DNA from: Thermodesulfomicrobium sp. WS
GTDB taxonomy: Bacteria; Desulfobacterota; Desulfovibrionia; Desulfovibrionales; Desulfomicrobiaceae
Reading direction: 5' to 3'
Assembly: GCF_027925145.1 (NCBI RefSeq)
Contig: NZ_AP027130.1
Location: forward strand, 372,001 to 436,000
DNA length: 64,000 nt
Shown here: positions 1 to 64,000 of the stretch, piece by piece
Layout: each line of letters begins with the position of its first letter
Numbering within the stretch: position 1 is the stretch's first letter
Notes under the pieces: model-generated
The model's input: the letters and a program-made list of their open reading frames with translations, nothing else
Database searches by the model: none
What the model was told of the DNA's origin: nothing
Program-made: the position numbers and the translations under genes

Positions 1-3000
1 GTCCACCACCGCGGCGTCGAAGGGCTCCTGGGCCGCCGTCAAGACGGCCAGGGCCGCCGTACCGCCGTCCGCTGCCGTGGCGGTGTCCCCGCCCTTGGCG
101 ATCAAGTTCACGGTGACGGTGCGGCTCACCACGTCGTCGTCCACCACCAGGACGCGCAAGGGGCGCAGGCGCTTGGGCGATGAAGACGCCGTGCGCGCCA
201 AGGGCAGGCGGACCCAGAAGGACGCCCCCTGGCCTTCTTCGCTCTCCACCCCAATGGTGCCGCCCATGGCCTGGGTGAGCTCCTTGCACAGACAAAGCCC
301 AAGGCCCACGCCCTGGCTGCTGCTCTCCGGGTGTGCCTGGCCGAAGCGCTCGAAGATCCGCTGCTGGTCCTTGGGGGCAATGCCCGGCCCGGTATCGGTG
401 ACGCGAAGCTCCACCGTCACCTGGGTCTCGCTCTCCTCGAGGATGCCAAGCTCGATGCGGATCTGCCCGCCCGCGGGGGTGAATTTGACGGCATTGCTCA
501 CCAGGTTGGTGAGGATTTGGCGGATGCGCCTCGGGTCGGCCTGGAGCGTGGGGACAGGCGGCGCCAGGGCCGTGAGTTCCAGGCCTTTGGCCTGGGCAAG
601 GGGCAGCAGGCTGGTCGCAGTCTCGCGCACGAGGGCCGCAAGGTCCGTGGGCCGGGGCTGCAGGTGGATGCCTCCGTGCTCCAGGGCCTCCAGGCTCAAG
701 GTGTCTTCCAAGAGGTCGAGCATGGCCTGGCCGCTTGCCGCAAGGCTCTGCACCAGGGCCGCCGCTTCCGGGGAGAGGTCGGTGCCCATGAGCATCCGGG
801 CGGCATTGACGGCGCTGGCGGCCGGGGCACGCAGATCGTGGCTGAGCATGGCCAGGATGCGTTCTTTCCCCTTGCGTGCGGCCTCGGCCTCGCTCGCCAG
901 GGTGGCGATGCGCTCCACGGCCTCCTCCAGGCGGCTGTTGGCCTGGCGCAGGCGGGTGTTGGCCTCTTCCAGCTCGGTGACGTCGGTCATGGCGCCCACC
1001 ATGGCGGTGGGGGTGCCGGCGGCGTCGGTGATGACTTTCTTGTGAAAGAGGATGCGCCGGGGGCTGCCATCGGCCCGGACGAGGGTTGTGGTGTACACCT
1101 GGGTGCCCTTGGTCGCCCAGAGCCCCTGGTCTTTGTTCTGGAAGAAGTGCGCCTCGCTCTCGGCAAAGGCTTCGGCCAGGGTCTTGCCTACGAAACGGCT
1201 GCGCTCGCCGCCGAAAAAGGCGCAAAAAGCGGGGTTGACCTCCTGGTAGCGGCCATCGGTGCCTTTGATGAAGACCGGCAGCGGCAGGGCCTCCAAAAGG
1301 GTGGAGAGCAGTTGGGTCTGCTCGCGCAGGGCCGCTTCCGCCTGCACCCAGGCCGTGGTGTCGAGAAAGACCGTGGCAAAGGAGTCCTTTTGGGGCAGGG
1401 GGAAGGCGTTGACGAGAAAGTGCCGCTGCATGGGCGCAAAATAGATGTTCATGCTGACCGGGGCCTGGTTTTTCACCACCTGGGCATAGGTGGCGAGAAA
1501 GGGCGGCGAGTCCACGCCCAGGGCCGTCTCCACGGTCTTGCCACGGATGGACTGCGGGTCGATGCCCGTTTGCAGAGCAAAGGCCGGGTTGGCGTCCAGA
1601 TAGCGGTAGGTGACTGGGGTGCCGTGGCGATCGCGGACCAGCTCGTGGAACGCGATGCCGGTGATGGCGTTGGTATAGAGGGCGCGAAACTGCTCCAGGG
1701 AGCGCTGCAGCTGCACGGTGCGCTTGCCCACCAGGCGTTCGAGCAGTTCCCGCTTCTGGCGCGCGACCATGGTCATGCGCACCGCCAGGGCGGTGAGGAC
1801 GACTCCAAAGACCACGGTGGCGAGGGCGCCGTACATGGGGTGCAGGGCGACAAAAGCCGCCGTGGGGGTCGCCTGGGCCGCAAGCACCAGACCGCCGATG
1901 CAGATGGGCAGGATTGTGGTGTCCCCGTGGGGGGCAGGGATGTCCTTTGGGGGAATAGGGCCGAGATGTACTGCAATCGCGGGGTTGGAGGTGGCCGCCA
2001 GGGTTTCCAGGTGCACCGCCACGCACGCGTGGCCGAGCAAGCGGCTGCGCTGCCATAGGGGCGCAAAGAGTACGAGGCTCGGGGTGGTGCGGCCAAAAAG
2101 CGGGGTCAGGGCGGCGGTGGCAAGATCCGTGCGCAGGCTCTCCAGCCGTGCCTGGGAGAGGGCAGGCACTGAGGCGATGTCCCAACCCACCACGCCAGGA
2201 TTGGTGGCCGGGGAGAGGGTGGAGGTCTCGATGCCGGCGACTCCGGCAAAATCCAGCCAGGCAAGCGCGCGCCATTTTTGGGTAAAGGAGAAGAACTCTG
2301 GAGGGGTGACTTCTTCGGAGCTGGCGTAGAGCCCCACCAAGGAATCCAAGAGGTGATCGCGGGCGGTTTGCAGGTGGGCGGCAGCGGTGCGCACCTCGCT
2401 TTGGGCAAGGAGCAGGAATGCCTGATGGCGGTGCCCCTGCTCCAAGGTCCATGCCGCCCAGCCTGCCTGGAGGGTACACCAGCCGCCGAGGAGCGCCACG
2501 AGCATGGGTTCCCGACAGCGATTGTGGCATCGCCATACCCCGAGGATTGCGGCCAGGAAGACCGCCCCCAGAAGCAGAGGCGCGCCGGCGGCGCTCCAGA
2601 GGCGCTGGCGGTAGCGGGAGGCATCGATGTCCATGCCGAGCAGCGTGGGCTGCTGGGTGGGGAGGCTCACGAGGGCCGACACCCATTCGCCCCAGGCATC
2701 GCCCAGCGGGCCTTCCACGGCGTCGGTGCGGTGCTCGAGCACGGCCTGGAGCGTCGCCGAGGCCTCGGCATAGGGCTGGCCGGGCAGGACGGCGTCGGGA
2801 TCGCTTTGGGCTTGGGCTGCGGCGAGAAAGACCACCGTACCGTCCGGCTGCCGCCGCATGAGGTAAAGATACGTGACCTGGGGAAAAAGGCTGCGCGCGG
2901 CCAATAATTGTTGGCAGAGGCGGCGATAGACGGGATTGTCCAGGTCCTGACGGGTGGCGGTGAGTTGCTCCAGGCGTTGGACATTGAGCCCTGCGGCGAT

Positions 3001-3126
3001 GCCTTGGGCCTGAAGCAGGAGATCGGCGCGAAACTGGCGGTCCGCCTCGAAGCCATGCCAGGCGGCAAAGAGGAGTGAACCCAGGAGCACGGCCGCTATC
3101 CACAGCCACAGAGAACGAAGCATCAT
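1..3126 (-). CDS. Hybrid sensor histidine kinase/response regulator (3' part outside window)
   Basis: Membrane-bound hybrid kinase read from an ATG at 3126 and open to the left edge (about 1,042 codons). Visible in order: an N-terminal membrane segment right after the start, a periplasmic-type stretch, further hydrophobic segments near residues 175-220 and 433-455, two PAS-like regions (about 480-580 and 605-700), a HisKA box LSHDLRAP with the phospho-acceptor His763, an ATPase domain with a DTGPGIAPKD box, and a receiver domain starting near residue 991 with the acidic triplet DDD at 996-998. The receiver's phosphorylation Asp and the C-terminus lie beyond the window. The signal sensed cannot be told from the sequence. 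The gene is divergent from the fumarate reductase operon across a 366-base gap, which makes a regulatory link possible but unproven. Confidence 0.9.
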   Translation of the reverse strand, partial: MMLRSLWLWIAAVLLGSLLFAAWHGFEADRQFRADLLLQAQGIAAGLNVQRLEQLTATRQDLDNPVYRRLCQQLLAARSLFPQVTYLYLMRRQPDGTVVFLAAAQAQSDPDAVLPGQPYAEASATLQAVLEHRTDAVEGPLGDAWGEWVSALVSLPTQQPTLLGMDIDASRYRQRLWSAAGAPLLLGAVFLAAILGVWRCHNRCREPMLVALLGGWCTLQAGWAAWTLEQGHRHQAFLLLAQSEVRTAAAHLQTARDHLLDSLVGLYASSEEVTPPEFFSFTQKWRALAWLDFAGVAGIETSTLSPATNPGVVGWDIASVPALSQARLESLRTDLATAALTPLFGRTTPSLVLFAPLWQRSRLLGHACVAVHLETLAATSNPAIAVHLGPIPPKDIPAPHGDTTILPICIGGLVLAAQATPTAAFVALHPMYGALATVVFGVVLTALAVRMTMVARQKRELLERLVGKRTVQLQRSLEQFRALYTNAITGIAFHELVRDRHGTPVTYRYLDANPAFALQTGIDPQSIRGKTVETALGVDSPPFLATYAQVVKNQAPVSMNIYFAPMQRHFLVNAFPLPQKDSFATVFLDTTAWVQAEAALREQTQLLSTLLEALPLPVFIKGTDGRYQEVNPAFCAFFGGERSRFVGKTLAEAFAESEAHFFQNKDQGLWATKGTQVYTTTLVRADGSPRRILFHKKVITDAAGTPTAMVGAMTDVTELEEANTRLRQANSRLEEAVERIATLASEAEAARKGKERILAMLSHDLRAPAASAVNAARMLMGTDLSPEAAALVQSLAASGQAMLDLLEDTLSLEALEHGGIHLQPRPTDLAALVRETATSLLPLAQAKGLELTALAPPVPTLQADPRRIRQILTNLVSNAVKFTPAGGQIRIELGILEESETQVTVELRVTDTGPGIAPKDQQRIFERFGQAHPESSSQGVGLGLCLCKELTQAMGGTIGVESEEGQGASFWVRLPLARTASSSPKRLRPLRVLVVDDDVVSRTVTVNLIAKGGDTATAADGGTAALAVLTAAQEPFDAAVVD

Positions 3127-3492
3127 TGAAGGACCTCAAGGCTGCGCCATAGGTCAAAGCTGGGGAGAGCACAAGCGCGGCCGGCGAGGACGCGTTGCCG
3201 TGTCGGGGGGCTTGCACATGCATGGTGAAAATCCACAGACCTTTTGTGGAAAAAAGGATTTTCGGACTGTGGCTCAGGTCAAAGGGGTGCAGGCACGACC
3301 GAGTCTGGACTCCAGGTGCCGGGCATGGGTTTGCGGCCTGCGGCCCCCTGCCGCTAACCGAGGATTTGCGGCCTTCCACCGTTTGTCCGGGCACCCGTGA
3401 TTGACCGATCAGGCGGCTGGGACTAGCGCACCTCCCATGCCGCGGCTCATTGGGGGGTGCGGCATGGCTTTTTTCGTTGGGGGAGGCGAATC
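3127..3492 (+). other. Gene-free leader of the fumarate reductase operon
   Basis: 366 bases between the divergent kinase and frdC, with no convincing ORF or recognised riboswitch class. The segment about 3315-3400 can fold: GGTGCC near 3318 can pair with GGGCACC near 3390, enclosing GC-rich hairpins that include two copies of TTTGCGGCC. The promoter-distal end carries an intrinsic terminator and an overlapping alternative hairpin (separate entry). No good -35/-10 pair was seen. The length and folding suggest a structured 5' leader, but this is inference. Confidence 0.4.
3428..3474 (+). terminator. Attenuator-like terminator with an overlapping alternative hairpin
   Basis: CCATGCCGC (3435-3443) pairs perfectly with GCGGCATGG (3459-3467), followed by C and six T (3469-3474), the form of an intrinsic terminator. 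The overlapping stem GCACCTCCCA (3428-3437) with TGGGGGGTGC (3451-3460), ten pairs with one G-U, cannot form at the same time. The T-run ends 18 bases before the frdC start codon and no plus-strand gene lies upstream, so the site most likely attenuates frd transcription rather than ending another gene. Confidence 0.55.
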
Positions 3493-4152
3493 ATGGCTGT
3501 TTCTCTGGTGACCGTGGACCGCCCCGGGGTTGGGCGGGGAACTTGCCGCGCCGACGCGGTGTGGGATTGGGTGCAGGTGCTCTCAGGCCTGGGGCTTGCC
3601 CTGTTCTTGGCCTTCCATACCCTGCTTACCGCGAGCGTGCTTTTGGGGGCAGGGGTGCTCGATGCGGTGGCTGGCGGCCTCGAGGCGGTGCATTTGGATA
3701 CGCTTGCGCATTGGACCGTGCCGGTGCTCTTCCTCGTGCACTTTGTCGCCGCGGCGCGCAAGGTGCCTTTCCGGGTGCGCGAGCAGCGCGTCCTGTGGGC
3801 GCAGGCGCGGATGCTGCGCCATGCCGATACCTGGGCCTGGGTCGTGCAGGCCGCATCCGGCATGGCGGTGCTCCTTTTGGGCGTCATCCATATGTGGACC
3901 ACCATCAACGCCGGCGCCATCGCGGCCGCCACTTCCGCGGCGCGGGTGCAGTCCGGCGGCTGGGTGGTGCTCTATCTGCTCCTTGCCCCATTGGGTCAGG
4001 CCCATGCGGTCATCGGCGTGTACCGGGCAGGGGTGAAATGGGGCTTCATCCAGGATACCTGCCGCGCGCAGGCGGTGCGCCTTGGGCTATACGTTTTGGC
4101 GGGTGGCTTGGTGCTCTCGTTGGCCGCGCTCGTGCGCTACGCAACCCTGTAG
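3493..4152 (+). CDS. frdC: Fumarate reductase/succinate dehydrogenase cytochrome b subunit
   Basis: Membrane anchor of the quinol:fumarate reductase, 219 residues with five hydrophobic segments. Histidines within or near these segments (His42 in AFHT, His83 in LVHF, His133 in VIHMW, His171 in QAHAV) are placed like the four axial ligands of the two b haems in the Wolinella FrdC family. The ATG at 3493 follows GGGAGGCGAATC, a good ribosome binding site. An in-frame GTG at 3457 is rejected because it lies in the attenuator stem. The flavoprotein and iron-sulfur genes follow directly. The complex may run as a menaquinol:fumarate reductase or as a succinate dehydrogenase; the sequence alone does not decide. 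Confidence 0.93.
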   Translation: MAVSLVTVDRPGVGRGTCRADAVWDWVQVLSGLGLALFLAFHTLLTASVLLGAGVLDAVAGGLEAVHLDTLAHWTVPVLFLVHFVAAARKVPFRVREQRVLWAQARMLRHADTWAWVVQAASGMAVLLLGVIHMWTTINAGAIAAATSAARVQSGGWVVLYLLLAPLGQAHAVIGVYRAGVKWGFIQDTCRAQAVRLGLYVLAGGLVLSLAALVRYATL

Positions 4153-4161
4153 GAGGCCGGT

Positions 4162-6021
4162 ATGCAGACGGTAGTGACGGATCTTTTGGTGATCGGCGCC
4201 GGACTTTCGGGGGAGCGCATCGCCGTGGAGGCGGCGGAGGCCGGGTTCGATGTGGTGTGTCTGTCCATCGTACCGGCGCGGCGTTCGCATTCGTCCGCGG
4301 CCCAGGGCGGCATGCAGGCGGCCTTGGGCAATTGCGCCATGGGAGAGGGCGACTGTCCGGACGTGCATTTCGAGGACACGGTCAAAGGCTCGGACTGGGG
4401 TTGCGACCAGGAAGTGGCGCGTATGTTCGTGGAGGCCGCGCCCATCGAGATGCGGCGCCTGGCCCATTGGGGAGTGCCGTGGAACCGGGTGGTGCCGGGC
4501 AAATCCTGCTACTTCAAGGGCGGCGAGCTCTTTGAAAAGTACGAGAAGGAAGACAAGGCCGGGCTCATCACCGCGCGTTCCTTCGGCGGCACGGCCAAGT
4601 GGCGCACCTGCTACACCTCCGACGGCACCGGGCATGCGGTCATGTGCACCATGGACAACCGCTGCGCCCAACTGGGCATCCGGGTGCTGGACCGCAAGGA
4701 GGCCATCGCCCTCATCCACGACGGGGAAAAGGCCTTGGGCGCGGTGGTGCGCTGCCTGCGCACCGGGGCCCTGGAAGTCTTTCTCGCCCGGGCCACGGCG
4801 GTGTGCACCGGGGGGTTCGGCCGCTTGTACCGCGCCACCACCAACGCCGTCATCTGCGACGGCGCGGGCGCGGCCATGGTGCTCGACACCGGACTGGTGC
4901 CCATCGGCAACCCCGAGGCCATCCAGTTCCACCCCACGGGCATCGTGCCTACGGACATCCTCGTCACCGAAGGCTGCCGGGGCGACGGCGGCACCTTGCT
5001 CGACGTGGACGAGTACCGCTTCATGCCCGACTACGAGCCGGCCAAGGCGGAACTCGCCTCCCGCGACGTGGTCTCGCGCCGTATGATCGAGCACATGCGC
5101 AAGGGCAAGGGCGTGCCTTCGCCCTACGGCGAGCATCTGTGGCTGGATATCCGCCACTTGGGCGACGCCCATATCTCCACCAAGCTGCGCGAGGTGGACG
5201 AGATCTGCAAACACTTCCTCGGCATCGACCCACGGGTGAGCCTCATCCCCGTGCGCCCCACCCAACACTACACCATGGCCGGCATCCGCACGGACAAGAC
5301 CGGCGCGGCCTACGGCCTGCGTGGGCTCTTCTCCGCCGGCGAGGCCGCCTGCTGGGACCTGCATGGCTTCAACCGGCTCGGCGGCAACTCCCTGGCCGAG
5401 ACCGTGGTGGCCGGCGGCATCATCGGCCGCAGTATCGTGGAGTTCTTGCAGGGCACTCCGGCCCCGACGTTTCCCATGGACCTGGTCCGCGCCGAGGTGG
5501 CCCGGCAAAAGGCGCGCACCCAGGCCCTGGTGTCCGGAAGCCAGGGCAGGGAGGATGTCTTTGCCGTGCGCGGCATGATGCAGGACGCCCTCATGGAAGG
5601 GTGCTTCGTGTTCCGCAACGACGCCGGCCTGCGGGCGTGCATTGCCCGGCTGCAGGAAGCGCTCGAGCGCAGCCAGCATTTGGGGCTGCGTTCTTCGGGC
5701 AAGGGGGCGAACCCCGAAGTGGCCGCGGCTCTGAAGCTTCCCGGCCAGGTGCGCCTGGCGCTGTGCATCGCCACCGCCGCCTTGGCCCGCACCGAGAGCC
5801 GGGGCTCCCACAACCGCGAGGACTATCCGGAGCGCAATGACCGCGACTGGCTTTGCCGTACCCTGGCCTACTGGGACGAAGGCGCGACCCTGCCGCGGCT
5901 GGCCTACGAAGATGCCACCTTGGTGTTCGAGATCCCGCCGGGAGACCGTGGCTACGGCGGCGGCAAGATCATCCCTGCGGACCCGGCGGTGGTGGCGGCC
6001 AAGACCCGCGCCCAAGGCTGA
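4162..6021 (+). CDS. frdA: Fumarate reductase/succinate dehydrogenase flavoprotein subunit
   Basis: Catalytic subunit, 619 residues, interconverting fumarate and succinate on the cytoplasmic side of the membrane. An N-terminal FAD-binding segment GAGLSGERIAVEA (residues 12-24) is followed by SHSSAAQGGM, whose His43 is the expected site of covalent FAD attachment. Later come TGGFGRLY, the active-site region RPTQHYTMAGI and the FAD-binding GLFSAGEAA followed by NRLGGNSLAE. Length and motifs match the epsilonproteobacterial/Desulfovibrio FrdA type. It starts nine bases after frdC, with AGGAGG just upstream of the ATG. Confidence 0.96.
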   Translation: MQTVVTDLLVIGAGLSGERIAVEAAEAGFDVVCLSIVPARRSHSSAAQGGMQAALGNCAMGEGDCPDVHFEDTVKGSDWGCDQEVARMFVEAAPIEMRRLAHWGVPWNRVVPGKSCYFKGGELFEKYEKEDKAGLITARSFGGTAKWRTCYTSDGTGHAVMCTMDNRCAQLGIRVLDRKEAIALIHDGEKALGAVVRCLRTGALEVFLARATAVCTGGFGRLYRATTNAVICDGAGAAMVLDTGLVPIGNPEAIQFHPTGIVPTDILVTEGCRGDGGTLLDVDEYRFMPDYEPAKAELASRDVVSRRMIEHMRKGKGVPSPYGEHLWLDIRHLGDAHISTKLREVDEICKHFLGIDPRVSLIPVRPTQHYTMAGIRTDKTGAAYGLRGLFSAGEAACWDLHGFNRLGGNSLAETVVAGGIIGRSIVEFLQGTPAPTFPMDLVRAEVARQKARTQALVSGSQGREDVFAVRGMMQDALMEGCFVFRNDAGLRACIARLQEALERSQHLGLRSSGKGANPEVAAALKLPGQVRLALCIATAALARTESRGSHNREDYPERNDRDWLCRTLAYWDEGATLPRLAYEDATLVFEIPPGDRGYGGGKIIPADPAVVAAKTRAQG

Positions 6022-6044
6022 TATTCCAACCCTGCGAGGACCCC

Positions 6045-6782
6045 ATGGCTCGAACCCTGACCTTCCATATCTTCCGCTACAACCCAGAGGACCCGGACTC
6101 CACGCCGCACATGCAGGACTTCGTCCTGGAGGAAACGGCCAACATGACCCTGTTCATCGCCCTCAACCGGCTGCGCGAAGAGCAGGACCCCGGGCTCATG
6201 TTCGATTTCTGCTGCCGTGCGGGCATCTGCGGCTCCTGCGGCATGGTGGTCAACGGCCGCCCGCGGCTGGCGTGCCAGACCAAGACCAAGGACCTGCCGG
6301 AGACGATCACCCTGCTGCCGCTGCCGGTCTTCAAGCTCATCGGCGACCTGTGCGTGGACACCGGCTCGTGGTTCCGGGAGATGTACACCCGCACGGAGTC
6401 CTGGATTCATACCTCCCAGCCTTTTGATCCCGCCAAGGAAGAGGCGCGCATGGACAACGCCGTGGCCGAGGCCATCTATGAGATGGAGCGGTGCATCGAG
6501 TGCGGCTGCTGCATCGCCGCCTGCTCCACGGCGCGCATGCGGCCGGACTTTCTCGGTGCCGCGGGCCTGGCGCGCATCGCCCGCTTTGTCGTGGATCCGC
6601 GCGACGAGCGCACGGACAAGGAGTACTTCGAACTCATCGGCAATGATTTTGGCGTGTTCGGCTGTATGGGGCTTTTGGCCTGCGAGGACGTCTGTCCCAA
6701 GAACCTGCCGCTGCAGAACCAGATCGGATTCTTGCGCCGTAAGATGGGGATCACTGCGGTGAAGCAGCTTTTGGGGAGGTAG
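6045..6782 (+). CDS. frdB: Fumarate reductase/succinate dehydrogenase iron-sulfur subunit
   Basis: Electron-transfer subunit, 245 residues. A plant-type [2Fe-2S] site is visible as Cys57, Cys62, Cys65 and Cys77. CIECGCCIAAC (Cys150-Cys160) supplies the [4Fe-4S] cluster with the usual CxxCxxCxxxC spacing, and the later CMGLLACEDVCP region supplies cysteines for the [3Fe-4S] cluster. The start at 6045 is preceded by GAGGA and gives the usual family length; a longer in-frame reading into frdA is not needed. It is the third gene of the frd operon and is followed three bases later by fumarase alpha. Confidence 0.95.
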   Translation: MARTLTFHIFRYNPEDPDSTPHMQDFVLEETANMTLFIALNRLREEQDPGLMFDFCCRAGICGSCGMVVNGRPRLACQTKTKDLPETITLLPLPVFKLIGDLCVDTGSWFREMYTRTESWIHTSQPFDPAKEEARMDNAVAEAIYEMERCIECGCCIAACSTARMRPDFLGAAGLARIARFVVDPRDERTDKEYFELIGNDFGVFGCMGLLACEDVCPKNLPLQNQIGFLRRKMGITAVKQLLGR

Positions 6783-6785
6783 ATC

Positions 6786-7622
6786 ATGCGCGTGCTGGAG
6801 CCGGAGCGAATTACCCAGGCCGTGGCCGCCATGTGCGTGCGCGCCTGCCGCGTGCTGCCCACGGACGTGCGCGCCGCCTTGGACCAGGCCCTGGCCGAGG
6901 AGACCCACCCCGCTGGCCGCGAGGTGCTGCGCCAACTGGTGGAAAACTATCAGCTGGCCGAGCGTGAGCAGCTTCCCCTGTGCCAGGATACGGGGCTTGC
7001 GGTGTTCTTTGTGGAAAAAGGCGATGCGGTGCGGGTGCCAGGCGGTATTGCCGCGGCCATCGAGGCCGGAGTGCGCCAGGGCTACGCCGAGGGGCTGCTG
7101 CGCAAATCCGCTTGCCACCCGTTGAGCCGGCGCAACACCGGCGACAACACCCCGGCGGTCATCCACCTGGAGGAAGTCCCGGGAGATGGGCTGCGCATCG
7201 CCTTCATGGCCAAGGGCGGCGGGTCCGAGAATATGTCGCGGGTGACCATGCTCTCGCCAGCCCAGGGTTGGGAAGGTATCCGGCGCTTCGTGGTGGAGCG
7301 GGTGGCCGAGGCAGGTCCCAATCCTTGTCCGCCCATCGTGGTGGGGGTAGGAATTGGTGGCTCCTTTGAGCTCGCTGCCCGGATCTCCAAACAGGCCTTG
7401 CTGCGTCCCTTGGATGACACCCATCCCGATGCAGAGATCGCGGCCCTGGAAGTGGAACTCTTGCGGGACATCAATGCCTTGGGCATCGGTCCCATGGGAC
7501 TTGGCGGCCGCACCACGGCACTGGGCGTGAAGATCGCCCTGCGTCCCTGCCATATCGCCAGCCTCCCGGTGGCGGTGAATATCCAATGCCATAGCGCCCG
7601 GCATGAGGAGGTGGCGTTCTGA
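6786..7622 (+). CDS. Class I fumarate hydratase, alpha subunit
   Basis: 278-residue subunit of the two-subunit, iron-sulfur (class I) fumarase, hydrating fumarate to malate. Family hallmarks are LCQDTGLAVFF (Cys66), SACHPLSRRNTGDNT (Cys110), NPCPPIVVGVGIGG (Cys181) and the C-terminal ASLPVAVNIQC (Cys268). By comparison with the family, Cys66, Cys181 and Cys268 are the likely ligands of the [4Fe-4S] cluster; this assignment is inferred by eye. The related L-tartrate dehydratase cannot be excluded by motif alone, but the position between frdB and malic enzyme strongly favours fumarase. Confidence 0.9.
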   Translation: MRVLEPERITQAVAAMCVRACRVLPTDVRAALDQALAEETHPAGREVLRQLVENYQLAEREQLPLCQDTGLAVFFVEKGDAVRVPGGIAAAIEAGVRQGYAEGLLRKSACHPLSRRNTGDNTPAVIHLEEVPGDGLRIAFMAKGGGSENMSRVTMLSPAQGWEGIRRFVVERVAEAGPNPCPPIVVGVGIGGSFELAARISKQALLRPLDDTHPDAEIAALEVELLRDINALGIGPMGLGGRTTALGVKIALRPCHIASLPVAVNIQCHSARHEEVAF

Positions 7623-8179
7623 TGGCCGAGTATCGTCTGCACACCCCGCTTCCCGAGGATGACGCCCGCAGGCTACGCGCCGGGGATGTAGTGCTCCTTT
7701 CTGGCACCATCTACACCGCTCGAGATGCCGCCCATCGACGCCTTATGGAGCTTTTGGACCGCGGCGAGCCGCTCCCCTTCCCGGTGGAAGGGGCGGTGAT
7801 CTACTACGTGGGCCCTACCCCGGCGCCGCCAGGACGGCCCATCGGTTCCGCCGGACCCACCACCAGCTATCGCATGGATACGTATGCCCCGCGCCTGCAT
7901 GCCTTGGGAGTGCGCGCCACCATTGGTAAAGGTCGACGCAGTGCAGCAGTGCGCGACGCCCTGAGGGAATACGGTGCTGTATATCTGGGCGCCACAGGCG
8001 GGGCTGGGGCGCTGCTTTCCCGAGCTATCACCGCGGCCACGGTCATCGCCTTCGAGGATTTGGGACCTGAGGCCGTGCGTGCGCTTACGGTGCAGGATTT
8101 TCCCACCCTGGTCATCAATGACAGCGTGGGCGGCGAATTGTACGTACAGCCGGACCGGGCTGCGGCGCGCATCGCCTAG
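7622..8179 (+). CDS. Class I fumarate hydratase, beta subunit
   Basis: 185-residue C-terminal-type domain of class I fumarase, expected to pair with the preceding alpha subunit. Recognisable pieces are [17 protein letters not shown] near residue 25, the substrate-binding GPTTSYRMD near residue 78 and [12 protein letters not shown] near residue 120. Its ATG overlaps the alpha stop by one base (TGATG), indicating translational coupling and equal output. The alpha/beta split seen here is usual in strict anaerobes; in E. coli FumA the two parts are fused. Confidence 0.9.
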
Positions 8180-8238
8180 CACGGGTCTGGGTCAAGGACT
8201 TTGCAATCGATCACGGGGCAACGCCCCATGGAGGATAC

Positions 8239-9561
8239 ATGGCGCTTTTTACCAAAGAAGAGGCCCTACAGTACCATAGCAGCGTGCGGCCGGGAAAATT
8301 GGAAGTGGTGCCCGTCAAGCCCTACCACAACCAAAAGCATCTGAGCATGGCCTATAGTCCGGGGGTGGCCGAGTCGTGCCTGGAGATCGCCCGCGACCCG
8401 GAGGCCAGCTACACCTACACCGGCCGCGGCAACCTCGTAGCCGTGGTGTCCAATGGTACGGCGGTCTTGGGCCTGGGCAATATCGGGCCCTATGCGGCCA
8501 AGCCGGTGATGGAAGGCAAAGGTTTGCTTTTCAAGATCTTCGCTGACGTGGACGTGTACGACATCAACGTGGCGGAAACCGACCCTGACTGTTTCTGCGC
8601 CATCGTGCGCGCCCTGGAGCCTACCTTTGGCGGCATCAACCTGGAGGACATCAAGGCCCCGGAGTGCTTTGCCATCGAAGAGCGCCTCAAGCGGGAGATG
8701 CGTATCCCGGTGTTCCATGACGACCAGCACGGCACGGCCATCATCTCCGCCGCGGCCTTGCTCAATGCTGTGGAGATCAACGGCAAGCGCCTGGAAGACC
8801 TGCGCCTGGTGGTCTCCGGCGCAGGCGCGGCCGCCATCTCCTGCACCCGCCTCTATATCGCCCTGGGCATCGATCCGGCCAACGTGGCCATGTTCGACTC
8901 CCGTGGCCATATCCACAAAGGCCGCACCGATCTCTCGCCGGAAAAGCGTGTTTTCGCCACCACTCGGACGTACGACTCCCTCGCCCACGCCATGCGCGGA
9001 GCGGACATCTTTCTCGGGCTCTCCAAAGCCAATGTGGTGACCCCGGACATGGTGGCCTCCATGGCCAAGGACCCCATCATCTTCGCCTGCGCCAACCCGG
9101 TGCCGGAGATCGGCTACCACGAGGCCAAGGCCGTGCGGCCGGACGCCATCATGGGCACCGGGCGCTCGGACTATCCCAACCAGATCAATAACGTCCTTGG
9201 CTTTCCGTTCATCTTCCGCGGCGCGTTGGACGTGCGCGCCACCACCATCAACGAGTCCATGAAGCTGGCGGCCGCCCGGGCGCTGGCGGCCTTGGCCAAG
9301 AAGCCGGTGCCCGAGTATGTGCTTGCGGCCTACGGCGTGGACAAGCTCACCTTCGGGCCGGACTACATCATCCCCAAGCCGGTGGACTTGCGGCTCATGG
9401 AGTTCGAATCCGCGGCCGTGGCCCAGGCGGCCATGGATACCGGCGTGGCCCGCGCCCCCATCGCCGACATGGCCGCGTACCGGGCGCAGCTGCGCGAGCG
9501 CATTACCGCCTCTCGGGCTCGGCTCGATGCCTTCATGCGCTCCTATCCCCAAATCTTCTAG
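8239..9561 (+). CDS. NAD(P)-dependent malic enzyme (oxaloacetate-decarboxylating)
   Basis: 440-residue malic enzyme converting malate to pyruvate and CO2 with reduction of NAD(P). The N-terminal part has the family signature YSPGVAESC and [16 protein letters not shown]; metal and substrate residues lie in [10 protein letters not shown]; the nucleotide-binding fold begins at [10 protein letters not shown]. It is the short bacterial type with no phosphotransacetylase-like extension. GGAGGATAC precedes the ATG, and a small GGGGC-AAC-GCCCC hairpin (8215-8227) sits just before it. Sixty bases separate it from fumarase beta, and co-transcription with frd-fum is likely. Cofactor preference is not visible. 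Confidence 0.94.
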
Positions 9562-9570
9562 CCGAGACTA

Positions 9571-9598
9571 CGGGGCCACCGAACATTCGGTGGTCCCG
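9571..9598 (+). terminator. Strong hairpin after malic enzyme, no T-run
   Basis: A twelve-pair stem (9571-9582 with 9587-9598, one G-U) closes a four-base ACAT loop directly after the malic enzyme stop. It is not followed by a T-run, so it may be a weak terminator, an mRNA 3'-end stabiliser or a spacer that lowers expression of the next gene. Confidence 0.5.
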
Positions 9599-9613
9599 GC
9601 GTTTGGGAGAAAT

Positions 9614-10330
9614 ATGCTGCCTCTCGCAATTCTTCGTTTCGCTCCGCATGAAGGGCCGGGGTATTTGGCGCAGGTGCTGGAAGAACAGGGGCGTCCTTGG
9701 CGCCTGGTGGCCGTGGATCAGGGCGACGAGGTGCCCGTGGACCCTTCGGCTTTTGCCGGCCTGGTACTCATGGGCGGCCCCATGAGCGTCAATGACCCCC
9801 TGCCGTGGATCCCGCAGGTGCTGGCGCTTGTGCGCCGGGCCGTGGAGACGGGTGTTCCGGTGCTCGGGCATTGCCTGGGGGCACAGCTTCTCGCCCGGGC
9901 CTTGGGGGCCAGTGTCACGCCCAATGCCGTTGCCGAGATCGGCTGGCACCCGGTGCAGGTGCGACCGGGCGGGGAAACCTGGTTTGGCGACGTGCGCTCC
10001 TTTGTCGCCTTCCACTGGCATGGCGAGACCTTCGCCATTCCCGAGGGTGCGCAGTGGATCGCCCAAAGCGTGGCCTGTCCCCACCAGGCCTTTGCCCTGG
10101 GCCCGCATTTGGGACTGCAATTCCACGTGGAGATGACCGCCCCCATGGTGGAGGAGTGGGCCGCCTTGGGCGCGGAGGAGATCTGCGCCCATTTCGGCCC
10201 CTGGGTGCAGGAGCCCCAGGCCATGATGGCCGCCACCCCACAGTGGATCGACGCCCTGCAGGCCGTGGCCCGCACGGTGTATGGCCGCTGGCTGGCCGGG
10301 GTTGATGGGCGGCCGCTGCGGTCTAGATGA
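9614..10330 (+). CDS. Class I glutamine amidotransferase-like protein
   Basis: 238-residue stand-alone class I amidotransferase domain. The nucleophile elbow GHCLGAQLLA gives Cys87, and LQFHVEMT supplies the catalytic His and Glu expected near the C-terminus, so the glutaminase triad looks intact. Similar GuaA-like single-domain proteins hydrolyse glutamine or gamma-glutamyl compounds; the substrate here is unknown. Start at 9614 with GGGAGA upstream. It is separated from malic enzyme by the hairpin at 9571-9598 and overlaps the convergent U32 gene by eight bases. Whether it belongs functionally with the C4-dicarboxylate genes is uncertain. Confidence 0.85.
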   Translation: MLPLAILRFAPHEGPGYLAQVLEEQGRPWRLVAVDQGDEVPVDPSAFAGLVLMGGPMSVNDPLPWIPQVLALVRRAVETGVPVLGHCLGAQLLARALGASVTPNAVAEIGWHPVQVRPGGETWFGDVRSFVAFHWHGETFAIPEGAQWIAQSVACPHQAFALGPHLGLQFHVEMTAPMVEEWAALGAEEICAHFGPWVQEPQAMMAATPQWIDALQAVARTVYGRWLAGVDGRPLRSR

Positions 10331-12266
10331 GCCCCCCCTCCCAGTTCCACAGTCCCGGCCGTTCCTTGAGGGGGACGGTCTTGGGCACCCATTCGTGCAG
10401 GGTGGCCAAGACCTGGTAGCCGGCACCAAGAAGTTCCTGCTGGTGGGCCGAGAGGTTCAGCTCCCAGTTGGGGTAGGTCCAAAACAGCGAGCCGTGGCGC
10501 TGCGTCCAGAAGACTTCGCCTTTGGGGCTGATAAGCGGTTCGCCGTCGCGGATGCTGTCGGCGCGGATGCGGGCCACACAGGCCGGAAGCATGCCCCCGA
10601 CCACGACGCCCATGGGAAGCGGACTCGATCCCGGCAGCGCCAGCAGGCTTTCCCCATCGAGCTCGAAGGAGGCAAAGGCCCCGGCCAGGCCGAAATCCGC
10701 CAGGGCGGCAAGGCAGAGGGCGTTGGCCGCGTGGCAGAACGGGCCGGCCCAGGCCTCGGCGCGGGAAGAAAGCAGTGCCCGCTGCCAGGGCGCGCCGAGC
10801 ACGAAGCGCCGGCCGCCGAGGCGCTCCACGTCTTCGAGGTGCTCGGCAAAGGCGGCTTCTTCCTCGGGCCAGATGATGGGCGGCAGCCACCACCACAGCC
10901 GCCGGAAGATATGCCGGGAGATGGAGCGCTCCACCCCAGGCAGAAACCAGATCCCGTGCTCGCCGTCGCGGGGCAGGCGGGCCGGCAGCCGGCGCCAGGC
11001 ATGGAGGTGGATGGGCCGGGTCGGGCGCGTCCGTGGTTTGGGCTGCGGGAGTTTTGGGGCAAAATCGGAGTTGGGCGTGGGCGGCGCGGCGGGAAGCTTG
11101 GCCCGCCACGTGCGCAGGATGTGGACGAGCTCCGGGGGCCGGCGGTCAACGAGAAAGACCGGTTTGCCCTGGGCGGGCCGGGAGAGATCCAGGCGGCCGC
11201 CTTTGGGGATGGAGCGGCGCACGGGCACGGTGAAGGATCCGCCCGCGTCTTCCAGCCCCACGCGCACCAGGTCGCCGGCCATCAGGGCCTCGCGCACCTG
11301 CACCCGGGGCTGCGGCCCGCCGGCCACGCTGCCGAGCAAGAGGCCCGAGCCGGTTTGGGGCCGCAGCGACAGCGGCGAGCGCGGCTTGTGCCCCAGGAAG
11401 AAGGAGCGGGTGGTGGGCCGGCCCAGGGCCATGGCCAGCAGGTCTTCGGCCTCGCGCCGGGCCTTGGGGTCGCGGCCGTGGTCGCGGAGCAGTTGGTAGG
11501 CCCGTACGGTGTGGAACACGTAGTGCGGGCCTTTTTTGCGGCCCTCGATCTTCCAGGAGCGCACGGCGGGTACCTCGCCCAAAAGCCGCACCAGGACCCC
11601 AAGGCCGAGGTCGTCGCAGGAAAAGAAGGCTTGGGCCTCGCCCTTGCGGCGGTAGCGGCGGCGGCAGGGCTGTACGCAGCGGCCGCGCAGCCCGCTTTTT
11701 CCCCCCAAAAGGCTCGACCACGAGCAGCGGCCGGACACGGCGTAGCAGAGGGCGCCGTGCACGAAGACTTCCAAGTCCAGGTTTGGCGGCAGCATCCGGG
11801 CCACGGTCTTGATCTCGTCGATGGAGAATTCCCGCGGCAGCACCACCCGCTGGATGCCGAGATCCGCGGCCAGGGCCACGCCCCGGCCCGGAGAGGCCGC
11901 CGCCAGGGTGGAGAGGTGGAGCTCTCCGGCAAACCCGGTCTGGCGGGCCAGGGCCACCATGGCGAGATCTTGGAAGATGAGGGCGTCCGGCAGCACCATG
12001 CGGGTCATGCGCTCCAGCAGTCGGCCGGCCTGGGCCAATTCTCCTGGCTTGATGAGGGTGTTCATGGCCACATACACCCTGCGGCCGTGGCTGTGGGCCA
12101 GGGCCGTGAGGGCGGCCAGCTCACCGAGACCGAAGTTGTCGGCCTCCATGCGGGCGGAAAAATGCTTGAGGCCGCAGTACACGGCGTCGGCACCGGCGGC
12201 CAGGGCGGCGAGAAAGCTGTCGCTGTCGCCTGCTGGGGCAAGGATCTCTGGGGAAAAAGAAGTCAC
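10323..12266 (-). CDS. U32 family peptidase-like protein
   Basis: 647-residue member of the U32 (collagenase-like, YegQ/RlhA/TrhP) family. The N-terminal half is typical: LAPAGDSDSFLAALAAGADA at residues 8-27, YVAMNTL, ELHLSTLAA and the family signature EVFVHGALCYAVSGRC followed by GLRGRCVQPCRRRYR with conserved cysteines. The long C-terminal half is less recognisable. Several relatives act in tRNA or 23S rRNA base hydroxylation rather than proteolysis, so the peptidase name is historical. The GTG at 12266 is chosen because GGAGG lies about ten bases upstream; an in-frame ATG at 12368 would add an unconserved 34-residue leader. Confidence 0.85.
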   Translation of the reverse strand: MTSFSPEILAPAGDSDSFLAALAAGADAVYCGLKHFSARMEADNFGLGELAALTALAHSHGRRVYVAMNTLIKPGELAQAGRLLERMTRMVLPDALIFQDLAMVALARQTGFAGELHLSTLAAASPGRGVALAADLGIQRVVLPREFSIDEIKTVARMLPPNLDLEVFVHGALCYAVSGRCSWSSLLGGKSGLRGRCVQPCRRRYRRKGEAQAFFSCDDLGLGVLVRLLGEVPAVRSWKIEGRKKGPHYVFHTVRAYQLLRDHGRDPKARREAEDLLAMALGRPTTRSFFLGHKPRSPLSLRPQTGSGLLLGSVAGGPQPRVQVREALMAGDLVRVGLEDAGGSFTVPVRRSIPKGGRLDLSRPAQGKPVFLVDRRPPELVHILRTWRAKLPAAPPTPNSDFAPKLPQPKPRTRPTRPIHLHAWRRLPARLPRDGEHGIWFLPGVERSISRHIFRRLWWWLPPIIWPEEEAAFAEHLEDVERLGGRRFVLGAPWQRALLSSRAEAWAGPFCHAANALCLAALADFGLAGAFASFELDGESLLALPGSSPLPMGVVVGGMLPACVARIRADSIRDGEPLISPKGEVFWTQRHGSLFWTYPNWELNLSAHQQELLGAGYQVLATLHEWVPKTVPLKERPGLWNWEGGLI

Positions 12267-12352
12267 GCGTGCTGCGCCTCCATGGGCAGAGGGATGGCGC
12301 AGGGCCCACAAACACCGCTTGGGCAGGGTGAGTCCTGCGCTTGTGTCGGAAT

Positions 12353-12394
12353 CCCCGCACGCCGTCACCCAAGGACTGTCGGCGTGGGCCGGGG
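12353..12394 (-). other. Stable hairpin between cysK and the U32 gene
   Basis: On the minus strand CACGCCG pairs with CGGCGTG around a 15-base loop, extended by a CCCCG/CGGGG stem with a small bulge. It starts shortly after the cysK stop. There is no T-run, so it is either an imperfect terminator or an mRNA-stabilising element. Confidence 0.4.
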
Positions 12395-12400
12395 TACGGC

Positions 12401-13294
12401 TTATGTTTCCAGGAGCGCGGTGCTGAAGTAGCGCTCCGCCCGGTCAGGAAGCACTGTGGCGATGACGCCGCCGAGCTTGCGCCGCATCTGCCGGCAGGCC
12501 CACACATTGGCCCCGGAGGAGATGCCCACCAGGAGGCCGAAGGCGCGGCCCAGCTCGCGGGTGGTGGCGATGGCGTCCTCGTCGGTAACCTCGATGACGT
12601 CGTCCACCAAGGAGGTGTCCAGGATGGCGGGGATGAAGCCGTCGCCGATGCCCTGGATTTGGTGCAGTCCCGGCTCGTGGCCCAAGAGGGCGGAGACGTT
12701 TTTGGGCTCCACCGCCACGATGCGCACCCCGGGCCGGTGTTCCTTGAGGAAAGAGCCTACCCCTTGCAGGGTGCCGCCGCTGCCCACCCCGGCCACGAAA
12801 CAGTCGATTTCGCCGCCGGTTTGCCGCCAGAGCTCCCGGGCGGTCTCTTCGTAGTGCACCCTCGGGTTGTCGGGGTTTTCGAACTGCTGGGGTACGAACA
12901 CCCGCGGGTCTTCGGCCTGCATGCGCCGCACGGCGTTCACGGCCCCGGCGATGCTCTCTTCCGCCGGGGTGAGCACGAGCTCCGCCCCCAGGCTGCGGAT
13001 GAGCTTTTTGCGCTCCTCGCTCATGTTCTCGGGCATGACGATACGCACGGCATAGCCTTTGAGCCGGCCCACCAAGGCGATACCGATGCCGGTGTTGCCG
13101 CTGGTGGGCTCCACGATGATGGAGTCGGGCTGCAGGCGGCCGTCGCGCTCGGCCCCTTCGAGCATGGCCAGGGCCACGCGGTCCTTGATGCTGCCGCCGG
13201 GGTTGAGAAATTCGGCCTTGGCCACGATGCGTTCGCCGGGGAATTCGAAGAGGGGCGTATTGCCGATAAGGCTCAAGATGGAGTCGGTACGCAT
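12401..13294 (-). CDS. cysK: Cysteine synthase (O-acetylserine sulfhydrylase)
   Basis: 297-residue PLP enzyme making cysteine from O-acetylserine and sulfide. The N-terminus SLIGNTPL is typical, NPGGSIKDR carries the PLP lysine, EPTSGNTGIG is the substrate loop and VGSGGTLQGVG the phosphate-binding glycine loop. The start at 13294 gives the normal family length; upstream in-frame codons lack a binding site. A relative such as cystathionine beta-synthase is unlikely at this length. It is divergent from the Ehr operon across 184 bases that must hold promoters for both. Confidence 0.92.
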   Translation of the reverse strand: MRTDSILSLIGNTPLFEFPGERIVAKAEFLNPGGSIKDRVALAMLEGAERDGRLQPDSIIVEPTSGNTGIGIALVGRLKGYAVRIVMPENMSEERKKLIRSLGAELVLTPAEESIAGAVNAVRRMQAEDPRVFVPQQFENPDNPRVHYEETARELWRQTGGEIDCFVAGVGSGGTLQGVGSFLKEHRPGVRIVAVEPKNVSALLGHEPGLHQIQGIGDGFIPAILDTSLVDDVIEVTDEDAIATTRELGRAFGLLVGISSGANVWACRQMRRKLGGVIATVLPDRAERYFSTALLET

Positions 13295-13478
13295 GGTCTC
13301 TCGCGCAAAAAAGAGGCTCCAGGAGCAGTCCTCCCGGGCGCTTTCTCCATAGCCGTGGGCGGCTTGTCTTGGCAAGGTCGGTGTTCGGCAGGGCAAAATT
13401 TTTCGTGACTAACATGGCGATGCACCATAGACGCCCCCTGCCCCGTCGTTGGTCCAAAATAAGGGGAGGAAAAACACT

Positions 13479-15431
13479 ATGCTGTGGTGGCTTGTGGCAA
13501 TGATGATTGCTGGGATGGCGCTCTCGGCGGCAGCCGGCCGGGGGCGTTTGGGCGCGGTGCTCGGCCCGGCGGTGATGTTCGCGGTCTGTCTGGCGGGTTT
13601 GGGCTTCGCCCTGGGACCGGACGGCCGCTGGGTACTGCCGTTTGCGCCGCCTTTGGGTTCTGGAGCCCTGCGCCTGGACGCGGTGGCACGTTTTTTTCTG
13701 CTTCCCCTCTTTGGGCTGGGGGCCATGGTGGCCATCTACGGCGTGGGCTATTTGCAGCATGCGGTGGGCCGCCGTCATTTGGGCGTCCATTGGGCCGTGG
13801 TGCTGCTTCTGCTGCTCGGGATGACCGTGGTGTTTCTGGCCGACGATGGCTTTGTGTTCTTGGTGGGCTGGGAACTCATGTCCGTGGCCCCGTTTTTTCT
13901 CGTGGCCTTTGACGATCACGATGCCTCGGTGCGTGCCGCGGCCTGGGAGTATTTGGCCGCAGCGCACTTGGGAGGCGCGGCGCTCGTGGCGGGCCTCGCC
14001 CTGGCCGCGGCGTCGGGCGGATGGTCCTTTGACGCCATGCGCGCGGCCCTGCCGGGAAGCGCCCTGGCGCTGCCGGTATTCGGGCTCATGGTACTCGGCG
14101 GCGGGGCCAAGGCCGGTCTCGTGCCGCTGCACGTATGGCTGCCGGAAGCGCACCCGGCCGCGCCGAGTCATGTGTCCGCCCTCATGTCCGGTCTTATGGT
14201 GAATACCGGGATCTATGCTGTGGTGCGCGCCCTGGACGTGGTGGGCATGCCTGGGGCCGGCGCGGGCGTCCTCTTGGTGCTGGCGGGCTTGGTGAGCGCG
14301 GTGTTCGGGGCCATGCAGGCCCTGGTGCAGGGGAATGCCAAACGGCTGCTTGCCTTCAGCACGGTGGAGAACATGGGCTTGGTGTTCATGGCGGTGGGTG
14401 TCGGTATCGTGGGATATGCCTGCGGCCTGGTGGTCACCGCCTGGCTGGGTCTGGCGGCGGCCTTGATGCATCTCTTGCACCATTCCTTGTTCAAGGGGCT
14501 CCTGTTTATGGGGGCCGGTGCGGTGCTCGAAGCCACAGGAACGGTGGAGCTTCGCGCCCTGGGCGGGATCGCCCAGCGCATGCCGCAGGTGAGTCGGTGC
14601 ATGGCCGTAGGCGTGGCCACGGTGTCGGGGCTTCCGCCCTTTTGTGGGCTGGTGGGCGAGGTGCTGCTCTTCGCCGCCCTGGCTACGGGCATGGCGGCGT
14701 CTGACCCCGGGTTGCGCGGCGTCATGCTCGCCGGATTCGTGGGGCTGGCCTTGGTGAGCGGCGTGGTGCTTGCCGGCATGACCCGGCTGTTCGGGATCGC
14801 CTTTTTGGGCGCCCCAAGGTCGCCGCAGGCCGCGGAGGCCAAAGAGCCGGGAAGGCTCATGCGCCTGCCCATGATGGTGCTGGCGGCCGCCTGTTTGGCC
14901 GCGGCAGTGGCGGCCCCGGTGGCCTTGGGGCTCGCCCTGCCTGCCGTGGGCGTGGTCTTGGGTGCGGTCCCGCGGGAGCCGCTTGCCCCGTTTGTGGCGG
15001 GAGTGGCGCAGATTGCCACCATCGGTGTAGTGGTCGCCGTCGCGGTGGTCGTGGTGGCGGGGGTGCGTCGATTGCTTCCCGGCTGGGCGGATGCCCGACG
15101 GTTTCGTACTTGGGACTGCGGCTATGCGGCCCCGTCGGTGCGTATGCAGTATTCCGCCTTTGGCTTTGCCCAGCCCCTGTGGCGGGCCATCGGTGGAACG
15201 AGCGTTGCCCGGGTCACGGTCGAAAAGCCTGTTGGATTCTTTCCGGCGCATGCCTGGGCGCGCGTGGAGCCTGCGGATCCCCTGCGCACGGCGTGGGAGA
15301 GGCTTTTTGGCGGGGTGCGCAGCATGTGTGACGCCCTCAAGTGGCTGCAGCACGGCCGCATCCAGCTCTATGTCTTCACCATGGTGGCGGTGTTGGGGAT
15401 CCTCATCGTATGGCGGCTTTGGGGGGAGTAG
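13479..15431 (+). CDS. hyfB: Ehr complex antiporter-like membrane subunit (HyfB/NuoL family)
   Basis: 650-residue polytopic membrane protein of the proton-conducting NuoL/M/N-Mrp family, first gene of a six-gene operon. Its N-terminal half is nearly all hydrophobic segments; KAGLVPLHVWLPEAHPAAPS (residues 208-227) holds the conserved lysine and loop of the antiporter-like fold, and a Leu/His-rich LMHLLHHSLFKGLLFMGAG follows. Homologues in hydrogenase-4 and formate hydrogenlyase are thought to move protons or Na+. The ATG at 13479 follows AAGGGGAGG. It is abutted by hyfC with no gap. Confidence 0.9.
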   Translation: MLWWLVAMMIAGMALSAAAGRGRLGAVLGPAVMFAVCLAGLGFALGPDGRWVLPFAPPLGSGALRLDAVARFFLLPLFGLGAMVAIYGVGYLQHAVGRRHLGVHWAVVLLLLLGMTVVFLADDGFVFLVGWELMSVAPFFLVAFDDHDASVRAAAWEYLAAAHLGGAALVAGLALAAASGGWSFDAMRAALPGSALALPVFGLMVLGGGAKAGLVPLHVWLPEAHPAAPSHVSALMSGLMVNTGIYAVVRALDVVGMPGAGAGVLLVLAGLVSAVFGAMQALVQGNAKRLLAFSTVENMGLVFMAVGVGIVGYACGLVVTAWLGLAAALMHLLHHSLFKGLLFMGAGAVLEATGTVELRALGGIAQRMPQVSRCMAVGVATVSGLPPFCGLVGEVLLFAALATGMAASDPGLRGVMLAGFVGLALVSGVVLAGMTRLFGIAFLGAPRSPQAAEAKEPGRLMRLPMMVLAAACLAAAVAAPVALGLALPAVGVVLGAVPREPLAPFVAGVAQIATIGVVVAVAVVVVAGVRRLLPGWADARRFRTWDCGYAAPSVRMQYSAFGFAQPLWRAIGGTSVARVTVEKPVGFFPAHAWARVEPADPLRTAWERLFGGVRSMCDALKWLQHGRIQLYVFTMVAVLGILIVWRLWGE

Positions 15432-16328
15432 ATGGAAAGTCTGTTCTGGGGGGTGGGCGTGGTGTGCGCCCCGCTCCTTTTGGGGATCATCAATCGGGTG
15501 AAGGCGCTGTGGGCGGGCCGGCGTGGTCGGCCCATGCTCCAGACCTATTTTGATATGGCCAAATTACTGCGCAAGGGCACTGTGGTGAGCGAGACGACCT
15601 CATGGGTGTTTCGCTTGGGGCCGGTATGCGCCGTGGTGGGGCCGGCGGTGGCCATGCTCCTCGTCCCCTTTGCGGGAAGACCGGGCCTGTGGTCCTTCCC
15701 CTTGGATTTCGTGGTGCTCGCGTACGTGCTCGCCCTGCCGCGTCTGGGCACCATGCTGGCCGCTCTCGACGTAGGCTCCAGCTTTGAAGGCATGGGGGCG
15801 AGCCGGGAGGCCGCCTTTGGGGCCCTGGCGGAACCCGCTCTGCTGGCGGCGCTGCTGGCCGCTGCAGGTCAGGGGGGCTTGCGGCTGGCCGACGGCGTGG
15901 CGGCGGTGGATGTGCTGCACGGCGGCGGCGTGCTGCTGGGGATTGCGGTGTTTCTCCTGCTGCTGGTGGAGAACGCCCGCATGCCGGTGGACGACCCCAA
16001 CACCCATCTGGAACTCACCATGATCCACGAGGTCATGGTCCTGGACCATAGCGGGCCGGAGTTGGCCGCCATCACCTATGGCGCGGCGCTCAAGCTGTGG
16101 GTGTTCGCCGCGCTCCTCGTGGCCCTGGTCTTGCCGCTGCACGCCGTGTCGTTGCCGTGGGCCGTGGTTGCCCACGTGACCGGGATCTTGGTGGTGGCCG
16201 CGGCCGTGGGTGTGGTGGAGTCCTTGAGCGCCCGCCTCCCCATGCCGCGGGTGCCGGCCTTCATCTTGAGCGGCGCGGCCTGCGGCTTGGTGGTGCTGTT
16301 TGCCGTGATCTGGGGAGGACGGCTATGA
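15432..16328 (+). CDS. hyfC: Ehr complex membrane subunit (HyfC/NuoH family)
   Basis: 298-residue membrane protein of the NuoH/HycD/HyfC family, which anchors the hydrophilic arm and forms the entry to the ion path. Signature pieces are RGRPMLQTYFDMAKLLRKG near residue 35, GSSFEGMGASREA near residue 115 and VENARMPVDDPNTHLELTM near residue 180, which holds the conserved acidic residues. The ATG sits immediately after the hyfB stop, with GGGGGGAG as binding site. It overlaps hyfE by four bases (ATGA). Confidence 0.92.
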   Translation: MESLFWGVGVVCAPLLLGIINRVKALWAGRRGRPMLQTYFDMAKLLRKGTVVSETTSWVFRLGPVCAVVGPAVAMLLVPFAGRPGLWSFPLDFVVLAYVLALPRLGTMLAALDVGSSFEGMGASREAAFGALAEPALLAALLAAAGQGGLRLADGVAAVDVLHGGGVLLGIAVFLLLLVENARMPVDDPNTHLELTMIHEVMVLDHSGPELAAITYGAALKLWVFAALLVALVLPLHAVSLPWAVVAHVTGILVVAAAVGVVESLSARLPMPRVPAFILSGAACGLVVLFAVIWGGRL

Positions 16329-16960
16329 GCGTACAGACCCTCTCGTTGGTATGGTGGGCGGTGATCTTGAGCGACCTCGTGCTCTTGGGCGCAGGGCGGC
16401 TGCGGCATCTCATCCTCCTGTCGGCGGCCCATGGGGTGCTTTTGGGCGTCGTGGTGGCAGGCATGAACCCTGCAGGGGAAGGGGTGCTGGTAGCCGCGGC
16501 CATGGCGGCCCTCAAGGCCGGGGTGTTCCCGTGGCTTTTGTGGCGCACCATGCGCCGCATCGGTTCGAGCGAGATCGTGGAGCCCTATATGGGCCTGGGC
16601 ACGAGTGTGGTGCTGGGCCTGGTGGGCCTGGGGCTGCTCTTTGGGTTGGAGTCCCGGGTGGTGCTGCCGGTGGCGGCTCCGCCGCTCTTGCTCCCAGCGG
16701 CCCTGCTCACGGTCCTTGCCGGCATCATTCTCATCGTGCTGCGCCATAAGGCCCTTACCCAGGTCATTGGGTATCTCACCATGGAAAACGGAATCTTTCT
16801 TTTGGGCGTGCCCTTGATCGGCCACGACGCCATGTGGATCGAATTCCTCATCCTCCTGGATTTGTTCGTGGCCATTTTTGTCATGGGGATCGCCATCCAC
16901 CACATCAGCCGGACCTTTGACTCCATCGACGTGGACCGGTTCTGCACCTTGCGAGATTAG
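16325..16960 (+). CDS. hyfE: Ehr complex membrane subunit (HyfE family)
   Basis: 211-residue hydrophobic protein with six or seven membrane segments, matching hydrogenase-4 component E, whose N-terminal half resembles NuoK. VLRHKALTQVIGYLTMENGI near residues 138-157 is characteristic. The start codon overlaps the hyfC stop. HyfE is absent from Ech-type hydrogenases and from formate hydrogenlyase-1, so its presence puts this operon with the hydrogenase-4/Ehr branch. Confidence 0.88.
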   Translation: MSVQTLSLVWWAVILSDLVLLGAGRLRHLILLSAAHGVLLGVVVAGMNPAGEGVLVAAAMAALKAGVFPWLLWRTMRRIGSSEIVEPYMGLGTSVVLGLVGLGLLFGLESRVVLPVAAPPLLLPAALLTVLAGIILIVLRHKALTQVIGYLTMENGIFLLGVPLIGHDAMWIEFLILLDLFVAIFVMGIAIHHISRTFDSIDVDRFCTLRD

Positions 16961-16962
16961 CC

Positions 16963-18432
16963 ATGCCCATCATTCCCTTTGCCCTTGTCTTTCTGCCCGT
17001 TGGGGGCGGTATCCTCGCCCTGCTGGTGGCGCGTGATGCTCTGCGCCGGGGGCTTTTGGTGGTCACTGCCGTGGCCCATGCGGCCATGGTGGCGGCGGGT
17101 GCCGCCGCCCCTACGGTCCCGCCAGAGGCTATGCTCGGCCTGGATGCCCCGGGACTTGTGTTTTTGGGGTTGGCGAGCATCCTCTTTGTGGCGGCCAGCA
17201 TCTATGCTGTCGGGTACTTGCGCGCCGAGACCAAGGATGAGCGCGCCGATTTCGTCGCTGGGGTGATGTTCCGCAACGCCCCGGAGCGGATTTTCACTGC
17301 CTGCCTGCTGTTTTTCCTGGCATCCATGAGCTTGGTGTGTCTTGCGCGCCATTTGGGCCTGTTGTGGGTGGGGGTGGAATGCACCACCCTGGCCAGCGCA
17401 CCCCTCATCTATTTCCACCGCCATCAGCGCTCGTTGGAAGCCACCTGGAAGTACCTGCTCATCTGTTCCGTGGGCATCGCCTTTGCCCTCATGGGACTTA
17501 TGCTGGTGAGCTATGCTGCGGCCGGCAGCTCCTCTTCGTTGCACCTCGATGCCCTGATGGCGCACGCCACGGCCATGCGGCCCCGCTGGCTGCAGGTGGC
17601 CTTTGTGTTCTTGCTGGTCGGTTATGGATGCAAGATGGGACTTGCGCCCATGCACCATTGGCTGCCCGACGCCCATAGCGAGGCACCGTCTTTGGTGTCG
17701 GCCCTGCTTTCCGGGGCCCTGCTCAACTGCGCCTTTTTGGGCATCATTCGGGGGCATCAGCTCTGTGTGGCCGCTGGGCTGGGCGAGTTTTCCGGATCCA
17801 TGCTCGTGCTCTTGGGCCTGCTCTCGCTGGGGACCGCTGCCGTGTTCGTGGTGGGGCAGGGGGATTTCAAACGCATGCTTGCCTACTCCAGCGTGGAGCA
17901 CATGGGGCTGCTTGCCCTGGCCTTGGGCGCGGGCGGCGCTCCGGCGGCCTCCGGCATGCTGCATGCCGTGAACCATTCCCTCACCAAGGCAGCGCTCTTT
18001 CTCTTGGCGGGGAACATCTTGGCCCTGTACCACACCAAGTCCTCCTATGACACCAGCGGCCTGGTGCGGACCATCCCGGTGACGGGCGTGCTGTGGGTGG
18101 CGGGGTTTCTTTCCATCACCGGGACGCCCCCGTTTGGGACCTTCGTGAGCGAGCTCGGCATCGTCCAGGGGCTTTTGGCCCAGGGGCGCTTCGGGGTGGC
18201 GGCCCTCACCGTGCTCTGCCTGGCGGTGATCTTTGTGGGCATGTCCATGGCCGTGGCGCGGATGATCCAGGGCCCGCGGCCGCGCTATCTGCGCGGCACG
18301 CCTCGTGAAGAGTGGACCAGCGTGGGCCCGTCGGCCATATTGTTGGCGCTGGTCTTGGCCCTGGGCGTGGTGCAGCCGCACGGTTTGCGCCAGCTCTTAG
18401 GCGAAGCCCTGCGCGTGGCAGGCGGGATGTAG
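16963..18432 (+). CDS. hyfF: Ehr complex antiporter-like membrane subunit (HyfF family)
   Basis: 489-residue second antiporter-like subunit. VGYGCKMGLAPMHHWLPDAH (residues 219-238) carries the conserved lysine region of the NuoL/M/N fold, and MLHAVNHSLTKAALFLLAGN the second lysine region near residue 335. It begins two bases after hyfE. A complex with two antiporter-like subunits (HyfB and HyfF) and no HyfD resembles the minimal Ehr layout known from family surveys. Ion specificity cannot be read from the sequence. Confidence 0.9.
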   Translation: MPIIPFALVFLPVGGGILALLVARDALRRGLLVVTAVAHAAMVAAGAAAPTVPPEAMLGLDAPGLVFLGLASILFVAASIYAVGYLRAETKDERADFVAGVMFRNAPERIFTACLLFFLASMSLVCLARHLGLLWVGVECTTLASAPLIYFHRHQRSLEATWKYLLICSVGIAFALMGLMLVSYAAAGSSSSLHLDALMAHATAMRPRWLQVAFVFLLVGYGCKMGLAPMHHWLPDAHSEAPSLVSALLSGALLNCAFLGIIRGHQLCVAAGLGEFSGSMLVLLGLLSLGTAAVFVVGQGDFKRMLAYSSVEHMGLLALALGAGGAPAASGMLHAVNHSLTKAALFLLAGNILALYHTKSSYDTSGLVRTIPVTGVLWVAGFLSITGTPPFGTFVSELGIVQGLLAQGRFGVAALTVLCLAVIFVGMSMAVARMIQGPRPRYLRGTPREEWTSVGPSAILLALVLALGVVQPHGLRQLLGEALRVAGGM

Positions 18433-18440
18433 GAGGATTT

Positions 18441-19919
18441 ATGCTGGCATGGACCCAGGAACAGACGATCGCCGTAAACGAGATTTCCGTGCTGTCGCCC
18501 GAGGCGTTTCGCGCCGCGGTGGCGCAGGCCGTGGAGCAGGGAGCGCGGCTTGTCGCCTTGTTTGCTGCCCCCAAGGGCGCGGTCAAGCGGGTGTATGCGG
18601 TCTTGGCGTGGGATGGACGCCACCTGCTGGAGACCGTGGCCATGGAGCCGTCTCTCGGGTATCCGAGTCTGACCCCCGTATGCCCGCAGGCCCATTGGTT
18701 CGAGCGGGAACTCTTTGAAATTCATGGGATTACCCCGCACAATCACCCGTGGCTCAAGCCCATCCGCTTTCATGAGCGCCAAGACGGCGGCGAGCGGCCG
18801 GCCCCGTGCGTGACCGAATATTTCACCGTGGACGGACCAGAGATCCACGAAGTGGCCGTAGGTCCGGTGCATGCCGGCATCATCGAGCCCGGGCATTTCC
18901 GCTTCCAATGTCTGGGCGAGACCGTGATGCACCTGGAGATCTCCTTGGGCTACCAGCACCGGGGTATCGAGGCCCAGCTGGCGGGCGGACCGGATCGGCG
19001 TACCATCCATTTCATGGAGACAGCGGCCGGGGACACCACCATCGGACATACCTGGACGCATTGCGCCCTGGTGGAGGCCTTGGCTGGCGTGACCGTGCCC
19101 GCCCGGGCACAGGCCATTCGCGCCCTGGCCTTGGAGTTGGAGCGCTTGGCCAATCACACCGGGGACGTGGGGGCGCTGGCCTTGGATATGGGATTTTTGC
19201 CGACGTCGTCCTTTTGCGGGCGGCTGCGCGGTGATTTTCTCAACATGACGGCGCTTTTGTGCGGCAACCGCTTTGGCCGGGGCCTGGTGCGGCCCGGAGG
19301 CGTGGCCTTCGATGTGGAGCCCGAGCGAACGCAGGAACTCCTGCGCCGCTTGGCGGCCACGGTACGGGACGTGCGCGGGGCGGTGCGGCTCTTTGTGGAG
19401 TCTTCCATGGCCCGGAACCGCCTGGAGGGCGTGGGGGCGCTCTCCACGGGTGAGGCCGTGGCCTTGGGGTTGGTGGGGCCTGCCGCCCGTGCCTGCGGCG
19501 TGGTGCGCGACGATCGCTGGGCCCATCCCCAGCCCGGGGTGCCCCATCCCGAGGGCGCGCCGGCCACGGCCGAAGGCGGGGACCTCCTTGCCCGGGCCAT
19601 GGTGCGCGTGCGCGAGATCGAGGCCAGCGCCGCCATGGTGGAGCAATTGCTGCGGCGGCTGCCGGAGGGGCCGATCGCATGTCCTGTCCCACCGCTTGCG
19701 CCGCGGCGGCTGGCGGCCTGCCTGGTGGAGGCCTGGCGGGGAGAGGTCTGTCATGTGGCGGCCACGGACGAGAGCGGTCGCTTTGCCTGGTATAAAATGG
19801 TGGACCCGTCCTTCCACAACTGGTTTGGACTCGCCATGGTGCTGCGGGGGACGGAGATCTCTGATTTTCCCTTGTGTAACAAAAGTTTCAATCTGTCCTA
19901 TTGCGGACACGACCTGTAG
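18441..19919 (+). CDS. hyfG: Ehr complex large subunit (HyfG/NuoCD-like) lacking the Ni-Fe cysteines
   Basis: 492-residue fusion of a NuoC-like N-terminal domain (WFERELFEIHGI, residues 86-97; LKPIRF) and a NuoD/hydrogenase-large-subunit domain. In true [NiFe] hydrogenases two CxxC motifs bind the metal. At the first position this protein reads GDTTIGHTWTHC (197-208), leaving Asp198 and Ile201 where cysteines are expected by hand alignment. The C-terminus reads SFNLSYCGHDL; its Cys488 is one residue off register and no DPCxxC exists. The protein ends right after this motif with no cleavable extension for a maturation protease. Hydrogenase activity is therefore unlikely. The ATG follows AGGAGGATTT. 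Confidence 0.9.
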   Translation: MLAWTQEQTIAVNEISVLSPEAFRAAVAQAVEQGARLVALFAAPKGAVKRVYAVLAWDGRHLLETVAMEPSLGYPSLTPVCPQAHWFERELFEIHGITPHNHPWLKPIRFHERQDGGERPAPCVTEYFTVDGPEIHEVAVGPVHAGIIEPGHFRFQCLGETVMHLEISLGYQHRGIEAQLAGGPDRRTIHFMETAAGDTTIGHTWTHCALVEALAGVTVPARAQAIRALALELERLANHTGDVGALALDMGFLPTSSFCGRLRGDFLNMTALLCGNRFGRGLVRPGGVAFDVEPERTQELLRRLAATVRDVRGAVRLFVESSMARNRLEGVGALSTGEAVALGLVGPAARACGVVRDDRWAHPQPGVPHPEGAPATAEGGDLLARAMVRVREIEASAAMVEQLLRRLPEGPIACPVPPLAPRRLAACLVEAWRGEVCHVAATDESGRFAWYKMVDPSFHNWFGLAMVLRGTEISDFPLCNKSFNLSYCGHDL

Positions 19920-19929
19920 GAGCGCAAGC

Positions 19930-20691
19930 ATGCTGCGAGTCCTTGCCGAGCGCTGGCACCAGAAAATGCGCACCATTGATTTTCCGCGCACCCATCCTCC
20001 CCTGTCCGATCGCTATCAGGGCCGGCCGCTGCTTGCGCCCGAGCGCTGCCCCGGCGCAGGGTGCGAGGCATGCACCGCGGTGTGCCCCACGGGCGCGGTG
20101 GGGGTGGATGGCCAGGGGCTGTTTCTCGATTTGGGGCGCTGCCTTTTCTGCGGGGCGTGTGTGCGCGCGTGTCCGCACGGGGCGGTGGCCTTTGGACAGG
20201 ATTTCCGCATGGCGGCCCGTCGGCGCGAGGACCTGATCCTGCGCGGGGCGTCGATGCCGGAGATCACCCCCTTGGAGGAAGAACGGCGCCGGCTCTTTGC
20301 CCGCTCCCTGCGGCTACGGCAGGTGAGCGCCGGGGGGTGCATGGCCTGTGAGGCGGATCTCAACGTGCTCACCACCGTGGTCTTCGATCTGGGGCGGTTT
20401 GGCATCGATTTCGTGGCCTCGCCGCGCCATGGCGACGGTGTGGCGGTCACTGGGCCGGTGACCCGCAACATGCGCGACGCGCTGCTGTGGACCCACGCCG
20501 CAAGCCCGGATCCGCGCGTGAGCGTGGCCGTGGGGGCGTGCGCCATCTCTGGAGGCATCTATGCAGGGCTGCCGGAGACATCGAGCGGGGCGACGGAGCT
20601 TCTGCCCGTAGACCTCTTCATCCCCGGCTGCCCGCCCCATCCGCTCACCATCTTGCATGGGCTTTTGGGGCTCATCGGCCGGCTTTCCTAG
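19930..20691 (+). CDS. hyfI: Ehr complex ferredoxin/small-subunit fusion (HyfH-HyfI/NuoB-like)
   Basis: 253 residues joining a two-cluster ferredoxin domain to a NuoB-like small subunit. The ferredoxin part has Cys40-x4-Cys45-x2-Cys48-x3-Cys52, one residue longer than usual in the first gap, and a standard CLFCGACVRAC (Cys71-Cys81). The small-subunit part keeps all four ligands of the proximal [4Fe-4S] cluster: GGCMAC (Cys137, Cys140), Cys204 in GACAISGG and Cys234 in PGCPPHP. Electron transfer to the HyfG interface therefore looks intact although HyfG has no metal site. Hydrogenase-4 encodes these parts as separate HyfH and HyfI. Confidence 0.88.
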   Translation: MLRVLAERWHQKMRTIDFPRTHPPLSDRYQGRPLLAPERCPGAGCEACTAVCPTGAVGVDGQGLFLDLGRCLFCGACVRACPHGAVAFGQDFRMAARRREDLILRGASMPEITPLEEERRRLFARSLRLRQVSAGGCMACEADLNVLTTVVFDLGRFGIDFVASPRHGDGVAVTGPVTRNMRDALLWTHAASPDPRVSVAVGACAISGGIYAGLPETSSGATELLPVDLFIPGCPPHPLTILHGLLGLIGRLS

Positions 20692-21674
20692 GCCTTGGTC
20701 CGGGTCACCAGGCGGCGGTAGAGGTCGAGGAACTCCACGAAGTCTTCGTGGCGGCCGCCGGCATCCGGGTGGAGGACCTTGGCCCGGCGCCGGAAGAGGC
20801 GGATGAGCTCGGCACGGCCCAGGGCCTGCAGCTTCGGCCATGGCATGCCAAAAAGGACCTCGGCCCGGGTGGCGTCCACCGGTCTGCTGGGCCGCCGGGG
20901 GCGCGGCCGCCGGAAACTGCCCATGAAGCCTTCCACGATGCGCGCCCAGGGGTCTGCGGCGGGAAACTGGAAGTCGTAGTGGTAGCAGGCGTAGCGGCGA
21001 AGATAGGGGTGGATGCCCGAGGCCGGCCGCACGATCCCCTGCCAGAAGGCGTCGTCCGCGTGGATCTGGCAAAGGGCCCGCAGGAAGGCGGCGTCCACGG
21101 CCTCGGGGTCGAGGGCCTCAGGGGCATGGCGGGCGGCAAGGCAGGCAAACTGGCCTTGCAGGTTGAAGGCGGCAAAGGTGTAGGCGCGCAGCTCCTCGGG
21201 CCGCAGGGTGCGCTCCATGCGCCAAAATTCCTGCTCCAGCTCATCGCGGCTTTTTCCCACAAGACGCAGGAAAAGCTTGGGATGCACCAGGTGGATGGCG
21301 CCAAGGTTGGTCTCGCCAGTGCGTAAAAACGCCAGCCGCCGTTTGTCGAAAGGGTGCAGCCCTGCCACCTGGGCTTCTTCTTCCGGCAAGAGGCGGCGGC
21401 GCACCCAAGGCCGACGGTGTCCTTGATCTTCGAGGGCGGGAATGAAGGGCGCGAAGGCCGCTTCCAGGGCATCGAGCAGGGCGTCGTCGAGACAGCCGGC
21501 GGCAGCGAAGACCGCATCGAGCAGCTGCGGCCGAAAGGCGCCGTCTTCGTACCAGGCACAGGGGTTCGGGCCGAGGTCGAGGATGGTCTGGCTGAGGAGC
21601 ATCCCTGCGGTGGAAACGGTGCGGCGCAGCGCGTAGCGTGCCCCTTGAGGAGTCAGGATTCGAGCAATGTACAT
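20688..21674 (-). CDS. J-domain (DnaJ-like) protein
   Basis: 328 residues. The C-terminal 45 residues form a J-domain-like segment, with LIRLFRRRAKVLHPDAGG holding His302-Pro-Asp, the motif that stimulates DnaK ATPase. The first 270 residues match no domain I can name; they are rich in Arg, Leu and aromatic residues. GGAGG precedes the ATG at 21674. The stop overlaps that of hyfI on the other strand by four bases. It probably acts as a substrate-specific DnaK co-chaperone; its client is unknown. Confidence 0.75.
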   Translation of the reverse strand: MYIARILTPQGARYALRRTVSTAGMLLSQTILDLGPNPCAWYEDGAFRPQLLDAVFAAAGCLDDALLDALEAAFAPFIPALEDQGHRRPWVRRRLLPEEEAQVAGLHPFDKRRLAFLRTGETNLGAIHLVHPKLFLRLVGKSRDELEQEFWRMERTLRPEELRAYTFAAFNLQGQFACLAARHAPEALDPEAVDAAFLRALCQIHADDAFWQGIVRPASGIHPYLRRYACYHYDFQFPAADPWARIVEGFMGSFRRPRPRRPSRPVDATRAEVLFGMPWPKLQALGRAELIRLFRRRAKVLHPDAGGRHEDFVEFLDLYRRLVTRTKA

Positions 21675-21878
21675 GGCGTCCTCCATGGGCATCCATAATG
21701 CCTGCAGGGCCTGCGGAAAAGGCCTTGCGCGGCTTGGAGGCGCTCTATCGCGAAGATGCCCTCGGTGCCGCCCGCACAAGGCATTGGGGGAACGCGGCGC
21801 CTGCGCACGAGGGAGAAGGTGGTTAGAGCGGCGCCACCTCCCAGCCTACGATCTGACGTTTTACCGTGCTGAACTCCA

Positions 21879-22094
21879 CTACAGACCAGTGAAGAACGCA
21901 CGATTGCCGGCAAAGGCCTCGGCCAGGGTATCGAGGAAGAGGGATTTGCCGAAGCGCCGCGGCCGGGAGAGGAAGTAGTACTTCCCGCTTTCGGCAAGCT
22001 TTGCCACAAAAGGCGTCTTGTCCACGTAGTAATATCCTTCGCGCCGGATCTCGGCAAAGGTCTGGATGCCGATGGGCAGTTTCTTGCGTTCCAT
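21879..22094 (-). pseudogene. Truncated AAA-ATPase-like (PD-(D/E)XK-associated) gene remnant
   Basis: 71 residues matching only the N-terminus of the AAA-ATPase_like/DUF1703 family, whose full members have about 500-580 residues. FAEIRREGYYYVDKTPFVA and the Walker A-like FLSRPRRFGKSLFLDTLAEA are intact, then the frame stops after FFTGL. No continuation of the family was recognised downstream in any minus frame. It keeps a GGAGG binding site. These genes often occur in many copies and decay readily. Confidence 0.75.
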
Positions 22095-22271
22095 GGCAGC
22101 CTCCGTGCTGGAGCGGGGAGACATTGTGTGTAGCCACCACTGGTTGGGAAGTCAAAATGGGAAGCCGAGCGCCCCTGGGACAGACTCCCCCCCAGTGTCC
22201 ATCGGCGCATGGGTCCCCTCTAGACAGCGCCCAGCATGCAAGGGCATGGAGGAGCATCCTTGGAGGCTCGT

Positions 22272-23240
22272 ATGCGCGCACATCAGCTCGTGGCCCAGTA
22301 CTATCCGGATTTTCCCCGCCGCCGTGTGGGGCGTGTGGTCACCGACACCACGGATTTCATGGGTATTGGTTATGGGGACATCATGGCCCTTGGAGACCTG
22401 CATTATCTCGTTCTTGGGGATGAAAAAGAACGGAGTTTCGGGATTGAGGATCCTAAATATTGGGTCAAGCGCTGTCTCGAGCTGGAAACAGGTGTGCGAA
22501 AAATCGTCAAATTGGTCTTTTATGAGAGTTTTCCTGTCTCCATAGGAGAGCTTTCCATTCAGTGTTTTCGCAGTCCGCGCAAAGAGGCGCGAGTATTGAA
22601 TCTGGTTCATGGAGATTCCCGTTTCATGCAGGGCCGGACCGTGCTCGATAGTGCAGGCAACGAGGTGCGCATTCTCGACATTGTGCGCGGAGAGCTCTTT
22701 GCGCACCGGGTGCACCGGAACCCTTTGGATCACCGGCGCTATCTCTTTGAGGTCCTTCCAGATCTTCTCGAACGCTTCATGGGGGCGTGTGCGGCCATTG
22801 CGATGCTCCACCAGCATGGGGAAAACCATGGCGATATCCGCCGGGATCATCTGTGGGTGGAGAGCGAAACCGGAGGGCTGGTATGGATCGATTTCGACTA
22901 CACCTACGAGTTCCATGAAAATCCCTTTGGCCTCGATATCTTTGGATTAGGCAATATCCTTCTCTATCTGTGCGGCAAAGGTTTTGTCACCCGTCTTGCC
23001 ATGACGGAAGACGAGTTTTCCGGAGATCGGAATGCCGTGCTGCATCCTGAAGACTTTTCCATATTATTTCGGCATCGACTTTGTAATCTTCGTAAGGTGT
23101 ATCCGTATATTCCCAAGGAGCTCAACGATGTCCTCCTGCATTTTGCAGTTCAGTCAGAGATTTTTTATTTTCATGTATCGGAATTTCTTGAGGATTTGCA
23201 GCGTGGACTTTGGGCGTTGCGCCAAGGAGACTGGTCATGA
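22272..23240 (+). CDS. Atypical Ser/Thr protein kinase-like protein
   Basis: 322 residues with a recognisable but divergent protein-kinase plan. IVKLVF offers a beta-3 Lys80, Glu105 fits helix C, HGD (186-188) in HGDIRRDHLWV matches the catalytic loop, DFD (207-209) replaces DFG, and Asp222 in LDIFGLG fits the helix-F aspartate. Phosphotransfer is therefore plausible, but no canonical glycine loop is evident. An antibiotic- or sugar-kinase-like activity is an alternative. The ATG at 22272 follows GGAGGCTCGT. Base composition is clearly lower in GC than its neighbours, suggesting a different history. The stop overlaps the start of the UspA gene (ATGA). Confidence 0.7.
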   Translation: MRAHQLVAQYYPDFPRRRVGRVVTDTTDFMGIGYGDIMALGDLHYLVLGDEKERSFGIEDPKYWVKRCLELETGVRKIVKLVFYESFPVSIGELSIQCFRSPRKEARVLNLVHGDSRFMQGRTVLDSAGNEVRILDIVRGELFAHRVHRNPLDHRRYLFEVLPDLLERFMGACAAIAMLHQHGENHGDIRRDHLWVESETGGLVWIDFDYTYEFHENPFGLDIFGLGNILLYLCGKGFVTRLAMTEDEFSGDRNAVLHPEDFSILFRHRLCNLRKVYPYIPKELNDVLLHFAVQSEIFYFHVSEFLEDLQRGLWALRQGDWS

Positions 23241-23722
23241 ATGATCCCAAGCGCGTGGTGGTGGCGGTGGACGGATCGGACAATGCCTGGCGGGCGGTGG
23301 AATACGTGGCCGCGATGTTGGGCGGTGTGCCTGGGGTGCAGGTCTGCGTGCTGTTGGTGGAGCGCCTGCCGAGCCGGGATCTTTTTGCCTCGCAAGTCGC
23401 TTGGGAGGCGACCTGTCAGGTCTATCGGGAGCGGGCGAGGGCGTTTGTGGATCGCTGCCGCCAGCGATTGGAGGCGGCCAACCTGGCGGTGGAGACGGTG
23501 GTCATCAATTCCTGCGTGGCCGTGGAAAATGAGGCGGGGGCGGTCTGCAGCTTGGGCACCTCCATCGCCCGGGATATCATCGCCTTCCAAGAGCAGGGGC
23601 AATACGGCACCGTGGTCGTTGGCCGTCGCGGGGTCTCGCGTGCAGAGGAATTCCTCTTTGGCAGTGTGACCACCAAGGTCACCCACTTGGCCCGCAACTG
23701 CGCCGTGTGGGTGGTGCAGTGA
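23237..23722 (+). CDS. Universal stress protein, UspA family
   Basis: 161 residues, a single Usp domain. VVVAVDGSDNAWRAVEY starts the nucleotide-binding fold, and the C-terminal TVVVGRRGVSRAEEFLFGSV matches the G-x2-G-x9-G-S/T signature of ATP-binding Usp proteins, so ATP binding is likely. Its ATG overlaps the stop of the kinase-like gene by four bases with AAGGAG upstream, indicating translational coupling. The pair suggests that the Usp protein is a substrate or effector of the kinase, which is inference. Confidence 0.88.
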   Translation: MNDPKRVVVAVDGSDNAWRAVEYVAAMLGGVPGVQVCVLLVERLPSRDLFASQVAWEATCQVYRERARAFVDRCRQRLEAANLAVETVVINSCVAVENEAGAVCSLGTSIARDIIAFQEQGQYGTVVVGRRGVSRAEEFLFGSVTTKVTHLARNCAVWVVQ

Positions 23723-23789
23723 ATCCCATCGGCGCACATGCCCTGGTGATGGAAGACGGTGCCGTTCAGTGGCGCAGGGTCTCCGTGCG

Positions 23790-26700
23790 TCAGGCCTGCG
23801 GTGTGGGGTGGCGCTCTTCGTGGCGCTTTTCCAGATAGTAGAGCACCGGCACCACCAGGCGGGAGAACAGGGTCGCCGCCACTTCGCCGGCCATGAGGGA
23901 GATGGCGAGCCCCTGGAAGATGGGGTCGAAGAGGATGACGAAGGCCCCGGCCACCACGCTGGCGGCAGTGAGCAGCATGGGGCGAAAGCGCAGGGCGCCG
24001 GCCTCCACCACGGCCTCGGCCAGGGGGACGCCCAGGCTTCGGCGCAGCTCGATGAAGTCCACCAGGATGATGGAGTTGCGCACCACGATGCCCGCGCCGG
24101 CGATGAAGCCGATCATGGACGTGGCGGTGAAAAAGGCGCCGGCCAGGGCGTGGGCCGGGATGATGCCGATGAGCGACAGGGGAATGGGCGCCATGATGGC
24201 GATGGGCGTGGTGTAGGAGCCAAACCAGCCCACCACCAAGAGGGCGATGAGCACCAGCACGGCGGCAAAGGCCAGACCCATGTCCCGGAAAACTTCGTAG
24301 GTGATCTGCCATTCCCCGTCCCATTTGAGCACGTACTCGTGGTCCTGGGCAGGCATGCTGGTGGTCAGCCGCGGCAGCGCACCAGGTTGGACGCGCTGCC
24401 AGGCCCCGTGGCCTTGGGCGGCAAGGTCGTCCAGGGCGTGGCCGGCGCGCAGCATGGCGTAGATGGGGCTTTCTTCTCCGCCGGCCATGTCCGCGGTGAC
24501 GTACACCACGGGAAAGAGGTTCTTGTGGTAGATGACCGCAGGCGCCATATCCTGGCGGATGTGCGCGATCTCTCCCAGGGAGACGACGCCGTGTGTCCCG
24601 TGGATCCCCAACGCGGCGAGCTGGCTTTCACTGGTGCGGCGGCCCTGCGGCAGGCGCACCACCAGGGGCACGTCTTCGCGACTTTGCGGGTCGCGCACGA
24701 GGCCCACGGTGGTGCCGCGCAGGGCGGCTGCCAGCACCTGGCGGGCCCGCTGCGGCGAGACCCCCAGGGCCGTGGCCTTGTCCGTCACCAGCTCCACCCG
24801 GAGCTCGGGGTGCGGGTCGGTGACGTACCAGTCCACATCCACTACGTTGGCAGTGGCCTTGAGCACGTCGCGCACCTGCCGGGCCACGGCCAAACGGCCT
24901 TCTTCGCTGGGGCCGTAGATTTCCGCCACCAAGGTCTGGAGTACCGGCGGGCCGGGAGGGACCTCCACGGTCTTCACATTGGCGCCGAAACTCTGGGCCG
25001 CAGGGGCCACGGCCTGCCGGATCCGGGCCGCGATGGCGTGGCTTTGTTCGTGGCGCACGCCGCGCGGGGTGAGGTTGACCTGGATTTCCGCCTCATGGGA
25101 GCCTGTGCGGCTATAGTAGTGACGTACCAGTCCATTGAAGGTGAAGGGCGCGGCAGTGCCCACGTAGAGCTGGATGTCTGTCACCGTCGGGTCGGTGAGC
25201 ACTGCCCGGGATATGGCCTCGGCTGCGGCCATGGTCTCTTCCAGGGCCGTGCCTTCGGGCATGTCGATGACGAGCTCGAGTTCGCTCTTGTTGTCGAAGG
25301 GGAGCATCTTCACCAGCACCAAGCGCAGGGGAAACATGGCCACGGCCAGGAGGAAAAGCACCGCCACGGCGCCGAGAAAGACGGCCCGATCCCGGGGATG
25401 GTGGATGAGCCGGCGCATGAAGTTGGCGTAGAGCTGGGTGATGCGGCCGCTGGAGTGCTCGGTGTGCTCCACCTCGCGGCCCAAAAAGCGCTTGGCGAGC
25501 CACGGGGTGATCACGAAGGCCACCGCCATGGAGAGCAGCATGGCGATGCTGGCGCCCACAGGCATGGGACGCATGTAGGGGCCCATGAGGCCGCGCACGA
25601 AGGCCATGGGCATGATGGCGGCGATGACGGTGAAGGTGGCGAGCACCAGGGGACCGCGCACCTCCGAGACCGCGTCCACGATGAGCTCCGAGAGTCCTTT
25701 GCCTCGGGACTGGGGCAGCCTGAGGTGGCGGACGATGTTTTCCACGTCCACGATGGGGTCGTCCACCAGGATGCCGATGCAGAAGATGAGGGCAAAGAGG
25801 GTGACGCGGTTGAGGGTGTAGCCAAGGAGCCAATACGTGGCCAGGGTGATGGCCAAGGTGACGGGCACGGCCACCATGACCACGAAGCTCGCCCGCAGGC
25901 CCAAAAACAGGGCCACGATGGCCCCGACACTCAGGGTCGCCAGCGCCAGATGGAAGAGGAGCTCGTCGGATTTGTGGCGGGCGGTCTCACCGTAGTCCCG
26001 CACCACCACGACCTCTACATCCGCAGGCAGGACGCTTCCCACCAGGGAGCGCACGAGGTGTTGGACTTCGTGGCTGATGCGGGTGGCGCTCTCGCCGGTG
26101 CGCTTGGCCACGGTGAGGGTCACGGCCGGGGCGAACTCTCCTGGGGCAAGGCCGATGCCCTTGGCGGCCTTGCCCGGACCTGCGGCGAAGAAGACGTAGT
26201 GTTCCGGTTCCAAGGGGCCGTCGCGCACCTCGGCCACGTCTTCCAGGTACACGGGCTTTCCGTGGTGTACGGCCACCACCACGCGCCGGACCTCGCTTGC
26301 CGAGGCGAGACCGCTCCACAGCCGTACCGGCTGCGATACCCCGGTGCCATGCATATACCCGGCCACCTCGGCCTGATTGTGGGCCTGAAGCTCTTCGGCC
26401 ACCTGGGCGAGATCAAGGCCGAAGAGCCGCAGCTTTTCCGGATCGGGCTCCACGGTGATACCGCGGCGCTCACCGCCGATGATGGAGACTTCACTCACGC
26501 CGGGGATGCGGCGCACTGCTTCCGCCGCTTCCAAGGCCATGTGCCGCAGGCTTGCGGGCGTGCGGTGCGGGCTGGTGAGGCTTACGGCCACCACCGGCAC
26601 GTCGTCGATGGAGCGGGGTTTGACCAGCGGCATGGAGCAGCCGGGCGGGATCCAATCCAGGTGCTGGTAGAGCTTGGCGTAGGTCTTGATGAGGCTCTCT

Positions 26701-27026
26701 TCCGGATTGGAGCCCACGGTGAAACGCACGATGCTCATGGCCGCCCCGTCCATGGCCGTGGAATAGACATACTCCACCCCCGGGATTTCCCACAGGAGCT
26801 TTTCCATGGGCCCCACCACCCGCTGCTCCACTTCCCGGGGGCTTGCCCCCGGCATGGAGACTTCGATGTCGATCATGGGGACCACGATCTGGGGCTCTTC
26901 CTCGCTGGGGGTACTGAGCACGGCCACCACCCCCAAGAGCAGGGCAAAGAGCACCGTGAGGGGCACCAGCTTGGAGTCCACGAAGAGCGCCGTGAGGCGG
27001 TGGAGCAGGTCGCCGGAGTGACTCAT
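23790..27026 (-). CDS. RND efflux transporter permease (AcrB family)
   Basis: 1,078-residue inner-membrane pump. Family features are an N-terminal membrane helix, IDIEVSMPGASPREVEQRV near residue 55, a first porter domain, the helix-4 relay aspartates in GILVDDPIVDVENIVRH and a duplicated C-terminal half with GAGIVVRNSIILVDFIELRR. The proton-relay Asp pair is intact. It overlaps the upstream adaptor by four bases. Substrates cannot be assigned; cation-type (HME) and drug-type (HAE) pumps share these features. No outer-membrane partner lies next to it, so a shared TolC-like protein is expected. Confidence 0.93.
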   Translation of the reverse strand: MSHSGDLLHRLTALFVDSKLVPLTVLFALLLGVVAVLSTPSEEEPQIVVPMIDIEVSMPGASPREVEQRVVGPMEKLLWEIPGVEYVYSTAMDGAAMSIVRFTVGSNPEESLIKTYAKLYQHLDWIPPGCSMPLVKPRSIDDVPVVAVSLTSPHRTPASLRHMALEAAEAVRRIPGVSEVSIIGGERRGITVEPDPEKLRLFGLDLAQVAEELQAHNQAEVAGYMHGTGVSQPVRLWSGLASASEVRRVVVAVHHGKPVYLEDVAEVRDGPLEPEHYVFFAAGPGKAAKGIGLAPGEFAPAVTLTVAKRTGESATRISHEVQHLVRSLVGSVLPADVEVVVVRDYGETARHKSDELLFHLALATLSVGAIVALFLGLRASFVVMVAVPVTLAITLATYWLLGYTLNRVTLFALIFCIGILVDDPIVDVENIVRHLRLPQSRGKGLSELIVDAVSEVRGPLVLATFTVIAAIMPMAFVRGLMGPYMRPMPVGASIAMLLSMAVAFVITPWLAKRFLGREVEHTEHSSGRITQLYANFMRRLIHHPRDRAVFLGAVAVLFLLAVAMFPLRLVLVKMLPFDNKSELELVIDMPEGTALEETMAAAEAISRAVLTDPTVTDIQLYVGTAAPFTFNGLVRHYYSRTGSHEAEIQVNLTPRGVRHEQSHAIAARIRQAVAPAAQSFGANVKTVEVPPGPPVLQTLVAEIYGPSEEGRLAVARQVRDVLKATANVVDVDWYVTDPHPELRVELVTDKATALGVSPQRARQVLAAALRGTTVGLVRDPQSREDVPLVVRLPQGRRTSESQLAALGIHGTHGVVSLGEIAHIRQDMAPAVIYHKNLFPVVYVTADMAGGEESPIYAMLRAGHALDDLAAQGHGAWQRVQPGALPRLTTSMPAQDHEYVLKWDGEWQITYEVFRDMGLAFAAVLVLIALLVVGWFGSYTTPIAIMAPIPLSLIGIIPAHALAGAFFTATSMIGFIAGAGIVVRNSIILVDFIELRRSLGVPLAEAVVEAGALRFRPMLLTAASVVAGAFVILFDPIFQGLAISLMAGEVAATLFSRLVVPVLYYLEKRHEERHPTPQA

Positions 27027-28153
27027 GGGGCGCTCCAGTGCATGCCTTCGCGGGTGGTTTCCGGGGCGCTCACGAGGACACGCTCACCAGCGTGCAGCCC
27101 CGCCACCACCTCCGCCAGGGCGTCGGGGGCTTCTGGGGCGGTTGGAATGAGCAGTTCGTTTTCCAGATGGAAGAAATCGCCGAGACGCAGCACCCGCAGT
27201 CGGATGGTGTCCGTGGCATCCACGACGAAGGCGGTGGGAAGTCCGCCGCGCCATTGGATGGCCGCCCGCGGTACCAGCAGGATGTCGCGTGCGTCCCCAG
27301 GGACGAGCAGCCGGGCGAACATCCCGGACCTGGCCGAAATCCCTTCCGGGAGCGTGGTCTTGACCCGGAACATGGTTCCCTCCACCGTCGGGATGCTGGC
27401 GGTGACCCGTACGGGGCGCGGCGTGGCGTCCAGGGCCGGGACGATCACCCGAAGGGTTTGCCCCACCGCCAACGTCGGCGCCAGGCGTTCGTCCACCAGG
27501 GCCTCCACTTCCAGGCCAAGGCGCTGATCTTCCACCACGGCGAGGATCTCGCCGGCGCGCACAAAGGCCCCGGCATCCACCATGCGCTGGGTGAGCACGC
27601 CGGCCTTCGGGGCGCGGACCACGGACTGGGCGCGGATGGCTTCCGTCTCCTGAGCAGCGGCAACGAGGCTTTGTGCCAGGGCCTCTTGGGCCTGGGCTTC
27701 CTGGGCGAGGGATTGGTGCTGGGCCCGGGCTTGATCCACCTCTTCCTGGGATACGCCGTCTTGGGCCAGGACCCGGTTCAGGCGCGTGAGGGTCTCCTTG
27801 GCCCGGGTGGCGCGCAGCCGGGCTGCAGCGGCCAGGGCTTCGGCCTGGCGCGCGGCCTGATCCTGGGAACGCTTGCGGGCCGCGAGGTCTGCGTCGTCGA
27901 TGATGAGGATGGGCTGTCCGGATTGCACCGGCGCTCCTTCGGCCACCAGGACTTGGCGCACCGTGCCGCTCACCTTGCTCGCGAGCTCCATGCGGCCTTG
28001 GGCCTGGATCTGCGCAGCGATGGCCCGCACGCGGGAGGCGTGCACCGCAGCCAGGAGGTGTACCGGAGCCGTTACGGAAGCTGGCGCTGGGGGCGCTGCA
28101 GGCCCTTGGCTGCACGCGGTGGCAAGAAGCAGGAAGATCACGAAAAGGGGCAC
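27023..28153 (-). CDS. RND periplasmic adaptor (membrane fusion) lipoprotein
   Basis: 376 residues, start GTG at 28153 with GGAGG eleven bases upstream. The N-terminus is a short lipoprotein signal ending ATAC with lipidated Cys14, so the adaptor should be anchored to the outer face of the inner membrane. Lipoyl-like halves are visible (SKVSGTVRQVLVAEGAPVQS near residue 60 and the returning VRAPKAGVLTQRMVDAGAFV near residue 175), with an Ala/Gln-rich coiled coil between. It is translationally coupled to the permease. The 105 bases upstream to the aminotransferase gene hold no further gene. Confidence 0.9.
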   Translation of the reverse strand: MPLFVIFLLLATACSQGPAAPPAPASVTAPVHLLAAVHASRVRAIAAQIQAQGRMELASKVSGTVRQVLVAEGAPVQSGQPILIIDDADLAARKRSQDQAARQAEALAAAARLRATRAKETLTRLNRVLAQDGVSQEEVDQARAQHQSLAQEAQAQEALAQSLVAAAQETEAIRAQSVVRAPKAGVLTQRMVDAGAFVRAGEILAVVEDQRLGLEVEALVDERLAPTLAVGQTLRVIVPALDATPRPVRVTASIPTVEGTMFRVKTTLPEGISARSGMFARLLVPGDARDILLVPRAAIQWRGGLPTAFVVDATDTIRLRVLRLGDFFHLENELLIPTAPEAPDALAEVVAGLHAGERVLVSAPETTREGMHWSAP

Positions 28154-28258
28154 GGCACACCTCCACGGTTTGCCCCCAGGTAGCGCAGCATCCCGCCAAG
28201 GGCAAGGCGGGTGCGGCCGTGGATGCGGAAGTGACGCCGTGCCTTCCGTACGGAGGTT

Positions 28259-29492
28259 TCAGGGCTGCGGGTGCTGGCGCCGTTCTGCCCCTGCCGGGGC
28301 CTTGCTGTGGGCTTGCAGCAAGTCGGCAAGACATTGGCAGAGGCGCAGGATGCCTTGACGGATGCGCTCGGAGGATGCTGCGGTGAAGTTGAGGCGTGCC
28401 GCATGCGCGCCGCCGCCGTCGAGAAAGAAGGGGGCTCCGGGCACGAAGGCGATGTTTTTTTCCATGGCGGCGTGGAAGAGCTCCATGCTGGTAGGGCCTT
28501 GCGGGGGAAGCGACAGCCACAGGAACATGCCGCCTTCGGGCTCCGTGAAGCGCGTTCCCTGAGGGGCGGCGTGTCGCAAGGCGTGGATCATGGCCTGAGC
28601 GCGCTCGCCGTAGTGCGCGCAGACGCGCTGGATATGGGCCGGTAAGGGAAAACCGTCTTCGAGGAGTTGGAGGATGACGGCCTGACACACCGTGGAGGTG
28701 TGCAGGTCTGCCGCTTGTTTGGCTGTGGCCGCGGCGCGGATGATTTCCGGCGGCCCGGCCATCCAGCCCACGCGCAGCCCTGGGGCGAGGATCTTGGAAA
28801 AAGACCCCAAGTGGATGCTTGCCCCGTGGGTGGCGGCGAAGATGGGTGGGATTTCGGGGCCGCGGAAGCGCAGCTCGCCGTAGGGGTCGTCCTCCACGAG
28901 GAGGGTTTGGGGGTACTCGGTCATGAGCCGGGCGAGCTCCTGGCGGGTGGAGGCGTCTGCACTGATGCCGGTGGGGTTGTGGAAATTGGGAATGGTATAG
29001 AATAGGCGGACCCCCCGTTGCAGTTCGCGCTGGACAGCTGCCACGTCCACCCCGCGCGGCGTGAGGGGGGGCGGTGGCGAAGCGGGCCTCGAAGAGGCAA
29101 AAGGCCTGGATGGCCCCCAAGTAGCTGGGGTGCTCCACGAGCACGGTGTCTCCTGGATTGAGCAGGATTTTCCCCAGAAGATCCAAGGCTTGTTGGGAGC
29201 CTGTGGTGATGAGGACGTTTTCCGGGCCCAGGGAAAGGCCGAAGCGCTGGTAGCGCTGGGCGATCCATTGGCGAAGTTCCAAAAGCCCTTCGGTGGGTGC
29301 GTATTGCAGGATCCGGGCGCTGTGGCGGCCGATGGCCCGGGATGCGGCCTCGCGGATGGCCTGCGCGGGGAAGCACTCCGGGTCCGGGAGTCCGCCGGCA
29401 AAGGAGATAACTTCCGGCTTCTGGGTGACCTTGAGGATCTCCCGGATAAAGGATTGCGGCACGTGGGCCATGCGGCGGCTTGGGGAGAACAT
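28259..29492 (-). pseudogene. PLP-dependent class I/II aminotransferase, broken by a one-base frameshift
   Basis: About 411 codons of a fold-type I aminotransferase (2-aminoadipate/MocR-related group), read in two frames. The first part starts at ATG 29492 after AAGGAGTCCTC and encodes VISFAGGLPDPECFP and VLITTGSQQALDLLGKILL. The second, in another frame, encodes FYTIPNFHNPTG and LGSFSKILAPGLRVGW with the PLP lysine. The frames meet at a run of seven C on the minus strand (29065-29071); six would restore one continuous reading frame through ATAPLTPRGVDV. Both halves are otherwise undamaged, so a recent mutation, phase variation or a sequencing error are all possible. Confidence 0.85.
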
Positions 29493-29513
29493 GAGGACTC
29501 CTTGGGTGTCGGG

Positions 29514-29831
29514 TTAGGGGAGGGCGGCCCGCAGCAGGGCCACGGTGAGGATGCCTGCGGCCACAGTGGCGGCGAAGCTTCGGGTCTTCCAGCGCACCAG
29601 AGCCGTGGGCACACTTGCCCAGAGAAAAAGATTTTCCATGCTCATGTCCACGCTGGGGCCGACGCAGAGGACACTTTGGGCAAGCAGGGCGGCCAGGACC
29701 GCCGGCGGTACGAATCCGAGCCAGCGGGCCAAGGGATCGGGCACAGTACGTCGGGCGCACAGAAGCAGCGGCAGGGCGCGGGGAAGGTAGGTCACCATGG
29801 TCATGGCAAAGATGACGGCGAGCGTTTCCAT
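29514..29831 (-). CDS. azlD: Branched-chain amino acid exporter small subunit, AzlD family
   Basis: 105 residues with three or four hydrophobic segments and the AzlD signature TYLPRALPLLL near residue 13 and GFVPPAVLAALLAQSV near residue 40. AzlD works with AzlC to export branched-chain or related amino acids and analogues. The ATG at 29831 lies inside the end of azlC (31-base overlap) with GGAG upstream. The aminotransferase remnant follows 21 bases later. Confidence 0.88.
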   Translation of the reverse strand: METLAVIFAMTMVTYLPRALPLLLCARRTVPDPLARWLGFVPPAVLAALLAQSVLCVGPSVDMSMENLFLWASVPTALVRWKTRSFAATVAAGILTVALLRAALP

Positions 29832-30508
29832 GTATCGACTCCAAGGGCCACGGTGGCGGCGGTGATGGTGGCGATGAGGATCACGGACTGGGACACGCCC
29901 CAGGCGTGCAGGAGGACGGTGAGCAGCGCGGCGCTGGTTGCTGCCAGGATGTGGGCGGCCGAACCCAGTTGCGCGCCGAGCAAGGCGAGAAACATGGCCG
30001 GCAGGGCGAAGTCGAGGCCCCACGGCCGCACGTCGTGGACAAGCCCGCCGGCCACGGCCCCCAGGGCGGAGCCCAGGCACCAGGCGGTGTGTGCGATCCC
30101 ATTGATGGTCAGCGTTTCCGCTGCGCCGCGCGCACTCTGGGCAAAGCGGTGGGCGTGCAGGGCAAAGGTCTCGTCCGTGAGCTGTGCGGCAAAGGCCGCC
30201 AGACGTGCCCAGCTCCAGGAGCGCAGGTACGGGGCCAAGGCCGCAGCCATGAGGGCATGGCGGAGGTTCACCACAAAGGTGGTGGCCGCGATGGTCGCCA
30301 GCGATGCCCCAGTGCTGATGAGACTGATGGCGATGAATTGGGCCGAGCCTGCAAACACCAATACCGACATGAGGATGGCGGCCGCGGGATCCAGCCCCGC
30401 TTGGCGGGCCAGCACTCCGTAGGCGAAGCCCACGGGCACGTAGCCGAGGACGATGGGGGCCACCTGGCGCAGGGCCTGGCCCCATTGGGGACGTTGCTGA
30501 TACTCCAT
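29801..30508 (-). CDS. azlC: Branched-chain amino acid exporter large subunit, AzlC family
   Basis: 235-residue membrane protein. PIVLGYVPVGFAYGVLARQA near residue 18, SVLVFAGSAQFIA near residue 48 and VVNLRHALMAAALAPYLR near residue 79 are typical of AzlC. GGAGG lies upstream of ATG 30508. It heads a minus-strand operon azlC-azlD-aminotransferase and is divergent, over 83 bases, from a MocR-type regulator, which is therefore its likely controller. The substrate is not determined by sequence. Confidence 0.9.
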   Translation of the reverse strand: MEYQQRPQWGQALRQVAPIVLGYVPVGFAYGVLARQAGLDPAAAILMSVLVFAGSAQFIAISLISTGASLATIAATTFVVNLRHALMAAALAPYLRSWSWARLAAFAAQLTDETFALHAHRFAQSARGAAETLTINGIAHTAWCLGSALGAVAGGLVHDVRPWGLDFALPAMFLALLGAQLGSAAHILAATSAALLTVLLHAWGVSQSVILIATITAATVALGVDTWKRSPSSLP

Positions 30509-30550
30509 TATCGATTGCCTCCGCGCAGGATCTTTGGCAGAGGCGGACTC

Positions 30551-30593
30551 TTGGGTACAGATACAGAAAGAGTTTTGTTTTTGGGGTACAGAT
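30551..30593. promoter_or_regulatory. Direct-repeat operator between azlC and the MocR gene
   Basis: GGGTACAGAT occurs twice in the same orientation, at 30553-30562 and 30584-30593, 31 bases apart (about three helical turns). The second copy ends in the regulator's start codon. MocR-type regulators commonly bind direct repeats in such divergent intergenic regions, so this is a likely autoregulatory operator also controlling azlCD. Confidence 0.55.
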
Positions 30594-32007
30594 GCGCGGG
30601 TGCAAATATTTGGAACTGGCCGAAGCCTTGGTGGCGGCGCGGGAGTCTCGTGCGGGCGGTGTCGGGGAGCGCCTGCCTTCGGTGCGCACGCTGCGGGCCC
30701 GGTATGGGGTGTCCATCAATACCGTGCTCGCCGCATATGGCGAACTGGAGGCCCGGGGGCTGGTGGAAGCCCGCCCCCGCTCGGGGTATTTTTGGCGTCT
30801 GGCGCCGTCGTCCTTGCCGCCGCGGCCGCCGGAGCTGGAGCTGCGGCCCCGGGAGATGACCAAGGGCACTCTCATTGCCCGGGTGCTGGCCAGCGTGGGC
30901 AGCGCCCATCTCGTCCCTTTGGGCATCAACTGTCCGGCACCGGAGTTTTTGCCAGGCCGGGCCTTGGGGCGGATCGCGGGACAGCTCGTGCGGCAGCAGG
31001 GCGCGGATCATGTGGGTTATGCGCCGGTGGAGGGGCTGTGGGCCTTGCGGGAGCAGATCGCCGTGCGGGCGGCAGCGGCCGGCTGTCGGGTGTCTCCAGG
31101 AGAGGTGCTCGTAACCTCCGGCGCCATGGAGGCCCTGTACGTGGCCTTGCGCGCGGTGCTGCGGCCGGGGGACACGGCCCTCATCGCCGCGCCGTCGTAT
31201 TTTTGTTTCCAGCAGTTGCTGGAAAATCTCGGGGTCCGGGCCGTGGAGATCCCCTCGTCCCCGGAGCATGGCGTCCGGCCGCAGGATGTGCGCCGGGCGG
31301 TGGAGCAGATCTCCATTCGCGCATGCATCCTGACGCCCAACTTCAACAATCCCGACGGGAGTCTCACGCCCGACGCCGCCAAGGCCGAGATCGTGGACAT
31401 CCTCGCTGCGCGCGGTATCCCGCTCATCGAAGACGACGTGGCCGGCGATCTCCACCTGGCCCCGCGGCGGCCGCCCCTGGCCAAGGCCTTTGACCGTCAA
31501 GGCATGGTGCTTACCTGCTCCTCGTTTTCCAAGACCTTGTGCCCGGGCTACCGCATTGGTTGGGTGCTGCCGGGGCGGTGGTTTGCCGAGGCCCTGGCGG
31601 TGAAGGCGACCACCAATGTGAGCTCCGCCACCCTGCCGCAGATGGTGGTGGCGGCGTACCTGCGCCAGGGCAGATACGACCGCCACGTGCGGCGCTTGCG
31701 CTCCCGCATCGCCCGGAGCATGGAGGCCATGGCCGCTGCCGTGGCGCGGCATTTCCCGCCAGGCACGCGCCAGACGCGGCCGCAAGGCGGGGGCGTGGTA
31801 TGGATCGAACTCCCCAGGTCCGTGGACGCCGTGGAGCTTTTCTTTCGCGCCCGGGAGCAGGGGATCGGCATTGCGCCTGGCACGATTTTTTCTCTCCACG
31901 GGCAGTTGGATCATTTTGTCCGTCTCAACGCGGCAGTGCCGTGGACTTCGCAGGTCGAAGATGCGGTGGCCACCTTGGGGCGTTTGGCCGCGGGCATGGC
32001 GGCATAA
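30592..32007 (+). CDS. MocR/PdxR-type transcriptional regulator (GntR DNA-binding plus aminotransferase domain)
   Basis: 471 residues. The first 65 form a GntR winged helix (LPSVRTLRARYGVSINTVL and LEARGLVEARPRSGYF); the rest is a fold-type I aminotransferase-like domain with YAPVEGLWALREQI, LTPNFNNPDGSLTP and the PLP lysine in SSFSKTLCPGYRIGW. MocR proteins sense PLP, amines or amino acids and rarely catalyse transamination. The start codon overlaps the second operator repeat and has only a weak binding site (GGGG), which fits autorepression. It is followed ten bases later by a radical SAM gene. Confidence 0.9.
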   Translation: MRGCKYLELAEALVAARESRAGGVGERLPSVRTLRARYGVSINTVLAAYGELEARGLVEARPRSGYFWRLAPSSLPPRPPELELRPREMTKGTLIARVLASVGSAHLVPLGINCPAPEFLPGRALGRIAGQLVRQQGADHVGYAPVEGLWALREQIAVRAAAAGCRVSPGEVLVTSGAMEALYVALRAVLRPGDTALIAAPSYFCFQQLLENLGVRAVEIPSSPEHGVRPQDVRRAVEQISIRACILTPNFNNPDGSLTPDAAKAEIVDILAARGIPLIEDDVAGDLHLAPRRPPLAKAFDRQGMVLTCSSFSKTLCPGYRIGWVLPGRWFAEALAVKATTNVSSATLPQMVVAAYLRQGRYDRHVRRLRSRIARSMEAMAAAVARHFPPGTRQTRPQGGGVVWIELPRSVDAVELFFRAREQGIGIAPGTIFSLHGQLDHFVRLNAAVPWTSQVEDAVATLGRLAAGMAA

Positions 32008-32016
32008 GGAGGCGTA

Positions 32017-33312
32017 TTGAACCACGTATTCCCGGCACGGGTACTGGTGGAAGTGACCACCCGGTGCAATTTGGCCTGTCCATCCTGTGTCAAACATACC
32101 CAGGGCTGGGACCTCCCGGAGGCCCATATGGCGCCGGAGGTGTTCGCGGCCCTGCGTCCTGTGATTGCCCAGTGCCAGAGCCTCGTGCTCTCGGGCATTG
32201 GTGAGCCGCTGCTGCATCCGCTCCTGGTAGAGTGGGTGGCCCAGGCCAAGGCGTGGAACCCCCGGGTGCGGGTGGGGTTTCAGTCCAACGGCATGCTGCT
32301 GACCCAAAAGCTGGCGCGGGAGCTGGTGGCAGCAGGCCTGGATCAGGTGGCCTTTTCCGTGGACGCCCAGGAGAACGCGCTTCTGGGGGCGCTGCGGCCT
32401 GGGGCCACGGTGGAGGGGATTGCCCAGGCCTTTGTCCATATGCGTTCGGCAGCCCGAAGCCTTGGCCGGCAGGTGCGCCTCGGGGTGGAGCTCGTGCTTT
32501 CCCAAAGCAATCTCGCCCTCGTGGCGGACGTCGTGGACTGGTGCGGCCAGCAGGGTGTGGATTTTGTGATCCTCTCCCACCTCATCCCCTACCGCAAGGA
32601 AGATGCGGCGCAGAGTCTGCACACCGTCATTTCCCAGCGCGCATTGGAGTTTGCCCGCACGGCGCTGGCAGCGTTTGTGGACCAGGGGCTCGATGTGCGA
32701 CGTCTGGACCAGGCGTACTACCATCCCTTTCCTGGCCCCAAGGAGCGGCAGCTGGTGGCCGCAGTGCGGTCGATGCTTGCCGCGGCCCAAAAGGCCGGGG
32801 TGGAAATCCCTTTGGGCCGGGTGGTGCGCGCCTTGGAGCCCGAGGCCGTGGCCCAGCGAAGCGCGGTCCTTCGCGCCTTCGAACAGGTGCAGTGGGTGGC
32901 GGCACGCTATGGCATGGCAGTGGAGCTCCCCGCAACGGTCATGCAAGAGCCCGGGGTCTGTCCGTTCGTGGCGACTCCGACCCTGGCCGTGGCCCAAGAC
33001 GGGGCGCTCAGCCCGTGCCATTTTGTGTGGCACAGCGCTATGGTGTATCCGGAGGGGCAGGCGGTTGCCGTAACACGGCGCATCCTGGGGCGCCTCCCGG
33101 CAGATGAACCGGTGGCGGTGTGGAATAGTCCGCAGGCGCGACTCTTCCGCCAGCAGGCGCAAGGGAACTTTGCTCGGTGTTTCGACTGCAATGTCGTGCC
33201 CTGCAACTTCGTGGATGGCAGCGTGGGGCCGTTTGCTGCGGATTGCTACGGCGCCGAGGTGCCGTGCGGGGTGTGCCCGTGGGTGGGCGGCGGCTTTGCG
33301 TGCCTGGGTTAG
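32017..33312 (+). CDS. Radical SAM/SPASM-type protein
   Basis: 431 residues starting at TTG 32017, chosen because AAGGAGGCGTA directly precedes it. CNLACPSC (Cys17, Cys21, Cys24) is the radical SAM cluster motif. The C-terminus is cysteine-rich: CPFVATPTLAVAQDGALSPC, then CFDCNVVPC, and finally DCYGAEVPCGVCPW, the pattern of SPASM-type auxiliary [4Fe-4S] sites. Such proteins modify peptides or mature metalloenzymes; the ending resembles putative metalloenzyme maturases of Deltaproteobacteria, but the substrate is unknown. No short precursor peptide gene is evident nearby. It ends four bases inside the convergent asnB. Confidence 0.82.
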   Translation: MNHVFPARVLVEVTTRCNLACPSCVKHTQGWDLPEAHMAPEVFAALRPVIAQCQSLVLSGIGEPLLHPLLVEWVAQAKAWNPRVRVGFQSNGMLLTQKLARELVAAGLDQVAFSVDAQENALLGALRPGATVEGIAQAFVHMRSAARSLGRQVRLGVELVLSQSNLALVADVVDWCGQQGVDFVILSHLIPYRKEDAAQSLHTVISQRALEFARTALAAFVDQGLDVRRLDQAYYHPFPGPKERQLVAAVRSMLAAAQKAGVEIPLGRVVRALEPEAVAQRSAVLRAFEQVQWVAARYGMAVELPATVMQEPGVCPFVATPTLAVAQDGALSPCHFVWHSAMVYPEGQAVAVTRRILGRLPADEPVAVWNSPQARLFRQQAQGNFARCFDCNVVPCNFVDGSVGPFAADCYGAEVPCGVCPWVGGGFACLG

Positions 33313-35189
33313 GCGGTGGCGCTGTTGAGGAACTGCTCGTGAAAGAGATGGAGGAAGAAGGCCACCACGAGGATGCCTGCGGTGTCCTCGCCGCCGGCGT
33401 CGAAGCGCGCTAGGGCGGCCTCCAGAAATTGCGGGCGGAAGTAGTCGAGGCGCCGCACCGTGGCCGGGGCGAGGATGTCGCCGATCATCTCTCGGAACGT
33501 GCGCACAAACCAGGGCGCGGGCGCGGCGAGGGGCTGCTTGCGGCGCTGGCAGATGGCGGCAGGAAGGATCGGGGCCATGGCGCTCTTGAGCAGGGCCTTT
33601 TCGGTGAGGCCCCTGAGCTTCCAATGGGCAGGGATCCGAAAGGCCCATTCCACCAAGCGGTGATCCAAGAACGGCGAGCGCAGCTCCACCCCATGGGCCA
33701 TGCTCATGGTGTCTCCCAAGAGCAGGGTGAGTCCGGGCAGACGCATGTGGGCCTCGAGAAACAGCGCCTGATCCACGAGGCTGCGCGCAGGCGGCACTGC
33801 AGGGATTTCTTCGCTGCGTTCGTGGGCCTTGGCGGCCATGGCCGCCAGGGTGGAATCGCTCATGAGGGCCGAGGCAAAACGGAAGGCCTGAAAGCGGTAG
33901 GGCAGGCTCGGGTGGCGGCAGGGCGCGGCCTTGAGGTGGGCGTACCAACTGGGGAGTGCGCCGCGGTCCGTGCCTGGCGGGAGCACGCGGCAGAGCAGGG
34001 GCAGGCGGCGTTGGGGTGCCCGCTCGATGAAGGGCAGGAGTTTCAAGAACTTGAAATAATCGTAGCCGGCAAGCACCTCGTCGGAGCCATCGCCGCAAAG
34101 GACCACCCGAAAACCCAACTCCCGGGCCGTGCGTGCGAGCAGATAGAGCGGCAGGTGGAGCAGCGTCACCAGCGGGGCTTCCAAGTGCCAAATGAGGCGC
34201 GGCAGGTCCTCGGGCTCCAGGTGGCAGCGGAATTCGTGGTGCTGGGTGCCTGTGTGGCGGCTCACCATGCGGGCAAAGGGGGATTCGTCGCTGTGGTGCT
34301 CGGCAAAGGTGATGGAGATGGTCTGTACCGGGGCCGTGCTGTGCCGTGCGGTGAGGGCAGCCACGGCGCTGGAGTCGATGCCGCCGGAGAGGTAGCAGGC
34401 CACGGGCACGTCGGCATGCAGGCGCTGGACCACGCTCTCGGAGAGGAGGTGGGTGAGCTGGGCTGCGGCTTCGGCGCGGCTGGCCGGAGGATCGAGATCT
34501 TCGGGGAGGTGCCAGTAGCGCTGCGGACGCAGGCGCACGGGGGCGTCGTCTGCGCAAACCGTGCACCAATGCCCAGGGGGCAGTTGGGTGACGGCGCGCA
34601 TGAAGGTACGGGGCGGCACGGCAAACCCGTAATCCATGGCCTGGGCCAGGGCGGTGGGGTCCAGGCTCCGGGGCACCTGGGGATGGACCAGGAGGGATTT
34701 GATCTCCGAGGCGAACACCAGGCCGTCGGGGACCTGCGCCATGACCAGGGGTTTTTTGCCGAGCCGATCCCGGCCCAGGGTAAGGGTGCGGCGCTGCGGC
34801 TCCCAGAGGGCGAAGGCAAACATCCCGTGCAGGCGCACCACGGCGTCTTTTCCCCACGTCATGAGGGCCGCAAGCAGCACCTCGGTATCCGAGCGTGTGG
34901 CAAAGGTGTGCCCTAGGGCCGCGAGCTCGGCGCGCAGTTCCTGATAGTTGTAGATCTCACCGTTGAAGACGAGAACCGCCCCGGTGGGCGCATGGACCAT
35001 GGGCTGGCTGCCGCCCGGGATATCGATGATGGCCAGGCGCCGCGAGGCCAAACCGCAATGGGCGTCGGCAAAAACGCCTTCGCCGTCCGGGCCGCGGTGC
35101 GCCATGCGCTGGGCCATGGCGGAAAGCAGGGCCTGGATTTCCCGCTTTTGGCGCGGGGCGTTGGTCAGCAGTCCCGCGATGCCGCACAC
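33309..35189 (-). CDS. asnB: Asparagine synthetase (glutamine-hydrolysing), coupled to the flagellar operon
   Basis: 626 residues. MCGIAGLL at the start supplies the N-terminal Cys2 nucleophile of the glutaminase domain; FNGEIYNYQELRAEL and the ATP-pyrophosphatase loop ACYLSGGIDSSAVAAL near residue 260 complete the enzyme, which amidates aspartate or an aspartate-like acceptor using glutamine and ATP. The start is a GTG sharing one base with the fliS stop (TAGTG), so translation is coupled to fliS. Family members outside amino acid synthesis amidate cell-wall or capsule components, so a flagellar or surface-modification role is possible. Confidence 0.9.
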   Translation of the reverse strand: MCGIAGLLTNAPRQKREIQALLSAMAQRMAHRGPDGEGVFADAHCGLASRRLAIIDIPGGSQPMVHAPTGAVLVFNGEIYNYQELRAELAALGHTFATRSDTEVLLAALMTWGKDAVVRLHGMFAFALWEPQRRTLTLGRDRLGKKPLVMAQVPDGLVFASEIKSLLVHPQVPRSLDPTALAQAMDYGFAVPPRTFMRAVTQLPPGHWCTVCADDAPVRLRPQRYWHLPEDLDPPASRAEAAAQLTHLLSESVVQRLHADVPVACYLSGGIDSSAVAALTARHSTAPVQTISITFAEHHSDESPFARMVSRHTGTQHHEFRCHLEPEDLPRLIWHLEAPLVTLLHLPLYLLARTARELGFRVVLCGDGSDEVLAGYDYFKFLKLLPFIERAPQRRLPLLCRVLPPGTDRGALPSWYAHLKAAPCRHPSLPYRFQAFRFASALMSDSTLAAMAAKAHERSEEIPAVPPARSLVDQALFLEAHMRLPGLTLLLGDTMSMAHGVELRSPFLDHRLVEWAFRIPAHWKLRGLTEKALLKSAMAPILPAAICQRRKQPLAAPAPWFVRTFREMIGDILAPATVRRLDYFRPQFLEAALARFDAGGEDTAGILVVAFFLHLFHEQFLNSATA

Positions 35190-35560
35190 TATTTGGGTTC
35201 CTTGACGATTTCTGCAAAGGCCGAGCGCAGGGTTTCGAGGATCCCCGCGACTTCATCCAGCAGGGCGGGATTCATCTGGATATTGGCGTTCACCAATTGC
35301 CAGGTGCAATAGGTGTAGAGGCTGTGGAGGTTTTGCGCCAGTTCGCCGCCTTTTTCTTTGTTCAGAGAGCCGTCCAATTCCGCGATGATGTCGAGCGCCT
35401 GGGAGATGAGGATACCTTTGGTGGCGTAATCCTTTTCCAGCATCTTGGTCTTGGCTTGCTGCAATGCGGTGATGGCGCTTTCGAAGAGCATCACCACGAT
35501 GTGGCCCGGGGTGGCGGTGGTCACTTGGGTCTGGCGGTAGGCGAGGGCTGCTCGTTGCAT
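35189..35560 (-). CDS. fliS: Flagellar secretion chaperone FliS
   Basis: 123-residue helical chaperone that binds the flagellin C-terminus and prevents premature polymerisation. AYRQTQVTTATPGHIVVMLF near residues 7-26 and the central ISQALDIIAELDGSLNKEKG are typical. It follows fliD after 15 bases and precedes asnB with a one-base overlap. Confidence 0.95.
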   Translation of the reverse strand: MQRAALAYRQTQVTTATPGHIVVMLFESAITALQQAKTKMLEKDYATKGILISQALDIIAELDGSLNKEKGGELAQNLHSLYTYCTWQLVNANIQMNPALLDEVAGILETLRSAFAEIVKEPK

Positions 35561-35575
35561 AACGGAACTCCTTGA

Positions 35576-37657
35576 CTATTTTTTGCCGGGCAGGCTGTTG
35601 ATTTGCGAACCCAGCATGGTGGAGAGCTGGTCGTAGGTGCCGAGCACCGATTCGAGGGTCGCAAAGCGGTTCCGGAGGGTGCGTTCCAATTGGGTGAGCC
35701 GCCGCTCCTCGAAGGCGATCTTTTTGTCGATGCTATCCATGATGTCCTGGTAGTTGTCTTCGAGGATCTTGAGGGGGCCTTCCAGGGGCGCGGTCAGGCG
35801 GCGGACTTCGTCTCCAAGCTCCAGGGCCTTGCCGTTTTTGATGAAGATGGTGCCCGAGTAGGTGCCGTCCGTCATATCCATGACATCGATGACCAGACCC
35901 TTGGCCGGGTTGTCGTCACCCGTGGCCGTGATCTTGGTGCCGTCGATGGAGGCGGGGTAGCCAGCGATGGTGGGGGGCGGGCTGGCGCTGATGCTCCCGC
36001 CGGAGACGGTGTAGGAGACGGAGAATTCGCCGGCTTGGGTAACGCCGCGCACCAGGGAACTGAATTGAAAGTGGGGCGAGGCGGCGGCCACGGAGTGGCC
36101 GGGGTTGAGAGGGTCTTCGATCATCTCCTTGGTGCTGGGCACGGAGTCTGCGGCAAAAAGCTTGGCCACGGCCTGGGGGTCGGTGTTGAGGGCCGCGCGC
36201 AGGGCGGCTTCGTCGAACACCAAAAGACCGAAGGTGGGAGAGCCTTGGGAGGTATCGGTGGTGATGCCCACACTGCCCAAGGAGGTGACCGGATCCAGGT
36301 CGCGGTCAAAGCCCAGACCTTTGGAGGCGAGGATATTCTTGATGCGCTGCTGGATCATCTGCAGGCCGTAGTTGCCGGTGAGCAGCGATCCCGTGGTTTG
36401 GGAGCCCACGGTGGTCACCTTGGTTTGTTCCTGGATTTTGGTGAGTACGGTATTCACCTCGTCCACAAAGGTCTTCACCTTGTCCACGACAGCGGACACG
36501 TCCGTGGCCGTGGTCAGGGTGGTGGTTTGGCCGGCCTGCACCAGGTTCATGGTAATGCCGGGGATGACATCGCTGATGGAGTTGCTCGCCCGCTCCAGGT
36601 AGCCGTCGGTGGCCCCTTGGGTTTGGGTGAAGGCCGATGTCCCGAGGCCGGCGAGGGTGGTGCCGGGATAATCCACCACCCGCACCGTATTGGCCGCTCC
36701 AGGGGTTCCGGTGAGTACGAGCACCTGGGTGCCGGATTCCATGACAAGACTGGCTGCAACCCCGCTTCCCAAGGCGTTGATGCCGTCCACCAGGTCCTGG
36801 AGGGTGGCGCCGGCACCCAGGGAGACGGTATAGAGTGTGCCCCCGGCGGCGAACTTGAAGCCTCCGGGGGTACCGGAGAGGGGGTCCGTTGGCGCGGCCA
36901 GTCCTGTGGATGCCCGCAGGATGGTGGCGGTGGGCGCAGGGGTCACCGGCCAGCCATCGACCCGCAGCTGGGCGTTGGCCGCGTTTTGGGTCTGGACGAA
37001 GTCTCCAGAGGAAAAGCCGGGCACGGTGGTGAGGCCATCGTCGATGAGGATGTCGTTGCCTGCGCCCAGCTCCATGCCCCTGAGCTGCAGGCGGTAGCCG
37101 CTGCCATCGTTGATGAGGGCAGCGCGCACCAGATTCTGATTTTGGGAATGGGCGTTGATCATGTCCGCGAGCTGCTTCAGGGTGGTGCCTGCAGCCACGT
37201 TCACGGTCATTTGGGTGGAGCCCACCACCAAGGTCAGGGTGCGGGCCACGCCGCCGGTGATGTCCGCGCTGGGGGCGGAAAAAACTGCCGTGCCCATGAG
37301 GGTGTCCGTGGCGGCGAGTCCCACCACCTCCACGGTATGTACCCCGGATTCGGCGCTGCTGCTGGCTGTGGCGGTGAGGGCCGTGGGGTTGGAGGACACG
37401 GTCTTTTTCGCCAGAAATTCGTCCAAGGAATCCATGCCCGACAGGGTGGTGCGCAGGGTGAGCAGCGCGCTGTTGAGTTCTTGAAAGGCTTGGGTTTTCT
37501 TTTCCCACGTGGCTTTCCACGCCTCCAGGCGGCGCTGGTGGATGCGTTCCGTATCCACCAATTTGGTGACCATGGAGTCGAAATCCGTGCCTGAGCCCAG
37601 CCCCGTAAAGCGGATGGCGCCGGAAAGGAGATTCGTGCTTGTGGTGGTTTCGGCCAT
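35576..37657 (-). CDS. fliD: Flagellar filament cap protein FliD (hook-associated protein 2)
   Basis: 693 residues. The N-terminal RFTGLGSGTDFDSMVTKLVD and a coiled-coil start (VDTERIHQRRLEAWKATWEK) plus the C-terminal helical segment with ERRLTQLERTLRNRFATLES are the conserved D0/D1 regions; the middle is a variable, Ala/Thr/Gly-rich exposed domain. FliD caps the growing filament and folds exported flagellin. The gene is preceded by a sigma-54-type promoter, separate from the sigma-28 promoter of fliC. Confidence 0.95.
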   Translation of the reverse strand: MAETTTSTNLLSGAIRFTGLGSGTDFDSMVTKLVDTERIHQRRLEAWKATWEKKTQAFQELNSALLTLRTTLSGMDSLDEFLAKKTVSSNPTALTATASSSAESGVHTVEVVGLAATDTLMGTAVFSAPSADITGGVARTLTLVVGSTQMTVNVAAGTTLKQLADMINAHSQNQNLVRAALINDGSGYRLQLRGMELGAGNDILIDDGLTTVPGFSSGDFVQTQNAANAQLRVDGWPVTPAPTATILRASTGLAAPTDPLSGTPGGFKFAAGGTLYTVSLGAGATLQDLVDGINALGSGVAASLVMESGTQVLVLTGTPGAANTVRVVDYPGTTLAGLGTSAFTQTQGATDGYLERASNSISDVIPGITMNLVQAGQTTTLTTATDVSAVVDKVKTFVDEVNTVLTKIQEQTKVTTVGSQTTGSLLTGNYGLQMIQQRIKNILASKGLGFDRDLDPVTSLGSVGITTDTSQGSPTFGLLVFDEAALRAALNTDPQAVAKLFAADSVPSTKEMIEDPLNPGHSVAAASPHFQFSSLVRGVTQAGEFSVSYTVSGGSISASPPPTIAGYPASIDGTKITATGDDNPAKGLVIDVMDMTDGTYSGTIFIKNGKALELGDEVRRLTAPLEGPLKILEDNYQDIMDSIDKKIAFEERRLTQLERTLRNRFATLESVLGTYDQLSTMLGSQINSLPGKK

Positions 37658-37687
37658 GAGGTCCTCCGCAACAGTCTCTGTGGTTTA

Positions 37688-37703
37688 TGCAATGGCCGTG
37701 CCG
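37688..37703 (-). promoter_or_regulatory. Sigma-54 (RpoN) promoter of fliD-fliS-asnB
   Basis: On the minus strand the sequence reads CGGCAC-GGCCA-TTGCA, matching the sigma-54 consensus TGGCAC-N5-TTGCA except for the first base, with the invariant GG and GC at the required spacing. The fliD ATG lies about 30 bases downstream. Expected activation is by a flagellar NtrC-type regulator, not present in the window. Confidence 0.75.
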
Positions 37704-37714
37704 CCTTTTCTATG

Positions 37715-37748
37715 AAAAAGGGCCGGGCCGCGGCGTGCGACCCGGCCC
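37715..37748 (-). terminator. Intrinsic terminator of fliC
   Basis: On the minus strand GGGCCGGG (37748-37741) pairs with CCCGGCCC (37727-37720) around a 13-base loop and is followed by five T (37719-37715). It lies 25 bases after the fliC stop and just before the sigma-54 promoter of fliD, insulating the two units. Confidence 0.85.
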
Positions 37749-37772
37749 TTTGGCCGCAGTTTGGGGCGGGGG

Positions 37773-38717
37773 CTATCCGCCGATGAGCTGCAGGGCCATC
37801 TGCGGCAGGCTGTTGGCCTGGGAGAGCATGGCCACTGCCGACTGGGTGAGGATCTGGTTGCGTACGAATTGGGTCATTTCCGTGGCCACGTCCACGTCGG
37901 AGATGCGGGACTCGGCCGCTTGCAGGTTCTCCGCCTGGATTTGCAGATTGGTGATGGTGTTCTGCAAGCGGTTCTGGAGGGCGCCCAGGTTGGCGCGGAT
38001 GTTATCCTTGGAAACGATGGCCCGGTTGAGGGCCGCCAGGGCCTGTTGCGCCGCCTGCTGGGTGGAGATGCTGTAGCCCGCGCCGGCAATTCCGGAACCG
38101 TTATCGCGGTTGACGTCTGCCGCGTTGCCCACTCCCAGGGCCGAGGCCGTAGCCGTCTGGATGGCGATGTAGTAGTAGTCCTCGGCGGAGCTGTTGCCCG
38201 TGCCGAAGTGGACCTTGAGCGGGCCAGTGGAGTTGAGACCCGAGCCAACGTGGGCGCTGGCCCAATCCACCACATGCGGGGTAGAGGCCGAGAGATCTCC
38301 ATTCAAGAGATAGATGCCGTTGAAGTTGGTGGCGTTGGCGATTCGGGTGATTTCCGAGGCCATGGCCTGGTACTCGGAGTCGATGATGAGCCGCTGGTCC
38401 GAGGTATAGGTGCCGGTGGCCGCCTGTTCGGCCAGCTCCTTCATACGGATGAGCTTTTCATCGATGACCTGAAGGGCGCCGTCGGCGGTCTGGATAAGGG
38501 AGATGGCGTCGTTGGCGTTGCGGATGCCCTGCTTGAGGGAGGCGATGTCCGCACGCATGAGTTCTCGAATAGCGAGCCCGGCAGCATCGTCCGCTGCAGT
38601 GGTGATACGCAGGCCCGAGGACAGGCGGCGGGTGGAGGTGGCCAACGCTCCGTAGGATGTGCTGAGGTTCCGCGCCGCGTTCATTGCCATGAGATTGTTG
38701 TTGATGACGAGTGCCAT
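37773..38717 (-). CDS. fliC: Flagellin
   Basis: 314-residue filament protein. Conserved N-terminal D0/D1 (MALVINNNLMAMNAARNLS; RRLSSGLRITTAADDAAGLA) and C-terminal D1/D0 (RISDVDVATEMTQFVRNQIL; MLSQANSLPQMALQLI) flank a short variable middle of about 90 residues, so the filament surface is small. There is no signal peptide, as expected for flagellar type III export. It has its own sigma-28 promoter and terminator. Confidence 0.97.
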   Translation of the reverse strand: MALVINNNLMAMNAARNLSTSYGALATSTRRLSSGLRITTAADDAAGLAIRELMRADIASLKQGIRNANDAISLIQTADGALQVIDEKLIRMKELAEQAATGTYTSDQRLIIDSEYQAMASEITRIANATNFNGIYLLNGDLSASTPHVVDWASAHVGSGLNSTGPLKVHFGTGNSSAEDYYYIAIQTATASALGVGNAADVNRDNGSGIAGAGYSISTQQAAQQALAALNRAIVSKDNIRANLGALQNRLQNTITNLQIQAENLQAAESRISDVDVATEMTQFVRNQILTQSAVAMLSQANSLPQMALQLIGG

Positions 38718-38777
38718 GGTGATTTCCTCCGTGAAAGGGTTTGGCGTCCGTGCCGATGTATTCCGTGTGTGCCCCTT

Positions 38778-38804
38778 GTATCGGCCGCTGGCGGCAATAC
38801 TTTA
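38778..38804 (-). promoter_or_regulatory. Sigma-28 (FliA) promoter of fliC
   Basis: On the minus strand TAAA (38804-38801), a 15-base spacer and GCCGATAC (38785-38778) match the sigma-28 consensus TAAA-N15-GCCGATAA at all but the last base. It lies about 60 bases upstream of the flagellin ATG, giving a late-class flagellar promoter. Confidence 0.9.
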
Positions 38805-38826
38805 GGGCGATTTCGGAATTTTTGGG

Positions 38827-39576
38827 TCAGGACAGGGGAGGAAGGTCCACGAACTCGGGGATGTGGCGCCGGGCCTCGGTTTCCGAGATGCCGCGGGCCT
38901 GGGCGATGGCGGGGAGGTTTTCTTCGGCGTCGCTTGGGCGCAGATAGCGGGGCGCTGGCGGATGGCGATGGAAGGCGGCCTTGGCGGCGGCGGCCATGAG
39001 GGTCCCGGGCCAGGGGGTGTCGAAGCGCGTGGGCAGGGCGGTGACGGTATCTGGGAGCTCCAGGCGGCGGATGCCGCTGCCTACGGCAAGTCCCGGCTGG
39101 GCCTCCACGTGGGCGCGAAACTCCTGATGGGAGAGGGGCCGGACGGGGCGGGTGGGCTGGCCATGCTCGAAGAGCTGCGCGTAGACCATGTGGGCGCGGG
39201 CATAGGTGGCCACCCACAGCCGTCCTGGGCAGGGGACCTGGGCGGCAAGCAGGCGGTGCAGCTCCAGCCCCGCCATGGGGATTTGGGCGCCCATGCCCAG
39301 TCCTGCCACGGTGGCCAGGGTGATGCGCAGCCCGGTGAAGGACCCCGGGCCGCATACGGCCGCCACGCCGTCAAGGTCCGTGGCCGCGATTCGGTGCGCT
39401 GCAAGGATGCGTGCGATGGCCGGCGCCAGCACGGTCACCGAGGCGCCGGGGCAGTGGATGGCCTCGGCGTGGAGCACATCATCCCCATGGCCGAGGACGA
39501 TGTGGAGCAGGCTTTCGGCGCCGCACAGGACGAGCAGCGGGGCGCTGGGGTCAGGGGATATGGCGGAGGATGTCAT
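38827..39576 (-). CDS. tsaB: tRNA threonylcarbamoyladenosine biosynthesis protein TsaB
   Basis: 249 residues of the YeaZ/TsaB family, an inactive paralogue of TsaD that scaffolds t6A37 synthesis in tRNAs reading ANN codons. The diagnostic GPGSFTGLRITLATVAGLG lies near residue 76. Last gene of a long housekeeping operon; its start lies 26 bases inside the 3' end of rseP. Confidence 0.9.
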   Translation of the reverse strand: MTSSAISPDPSAPLLVLCGAESLLHIVLGHGDDVLHAEAIHCPGASVTVLAPAIARILAAHRIAATDLDGVAAVCGPGSFTGLRITLATVAGLGMGAQIPMAGLELHRLLAAQVPCPGRLWVATYARAHMVYAQLFEHGQPTRPVRPLSHQEFRAHVEAQPGLAVGSGIRRLELPDTVTALPTRFDTPWPGTLMAAAAKAAFHRHPPAPRYLRPSDAEENLPAIAQARGISETEARRHIPEFVDLPPLS

Positions 39577-40609
39577 TGACGGTTGCCAGAATCATGAGGG
39601 TGATGAGCAGCGCCATGCCGATGCGCAGGGCGACCTCCTGCACCTTGGCCGGAAGCGGCCGGCCGGCGATGGTTTCCAGCAGGTAGAAGAGGATATGTCC
39701 GCCGTCCAGCACCGGGATGGGCAGCAGGTTGAGCACGCCCAGGTTGACGCTGATGAGCGCCGTGAGCGCCAAAAGCTGCACGAGGCCGCTTTGGGCTTCG
39801 CGGTGGATGAGCTCGGTGATGAGGATCACCCCGCCCACGTCGCTCCACGGGATCACCCGCTCGATGAGCTTGATGATGCCCTGGAGCATGAGGCTGGTGA
39901 CCTGGCCGATATGCCGCAGCCCTTCCCAGGCCGCCTCGGGCACGGAGAGCATGCGGCGCTCGGTGGCCCCGGCCGGGGCGATGCCGAGCATGGGGGCGCG
40001 GCGCATTTCGCCAAATATGGTGCGTTTTTCCTGCACCTGTGGGGTGGCGCGTACTTCCAGGAGGATTTCCTGGCGCCTTATGGAGAGCGTCAGGGCGCGG
40101 CCGTCACTGGCTTCGATGGCGGTGACCAGGTCGTCCCAGGTACGGATGGTTTTGCCGTCGATGGCGAGGATGCGGTCTTGGGGGGCAAGCCCTGCCGCCG
40201 CCGCAGGGCTCTCGGCAGTGACCTTGCCGATGACCGGCAGCAGTTCTTCCATGCCTTGGGTGGCCAGGAGCCCCCAAAAGATGAGCCAAGCAAGGAAGAA
40301 ATTGCTGAGCGGGCCTGCCAGCACCACGAGCATGCGCTGCCAGGGCGGGCGCTGGGCAAATTGGTTTTCTCTGGGCGTAGCATCGTCGGCGTTTTCTTTT
40401 TCTCCTGCGAGCTGCACGTAGCCGCCAAGCGGGATGAGGCTCAGGCGATACTCGGTGGCGCCTGGTCTCCAGGAGAGGAGCTTCGGCCCAAAGCCCAGGG
40501 AGAAGACGTGCACGCCGATACCCAGCGCCCGGGCCATGAGAAAGTGCCCCAATTCATGGAAAAAGATGAGGCCGCCAAGGACGACGATCACGGCGAGGAT
40601 GCTCGTCAT
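39551..40609 (-). CDS. rseP: RIP metalloprotease (site-2 protease)
   Basis: 352-residue intramembrane zinc protease that releases membrane-tethered factors such as anti-sigma proteins. The first helix carries HELGH (residues 18-22), a PDZ domain follows (residues about 120-190, AAAAGLAPQDRILAIDGK), and the C-terminal NLLPIPVLDGGH holds the third zinc ligand. Start ATG 40609 with GGAGACCC upstream, overlapping the dxr stop by four bases. Confidence 0.95.
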   Translation of the reverse strand: MTSILAVIVVLGGLIFFHELGHFLMARALGIGVHVFSLGFGPKLLSWRPGATEYRLSLIPLGGYVQLAGEKENADDATPRENQFAQRPPWQRMLVVLAGPLSNFFLAWLIFWGLLATQGMEELLPVIGKVTAESPAAAAGLAPQDRILAIDGKTIRTWDDLVTAIEASDGRALTLSIRRQEILLEVRATPQVQEKRTIFGEMRRAPMLGIAPAGATERRMLSVPEAAWEGLRHIGQVTSLMLQGIIKLIERVIPWSDVGGVILITELIHREAQSGLVQLLALTALISVNLGVLNLLPIPVLDGGHILFYLLETIAGRPLPAKVQEVALRIGMALLITLMILATVNDILRHIP

Positions 40610-41808
40610 GCAAGGGTCTCCAGGATGCGGGCGGCCTTGGCCCGGGCGAGCTGGTCCTGGTGGAGGATGTCTTCCACCGTGGCCGCAGGCTGCGCTTCGG
40701 TGGTTTCCATGGTGGCGGCGATGAGGCGCGGGATGGCAAGGAAGGGGATGCGGCGGGCCAAGAAGGCCTCCACCGCCACTTCCGCGGCGGCGTTGAGGGC
40801 GATGCGGGCGCTGGGACCATGGCGTGCGGCCTCCATGGCCAGGCGCAAACAAGGGAAACGTTCCAAGTCCGGCGCTTCGAAGGTCAGCGGCTTGGCGGTG
40901 AGGTCCACGGGGAGGTTTTGCGCCAACCGTTCAGGGTAGCCCAGGCAATGGGCAATGGGGACTTCCATGGAGGCCGGGCCCAATTGGGCAAGCAGCGAGC
41001 CGTCGATCATCTCCACCAGGGAGTGCACCACGGATTGGGGGTGCACGAGGACGGCGATCTCTTCCGGTTGTGCCCCAAAAAGGGCCATGGCCTCCAGGAA
41101 TTCCAGCCCCTTGTTCATGAGGGTGGCGCTATCCACGGTAATTTTGGGCCCCATGCTCCAATTGGGGTGGCGCAGCGCCGCCTCAGGGGTGACCGCGGCC
41201 AGCTCGGCGGCAGAGGCGGTGCGAAATGGTCCGCCCGAAGCCGTGAGGATGAGTCGGCGCACCTGCGTGAGCCCGTGGCCCTGCACGGCCTGGAAGATGG
41301 CGTTGTGCTCCGAATCCACAGGGAGCAGCACGGCCCCGCTTGCGTGGCACGCCTGGCGGAAGAGGTGCCCTGCCAGCACCAAGGCCTCTTTGGTGGCCAA
41401 AGCGAGGACCTTGCCGCTTTGGGCCGCGGCCAGGGCGGGAAGGAGCCCGGCGGCGCCCACTTGGGCGGCTACTACGTGGGTGGCCTCGGGCAATCGCGCC
41501 AATTGGACGTAGCCTTCAGGGCCGAAGACCAGATGCGGGTGGTAGTCTTCAGGGAGCAGCGCTCGAAGTGGCGCGCTATCTTCGGCGCGCAAGATCCCCA
41601 AAAACGGCGGCCGGAACTCCGTGGCCTGTTCGGCCAAGCGCGTCAGATTGCGGGCCCCGGCCAAGGCCAAGATTTGGAATTGTTCTCGGTGGCGGCGCAC
41701 TACCGCCAAGGTACTGGCGCCAATGGAGCCGGTGGACCCGAGGATCACCAGCCTGCGGGGATCGGCGCTCTGGAGAAAGCGGTGGGAAAGGGGGGAAATG
41801 TACTCCAT
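40606..41808 (-). CDS. dxr: 1-deoxy-D-xylulose 5-phosphate reductoisomerase
   Basis: 400 residues, second step of the MEP isoprenoid pathway. LVILGSTGSIGASTLAVVRR near residue 20 binds NADPH; LPVDSEHNAIFQ and ASGGPFRTAS form the metal and substrate site with HPNWSMGPKITVDSATLMNK. It sits between cdsA and rseP as in many bacteria, just upstream of the operon's uppS isoprenoid consumer in pathway terms. The binding site before ATG 41808 is weak, and coupling to cdsA (stop at 41811) is likely. Confidence 0.95.
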   Translation of the reverse strand: MEYISPLSHRFLQSADPRRLVILGSTGSIGASTLAVVRRHREQFQILALAGARNLTRLAEQATEFRPPFLGILRAEDSAPLRALLPEDYHPHLVFGPEGYVQLARLPEATHVVAAQVGAAGLLPALAAAQSGKVLALATKEALVLAGHLFRQACHASGAVLLPVDSEHNAIFQAVQGHGLTQVRRLILTASGGPFRTASAAELAAVTPEAALRHPNWSMGPKITVDSATLMNKGLEFLEAMALFGAQPEEIAVLVHPQSVVHSLVEMIDGSLLAQLGPASMEVPIAHCLGYPERLAQNLPVDLTAKPLTFEAPDLERFPCLRLAMEAARHGPSARIALNAAAEVAVEAFLARRIPFLAIPRLIAATMETTEAQPAATVEDILHQDQLARAKAARILETLA

Positions 41809-41810
41809 GG

Positions 41811-42602
41811 CTATGTCCACAAGGGCAAGAAATGGGCCAGGAGCGCATAGACGGGGAGCGCGGTCAAAAGGCTGTCGATGCGATCCAAAATCCCCCCGTG
41901 TCCTGGAAGCATATTCCCGGAATCCTTGATGTTTCTCCAGCGCTTGATGGCCGATTCCATAAGATCGCCCCCTTGGGCGGCAAGGCTCACCACCGCGGCC
42001 ATGAGGGCCGCACGGCCAGGATCCGCCCCGCCTATCCATACGGCGTAGGCCGTGCAGACCGCCATGCAGGCCGCAAGCCCGCCGAGGCTGCCGGACCAGG
42101 TCTTTTTGGGGCTCACCCGGGGCCAGAGTTTGGGGCCGCCCAGGTGGGAGCCCACGTAGAAGGCCGCAGTATCCGTGGATATGGTGCCAAGGAGGATGAA
42201 GCCGAGGTCCAGGGAGGGAAGCTCGAGCCCTGGGCGCAGGAGCACGGGCACGTAGAGCAGGGCGCTGAGGGCAACAAGGACGTCGTGGGCGGCTTGGGAG
42301 GCGTCTTTGCCGCTGCGGAGCACAAATGTCGTGCCTGCGGCGAGGGTGAGCAGCGGCGCGGTGGCTCCTTCCGGCCAGGAGGCGGGCAGCCACAAGAGGC
42401 CGATCCCTGCGCCAAGGGTCAGGCCAAGGGCCAGCCGCCGTTTTCGCAGGTCCCAAAACATGGCCAGGTATTCTCCCAGGGCCAGGGCCGCCACGAGGCT
42501 GACCGCCAGGCGCAGGGGCGTGCCTCCGGCCACCACCGCCGCAGCAAGCAGGGGGATGAGGACGAGGGCCGTGAGGATTCGTTGGCGGTGCGCTGGGGTC
42601 AT
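41811..42602 (-). CDS. cdsA: Phosphatidate cytidylyltransferase
   Basis: 263-residue membrane enzyme making CDP-diacylglycerol for phospholipid synthesis. Multiple hydrophobic segments precede the C-terminal family signature SAIKRWRNIKDSGNMLPGHG followed by GILDRIDSL. The start overlaps the uppS stop by four bases. Confidence 0.94.
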   Translation of the reverse strand: MTPAHRQRILTALVLIPLLAAAVVAGGTPLRLAVSLVAALALGEYLAMFWDLRKRRLALGLTLGAGIGLLWLPASWPEGATAPLLTLAAGTTFVLRSGKDASQAAHDVLVALSALLYVPVLLRPGLELPSLDLGFILLGTISTDTAAFYVGSHLGGPKLWPRVSPKKTWSGSLGGLAACMAVCTAYAVWIGGADPGRAALMAAVVSLAAQGGDLMESAIKRWRNIKDSGNMLPGHGGILDRIDSLLTALPVYALLAHFLPLWT

Positions 42603-43288
42603 GCCTCCTCCACAGCTGCGCCAAAGCGGCGTTGGCGGCGACGGAAGTCCTCCAGGGCGCGGTGCAGGTGTTCGGGGGTGAACTCCGGCCAGGGAGTGTC
42701 CGTGAAATAGAGCTCGCTATAGGCGCTTTGGAAGAGGAGAAAATTACTCAGGCGCAGCTCTCCGCCGGTGCGGATGATGAGGTCCGGGTCCGGCATGTCG
42801 GCAGTGCAGAGGTGCGCGGCCAGGGAGGCTTCGGTGATGGGTGCCTTTTGCTGGGCGAGTTGTTGGCACGCACGCACGATCTCGAGCCTTCCCGAGTAGT
42901 TGAGCGCCAGCGCCAGGGTCATGGCGGAGCCGTGGGCGGTGCGGCGCAGGGCGTGCTGGAGCACCTGCCGGGTGGGGGAGGGGATGCCGTCCAGTTCGCC
43001 CAGCACCCGCAGCCGGATCCCGGTGCGTTCCAGCTCCGGCAGTTCCTGGGAAAGGAATTCGCGCAGCAGCTCGAACAGGAAGGTGACCTCCTGGGGAGGC
43101 CGGCGCCAGTTTTCCCGCGAAAAGGTGTACAGGGTGAGGTTGGGGATCTCGAGCCGACGGGTCTCGCGCACGATTTCCCGCGCCGCCAGGGTGCCGGCCC
43201 GGTGCCCTGCGCTGCGGGCAAGGCCTCGGGCCTGGGCCCAGCGGCCGTTGCCATCCATGATAATGGCCAGATGCGAAAGGATGGGCAT
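42599..43288 (-). CDS. uppS: Isoprenyl transferase (undecaprenyl diphosphate synthase)
   Basis: 229-residue cis-prenyltransferase supplying the lipid carrier for cell-wall and surface polysaccharide synthesis. HLAIIMDGNGRWAQARGLAR at the N-terminus holds the catalytic Asp, LTLYTFSRENWRRP follows, and PDLIIRTGGELRLSNFLLFQ is the C-terminal signature. The ATG at 43288 is preferred to longer forms because it puts the signature at its usual distance from the start. Four bases separate it from frr. Confidence 0.95.
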   Translation of the reverse strand: MPILSHLAIIMDGNGRWAQARGLARSAGHRAGTLAAREIVRETRRLEIPNLTLYTFSRENWRRPPQEVTFLFELLREFLSQELPELERTGIRLRVLGELDGIPSPTRQVLQHALRRTAHGSAMTLALALNYSGRLEIVRACQQLAQQKAPITEASLAAHLCTADMPDPDLIIRTGGELRLSNFLLFQSAYSELYFTDTPWPEFTPEHLHRALEDFRRRQRRFGAAVEEA

Positions 43289-43292
43289 GGAG

Positions 43293-43847
43293 CTAGATTT
43301 CCATGATCTCTTTTTCTTTGGCCGCCAAGGCGGCATCCGCCTTGTGGATGAAGTCGTCGGTGATCTTTTGGACGTCCTCTTGGGCCTTATGGAAGTCGTC
43401 TTCGCTCATCTCTTTGGCGTTCTTTTTCTTTTTGAGGGATTCGTTGATATCCCGGCGCACGTTGCGGATGGCGACCTTGGCCTCTTCGGTATATTTCTTG
43501 GCCATTTTCACCAAATCTTTGCGGCGTTCTTCCGTGAGCGGCGGGATGGAAATGCGGATGGTGCGGCCATCGTTCACGGGGGTCAGCCCGAGATCCGACT
43601 TCATGATGGCCTTTTCGATGGCGGCAAAGGCATTGCGGTCCCAGGGAGAGATGGCGATGGTACGGCTATCGGGAATGGAAACCGAGGCTACTTGGGCTAG
43701 CGGCGTCGGTGTACCGTAGTACTCCACCTTGATATGGTCCACCAATGCGGTGGAGGCGCGCCCAGTACGCAAGCGGGAAAATTCCTTCACCAGATTGTCG
43801 ATGCTTTTCTGCATCTTGGTCGTGCATTCTTCAAGGTGCTTTTCCAT
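43293..43847 (-). CDS. frr: Ribosome recycling factor
   Basis: 184 residues, full family length. It splits post-termination ribosomes together with EF-G. The conserved [20 protein letters not shown] near residue 26 and [20 protein letters not shown] near residue 92 are clear, with a lysine-rich helical C-terminus. Placed between pyrH and uppS as in most proteobacteria. Confidence 0.97.
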
Positions 43848-43850
43848 GAC

Positions 43851-44570
43851 TTATTCTCCTTGAACCAAAGTTCCCACACGTTCGCCCAACATCAGGCGCT
43901 TGATATTGCCAGGGACAAAGAGGTTGAAGACCCCGATGGGGAGTTTGTTGTCCATGCACAGAGAAATGGCCGCCGAGTCCATGACCTTGAGCCCTTGCTG
44001 GAGCACGTCCAGGTAGGTGAGGGTGGAATAGAGCACGGCATCGGGGTGCTTTTCCGGGTCCTTGTCATAGACTCCGTCCACGCGGGTGGCCTTGAAGATG
44101 GCGTCGCACTTGAGCTCCATGGCGCGCAGGACGGCGGCGGTGTCCGTCGTGAAATAGGGGATGCCGGTGCCTGCGGCGCAGATGACCACGCGGCCTTTTT
44201 CCAGGTGGCGGATGGCGCGGCGGCGGATGTAGGGCTCGGCCACTTCCTTCATGGTAATGGCGGTCATCACTCGGGTGGAGACCCCGAGTTTTTCCATGGC
44301 GTCTTGCACGGCCAGGGCGTTCATCACCGTGGCGAGCATACCCATGTAGTCCGCCGAGGCGCGGTCCATGCCCTTGGACGAGACCGAGACCCCGCGAAAG
44401 ATATTGCCGCCGCCGATGACGAGACTCAGCTGCACGCCCATGGTGGCCACTTCCGCCAGCTCCCGGCAGATGGCCTGGGTGGTGAGGGGGTCGATGCCAA
44501 AGCCTTGGTCACCGGCAAAGGCTTCGCCACTGAGTTTGAGCATGACGCGACTGAAGCGCAACTGCGACAT
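43851..44570 (-). CDS. pyrH: Uridylate (UMP) kinase
   Basis: 239-residue amino-acid-kinase-fold enzyme phosphorylating UMP to [16 protein letters not shown] near residue 8 and [10 protein letters not shown] near residue 52 form the nucleotide sites; [20 protein letters not shown] and [12 protein letters not shown] are typical of PyrH. The ATG at 44570 follows AAGGAGTCCTC. First gene of the pyrH-frr-uppS-cdsA-dxr-rseP-tsaB string, separated from tsf by a terminator. Confidence 0.96.
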
Positions 44571-44673
44571 GAGGACTCCTTGTTGTTGCAAAAGAGGCGG
44601 CCCTGCGTGCGGCCGCGTGACACTATGCATTTCCTTCTGGAAGCGCAACCGAGGCCAGCTCGGCGCACGCCAT

Positions 44674-44697
44674 AAAAAAAGGGCCTTGCGGCCCTTT
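44674..44697 (-). terminator. Intrinsic terminator of rpsB-tsf
   Basis: On the minus strand GGGCC-GCAA-GGCCC, extended by AAA/TTT pairs, runs into seven T (44680-44674). It begins 15 bases after the tsf stop, ending the rpsB-tsf unit ahead of pyrH. Confidence 0.9.
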
Positions 44698-44711
44698 GGT
44701 GCGCGGTGGGC

Positions 44712-45515
44712 TTAGGCCCCCACGGCGATGCGGACGAAGCGGTCCACCTGGACCCCTTTGCCGAGGATATCTTTGACGGTCTTTTTGTCATCCTTGATGA
44801 AGGGCTGCTCCACCAGGCAGACTTCCTGGTAGTATTTGCGCATGCGCCCCTCCACGATCTTCTCGGCGATGGCTTCGGGCTTGCCTTCCTGTTTGGCCTG
44901 GTTGAGGTAGATGGCGCGCTCCTGCTCCAGGGCCTCGGCAGGGACTTGGTCAGGGGTGACGCACAGCGGGTTGGCCGCAGCCACCTGCATGGCCACGTCC
45001 TTGGCCACCTCCGCCGTGGCTGGACCAGTGAGGACCACCAGTACGCCCAGCTTGTGGTTGGAGTGGATGTAGCTGCCGATCACACCCTCGCCCGGCACAG
45101 TGACGTACGCCATGCGGCCGAGCTGCATGTTTTCGCCGATCTTGCCGATCAGGCCGGAGAGGTCGGTGATCTCGGCAGGCAGCGCCTCCGGGGTGGTGGC
45201 GCCCGAGGCGAGCACGGCTTCAGCGATGGCGGTGGCCTTGGCGATGAACTCCTCGTTCTTGGCCACGAAATCGGTCTCGCAGTTGAGCTCCACCATGGCG
45301 GCAGCCTTGCCGTCCGCGGCCATGGCGATGGTCACCAGGCCTTCGGCCGTGGCCCGGCCTGCCTTTTTGGCCGCCTTGGACAGGCCCTTTTCCCGCAGCC
45401 AGGCAATGGCCTTGTCCATGTCGCCCCCGCACTCGGTCAGGGCCTTTTTGCAATCCATCATGCCAGCGCCGGTGCGCTCGCGCAGTTCTTTTACCGTAGA
45501 AGCGGAAATGGTCAT
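44712..45515 (-). CDS. tsf: Translation elongation factor Ts
   Basis: 267-residue GDP exchange factor for EF-Tu. KELRERTGAGMMDCKKAL at residues 9-26 and the ELNCETDFVAKNEEF region are diagnostic. GAGGAGG precedes ATG 45515, one base after the rpsB stop. An upstream in-frame extension would run into rpsB and is rejected. Confidence 0.97.
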   Translation of the reverse strand: MTISASTVKELRERTGAGMMDCKKALTECGGDMDKAIAWLREKGLSKAAKKAGRATAEGLVTIAMAADGKAAAMVELNCETDFVAKNEEFIAKATAIAEAVLASGATTPEALPAEITDLSGLIGKIGENMQLGRMAYVTVPGEGVIGSYIHSNHKLGVLVVLTGPATAEVAKDVAMQVAAANPLCVTPDQVPAEALEQERAIYLNQAKQEGKPEAIAEKIVEGRMRKYYQEVCLVEQPFIKDDKKTVKDILGKGVQVDRFVRIAVGA

Positions 45516-45516
45516 C

Positions 45517-46323
45517 TTAGAATTCCTCCTCGTCGTCCTGGTCGTCATCGAGATCCATGGCTGCCTCCTCGGCCAGGGCGCTTTCCGGTGGCGTAAAGGC
45601 CGCCTTGGGCAGATCCGCGAGTTCCACGCCGCGCTCTTTGGCCAGCGCCAAACCTTCCAGGCAGGCGTCGGCCATGGCGCCGGCAAAGAGCTTGATGGCG
45701 CGGATGGCGTCATCGTTGCCGGGGATGACATAGTCGATGGGATCGGGATCGCAATTGGTGTCCACCACGGCCACCACCGGGATACCTAGACGCCGGCATT
45801 CCTTCACGGCGATTTCTTCGTGATGCGGGTCGATGATAAAAACCGCGGCCGGCGGCTCTTCCATGTTTTTGATGCCGCCCAGCGTGGTGTTGAGCTTCTG
45901 CATCTCCCGCTCCATGCGCAGGACTTCCTTCTTGGTGAAGCGGTTGATACTGCCATCGGCAAAGGCGGCTTCCAGGGACTTGAGCCGGTTGATGCTGGAG
46001 CGGATGGTCTGGTAGTTGGTGAGGGTGCCGCCCAGCCAGCGGTGGGTGACGTAAAACATGCCGCACCGTTCGGCTTCGGCGCGAATGGTGTCCTGCGCCT
46101 GACGCTTGGTTCCCACGAAAAGGATTTTTCCGCCGCGGGCGACCGTGTCCACGATGAAGTCGTGGGCCTTGCGGTACATTTTGACGGTCTGCTGGAGATC
46201 GATGATGTGGATCCCTTTGCGGGCGCCGAAGATGTAGGGCCGCATCTTGGGGTTCCACCGCCGGGTCTGATGGCCGAAATGCACACCAGTCTCCAGCATC
46301 TGCTTCATGCTGACATACGCCAT
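45517..46323 (-). CDS. rpsB: 30S ribosomal protein S2
   Basis: 268 residues. [20 protein letters not shown] at the N-terminus, [16 protein letters not shown] in the coiled coil and [20 protein letters not shown] near residue 185 are typical S2. The C-terminal tail is strongly acidic (ending in a [10 protein letters not shown] stretch). Preceded by GGAGGAATCCGT. The roughly 130 bases upstream could carry the S2 leader, but no promoter is clear. Confidence 0.97.
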
Positions 46324-46451
46324 ACGGATTCCTCCATGGTTTTTTCCTCCGCCCGCGGGAAGGCACAGCGCCCAACCAGAGGAGACGCGGACGTGCGGAG
46401 TGAACGAAAACATGGCCTCAACCTGCATCCCCGCGTGCTGCAGAGGGATGC

Positions 46452-46482
46452 AAAACGGCCGTCTGGGGCTGCCAGACGGCCG
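46452..46482 (-). terminator. Intrinsic terminator of tRNA-Leu(CAG)
   Basis: An eleven-pair perfect stem (46456-46466 with 46472-46482) with a five-base loop, followed on the minus strand by four T (46455-46452). It begins eight bases after the tRNA 3' end. Confidence 0.85.
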
Positions 46483-46489
46483 ATGTTTG

Positions 46490-46576
46490 TGGTGCCGAAG
46501 AGAGGACTCGAACCTCCACCGGGGAACCCCGACTAGACCCTGAACCTAGCGTGTCTACCAATTCCACCACTTCGGC
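46490..46576 (-). tRNA. tRNA-Leu(CAG)
   Basis: 87 nucleotides on the minus strand ending in encoded CCA. Acceptor stem GCCGAAG/CTTCGGC, D-loop GGTGGAATTGGTAGACA, anticodon loop TTCAGGG (anticodon CAG), a long class II variable arm with a GGGG/CCCC-type stem, and GGTTCGAGTCC in the T arm. All features are those of tRNA-Leu. Confidence 0.95.
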
Positions 46577-46590
46577 GTCGAACGAAAGGG

Positions 46591-46619
46591 CCTCTAGACG
46601 CAGCACTGACGGATGTCAA
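46591..46619 (-). promoter_or_regulatory. Sigma-70 promoter of tRNA-Leu(CAG)
   Basis: On the minus strand TTGACA (46619-46614), a 17-base spacer and TAGAGG (46596-46591), about 15 bases before the mature tRNA 5' end. The perfect -35 and ideal spacing support a strong housekeeping promoter. Confidence 0.75.
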
Positions 46620-46645
46620 GCAAAAAAAATGGCAACAATGTCTCC

Positions 46646-48229
46646 TTACGGGAGAAAGCCGCGGAGGAGCTCTTCGGGTTTTTGGAGGATCTGCTCCATG
46701 GTCTTGGGAGGTGTTTGGCGCAGCAAGAGGCGGAGATCCACGCGCACTTCTGGGTCGTCTATGGGGCCGCGTAGCTGCAGCGGGATCGGAGTGGTTTGGG
46801 CGATGGCCGCCAGGGGGCCGAGCTCCCGGACTGCCTGCGCCGTGGCACTGACACGCAGATCCGCACTGAGGCGGTTTGGCGGGAGGTGCACTTTCCCTGC
46901 CCCCGCTACGGTGAACCAGGGACCGTGGCCGGCGATGTCCGCAATGTATGCGCCGCCGCCCACCGGGCCTTGGGCTGTCAGCTCGGTAAAGGCCACATCG
47001 AGTCGGTCGGGAAGCGTGGGCGGGACCAAAAGCGGCGCAGCGGTGCGCAGTGCCGCACCGAGGGGGACGCCGAGGGCAGCGCCGTCGCGCAAACGAAAGG
47101 TGATTTCTCCGGTGAGCGTCCTCTTGAGGGCATCGAGGGTTTGTCCTTGGGCCGTGATGGTGGCGTGTCCGGCGGCGGTGCCGCGCATGCGATCTGGAAC
47201 CCCCAGCATGGCGAGGAGCTGGGCGAGGTCCAGGTCACGGGCCTGGACGCGCAATTGCGCGGCGAGATTCGGGTTGCGGGTGTCCATCTCCCCCTCGAGA
47301 TCGATGGTGCCTCGGGCGAGCGCGGCGGTGAGGCGGGAGCAGTGGATGCGTCCGCTGGTGGCGGAGAGTTCTGCGTCGGCCTGCGGAAAGATTACGGTGC
47401 CCAGGCGGATGTTTTCGGCTGCAAGCGTGCTGGTGCCGTGGACATTGGCGATCCATGTGCTGGGCGGTGTTTCGGGACTGGGTGCAGACTGGAGCGTTAC
47501 GTCGAGACGGCCGTGCAGGGACGGGACTTCCCCCTGCGGTGCGGTGATGGATGCGGTGCGCAGGGATGCGGCAAGCCGGAGCGGCTTTGGGGACACCGTG
47601 CCGTTGAGACTGAGCGTGCCGCGTGCCTCCTCGGCCTGCCAGGAGCAGGTAAGGTCCATGATCGTGGGGGCTTGCGGGGCGATGGGACCGGTGTGCATCT
47701 GGAGGTCCTGGAGGCGGACGGTGCGGTTGGCAGCCTCGTCACGCAAGTCCGCCTGGCCGTTGGTCACGATAAGTTGCTCCACCTGCCACGTGATGTCGGG
47801 AAGTTGCAGGACGTCGGCGTGGACCGGCGGCGAGAGCGCGCTGGAAGGATTCGGGAGGATGCGTGGCGGAAGGTTGGAGCCCCCTGTTGCGGTGCGGTGT
47901 ACGAAGATGTGCGGGGTGTTCAGGCGTACTTCGCGGACCACGATGCGGCCGGAGAGGAGTGCGGGCAGGTGGAGGCGGGCGTGGGCATCGGCGACTTCGA
48001 GCACTGGCGGGTCTTGCGGTGTCGGTCCGGCGACACGAAGTGTAGCGACCTGGATGCTGAGGGGCAGCAGGCGGATGGAGGCTTGCGCCATGGTCACGGG
48101 CCGCATCAGGGCCTGGCTCATCCAGGCGGCGAGACGTTGGGAGAGGGTTTGGCGCAGCACGTGCGCGCCGCCCCAGGCCAGGGCGATGAGGGCCGCAAGG
48201 ATGATGAGAGGGATGCGCCAACGCTGCAT
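46646..48229 (-). CDS. AsmA-like inner-membrane/periplasmic protein
   Basis: 527 residues. One N-terminal membrane helix (IPLIILAALIALAWGGAHVL, residues 6-25) is followed by a long periplasmic region with an AsmA-type start (SQALMRPVTMAQASIRLLPL) and a C-terminal AsmA-like part (LTGEITFRLRDGAALGVPLG near residue 390). AsmA/TamB-like proteins are linked to lipid transport between the membranes or to outer-membrane assembly; the specific role here is unknown. GGAGG precedes ATG 48229. Divergent from ribF over 133 bases without another gene. Confidence 0.75.
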   Translation of the reverse strand: MQRWRIPLIILAALIALAWGGAHVLRQTLSQRLAAWMSQALMRPVTMAQASIRLLPLSIQVATLRVAGPTPQDPPVLEVADAHARLHLPALLSGRIVVREVRLNTPHIFVHRTATGGSNLPPRILPNPSSALSPPVHADVLQLPDITWQVEQLIVTNGQADLRDEAANRTVRLQDLQMHTGPIAPQAPTIMDLTCSWQAEEARGTLSLNGTVSPKPLRLAASLRTASITAPQGEVPSLHGRLDVTLQSAPSPETPPSTWIANVHGTSTLAAENIRLGTVIFPQADAELSATSGRIHCSRLTAALARGTIDLEGEMDTRNPNLAAQLRVQARDLDLAQLLAMLGVPDRMRGTAAGHATITAQGQTLDALKRTLTGEITFRLRDGAALGVPLGAALRTAAPLLVPPTLPDRLDVAFTELTAQGPVGGGAYIADIAGHGPWFTVAGAGKVHLPPNRLSADLRVSATAQAVRELGPLAAIAQTTPIPLQLRGPIDDPEVRVDLRLLLRQTPPKTMEQILQKPEELLRGFLP

Positions 48230-48362
48230 GGAGGCCTCCTGTGGTATGGTTCGGATGCTTTGGCGTATGCCGCAACGAGGCGTCAAATGGAAGCTCGGCT
48301 TCTTTCCTTGAAGCTTGGTGGCGCCTGCGCTACATGCTTTCCTCCCTTGGGGAGGCATATCT

Positions 48363-49304
48363 ATGATTCATGTCCATGAACCGATCCAGATCCCTGGAAT
48401 CCATGCTGGATCGTGTGTGACCATCGGCAATTTCGACGGCGTCCATGTGGGGCATCAGACGTTGATTCTGCGCACCCGGGACGCTGCCCGGGCCATGGGC
48501 ATTCCTTCGGTGGTGGTGACCTTTGATCCCCATCCCCTGCGATTTTTCACCGGCAAGCCGCACCCGCCCTTCATCACCACGCCGCCGCAAAAAGCGCGCT
48601 GCATCGCAGCCCTGGGCGTGGACGCCCTGCTTACCCTGACTTTTGACGCGGCCTTGGCCGCCATGACTCCGGAGCGTTTCGTGGAAGAGGTCTTGGTGCA
48701 CGGCCTTGGGGTGCGGCAGCTTTTCATTGGCTACGACTATGCCTTCGGCAAAGGCCGTACAGGGAATTTTTCGCTGCTCGCGCAGCTGGGCGGCCGCTTC
48801 GGCTTTGCCGTGGAGCAACTGCCGCCGGTGCTGGTGGACGGGGTGGTGGTGAGTTCCACGCGCATCCGTGATCTGCTCTTGGCTGGCGATGTGTGGGCGG
48901 CGCGTGCCCTGTTGGGACGGTTTCACTGCGTGGAAGGCACGGTGGTCCCGGGACACCGGCGGGGCGGGGCGGTGCTCGGCTTTCCCACGGCCAATCTGCT
49001 CCTTACCGACGAACTCTTTCCCAAGACCGGCGTGTACTGTGCGTGGGCCGAGTGGGAAGGGATCAAGCATCCGGCGGTGCTCAATATCGGTTTCAATCCG
49101 ACCTTTGGCGGGGACGTGCTGTCTGTGGAGGCCCATGTGCTGGACTTTTCCGGAGATCTGTATGGCCGCCATCTCACCTTGCACCTCGTGCAGCGCCTGC
49201 GCGGAGAGCGCAAATTTGCCGGCGTGGAGGAACTGCGGGAGCAGATTGCCCGGGACGTGGCCCTGGCCCGCAGCGTACTTTCCCTGCCCGAGGCCAAGGC
49301 ATGA
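48363..49304 (+). CDS. ribF: Bifunctional riboflavin kinase/FMN adenylyltransferase
   Basis: 313 residues. The N-terminal adenylyltransferase domain has CVTIGNFDGVHVGHQTLILR (residues 19-38) and VDGVVVSSTRIRDLL; the C-terminal kinase domain has GAVLGFPTANL and YGRHLTLHLVQRLRGERKF. Makes FMN and FAD, including the FAD needed by FrdA. ATG 48363 follows GGGGAGGCATATCT. It overlaps the ClC gene by four bases. Confidence 0.94.
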   Translation: MIHVHEPIQIPGIHAGSCVTIGNFDGVHVGHQTLILRTRDAARAMGIPSVVVTFDPHPLRFFTGKPHPPFITTPPQKARCIAALGVDALLTLTFDAALAAMTPERFVEEVLVHGLGVRQLFIGYDYAFGKGRTGNFSLLAQLGGRFGFAVEQLPPVLVDGVVVSSTRIRDLLLAGDVWAARALLGRFHCVEGTVVPGHRRGGAVLGFPTANLLLTDELFPKTGVYCAWAEWEGIKHPAVLNIGFNPTFGGDVLSVEAHVLDFSGDLYGRHLTLHLVQRLRGERKFAGVEELREQIARDVALARSVLSLPEAKA

Positions 49305-51112
49305 GTTTTTCCATCCCAGGGCTGCGCGCGCATCTTGCGCATCTGTGGCACACGCACCCCCATGGCCGCTGGACCATTCTCGGCATCCTGACCGGAGTCA
49401 TTGCCGGCCTTGGGGCGAGCGCTTTTTTCGTCCTCATCGAGGCGGCCTCCGTGGTGATCGTGCGCATGGGAGCCGGTTTCGATTTGCCTGGGGCTGCAGG
49501 GGAGGAACTCTTCCACGTCCCGGTAGGGCCATGGCGGCCATGGGTGGTGCTGGCGGCCTTGGTCGCCGTAGCAGGGCTCACGGCCTTTCTGGTGCGCCGA
49601 TTCTTGCGCCACATGCCGCCGGGAGGCACGGACGGCACGGATACCCTCATCCATACCTTCCACCACCGCGAAGGCCGTCTGGACCTGCGTATCCCGTTGG
49701 TACGGGTGAGCACGGCTATCCTCACCATCGCTGCAGGCGGCAGCGCAGGCCGGGAAGGCCCCATGTCCCTATTGGGCGCAGGCTGCGCCGCGTGGCTGGC
49801 GGACCGTTTGGGACTTTCGCCCAAGGAGCGGCGGCTGCTCCTTTTGGTGGGCGCGGCAGGGGGGCTTGGAGCCATTTTTCGGGCCCCCTTGGGTGGAGCG
49901 CTCACGGCGGTGGAAGTCGTGTACCGCGAGGATTTCGAGGCCCGGGCCCTGGTGCCGTCCATCCTCTCCTCGGTCACGGCCTACAGCGTGTTCGCGGCCT
50001 TTTTCGGTATCGAGCCCATCTTTCTGGTGCCGGAACTCAGGTTCACCACCATGGCCGAGCTTCCGCTCTATGCGGTGTTGGGCCTTGTTTGCGCTGGGGC
50101 GGGCATGGGGTATGTGCGCTTCTTTCGCTGGGTGAAGGTGCGGATCTTTGGCGAGGTGGCGCAGCGCTTTGGCCCTGGCGCCTCCATGGCCTTGGGGGCC
50201 ACGGCCATGGGGCTTTTGGCCATGGCCTTTCCCGCCTTGGCTGGCGCCGGTTATGGGTATTTGCAGCAGGCCATCCAAGGCCGCTTGGATACCGTGGCGC
50301 TGCTGCTCTTGGCCCTGGGCAAGACTCTGGCCACCTCCATGGTCTTGGGCTCGGGTTTGAGCGGCGGCATGTTCGCCCCTGCCTTGCTGGTAGGGGGCAT
50401 GGTGGGCGGGGTGGTGGGCCGCGTGGCCCAGGATCTGGCCCCGGCTTTGGTGACGCATCCCGAGGCGTATGTGCTCGTGGGCATGGCGGCGTTCTTTGTC
50501 GGCATCGCCCGGGCACCGGTGGGGCCGTTGGTGATGGTGTGCGAGCTGACGCGCGGCTATGGGCTCTTGGCGCCGTTGATGCTCGCCTCTGCGGTCAGCC
50601 TTGCTGCCTGCCGCCGTACCTTTTTGTATGATCACCAGGTGGACGACAAGTTCGCCTCTCCGGCGCATGTGGACGAGACGGTCCTCAACGTCTTGGAGCG
50701 CCTGCGGGTGGGAGACTCGGTGACTTTGCGACCGGTGGCCTTTCTGCACGAGGGCGCTGGATTTCGGGAGATGACGGACCTCATGGTCCATTCCACGGAT
50801 CGAGTGTTCCCGGTACTCGGCGAAGACGGCCGGGTGTGCGGCGCAGTCACCCTTCATGACGTGCGCTCCGTACTCTTTGAAGACGTCCTGTGTCCATTGG
50901 TGGTGGCCCGGGACATCCTGCGGCCGTGTCCGACCGTGACCCTGGATGACGATTTGTCCTCCGCCCTGCTGCGGTTCGTGGAAAGCGACCTGCCGCAGCT
51001 GCCGGTGGTGGATGCCGAATCAGGCCAGATTGTGGGCCTGCTCGACCGGGCCGACGTGTTCCGCGCCTACGCTCGGGGTATCGCCCGGCTGCGGGGAGAT
51101 GTCCCTGCCTGA
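49301..51112 (+). CDS. ClC-family chloride/proton antiporter with CBS domains
   Basis: 603 residues. The ClC core has the anion-site motifs GGSAGREGP with gating Glu152 (present in H+/Cl- antiporters and in gated channels), GAIFRAPLGGALTAVE and GSGLSGGMFAPALLVGG. After residue 440 come two CBS repeats (VTLRPVAFLHEGAGFREMTD; RPCPTVTLDDDLSSALLRFV) that usually sense adenine nucleotides. A role in pH or anion homeostasis is expected. Coupled to ribF by an ATGA overlap. The last 93 bases are antisense to the MotA-like gene. Confidence 0.92.
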   Translation: MSFSIPGLRAHLAHLWHTHPHGRWTILGILTGVIAGLGASAFFVLIEAASVVIVRMGAGFDLPGAAGEELFHVPVGPWRPWVVLAALVAVAGLTAFLVRRFLRHMPPGGTDGTDTLIHTFHHREGRLDLRIPLVRVSTAILTIAAGGSAGREGPMSLLGAGCAAWLADRLGLSPKERRLLLLVGAAGGLGAIFRAPLGGALTAVEVVYREDFEARALVPSILSSVTAYSVFAAFFGIEPIFLVPELRFTTMAELPLYAVLGLVCAGAGMGYVRFFRWVKVRIFGEVAQRFGPGASMALGATAMGLLAMAFPALAGAGYGYLQQAIQGRLDTVALLLLALGKTLATSMVLGSGLSGGMFAPALLVGGMVGGVVGRVAQDLAPALVTHPEAYVLVGMAAFFVGIARAPVGPLVMVCELTRGYGLLAPLMLASAVSLAACRRTFLYDHQVDDKFASPAHVDETVLNVLERLRVGDSVTLRPVAFLHEGAGFREMTDLMVHSTDRVFPVLGEDGRVCGAVTLHDVRSVLFEDVLCPLVVARDILRPCPTVTLDDDLSSALLRFVESDLPQLPVVDAESGQIVGLLDRADVFRAYARGIARLRGDVPA

Positions 51113-51934
51113 GGTCGTGTCGTCGGGCTCCGGCCGGCCGATGCCGAAGCGTTCCTGGATGCGGGCGAGAGACACGAGCCTGCCGCCGCGTTCGGCCGGA
51201 GTGAGGAAGCTTTTGAGGTGCATCTCCAAGTGCCGGGGATTGCGTTCCGCCTGGATGGCCAGCATGGCCTCGGCCACGATGCGCTGCAAGAGCAGTTCGT
51301 GCTCGGTGCTTTCCCGCACCCGGGCGGCCAAGGGAAGAAACACCAGATGGGCAAGGAGCACGCCGTACAGGGTGGAGGTGAGGGCCACGGGGATGGAGCG
51401 CACCATGGTGGCCACGTCGCCCACGCTGGCGAGCATGCCCATGAGTCCTACCACGCTGCCGGCCAGCCCAAAGGCCGGAGCAAATTCGGCGAGCACCCTG
51501 AGCACCCGTTCCGATTCCTCGCGCCGTTGCTGGAAAAAGGCCATTTCCGTGCCGAGCAGGTCGCGGATATGCTCTTGGGAATGGTTATCCACCACCAGAC
51601 CCAGGGCCTGGCGCAGGAACAGGAGCGAGGCTTCTTTTTCGTCTTCACTGAGAGACTGGATGCCGCGAATGCGGCTTTTGACCGAAAGATCCACCAAAAT
51701 TTCCACCATGGTGGCAGGCTCCATGCGCCGGGCGCGACACACGGACGCCACCACCCGCAGGGTGTGCCCCAGGCGTTCCAGCCGGAAGGCCACCACGGCT
51801 GCAGCCAAGGTGCCGCCGAGCACGATAAGCAGGCCGGGGAGATTGGCATAGGTGCGCAGATCTCCGCTGCCCGCAAACCCGGTGACGAGCACGGCCAAGG
51901 CCAGGATGAGGGCGAAAAACGCACGCCGATCCAT
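51020..51934 (-). CDS. motA: MotA-like flagellar stator/proton-channel subunit
   Basis: 304 residues with four membrane segments. The N-terminal [20 protein letters not shown] (residues 32-51) and the segment pair around [19 protein letters not shown] and [18 protein letters not shown] match MotA/PomA. It pairs with the overlapping MotB-like gene (TGATG overlap). The final 31 residues, rich in Pro, Gly and Asp, are encoded antisense to the ClC CBS domain, an unusual tail. Flagellar stator function is likely but the partner is atypical. Confidence 0.85.
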
Positions 51935-52626
51935 CACATTCCTCCCTGCAGCCAGGCGGCAATCCCAGGGGCTTCTCCGGGGAGATGCGGCGGGGGCAAC
52001 ACCTCTACCGAACCCAGGACGATATCCACCCACCCCCGGGCAAGGGCCGGGTCGTGGGCCTCGCTGCTTCGAGCGGTGACCCAAAGGCGGTCTTCGGCAA
52101 CGCCGCGTTGGCGCAAGACCTGGGCTACGGCTGCGGCGGCCTGGGCCGCCTGCGTCCAGGAGGCGCCGTGGGCGCTGTATCCGATCACATGCACCGTGGC
52201 TGCGGACCGCGTCAGGGCTTCGGCCACACGGGACAGGAGTGGCTGGGGCGTGTGCGCGGCATCCGGTGTCACGGCCAGGCGCACCCCGCCGGGGAGGGTC
52301 TCTACGGCGAGCACTCCCGGGGCATTGGCAAGCGGTTGCATCGCGTCCGCAGCCTGGATCAGGTCTCCAGGAAGGACCACGGCGGGGGGCAGGACAGCGG
52401 GAAAGACCGCCTGCACCGGGACTTCGCGTGCCCCGGATGGCACAGGCCGGGGGGCTTGAACCGCGTAGAGCACCACGAACAGGACGAACATGGTCATCAT
52501 GAGGTCCGACCACGGGACCGCCCAGGCGTGGGAACGCGGCGTCCCGTCAACGCTCTGACAGGGCAGCCAACGGTGTTCCTCGAGCATTTGGGGGGAAAAT
52601 GGGCGTGCGTGAGCGTGTTCTGCCAT
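51934..52626 (-). CDS. motB: MotB-like protein with degenerate OmpA domain
   Basis: 230 residues, short for MotB. The N-terminal part is MotB-like: [20 protein letters not shown] carries Asp41 at the position of the proton-binding aspartate. The C-terminal half can be laid over an OmpA/MotB peptidoglycan domain, but the usual GHTD and NxxLSxxRA motifs read GYSA and [11 protein letters not shown], so the peptidoglycan-binding residues look lost. It may anchor in another way or be a non-flagellar relative. GGAGG precedes ATG 52626. Confidence 0.78.
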
Positions 52627-52761
52627 ACGTCCTCCGTGTGGTGGGGCAAAGCGAGAATCATGCCAGAAGAAAAACACCGGCAAATGGGGATTCCCCCTTG
52701 CAGGGCACCTCGGGGCTGGGTACAGGAGGCCAAACCCATTTACCAAACGAGGAGGTTTCCT

Positions 52762-52944
52762 ATGGGTATTGTCATTGATTACGATGAGTGTGTCGGTTGC
52801 GAGACGTGTGTGGAATTGTGCCCTGAGGTGTTTGCCATGATCGATGGCGAGGAAAAGGCCATGGTCAAGAATCCGGACTCCACGGCCCCGTGTGCGGATG
52901 AAGCCATCGATAGCTGTCCGGCCAGCGCCATTTCCCGCGAGTAA
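52762..52944 (+). CDS. Ferredoxin, Desulfovibrio single [4Fe-4S] type
   Basis: 60 residues. Cys10, Cys13 and Cys16 (CVGCETC) with the Cys of SCPASA near residue 51 should bind one [4Fe-4S] cluster. Cys20 and the Cys near residue 43 match the extra pair that forms a disulfide in D. gigas-type ferredoxin. The highly acidic composition is typical of a soluble electron carrier. GAGGAGG precedes ATG 52762. The 135 bases upstream to motB hold no other gene. Confidence 0.94.
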
Positions 52945-52952
52945 AAAAATGC

Positions 52953-52981
52953 TGGACAAGGGAGGGGCAGATGGCTAAAGG
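52953..52981 (+). promoter_or_regulatory. Sigma-70 promoter of tRNA-Leu(GAG)
   Basis: TGGACA (52953-52958), a 17-base spacer and TAAAGG (52976-52981), ending 13 bases before the tRNA 5' end. Confidence 0.65.
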
Positions 52982-52994
52982 CTCCTCCTGCCTT

Positions 52995-53079
52995 GCAGTG
53001 GTGGTGGAACTGGTAGACACGCTATCTTGAGGGGGTAGTGGGGTATCCCGTGAGGGTTCGAGTCCCTCCCACTGCACCA
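52995..53079 (+). tRNA. tRNA-Leu(GAG)
   Basis: 85 nucleotides with encoded CCA. Acceptor stem GCAGTGG/CCACTGC, D-arm GGTGGAACTGGTAGACA, anticodon stem CTATC/GGTAG around TTGAGGG (anticodon GAG), a long variable arm GTGGGGTATCCCGT and T arm GGGTTCGAGTCCC. A class II leucine tRNA. Confidence 0.95.
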
Positions 53080-53089
53080 AGCCATCACA

Positions 53090-53124
53090 GAAAACGCCCT
53101 GAGTCTTCAGGGCGTTTTCTTTTG
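53090..53124 (+). terminator. Intrinsic terminator of tRNA-Leu(GAG)
   Basis: GAAAACGCCCTGA pairs perfectly with TCAGGGCGTTTTC around a short loop and is followed by TTTT (to 53124). The A-run at its start means it can also end the convergent emrAB transcript. Confidence 0.9.
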
Positions 53125-53144
53125 GTGCCTTGGACCCGCGAGGT

Positions 53145-54665
53145 CTAATGGGCCATGGGCATGTCCGCGCCGTGGGCCGGGCGGCGCACGATCCACATGA
53201 GCACCGCCAGTGCGAAGAAAAACAGGGCCTGGAGGTGGAAGACGTCCATATAGGCCATGAAAGCCGCTTGACGCAAGGTGGCCTGATAGAGGGTCCCCAA
53301 TGCCTGGTCTGCGGACCCGAGGAGTGTTTGCAATCGGTCTACGGCTTCCGCGAAGGGGAGGTCGTATGGGGTGGTGTGTTCCACCAGGCGGGCCTGGTGG
53401 AATTGCGCGCGCCGAGCCAGCATGGTGGTGACGAAGGCCGTGCCGAAGGACCCCCCGAGATTGCGCAGGAGGTTGAACAAGGCCGAGGCATTACTCATGC
53501 GCTCGTTGGGCACGAAGGCCATGGTGAGGTACGAGAGGGGCACGAAGAAGCAGGCGATGCCGATGGCCTGGATGTTGCGGCTCATCATGGCCGTGCCGAT
53601 GTCGATCTCCAGGGTGAAGCGGGACATGTACAGCAACGAGAGCCCGGAGACCACAAGGCCGAAGCAGAGGATGAGGCGGGCGTCGATCTTTTGGGTAAGC
53701 CGTCCGACTGCCGGCAAAATGAGGAGCATGATGGCCCCGCTGGGCCCGAGCACCACGCCGGCGAGCCACGAGGTATAGCCCATGAGGTGCTGGAGATACA
53801 TGGGCAGCAGCACAATGGCCCCGAAAAAGGCGAAGAAGCCGAAAAACATGACCACATTGCCCGTGGCGAAATTGCGATCAGCGAAGATGCGGAGGTCCAC
53901 CACCGGGTTGGGGTGGCGCAGCTCCCAGAACACCAAGGCGGTGAGGCATACTGCCGCCACCACGGCCAGGGTGGTCATGGCCGGTGAGGCAAACCAGTCT
54001 TCCTGCTGCCCCTTGTCGAGGAGCACCTGCAGGCAGCCCAGTCCCACGACGAGGAGCGTAAGGCCCACGGTATCCACGATTTCTCCGGCTTGGCGGCGCT
54101 CAAGATACGGCGGGTCTTCCACGAAGGTCTGGATCATGAGGACGGCGATCACCCCTATGGGCACGTTGATGAAGAAGATCCAATGCCAGGAGGCGTGGTC
54201 GGTGATGTACCCGCCCAGCAAGGGGCCCAGGATGGGGCCGAGCACGGCGCCCATGGCGAATACGGCCATGGCGAGGCCACGTTCAGCGGGAGGAAAGGTT
54301 TCCAGGAGGATGGCTTGGGAGACGGGTTGCAGTCCGCCGCCGCCCATCCCTTGGAGGATGCGGAAGAAGATGAGGGCCTCCAGGCTGGTGGCCAGGCCGC
54401 AGAGCATGGAGGCGCCGGTAAAGACTGCCACGGAGGCGAGGAGATAGTTTTTGCGGCCCATGACGCGCCCGAGCCAGCCGCTCATGGGGATGATCACGGC
54501 GTTGGCCACGAGGTAGGAGGTGAGCACCCAGGTGACTTCGTCTTGGCCGGCGGAAAGCGAACCCTGGATATGGCCGAGGGCCACGTTGGCGATGGAGGTG
54601 TCGAGGATCTCCAGCAGCGTTGGAATCATGACGCTGGCGGTGATCCACCACTTGGCCGACTGCAT
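53145..54665 (-). CDS. emrB: MFS multidrug efflux permease, EmrB/QacA (DHA2) family
   Basis: 506 residues, 14 predicted membrane segments. DTSIANVALGHIQGSL near residue 23 is the DHA2 motif D1; GWLGRVMGRKNYLL near residue 62 is motif A; RILQGMGGGGLQPVSQAIL near residue 103 is motif B and GPILGPLLGGYI near residue 144 the antiporter motif. The ATG at 54665 is chosen over GTG 54671 because GGAG is properly spaced only for the ATG. Coupled to the EmrA-like adaptor upstream; a drug or toxic-compound exporter of unknown substrate. Confidence 0.92.
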   Translation of the reverse strand: MQSAKWWITASVMIPTLLEILDTSIANVALGHIQGSLSAGQDEVTWVLTSYLVANAVIIPMSGWLGRVMGRKNYLLASVAVFTGASMLCGLATSLEALIFFRILQGMGGGGLQPVSQAILLETFPPAERGLAMAVFAMGAVLGPILGPLLGGYITDHASWHWIFFINVPIGVIAVLMIQTFVEDPPYLERRQAGEIVDTVGLTLLVVGLGCLQVLLDKGQQEDWFASPAMTTLAVVAAVCLTALVFWELRHPNPVVDLRIFADRNFATGNVVMFFGFFAFFGAIVLLPMYLQHLMGYTSWLAGVVLGPSGAIMLLILPAVGRLTQKIDARLILCFGLVVSGLSLLYMSRFTLEIDIGTAMMSRNIQAIGIACFFVPLSYLTMAFVPNERMSNASALFNLLRNLGGSFGTAFVTTMLARRAQFHQARLVEHTTPYDLPFAEAVDRLQTLLGSADQALGTLYQATLRQAAFMAYMDVFHLQALFFFALAVLMWIVRRPAHGADMPMAH

Positions 54666-54667
54666 GC

Positions 54668-55855
54668 TCACTCCACAAAGACCGTGGGCACGACGCTCAG
54701 TCCCAAGCGCAGCGGCACCTGCGCCGGGTCATAGGGATCGAGCCGGATACGCACCGGCACCCGCTGGACGACCTTGACGTAGTTGCCCATGGCGTTTTCC
54801 GGCGGAAAGAGGGAGAAGACCGCGCCGGTACCAGCCATGATGGACTCCACCTGCCCGGTGAGGCGTACCCCAGGCAGGGCGTCCACCGCGATTTCCGCCC
54901 GCTGGCCCGGACGCATGCGGCCGATCTGGCTCTCCTTGAAATTGGCCGTGACCCACAAGTGTTCCGGGTCCAGAGGCACGATGGCCAAGAGCGGCTTGCC
55001 GGCGGCCACCACCATGCCGGCTTCCACGTTCTTCTTGCTCACCTGGCCACGGGCAGGGGCGAGGATGCGGGTATAGGAGAGCTGGAGCTCGGCCTGGCGC
55101 AGGCGTTCCCGGGCGAGATCCCGCTTGGCCGCAGCGGCGCGGCGTTCCAAGTCCTTGATGGTGGTCACGTCCTGGCCGGTGGAGGCCAGCTTGACGGCGG
55201 CCTCGGCGCGTTCCACCTCGCTGGCGAAGCGAGCGCGGGCGGCCATGGCTGCGGCAAGACTGGCCCGGGCGGCGTCCAGGGCGGCTTTGGCCTGGTCGTG
55301 GTGCGTGCGTGCGGCATCCAGGGTCGCTTGGGGGACGAGATCTTGGGCGCGCAGTTGGGTTTGGCGCTGCAGGTCCAGTTGCGCCAGCTGCAGGGCGGCC
55401 TCAAGCCCGCGGATTTGATTTTCAGCTGCCGTGACCTGGGCTTCGGCCTCGGTGAGGGCGCGGCGGGCGGCCTCCACGGCTGCCGTGGCCGCAGCCACCT
55501 GAAGATCGGTCTGATTGGCCTGCAGCGGCACGCCCACGGACGCGGAGGCCAGGACGGCCTCGGCGGTGGCGAGATCCGCCCGCGCCTGGGCCACGGCGAC
55601 TTCGTAGTCCGTGGGGTCCAGGAGGACAAGCGGCTGGCCCTCTTCCACCACCTGGTTTTCGTCCACGAGCACCTGCACCACGGTGCCGGAAACCCGCGCG
55701 GCCACGGGGTGGATATGGCCTTCCACGAAGGCGTCGTCCGTGCTCTCCCGGCCATGGCTCCACCAAAGATATCCGGCGCCGGCGGCCAGGAGTACGAAGA
55801 GGACGGTGACGATGCGGCGGGCCTTGGCGTTTCCTTTCCAGGTCAAACCATTCAT
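54668..55855 (-). CDS. emrA: HlyD/EmrA-family membrane fusion protein
   Basis: 395 residues. One N-terminal membrane helix, then the EmrA signature ESTDDAFVEGHIHPVAARVS near residue 37, a lipoyl-like half, a long Ala-rich coiled coil (about residues 90-255), a returning half (YTRILAPARGQVSKKNVEAG) and a beta-barrel. It bridges the permease to an outer-membrane channel, not encoded beside it. GAGGAGG precedes ATG 55855. 105 bases without a gene separate it from the spl-like gene. Confidence 0.92.
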   Translation of the reverse strand: MNGLTWKGNAKARRIVTVLFVLLAAGAGYLWWSHGRESTDDAFVEGHIHPVAARVSGTVVQVLVDENQVVEEGQPLVLLDPTDYEVAVAQARADLATAEAVLASASVGVPLQANQTDLQVAAATAAVEAARRALTEAEAQVTAAENQIRGLEAALQLAQLDLQRQTQLRAQDLVPQATLDAARTHHDQAKAALDAARASLAAAMAARARFASEVERAEAAVKLASTGQDVTTIKDLERRAAAAKRDLARERLRQAELQLSYTRILAPARGQVSKKNVEAGMVVAAGKPLLAIVPLDPEHLWVTANFKESQIGRMRPGQRAEIAVDALPGVRLTGQVESIMAGTGAVFSLFPPENAMGNYVKVVQRVPVRIRLDPYDPAQVPLRLGLSVVPTVFVE

Positions 55856-55960
55856 AGGGATTCCTCCTCTGAGGGCAGCAGCGCTGTGCGCCCTACCGCG
55901 CCCGCCGCGGAGGGGCAAGGTGTGGCCGTGGAAGACGGTGGGGTCGGGCGCTGGCGCAGG

Positions 55961-57073
55961 TCATCGGCAGAGGCCCTCGGCGTCCCCAAAGGCTAGGGCC
56001 TCCAGGCGTCGGGCAAGTCCCCCGAAATCTTGAGGGGTGGTGCCAAGAACGGCCCGCCACACCAGATCGGACTCCATACAGAGATAGAGCTTGCTCCCGA
56101 ATCCCGCCTTGCGCAGCAGACCAGCCACAAAGGCGAGCTGCTGCACGCGCAGGGGCCTGAGCAGCCGAAGCTTGCCATCGAGCCCCTGGATCATCTCGGC
56201 GTGGATGTAGCGGGCGTTCGGAAAGCGCTCCTGGATGCGGCTTTTGAGCTGCGGCATGCAGCGAAACGACCCCAGGCTGATGTAGGCCACCTGCTCGGGC
56301 CGGAGCGTATCCGCAATGGCGGTGACCGTCTGGCGGTAGCCGCGTTCCCAGCCCGGGTAATGGAGGATGGGGTCGAAGTGGAGGCAGACCCGCAGCCCTG
56401 CATGGGCGCAGGCTTTGGCCGCGGCGAGGCGCTCTTCCAGGGAGGCCCGGGGACCGTGTTCTTCGCTTTCCACCATATCCGGGGCATTGACGGACCAGGC
56501 GGGCAGCACCCGCCGGGGATCGCGCACGTGCGCAAGCCAGGAGAGGTCCACCACCTTGGATTTGAGTTCCAAGACTGCGTTGGCAAAGGGCTCCAGCATG
56601 CGGATGAGCGCGGCGCTCATGCCGGTGATGGATTCGAGCGCCAGGGAATCGGTGAATTCGCCGGTCCCCAGGCGCCAGCGCCGCTGGGCAGAGGCCTGAA
56701 GCGCGGTGGTGACTTCCGCCTCCAGGTCGTCCCAATTGGCCCAGACCTTGAGGGTGGGGTCGTCGAAATAGGCTTGGAGGATGCAATAGGAGCAGGCCAG
56801 CGGACAATTCTCCCCGATGTGCAGGATGTGGTAGCCGCAGCAGCGGTACTGGCTGGTGCCGGGGCATGGGCGCAGGAAGCGGCCGCGGAAGTCCTTGAGG
56901 TACAGGGTATGGGCATCGCAGGGGGCCGGTTCCTCGGGAGCGCGTACGTGCCAGGCGGCCTCTGGGAGGGCGCGTCGCACGCGGCAGGCGAGCTCCGAGG
57001 CCGCCACCGACGCATCCACCACCACGCGGCCGATGCGCTGGCCAAGGGCGGTTGCGAGTGCCGCGGAACTCAT
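55961..57073 (-). CDS. Spore photoproduct lyase-like radical SAM protein
   Basis: 370 residues. GENCPLACSYCILQAYF holds the radical SAM cysteines Cys90, Cys94 and Cys97 in the SPL-family context, preceded by a Cys-rich PGTSQYRCCGYHILHIG. Further matches are FTDSLALESITG near residue 154 and VCLHFDPILHYPGWERGY near residue 240. Spore photoproduct lyase repairs thymine dimers of spores, yet no sporulation gene is present here, so the substrate is uncertain. GGAGATCGGCGC precedes the ATG, which overlaps the ParB-like stop by four bases. Confidence 0.85.
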   Translation of the reverse strand: MSSAALATALGQRIGRVVVDASVAASELACRVRRALPEAAWHVRAPEEPAPCDAHTLYLKDFRGRFLRPCPGTSQYRCCGYHILHIGENCPLACSYCILQAYFDDPTLKVWANWDDLEAEVTTALQASAQRRWRLGTGEFTDSLALESITGMSAALIRMLEPFANAVLELKSKVVDLSWLAHVRDPRRVLPAWSVNAPDMVESEEHGPRASLEERLAAAKACAHAGLRVCLHFDPILHYPGWERGYRQTVTAIADTLRPEQVAYISLGSFRCMPQLKSRIQERFPNARYIHAEMIQGLDGKLRLLRPLRVQQLAFVAGLLRKAGFGSKLYLCMESDLVWRAVLGTTPQDFGGLARRLEALAFGDAEGLCR

Positions 57074-58038
57074 GCGCCGATCTCCATAAGCGCGGCCCAA
57101 CCGGGGTGGCGGGCGCAGCGCTCCAGTGCCTTGGCCGCGGCAGCCACGTCTTCGGGCCGTGTGACGCGCAGCCGCAGCTCCACGTGTCCGGTTTCGAATT
57201 GGTCCGTGCGTTCCATGCGCCAGGGTCGAGGAAGACCGATGCTCTTGGCTGCGGCATGCCAGGCCTCTTCCAGGCGGCAGAGCTCCGGGTAGCGTAGCCG
57301 ACGTGCGGCCTCGAGGATGCGGGCCATGGCGTCCTTGGGGGAGAGCTGACCGGCGGCCTCGATCCCCAGGCAGGAGACGAGGTCGCGCAGTGGCTGTTCG
57401 GTGCGCTGGGCGGTTTCCTGAAGCCACGAGACGAGTTGGGCAAGGCTTGCCTGCGACCAGGCGTAGGCGGCCACCACCGGGGTCAGGGCCGTGAGGTCGT
57501 CCGGGGGAAGCTTGGCCAGGATTGGTGCCACGGTCAGGCAGGCGTGGCCGCGGACGATCCATTGATCCCAGCTTGCCGGAAGCGCAAGCCAGGCAGCCAG
57601 GAGGCGGGCGGTCTTGGAGTGCGGGTGCACGGCCAAGAGGGCGAGGGTATCGTCCCACGCCATGCCAAGGGTGCTTGCGCTCCGGGCTGCGGTCACCAGA
57701 CGGGCTTCGGTGCGCGGTTTATGGAAATTGGCGGCGAGGTGGCATTCGAGGCGCCCTTGGGGGGAAAGCGGCCCCACGTCCAGGCAGAGGACCTGGTCGT
57801 GGCCCGCACGCAGGCGGCCCAAGCCGTCCACGAGCAGCACGGGCTCTTGGGATGCGTCCACGAGGATGGGCGAGAGGACGCCTGAACGCGCCAGCGAGGC
57901 GGCAAGTTCGGGGCTGGGCGCTTCGGACCATACGAGCCACGGGCCCGTGGCGTCGATCGACTGCGGGGAAGCCCAAAAAAGCCGGGGAGTTTTTGGATGT
58001 TGCGGGTAACTCTCTGGAAAAAAAGCCTGTCTTGACAA
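57070..58038 (-). CDS. ParB-like nuclease/CTPase-fold domain protein
   Basis: About 322 residues. GVLSPILVDASQEPVLLVDG followed by LGRLRAGHDQV resembles the N-terminal ParB/Srx fold (GxxxPIxV...LVDGxRR). The rest is helical and rich in Ala and Leu, with no clear ParB helix-turn-helix. The start is uncertain: TTG 58038 has GAGGGGG ten bases upstream and keeps the gene clear of a plus-strand promoter; ATGs at 58095 or 58140 would add 19 or 34 residues. It is translationally coupled to the photoproduct lyase-like gene and is not a chromosomal ParB, since no parA is near. Confidence 0.65.
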   Translation of the reverse strand: MSRQAFFPESYPQHPKTPRLFWASPQSIDATGPWLVWSEAPSPELAASLARSGVLSPILVDASQEPVLLVDGLGRLRAGHDQVLCLDVGPLSPQGRLECHLAANFHKPRTEARLVTAARSASTLGMAWDDTLALLAVHPHSKTARLLAAWLALPASWDQWIVRGHACLTVAPILAKLPPDDLTALTPVVAAYAWSQASLAQLVSWLQETAQRTEQPLRDLVSCLGIEAAGQLSPKDAMARILEAARRLRYPELCRLEEAWHAAAKSIGLPRPWRMERTDQFETGHVELRLRVTRPEDVAAAAKALERCARHPGWAALMEIGA

Positions 58039-58061
58039 TTTCCCAACCCCCTCTCTATAGG
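58032..58061 (+). promoter_or_regulatory. Sigma-70 promoter upstream of the EF-G paralogue
   Basis: TTGACA (58032-58037) with TATAGG (58056-58061) at 18 bases, or CTATAG at 17 bases. The perfect -35 indicates strong transcription. It gives a 5' leader of about 180 bases before the start codon at 58249. Confidence 0.7.
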
Positions 58062-58210
58062 GCCAAAATCTTGAAAAAATTGAATGCCTCTGCATGGCGC
58101 CCCTGCCGGGCCACGCAGGCGGCCCTGATGCTTGGAACAATCACGGCAGGATGGCAAGCCTTGGCGAGCAGGCACGCAGCCGGCAGGCTGCTCCCAGATA
58201 TCCAATTTTC

Positions 58211-58224
58211 TGGCGCATGCGCCA
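58211..58224. other. Perfect palindrome before the EF-G paralogue
   Basis: TGGCGCATGCGCCA is self-complementary over 14 bases and lies 25 bases before the start codon, just upstream of the GGAAAGGGGG binding site. It could be a repressor site or a leader hairpin. Confidence 0.4.
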
Positions 58225-58248
58225 AATCTATGTGGAAAGGGGGCCCGT

Positions 58249-60309
58249 ATGCAGGATCGATTGGAGAAACAACGGACGTATGCCCTGATTGGACATGGCG
58301 GCACCGGGAAGACATCGCTGGCGGAGCTCATGCTGGTGGCTTCTGGGGCCTTGTCGCGCCAGGGCAAGATTGAAGAAGGCACCACGGCCTTGGACTACGA
58401 ACCCGAAGAGATCAAACGCCGCGGCAGTATTCAGCCGGGGTTTGCCCATTTTACGTGGAAGGGGGCGGATCACTTTCTCGTGGATACGCCGGGAGATACC
58501 AATTTCATCGGGGATCTGCCGTATCTGCTCACCGCTGTGGACGGCGTGGTGCTGGTGGTGGACGCCCTCGATGGGGTCAAGCCCCTCACCAAAAAGATTT
58601 GGGGCGAGGCGCGCAAACTCAACCTGCCCGCCTTGGTGTTCGTGAACAAGATGGACCGGGAGCGGGCGGATTTTGCCATGGCCATGGGCGGGCTCTCCTC
58701 GGTGCTCGGGGTGCGGGCGGTGCCGCTTTTTCTGCCCATCGGCAGCGAAGCGGACTTTCGCGGCGTCGTGGACGTGCTTGGGGACAGCGCCTTCTTTTTC
58801 GGCCAGGACGGGACGCTGAGCCCAGGGCCGGTGCCGGCGGAGATGCAGGACGCGGTGCAGGCCGCGCGGGAAGTGGCGGTGGAGAACATCGCCGAGACCA
58901 GCGAGGAGCTCATGGAGCGCTATCTGGACGCGGGCGAGCTTTCCGCCGAGGACCTGGAGGCGGGGCTGCGCCAGGGCGTTCAGGACCAGTCCTTGGTCCC
59001 GGTGGTGCCTGGGGCGGCCTTGGCGGCCAAGGGCGGATCGCTGCTTTTGGACGCCATTGTCCGGTTTTTGCCCGCACCCCTGGCGCGGGCCCCGTGGCAG
59101 GGCAAGGACGGCGCCACACGTGCCTCCAGCCCGGATGAGCCCCTGGCGGCCTTTGTGTGCAAGACCCTTTCGGATCCTTTTACCGGCCAGCTCTCCATCC
59201 TGCGTGTGCTCTCGGGGGTATTGACTCCGGACATGCAGGTTATGAACGCCACCAAGGAAGACAAGGAAAAGATCGGCGGCCTCTTGTTCTTGGAAGGCAA
59301 AAAGCAGGTCCCGTGCAAGGAGCCGGTGGGGCCGGGGGCCATTGTGGCCGTGGCCAAGCTCAAAAACACCTCCACTGGGGATACGTTGTGTGCCGAGAAG
59401 GCCCCATTTGTGCTCGTCCCGCCCAAGCTCACCCCGCCCATCATCAGCTACGCCCTGGCGGCGCAGGAAAAGGGCGACGAGGACAAGGTGTTCGCCGCAG
59501 TGCAGAAGCTCTTGGACGAAGACATCTGTCTGCACTTGGAGCGGAACGAAGACACTGGCGACATGCTCTTGTCCGGCATGGGGCAGCTGCACATCGAACT
59601 GGCGGTGGAAAAGGCCAAGCGCCGGTACAAGGCCAATATCCTGCTGCAGACGCCCAAGATTCCGTACCGGGAGACCATCAAGGGCAAGGCCCAGGTGCAG
59701 GGGCGGCACAAAAAGCAGTCCGGTGGCCGCGGTCAGTTCGGAGACTGCTGGATCCGTATGGAGCCGCTGCCGCGGGGCGCGGGGTATGAGTTCGTGGACG
59801 AGGTGGTGGGCGGCGCCATCCCCCGCAACTACATCCCGGCGGTAGACAAGGGTATTCAGGAGGCCGCAGCCCGAGGCTTTTTGGCGGGGTATCCGGTCAT
59901 CGACTTCAAGGTCACGCTGTACGACGGTTCCTACCACTCCGTGGACTCTTCGGAAATGGCCTTCAAGATCGCGGGCTCGCTGGCCTTCAAAAAGGCCATG
60001 GAGCAGTGTAGTCCCGTTTTGCTGGAGCCGGTCATGCTGGTGAGCGTGTTCATCCCGGATGAGTACATGGGCGATATTATCGGCGACCTTTCCAGCCGGC
60101 GCGGCCGGGTGCTCGGGTCTGATTCCAGCGGCGGCGTCACCGAGGTGCGGGCCCATGTGCCCATGGCGGAGATGATGCAGTACGCCCAGACCTTGCGTTC
60201 CATGACCGGCGGCCAGGGGACCTTTACCATGGAGTTCGACCACTACGAGGAATGCCCGCCGCAGATCGCGGAGGCCGTCATCGCCGAATCCAAGCGTCCC
60301 GAAGCGTAG
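58249..60309 (+). CDS. fusA2: EF-G-like translational GTPase (second elongation factor G)
   Basis: 686 residues with all EF-G domains. G1 is GHGGTGKT (residues 15-22), G3 DTPGDTNF and G4 NKMD; domain IV has the GRHKKQSGGRGQFGDCWI region and domain V ends in MGDIIGDLSSRRGRVLG. The P-loop reads GHGGTGKT rather than GHVDAGKT, which marks the EF-G-2/EF-G-like group found beside a canonical EF-G. It may act in ribosome recycling or under stress, not as the main translocase. The start at 58249 follows GGAAAGGGGG. Confidence 0.9.
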   Translation: MQDRLEKQRTYALIGHGGTGKTSLAELMLVASGALSRQGKIEEGTTALDYEPEEIKRRGSIQPGFAHFTWKGADHFLVDTPGDTNFIGDLPYLLTAVDGVVLVVDALDGVKPLTKKIWGEARKLNLPALVFVNKMDRERADFAMAMGGLSSVLGVRAVPLFLPIGSEADFRGVVDVLGDSAFFFGQDGTLSPGPVPAEMQDAVQAAREVAVENIAETSEELMERYLDAGELSAEDLEAGLRQGVQDQSLVPVVPGAALAAKGGSLLLDAIVRFLPAPLARAPWQGKDGATRASSPDEPLAAFVCKTLSDPFTGQLSILRVLSGVLTPDMQVMNATKEDKEKIGGLLFLEGKKQVPCKEPVGPGAIVAVAKLKNTSTGDTLCAEKAPFVLVPPKLTPPIISYALAAQEKGDEDKVFAAVQKLLDEDICLHLERNEDTGDMLLSGMGQLHIELAVEKAKRRYKANILLQTPKIPYRETIKGKAQVQGRHKKQSGGRGQFGDCWIRMEPLPRGAGYEFVDEVVGGAIPRNYIPAVDKGIQEAAARGFLAGYPVIDFKVTLYDGSYHSVDSSEMAFKIAGSLAFKKAMEQCSPVLLEPVMLVSVFIPDEYMGDIIGDLSSRRGRVLGSDSSGGVTEVRAHVPMAEMMQYAQTLRSMTGGQGTFTMEFDHYEECPPQIAEAVIAESKRPEA

Positions 60310-60337
60310 CCTTCGCGTGGGGCGCACGATGCATCTG

Positions 60338-60377
60338 CAAGCAGCAGGTCGCTTCTGCGGCCTGTTGCTTGTTTTTT
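60338..60377 (+). terminator. Intrinsic terminator after the EF-G paralogue
   Basis: CAAGCAGCAGGTCGC pairs with GCGGCCTGTTGCTTG (some G-U) around a TTCT loop and is followed by six T (60372-60377). RNase J therefore needs its own promoter in the following 50 bases; none is obvious. Confidence 0.9.
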
Positions 60378-60428
60378 GGCCTCACGTGGCGTATCTCCAG
60401 AAGCACACGCTTATCTAAGGAAGGACGC

Positions 60429-62084
60429 ATGGCTGTACCTTCGGTGACCATCACGCCCCTGGGAGGGTTTGGCGAAATCGGCATGAATTGCCTGGTGCTG
60501 GAGACGCCACAGAGCATGCTCGTGGTGGATTGCGGACTCATGTTTCCGGACGCCGTGCTCTACGGGGTGGACGTGGTCATCCCGCGTCTGGATTTCATTT
60601 TCGAGCGCCGCCACAAGCTGGCCGGCATTGTCCTCACCCACGGTCATGAAGACCATATCGGCGCTTTGCCGTGGCTGCTCCCCGGGCTCTCCCGGCCGCC
60701 GGTGTATGGATCTGAGTTCACCTTGCGCCTGGTGCTCAAGAAGCTCCAGGAGCGGGGCCAAGAGCACCTTTGGGACCCTCGGCCGGTGCGCGCTGCAGAC
60801 CGCGTGGAGGTAGGCGACGTTGCCTGTACGTTCATCGCCGTATGCCATTCCATCGTGGAAGGCTTTGGCTTGGGGCTGGAGACCCCGGCCGGCCGCATGA
60901 TCCACACCGGGGATTTCAAGCTCGACCCCACGCCGCTCGGCGGCCATACCACGGACCTGGAGGCCTTTGCCCGCTTTGCCCAACCCGGGGTACAGCTCCT
61001 TTTGGCCGACTCCACCAATGTGGAGCGCGAGGGGCAATCCCTGTCCGAGCGCGAAATCCAGACGACCCTCGATGAGGTCATCCGCCAGGCCCCCGGCCGG
61101 GTGCTAGTGACCCTTTTTTCCAGTCATATCCAACGCATTCAAGAGATTCTCGACATCGCCGCAGCCCAAGGCCGTACCGTGGCATTTACGGGCCGCAGCC
61201 TGTCCATCAATATGGAGATCGCCCGGGATTTGGGGCTTTTGCGCATGGATCCGGGTCGGTGCCATCCATTGGAGTTTCTGCCGGCGAGCGCCCGGGACCG
61301 GGCCATCATCCTGCTTACCGGCTCCCAGGGCGAGCCCCTTTCCGCCTTGAGCCGCGTGGCCCGGGGCGAGCACCGGCAGCTTGCCATCGAACCCGGGGAT
61401 TTGGTGATCCTCTCCTCGAGCTTCATCCCCGGCAACACCCGGGCCATCACGCGGGTCATCAACGACCTCTACCGCCTCGGCGCCACGGTGCTGCACGAAA
61501 AAATCCAGGCCATCCACGCCTCGGGTCACGCCCACCGCGAGGAGTTGGCCACCATGATCCGTACGGTGCAGCCCAAGTTTTTCATCCCCCTGCATGGCGA
61601 ATACCGGCATCTGGTCAAGCACGCCCAACTGGCGGTGGAATGTGGTGTTGCGCCGGAACGGGCCTTGGTGCTCGAAGACGGCCACCCGGTGACCTTGATG
61701 GCCGATGGGAACATCCGCTTGGAAGATCCGGTGGCGGCGGATTCGGTGCTCGTGGACGGCAAGGGTGTCGGCGACGTGGGCCAGAGTGTGCTCAAGGAGC
61801 GGCAGATCTTGGCGGGCGAAGGCATGGTGGTGGCGCTTTTGGTCCAGGACGAGTACGGCACCGTGGTCTTTGGGCCGAGCCTGCAGTCCAAGGGCTTTAT
61901 TTTTGAGCAGCAATTTGCCCACCTGCTCCAGGACGCCCAATGTCTCATCCTCGACATCGTGGAGTCGGATCCCCGTCAGGACGCCCGCAAGATGGAAGAC
62001 CGCATCCGCCAATCCCTGCGGCGTTTTTTCCGCAACGTCTTGGATCGCGACCCCATTGTCGTGCCCATCGTGGTGCGGGTGTAG
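60429..62084 (+). CDS. rnj: Ribonuclease J
   Basis: 551 residues of the beta-CASP metallo-beta-lactamase family, with 5' exonuclease and endonuclease activity on mRNA and rRNA. THGHEDHIGALP holds His71, His73, Asp75 and His76 of the zinc site; IHTGDFKLD, the beta-CASP ADSTNVEREGQSLSE and the C-terminal PLHGEYRHLVKHAQLA are typical. ATG 60429 follows AAGGAAGGACGC. RNase J replaces or supplements RNase E in many Deltaproteobacteria and firmicutes. Confidence 0.95.
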   Translation: MAVPSVTITPLGGFGEIGMNCLVLETPQSMLVVDCGLMFPDAVLYGVDVVIPRLDFIFERRHKLAGIVLTHGHEDHIGALPWLLPGLSRPPVYGSEFTLRLVLKKLQERGQEHLWDPRPVRAADRVEVGDVACTFIAVCHSIVEGFGLGLETPAGRMIHTGDFKLDPTPLGGHTTDLEAFARFAQPGVQLLLADSTNVEREGQSLSEREIQTTLDEVIRQAPGRVLVTLFSSHIQRIQEILDIAAAQGRTVAFTGRSLSINMEIARDLGLLRMDPGRCHPLEFLPASARDRAIILLTGSQGEPLSALSRVARGEHRQLAIEPGDLVILSSSFIPGNTRAITRVINDLYRLGATVLHEKIQAIHASGHAHREELATMIRTVQPKFFIPLHGEYRHLVKHAQLAVECGVAPERALVLEDGHPVTLMADGNIRLEDPVAADSVLVDGKGVGDVGQSVLKERQILAGEGMVVALLVQDEYGTVVFGPSLQSKGFIFEQQFAHLLQDAQCLILDIVESDPRQDARKMEDRIRQSLRRFFRNVLDRDPIVVPIVVRV

Positions 62085-62113
62085 GGGGCGTTGGGTTTTC
62101 TCTCGAAGACGGC

Positions 62114-62150
62114 GGCCCCCTCGAAATCACGCGCGATTCGAGGGGGCCTT
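62114..62150. terminator. Convergent hairpin between RNase J and the TolC-family gene
   Basis: GGCCCCCTCGAA (62114-62125) pairs perfectly with TTCGAGGGGGCC (62137-62148) around an 11-base loop. It has only TT after it on the plus strand and no T-run on the minus strand, but its position between two convergent stops supports a shared terminator. Confidence 0.65.
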
Positions 62151-62173
62151 TGCCGGCGGTCGCGTGGTAAGGG

Positions 62174-63529
62174 CTAGTCTTCCGCCACGGAAAAGGAAAA
62201 GATCTCGTTGACGTTGAGCACGCCCACGGCTCGCAGCAGGGCAAACTGGGCCTGGAGGTATTCGGCCCGGGCGCGGGCGAGCGAGAGTTCGGCGTTGACC
62301 ACGCGGGTTTGGGCGTCGAGCACGTCCGTGGCCGTGCCCTCCCCGGTCTTGAAGCGCACTTCCGCCATCTCGAAGGCCTCCTGGGCCGAGGCCATGGATG
62401 CCTTGGCCACGTCCATGCGGCTGCGGGCATCCTGCATCTCCAGGAAAAACTGGGTGATCTCCGAGCGCGCCTGGGTGCGGGCCTCGTCGCGTTTGGCGCT
62501 CAAGCGGTCCTTGTCATGGCGGGCCTGCTGGACTTCCTGATAGGTCTGGCCGCCGGCGAAGAGGTTCCATTGCACCTGCACCCCGCCGGAGACGTATTGG
62601 CGGTTTACCTCTGCCTGGGGATAGTTGTCGTAGTCGATATTCTGGTCCGTGTAGCCGAGATTGAGACTGACCCGCGGCAAGGCGTCGGAGGCGGCGATAC
62701 GCATGTCTTTGTCCGCCATCTCCACCATGGCCTCCAGGGCGCGGATATCCGGCCGCAGGGCGCTGGCGCGGGCGATGCATTCTTCGCGTGAATAGGGGAA
62801 TTCTCCCACGAAGTCCGCCAGTTCGCCGGCAAAATGGGCGTTTTCTTCGGTGGAGCGGCCCAAGAGGCTTTGCAGCTTCACCGTGAAGACCCGCTCCTGG
62901 TTGCGCGCCTTGGCCAGGTTTTGTTCTGCATCGGCCAGATCCACTTGCGCCTCCAGGACCGCCAGCCACGGCTTTTCCCCCACCTGGAAAAAGGCCTGGG
63001 CGGCCTGGAGATGGCCGCGGAGCCGTTCCACCGAAGTGGCGTAGGCCCGGGCCGTGGCCCGGTACCAGAGGATGTTGACGAAGGTCTGACGGATGTCGCT
63101 TGCCAGCTCCACTTGGGTTTGGCGCAGCAGGAGTTTTTGGCGGGTGCGCTCGAGCCGCGCCTTGGCCACTTGGTTCACCAACGCGCCGCCGTAAAAGAGC
63201 GGCTGGCGCAGATTGATGGTCCAGGTCGTGGTGTGTTGATTGAGGTAGTCGGCGTCGCGCTCCGAGGCTTCGCTGTCGTTGTGGATACGGTTGCGGACAT
63301 AGGTGGCGTCCACGCGCGGCAAAAGCGCGCCCCAGGCGGCCTTGAGCGCGGCCTCGGCGCGGGCCATGGCCGATTGGGCGGCTTGGATGCCCTGGTTGGC
63401 GCGCAGCCCTTCTTCCACCGCCTTTTCCATGGTGAGCGGCGCAGGGGTTTCCTCCGCCCTCAGGGGTGGGGCGGCCAGCAGCGCCACCATCAGGAGTACG
63501 CCGAAGAGATTAGTTTTCCCGCATGGCAT
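62174..63529 (-). CDS. TolC-family outer-membrane efflux protein
   Basis: 451 residues. A signal peptide is visible (NLFGVLLMVALLAAPPLRAE, residues 6-25, cleavage likely after LRA). Two homologous halves of long helices follow, each with TolC-type pieces (LTMEKAVEEGLRANQG; ECIARASALRPDIRALEAMV; FKTGEGTATDVLDAQTRVVN). It forms the outer-membrane duct for the type I system whose adaptor lies just upstream, overlapping by 20 bases. GGAGAATC precedes ATG 63529. Confidence 0.92.
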   Translation of the reverse strand: MPCGKTNLFGVLLMVALLAAPPLRAEETPAPLTMEKAVEEGLRANQGIQAAQSAMARAEAALKAAWGALLPRVDATYVRNRIHNDSEASERDADYLNQHTTTWTINLRQPLFYGGALVNQVAKARLERTRQKLLLRQTQVELASDIRQTFVNILWYRATARAYATSVERLRGHLQAAQAFFQVGEKPWLAVLEAQVDLADAEQNLAKARNQERVFTVKLQSLLGRSTEENAHFAGELADFVGEFPYSREECIARASALRPDIRALEAMVEMADKDMRIAASDALPRVSLNLGYTDQNIDYDNYPQAEVNRQYVSGGVQVQWNLFAGGQTYQEVQQARHDKDRLSAKRDEARTQARSEITQFFLEMQDARSRMDVAKASMASAQEAFEMAEVRFKTGEGTATDVLDAQTRVVNAELSLARARAEYLQAQFALLRAVGVLNVNEIFSFSVAED

Positions 63530-64000
63530 GACGCAGATTCTCCAGGAGTGGATCGATGAAATAGGCAAGGACCGTGCGTTCCTTGGTGGTGAGGAAGGCG
63601 GCCACGGGCATGCCCGGGGAGAGGTAGAGGTTGTGCTTGTCGAGCTCTGCCCGATCCACCTCCACGTGCACCACGTAGGTGGGCATGTCGCCATGCGGGG
63701 TGCGGGAGAGCACCCGGTCGGCGGACACGTAGACCACCTTGCCTGGGATCATGGGCGTGGTGCGGGATTTGAAGGCCACGAGCTGCACCTCGGCAGGCTG
63801 GCCGACATAGACGTGGGTGATGTCCTGGGTGGGGATTTTGCAGTCGAGGATCAAGGGTTCGTTTTCCGGCACGATCTCCATGAGGGTCTCTCCAGGCCGG
63901 ATCACCCCTTCCACGGAGTGCACCGCCAGGTTGACCACGGTGCCGTCGATGGGCGCGGTGATGTCCAGGCGGGCCAGGGCGTCTTCCAAGGGCCGCAGGC
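63510..64000 (-). CDS. Type I secretion membrane fusion protein, HlyD family (5' part outside window)
   Basis: The C-terminal 163 or so residues of an HlyD/PrtE-type adaptor, open to the right edge. LDITAPIDGTVVNLAVHSVE and VIRPGETLMEIVPENEPLIL are the diagnostic lipoyl/beta-barrel region of type I secretion adaptors rather than RND adaptors. It overlaps the TolC-family gene, so an adaptor-duct pair is encoded together; the ABC transporter should lie beyond the window. Confidence 0.9.
   Translation of the reverse strand, partial: LRPLEDALARLDITAPIDGTVVNLAVHSVEGVIRPGETLMEIVPENEPLILDCKIPTQDITHVYVGQPAEVQLVAFKSRTTPMIPGKVVYVSADRVLSRTPHGDMPTYVVHVEVDRAELDKHNLYLSPGMPVAAFLTTKERTVLAYFIDPLLENLRHAMREN

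Follow-up and report, generated by a model that had tools for sequence, protein, structure and literature searches.

An Ehr complex with a rebuilt large-subunit pocket in Thermodesulfomicrobium sp. WS, a possible ferredoxin-fed ion pump

What might a complex built like hydrogenase 4 do when its large subunit does not carry the NiFe site? This question is raised by six contiguous forward-strand genes (positions 13479-20691) in the 64,000-nucleotide stretch of Thermodesulfomicrobium sp. WS analyzed here (contig NZ_AP027130.1, positions 372,001 to 436,000; referred to as the window). Pfam and NCBIfam were used to assign the domains of the six proteins, which correspond to HyfB, C, E, F and G and a fused H-I protein; both antiporter subunits belong to Proton_antipo_M. 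The genes are tightly packed, with spacings between a 4-nt overlap and a 10-nt gap, and the gene order and coordinates of the first-pass annotation were borne out. The large subunit, EhrL, consists of a NuoC-like N-terminus followed by a NuoD/hydrogenase core without NiFe ligands. The locus combines Nuo-like membrane subunits with a large and a small subunit, as in Hyf/Ech-type operons (Table 1).

Table 1. Genes of the Ehr operon and sequence features of EhrL (positions in the window)
Feature	Position	Strand	Evidence
EhrA/HyfB-like antiporter subunit, 650 aa	13479..15431	+	PF00361 E=1.6e-46; hydrogenase 4 subunit B E=3e-142
HyfC/NuoH-like membrane anchor, 298 aa	15432..16328	+	PF00146 (NADHdh) E=1.8e-23
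HyfE-like membrane subunit, 211 aa	16325..16960	+	NCBIfam hydrogenase 4 membrane subunit E=8e-15
HyfF/NuoN-like antiporter subunit, 489 aa	16963..18432	+	PF00361 E=2.9e-49; hydrogenase 4 subunit F E=1e-106
EhrL/HyfG-like large subunit, 492 aa	18441..19919	+	PF00329 + PF00346 (Complex1_30kDa+49kDa)
EhrS, fused HyfH + HyfI small subunit, 253 aa	19930..20691	+	PF01058 (Oxidored_q6) + Fer4
Ala196-Gly197-Asp198-Thr199 in place of the first hydrogenase CGxC	19026..19037	+	Gly197, Asp198 invariant 80/80
C-terminal tail CNKSFNLSYCGHDL in place of DPCxxCxxR	19875..19916	+	conservation across 80 EhrL

Motif, phylogeny and synteny support the proposal of the first-pass annotation that the operon encodes an Ehr complex devoid of the NiFe site. 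It belongs to an already known, widespread family present in Geobacter and many other phyla. The Geobacter Ehr (Ech-hydrogenase-related) complex, GSU0739-0745, is described as lacking NiFe ligands in PMC13194489 (citing Coppi 2005) and PMC7894505. Its subunit set and invariant pocket are the same as those of the window's operon, and EhrL of Geobacter argillaceus is 62% identical to the window's EhrL over the core; however, Geobacter loci often have an extra antiporter subunit and a nearby HTH-EIIA gene, neither of which is found in the window's operon. At least 555 Ehr relatives were found. In the phylogenetic tree, the Ehr clade is monophyletic (100/100), includes Geobacter EhrL and is sister to HycE/HyfG (95/94), so that the window's EhrL groups with Geobacter EhrL apart from the group 4 hydrogenases and NuoD. 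Orthologues with 52-79% identity occur throughout the family of the host, and another family of its order has them too; chance is therefore not an issue.

Alignment to HycE placed the four NiFe-binding cysteines at columns where EhrL has other residues: Cys241/244 correspond to Ala196/Thr199 and Cys531/534 to Ser486/Gly489. Thus, both NiFe-site CxxC motifs that characterize group 4 [NiFe] hydrogenases are missing. The reported loss of the first motif and of the terminal DPCxxC holds, but the residues previously named for the first CxxC, Asp198/Ile201, lie two positions off. The lack of a cleavable C-terminus is likewise confirmed but has no diagnostic value, since the genuine Ech large subunit encoded in this genome also terminates at DPCISCTER and NuoD terminates at the end column of EhrL. 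The missing maturation extension was therefore rejected as proof of an absent NiFe center. A metal site formed by Cys208 and Cys488, which had been named as an observation that would speak against NiFe loss, was rejected as well, since Cys208 is conserved in only 51/80 proteins as opposed to 80/80 for Cys488.

The pocket left behind is highly conserved. Across 80 Ehr proteins spanning many phyla, 118 EhrL positions are at least 97% conserved, the C-terminus (C/N)NKSFNLSYCG(H/F)DL is almost invariant, and Glu149, Asp198 and Cys488 are likewise near-invariant. Within the tail, Asn480, Lys481, Tyr487, Cys488, Gly489, Asp491 and Leu492 are present in all 80 sequences; position 479 is Cys in 77 and Asn in three. 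Glu193 and Arg478 of HycE are retained as Glu149 and Arg433. In contrast, the canopy Asp (HycE Asp529), which is strictly conserved across hydrogenases and complex I (PMC9474812), is replaced by Asn484 (79/80), and canopy positions 238/239 are Asn and His, with Asn238 being of the complex I type. HycE (7z0s_E) is the closest PDB relative of EhrL in sequence as well as in fold, the AlphaFold2 model of EhrL (pLDDT 88.6) matching it with a TM score of 0.84. As the tail bearing Cys488 is of low confidence in this model of EhrL folded alone, its predicted place in the cavity is derived from the HycE alignment. Pairwise omega is about 0.1, with values between 0.06 and 0.16 in 11 of 12 pairs. Together with the near-invariance of the tail and of Glu149, Asp198 and Cys488, this argues that the pocket is rebuilt rather than decayed, and the evidence says that a complex under such strong purifying selection is in use.

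The small subunit EhrS has all 12 cluster cysteines, as noted previously, and they are conserved in most of 77 sequences; the HyfH part provides two 4Fe-4S clusters and the HyfI part the proximal one. In comparison with E. coli HycG, NuoB and the EchC of the same genome, the proximal motif is a hydrogenase-type CxxC with four cysteines, in place of the tandem Cys at cluster N2 of complex I or the three-Cys cluster of the sulfane sulfur reductase MBS of Pyrococcus. In the membrane part, E132, K211, K288, H331, H335, K339 and E394 of the HyfB-like subunit are conserved in 67-68 of 68 sequences, K163, K224, K303, E312 and K342 of the HyfF-like subunit in 79/79, and 54 positions of the HyfC-like anchor are at least 95% conserved among 77 sequences. 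The HyfB-like subunit also carries a fused ND3-like C-terminus with the motif W-x-C-G-Y, which is common to HycC/HyfB. These antiporter lysines and glutamates, of the kind found in complex I-type pumps, support the earlier suggestion of an ion pump, which is thereby predicted.

No gene for Hyp proteins, maturation protease, HycB, NuoEFG or formate dehydrogenase was found near any of 80 Ehr loci, and the complex therefore appears to use a soluble carrier. For formate dehydrogenase and HycB/HyfA relatives, the absence covers about 10 kb around the 80 loci and the window. The claim that hyp and protease genes are missing nearby extends to the whole window and the 28 kb upstream of it; nonetheless, the genome has real hydrogenases, namely an Ech operon about 30 kb upstream of the Ehr operon and two further enzymes elsewhere, one of them probably NiFeSe. 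A helix-turn-helix/PTS-EIIA gene adjoins the operon in 40 of 60 testable loci and is absent from the window's genome; no other neighbor recurs in more than 11 of 80 loci. A described link between Ehr and EIIA was not found in the open-access literature. Co-occurrence with Rnf across 61 relatives gave no clear replacement pattern. The absence of Rnf from the window's genome, as read from a missing Complex1_51K domain, proved wrong, as RnfD is present.

Taken together, subunit composition and phylogeny place this six-subunit complex in the superfamily of complex I and the group 4 hydrogenases, on the Hyc/Hyf side. Its subunits are homologous to those of hydrogenases 4 and 3 of formate hydrogenlyase (HyfBCEFGHI, HycCDEFG; 7z0s), with which it shares the NuoC-like N-terminal fusion, the proximal cluster type and the retained Glu and Arg. 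It differs from them by the lost NiFe cysteines, the Asp-to-Asn exchange in the canopy, the fusion of H and I, and the lack of HycB/HyfA, FdhF and HyfD. EhrL shares with NuoCD of complex I the fold (TM about 0.8), Asn/His at canopy positions 238/239 and the C-terminal end column; in contrast to complex I, the quinone His and Tyr, tandem N2 cysteines and NuoEFG are missing and the canopy Asp is altered. MBS (PMC7684303) is, like Ehr, a NiFe-less hydrogenase relative with three 4Fe-4S clusters, whereas its three-Cys proximal cluster, two leftover NiFe cysteines and Mrp-type membrane module are not found in this operon.

Several explanations of the Ehr reaction have to be weighed. For Geobacter strain KN400 the complex has been stated to be a dead hydrogenase under relaxed selection (PMC13194489), which would fit the lost NiFe ligands and the missense mutations that the same paper records for two of the subunits in cultures kept over the long term; the conservation of EhrL, the omega values and the conserved operon partners already contradict this, making it extremely improbable. 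A minimal complex I, i.e. a ferredoxin:menaquinone oxidoreductase with a differently built quinone site, appears unlikely to us. The window's genome does have menaquinone genes (PF02621, MqnC) and DsrA, the window encodes fumarate reductase subunits, the genome lacks any complex I large subunit apart from those of Ech and Ehr, and Asn238 is complex I-like (PMC9474812). However, the quinone His and Tyr are replaced by Ile148 and Gly197 in the alignment, the canopy Asp is exchanged and the proximal cluster has CxxC instead of tandem Cys. Moreover, 23 of 50 Ehr genomes, mostly drafts of unreported completeness, lack both surveyed menaquinone pathway markers (MqnC and MenD), and 17 of these match the window at all 23 pocket positions compared, the other six having one to three changes only at 196, 199, 203 or 238. 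UbiA-family matches occurred in 46/50 and in all control genomes and are uninformative as a quinone marker; MqnC and MenD were used instead. The quinone-linked role proposed earlier is weakened by these data, and the complex probably does not use quinone.

Cys488 and, in most proteins, Cys479 belong to the tail, which in HycE forms part of the wall of the NiFe cavity. Beside the proximal cluster they could allow Ehr to reduce sulfur chains or disulfides with ferredoxin, for which MBS, reducing polysulfide at its proximal cluster (PMC7684303), is a precedent; such a role would resemble that of archaeal MBS or of ferredoxin:thioredoxin reductase. Since MBS catalysis requires the three-Cys cluster, in contrast to the four cysteines of EhrS, and MBS retains two NiFe cysteines where Ehr has none, with Asn at position 479 in three proteins and no recurrent sulfur-metabolism gene near Ehr loci, we regard this as improbable to a similar degree as the menaquinone role. 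That Ehr accepts electrons as one arm of a system dependent on formate (FDH-Ehr) is less probable still: proteomics of Geobacter sulfurreducens showed higher levels of Ehr subunits on formate than on hydrogen (PMC7894505), FDH-Ehr has been suggested for Riflemargulisbacteria (PMC6349859) and the window's genome encodes several molybdopterin oxidoreductases, but the expected formate dehydrogenase and HycB or HyfA partners are missing from the window and from about 10 kb around the 80 loci.

The best reading, to which we give somewhat less than an even chance, is an ion pump that ferredoxin supplies with electrons and whose acceptor does not yield H2 and is probably not a quinone. Ferredoxin is the putative donor because of the three-cluster arm, of which a ferredoxin link is the simplest reading, and because no other electron-input gene occurs in the 80 loci. 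Reduced ferredoxin (or flavodoxin) would pass electrons to EhrS and through the three clusters into the reshaped EhrL cavity. There, Glu149, Asp198, Cys488, Tyr487 and Lys481 might catalyze the reduction of a small acceptor, neither H+ nor probably quinone, and this reaction would drive H+ or Na+ translocation via the HyfB- and HyfF-like subunits; some organisms could run it in the opposite direction. Overall, the gene-level observation of the first-pass annotation is confirmed and its interpretation partly supported. To the known family our analysis adds the rebuilt pocket, the loss of the quinone residues, the CxxC proximal motif, the HTH-EIIA neighbor and the survey of genes absent near the loci. 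More tentatively, Ehr may represent an energy-converting enzyme of its own kind, an ion pump fed by ferredoxin that reduces neither protons nor quinones. Catalysis would then take place in the rebuilt pocket (Asp198, Cys488, Tyr487, Lys481, Glu149 and the free C-terminus), which bacteria that have quinones share with those that do not, and in many lineages a dedicated HTH-EIIA protein would link the enzyme to PTS phosphorylation.

Ehr complexes occur in hundreds of bacterial genomes from many phyla, uncultured lineages included. The conserved pocket, the marker-less organisms with the same pocket and the HTH-EIIA neighbor lead to specific, testable mutants, substrates and regulators. If Ehr is a coupling site that needs neither quinone nor hydrogen, current models of anaerobic energy metabolism would lack an entire branch.

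The operon comprises six genes separated by gaps of at most 10 nt or overlapping by 4 nt. The first four products resemble HyfB (antiporter subunit), NuoH (anchor), HyfE and HyfF (antiporter subunit). The fifth is a HyfG-like large subunit (EhrL) whose N-terminal domain is NuoC-like, and the sixth is a small subunit (EhrS) in which a two-cluster ferredoxin domain (HyfH) is fused to a NuoB-like protein (HyfI). Gene calls and domain assignments agree with the six tightly packed Hyf-like genes of the first-pass annotation. HyfA, HyfD, HyfJ and maturation genes are not among the six. A cysteine synthase gene is divergent from the operon, and a second congeneric species retains this arrangement.

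Coordinates of the features discussed; positions refer to the window unless an analysed stretch (L number; L005, Ech region of the host) is named
Feature	Location	Strand	Remarks
Ehr operon, six genes	13479-20691	+	
363-aa protein	20688-21779	-	convergent with ehrS, 4-nt overlap; no Pfam/NCBIfam match; C-terminus resembles J-domain (KVLHPDAGG)
81-aa fragment	21879-22124	-	match to AAA-ATPase_like (PF09820) confined to positions 1-65 of 201; a probable remnant
334-aa protein	22236-23240	+	no family match; kinase-like-looking stretch HGDIRRDH...WIDFDY; overlaps longest frame of universal stress protein gene
Ech hydrogenase operon, six genes	L005 7595-12915 (G000:C1 351594-356914)		large subunit with intact NiFe motifs
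Distant Cys-less HycE-like large subunit	L033 917-2278		second type, from another family of the same order
HTH-EIIA gene upstream of Ehr operon	L046 1972-2697		
HTH-EIIA gene upstream of Ehr operon	L080 4264-4962		
HTH-EIIA gene upstream of Ehr operon	L068 2391-3023		

EhrL was aligned to three E. coli proteins (HycE, HyfG, NuoCD) and to the host's own Ech. The four NiFe cysteine columns are occupied by Ala196, Thr199, Ser486 and Gly489. Thus, the earlier conclusion that the NiFe cysteines are missing stands, while the residues then assigned to the first motif, Asp198 and Ile201, are two positions off the actual columns, Ala196 and Thr199. The complex I quinone-site residues correspond to Ile148 and Gly197. 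Among the HycE residues listed in PMC9474812, Glu193 (EhrL Glu149), Arg478 (Arg433), His284 (His239), Glu437 (Glu392) and Arg395 (Arg350) are kept, whereas Ser283 is replaced by Asn238, as in complex I. HycE Asp529, termed strictly conserved (PMC9474812), is Asn484 in 79/80 Ehr sequences. An AlphaFold2 model of EhrL folded alone (pLDDT 88.6) matches HycE best (7z0s_E, TM 0.84), with the final 13 residues unresolved.

An alignment-based scan of 84,980 species genomes confirmed at least 555 EhrL relatives. The best 80 of these include Thermodesulfobacteriota, Myxococcota, Verrucomicrobiota, Planctomycetota, Lentisphaerae, Omnitrophota, Elusimicrobiota, Spirochaetota, Acidobacteriota, Chloroflexota, Nitrospinota, Fibrobacterota and others. 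In an alignment of the window EhrL with 79 of the best 80, the C-terminal tail CNKSFNLSYCG(H/F)DL is present in 75/80 proteins, and Glu149, Cys157, Gly197, Asp198, Asn480, Lys481, Tyr487, Cys488, Gly489, Asp491 and Leu492 are invariant. An alternative metal site involving Cys208 and Cys488, which the first-pass annotation named as something that would speak against its reading, is not borne out: Cys488 is found in all 80 sequences, but Cys208 in just 51. Omega between close-relative EhrL pairs is 0.06-0.16 in 11 of 12 cases and 0.31 in one. Phylogenetically, Ehr forms a clade (100/100) that joins HycE/HyfG (95/94); the stem of this clade measures 2.35 changes per site as compared to 0.3-0.7 for the tips. 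This long stem and shallow crown would fit one episode of change followed by strong constraint. EhrL conservation, omega and tree pattern contradict PMC13194489, where Ehr is described as nonfunctional and drift is expected. The more distant Cys-less protein of L033 has a long branch and unsure placement; its end, FGLSVAENDR, is wholly unlike the Ehr tail.

All twelve cluster cysteines are present in the window EhrS, as had been proposed; across 77 sequences, each of them is conserved in 69-77. Cysteines of the proximal cluster are spaced CxxC as in hydrogenases, in contrast to the CC motif of complex I and the three ligands in MBS, the Pyrococcus sulfane sulfur reductase (PMC7684303). Antiporter lysines and glutamates are invariant or nearly so in both the HyfB- and HyfF-like subunits.

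When E. coli HypA-E, HycI, HycH, HycB, HyfA, NuoE, NuoF and NuoG and four molybdenum-enzyme frames from the host genome were used as tblastn queries, none matched in 80 Ehr loci, the window or the 28 kb before it; a HyfD query matched 81/83 stretches in the same search. For the window and the preceding 28 kb, the HypA-E and HycI queries confirm that hyp and maturation protease genes are absent. One neighbour recurs, a protein (about 236 aa) that combines HTH_17 and PTS EIIA domains (PF00359, E=1.8e-25), termed HTH-EIIA. Its gene occurs in 44 Ehr loci (40/60 among those with more than 1.5 kb upstream of the operon) from at least nine phyla as judged from record titles, mostly 20-450 nt before the first Ehr gene on the same strand. 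In four sampled genomes of Desulfomicrobium type it is likewise located inside the operon or next to it. The host genome lacks it and has just a plain EIIA-Ntr, far from the operon. A SulP-type transporter gene is located near the operon in five loci (L044, L057, L058, L063, L069) from Planctomycetota, Verrucomicrobiota and Deltaproteobacteria.

The host genome, a single 2.36 Mb contig of which the window covers 372001-436000, encodes DsrA, menaquinone (futalosine) genes and RnfD. Ech lies upstream of the Ehr operon at a distance of about 30 kb. Two additional hydrogenase large subunits are encoded in the genome, and one of them contains an in-frame TGA and is therefore probably NiFeSe. A large-subunit search matched Ech and the Ehr operon only; thus, the genome has no complex I. 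Whether a quinone might be the common Ehr substrate was addressed by a survey of 50 Ehr genomes for MqnC (match above noise) and MenD (match over cut-off). Both markers are lacking in 23 of these genomes, whose completeness is unreported, including all Elusimicrobia and Spirochaetes sampled as well as one isolate, Rectinema subterraneum. Among the 23 marker-less genomes, 17 match the window at every one of 23 pocket positions, as do 23 of the 27 marker-bearing genomes; the other six marker-less genomes show one to three changes confined to positions 196, 199, 203 and 238. No differences occur in the tail or at Asp198 and Glu149 in any of these genomes. A pocket shared with and without menaquinone markers argues against quinone as the common substrate; this is an argument and not a proof, because of the unreported completeness and because the markers cover menaquinone but not ubiquinone routes.

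Overall, the complex has lost the NiFe site, retains cluster ligands and pump residues, and contains a new pocket under constraint. Rather than a hydrogenase, it is very probably a functional Ehr complex. Ferredoxin may serve as electron donor, the acceptor would be a small molecule other than H2 and probably not a quinone, and the redox reaction would be coupled to H+ or Na+; as a whole, we regard this scheme as tentative, with a little less than an even chance of being correct.

Ehr complexes are known from Geobacter (PMC7894505 and PMC8691401, citing Coppi), Sulfobacillus (PMC4378227), Margulisbacteria and Saganbacteria (PMC6349859), CPR bacteria (PMC7304191) and Nitrospira (PMC10284858), and these papers all term the reaction unknown or conjectural. 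No description of the link between Ehr and HTH-EIIA was found in the open-access papers searched. The operon of the window is a further member of this already known kind; what this analysis appears to add is the invariance of the tail, a measurement of the constraint, Ehr genomes that lack menaquinone markers, and HTH-EIIA as a neighbour.
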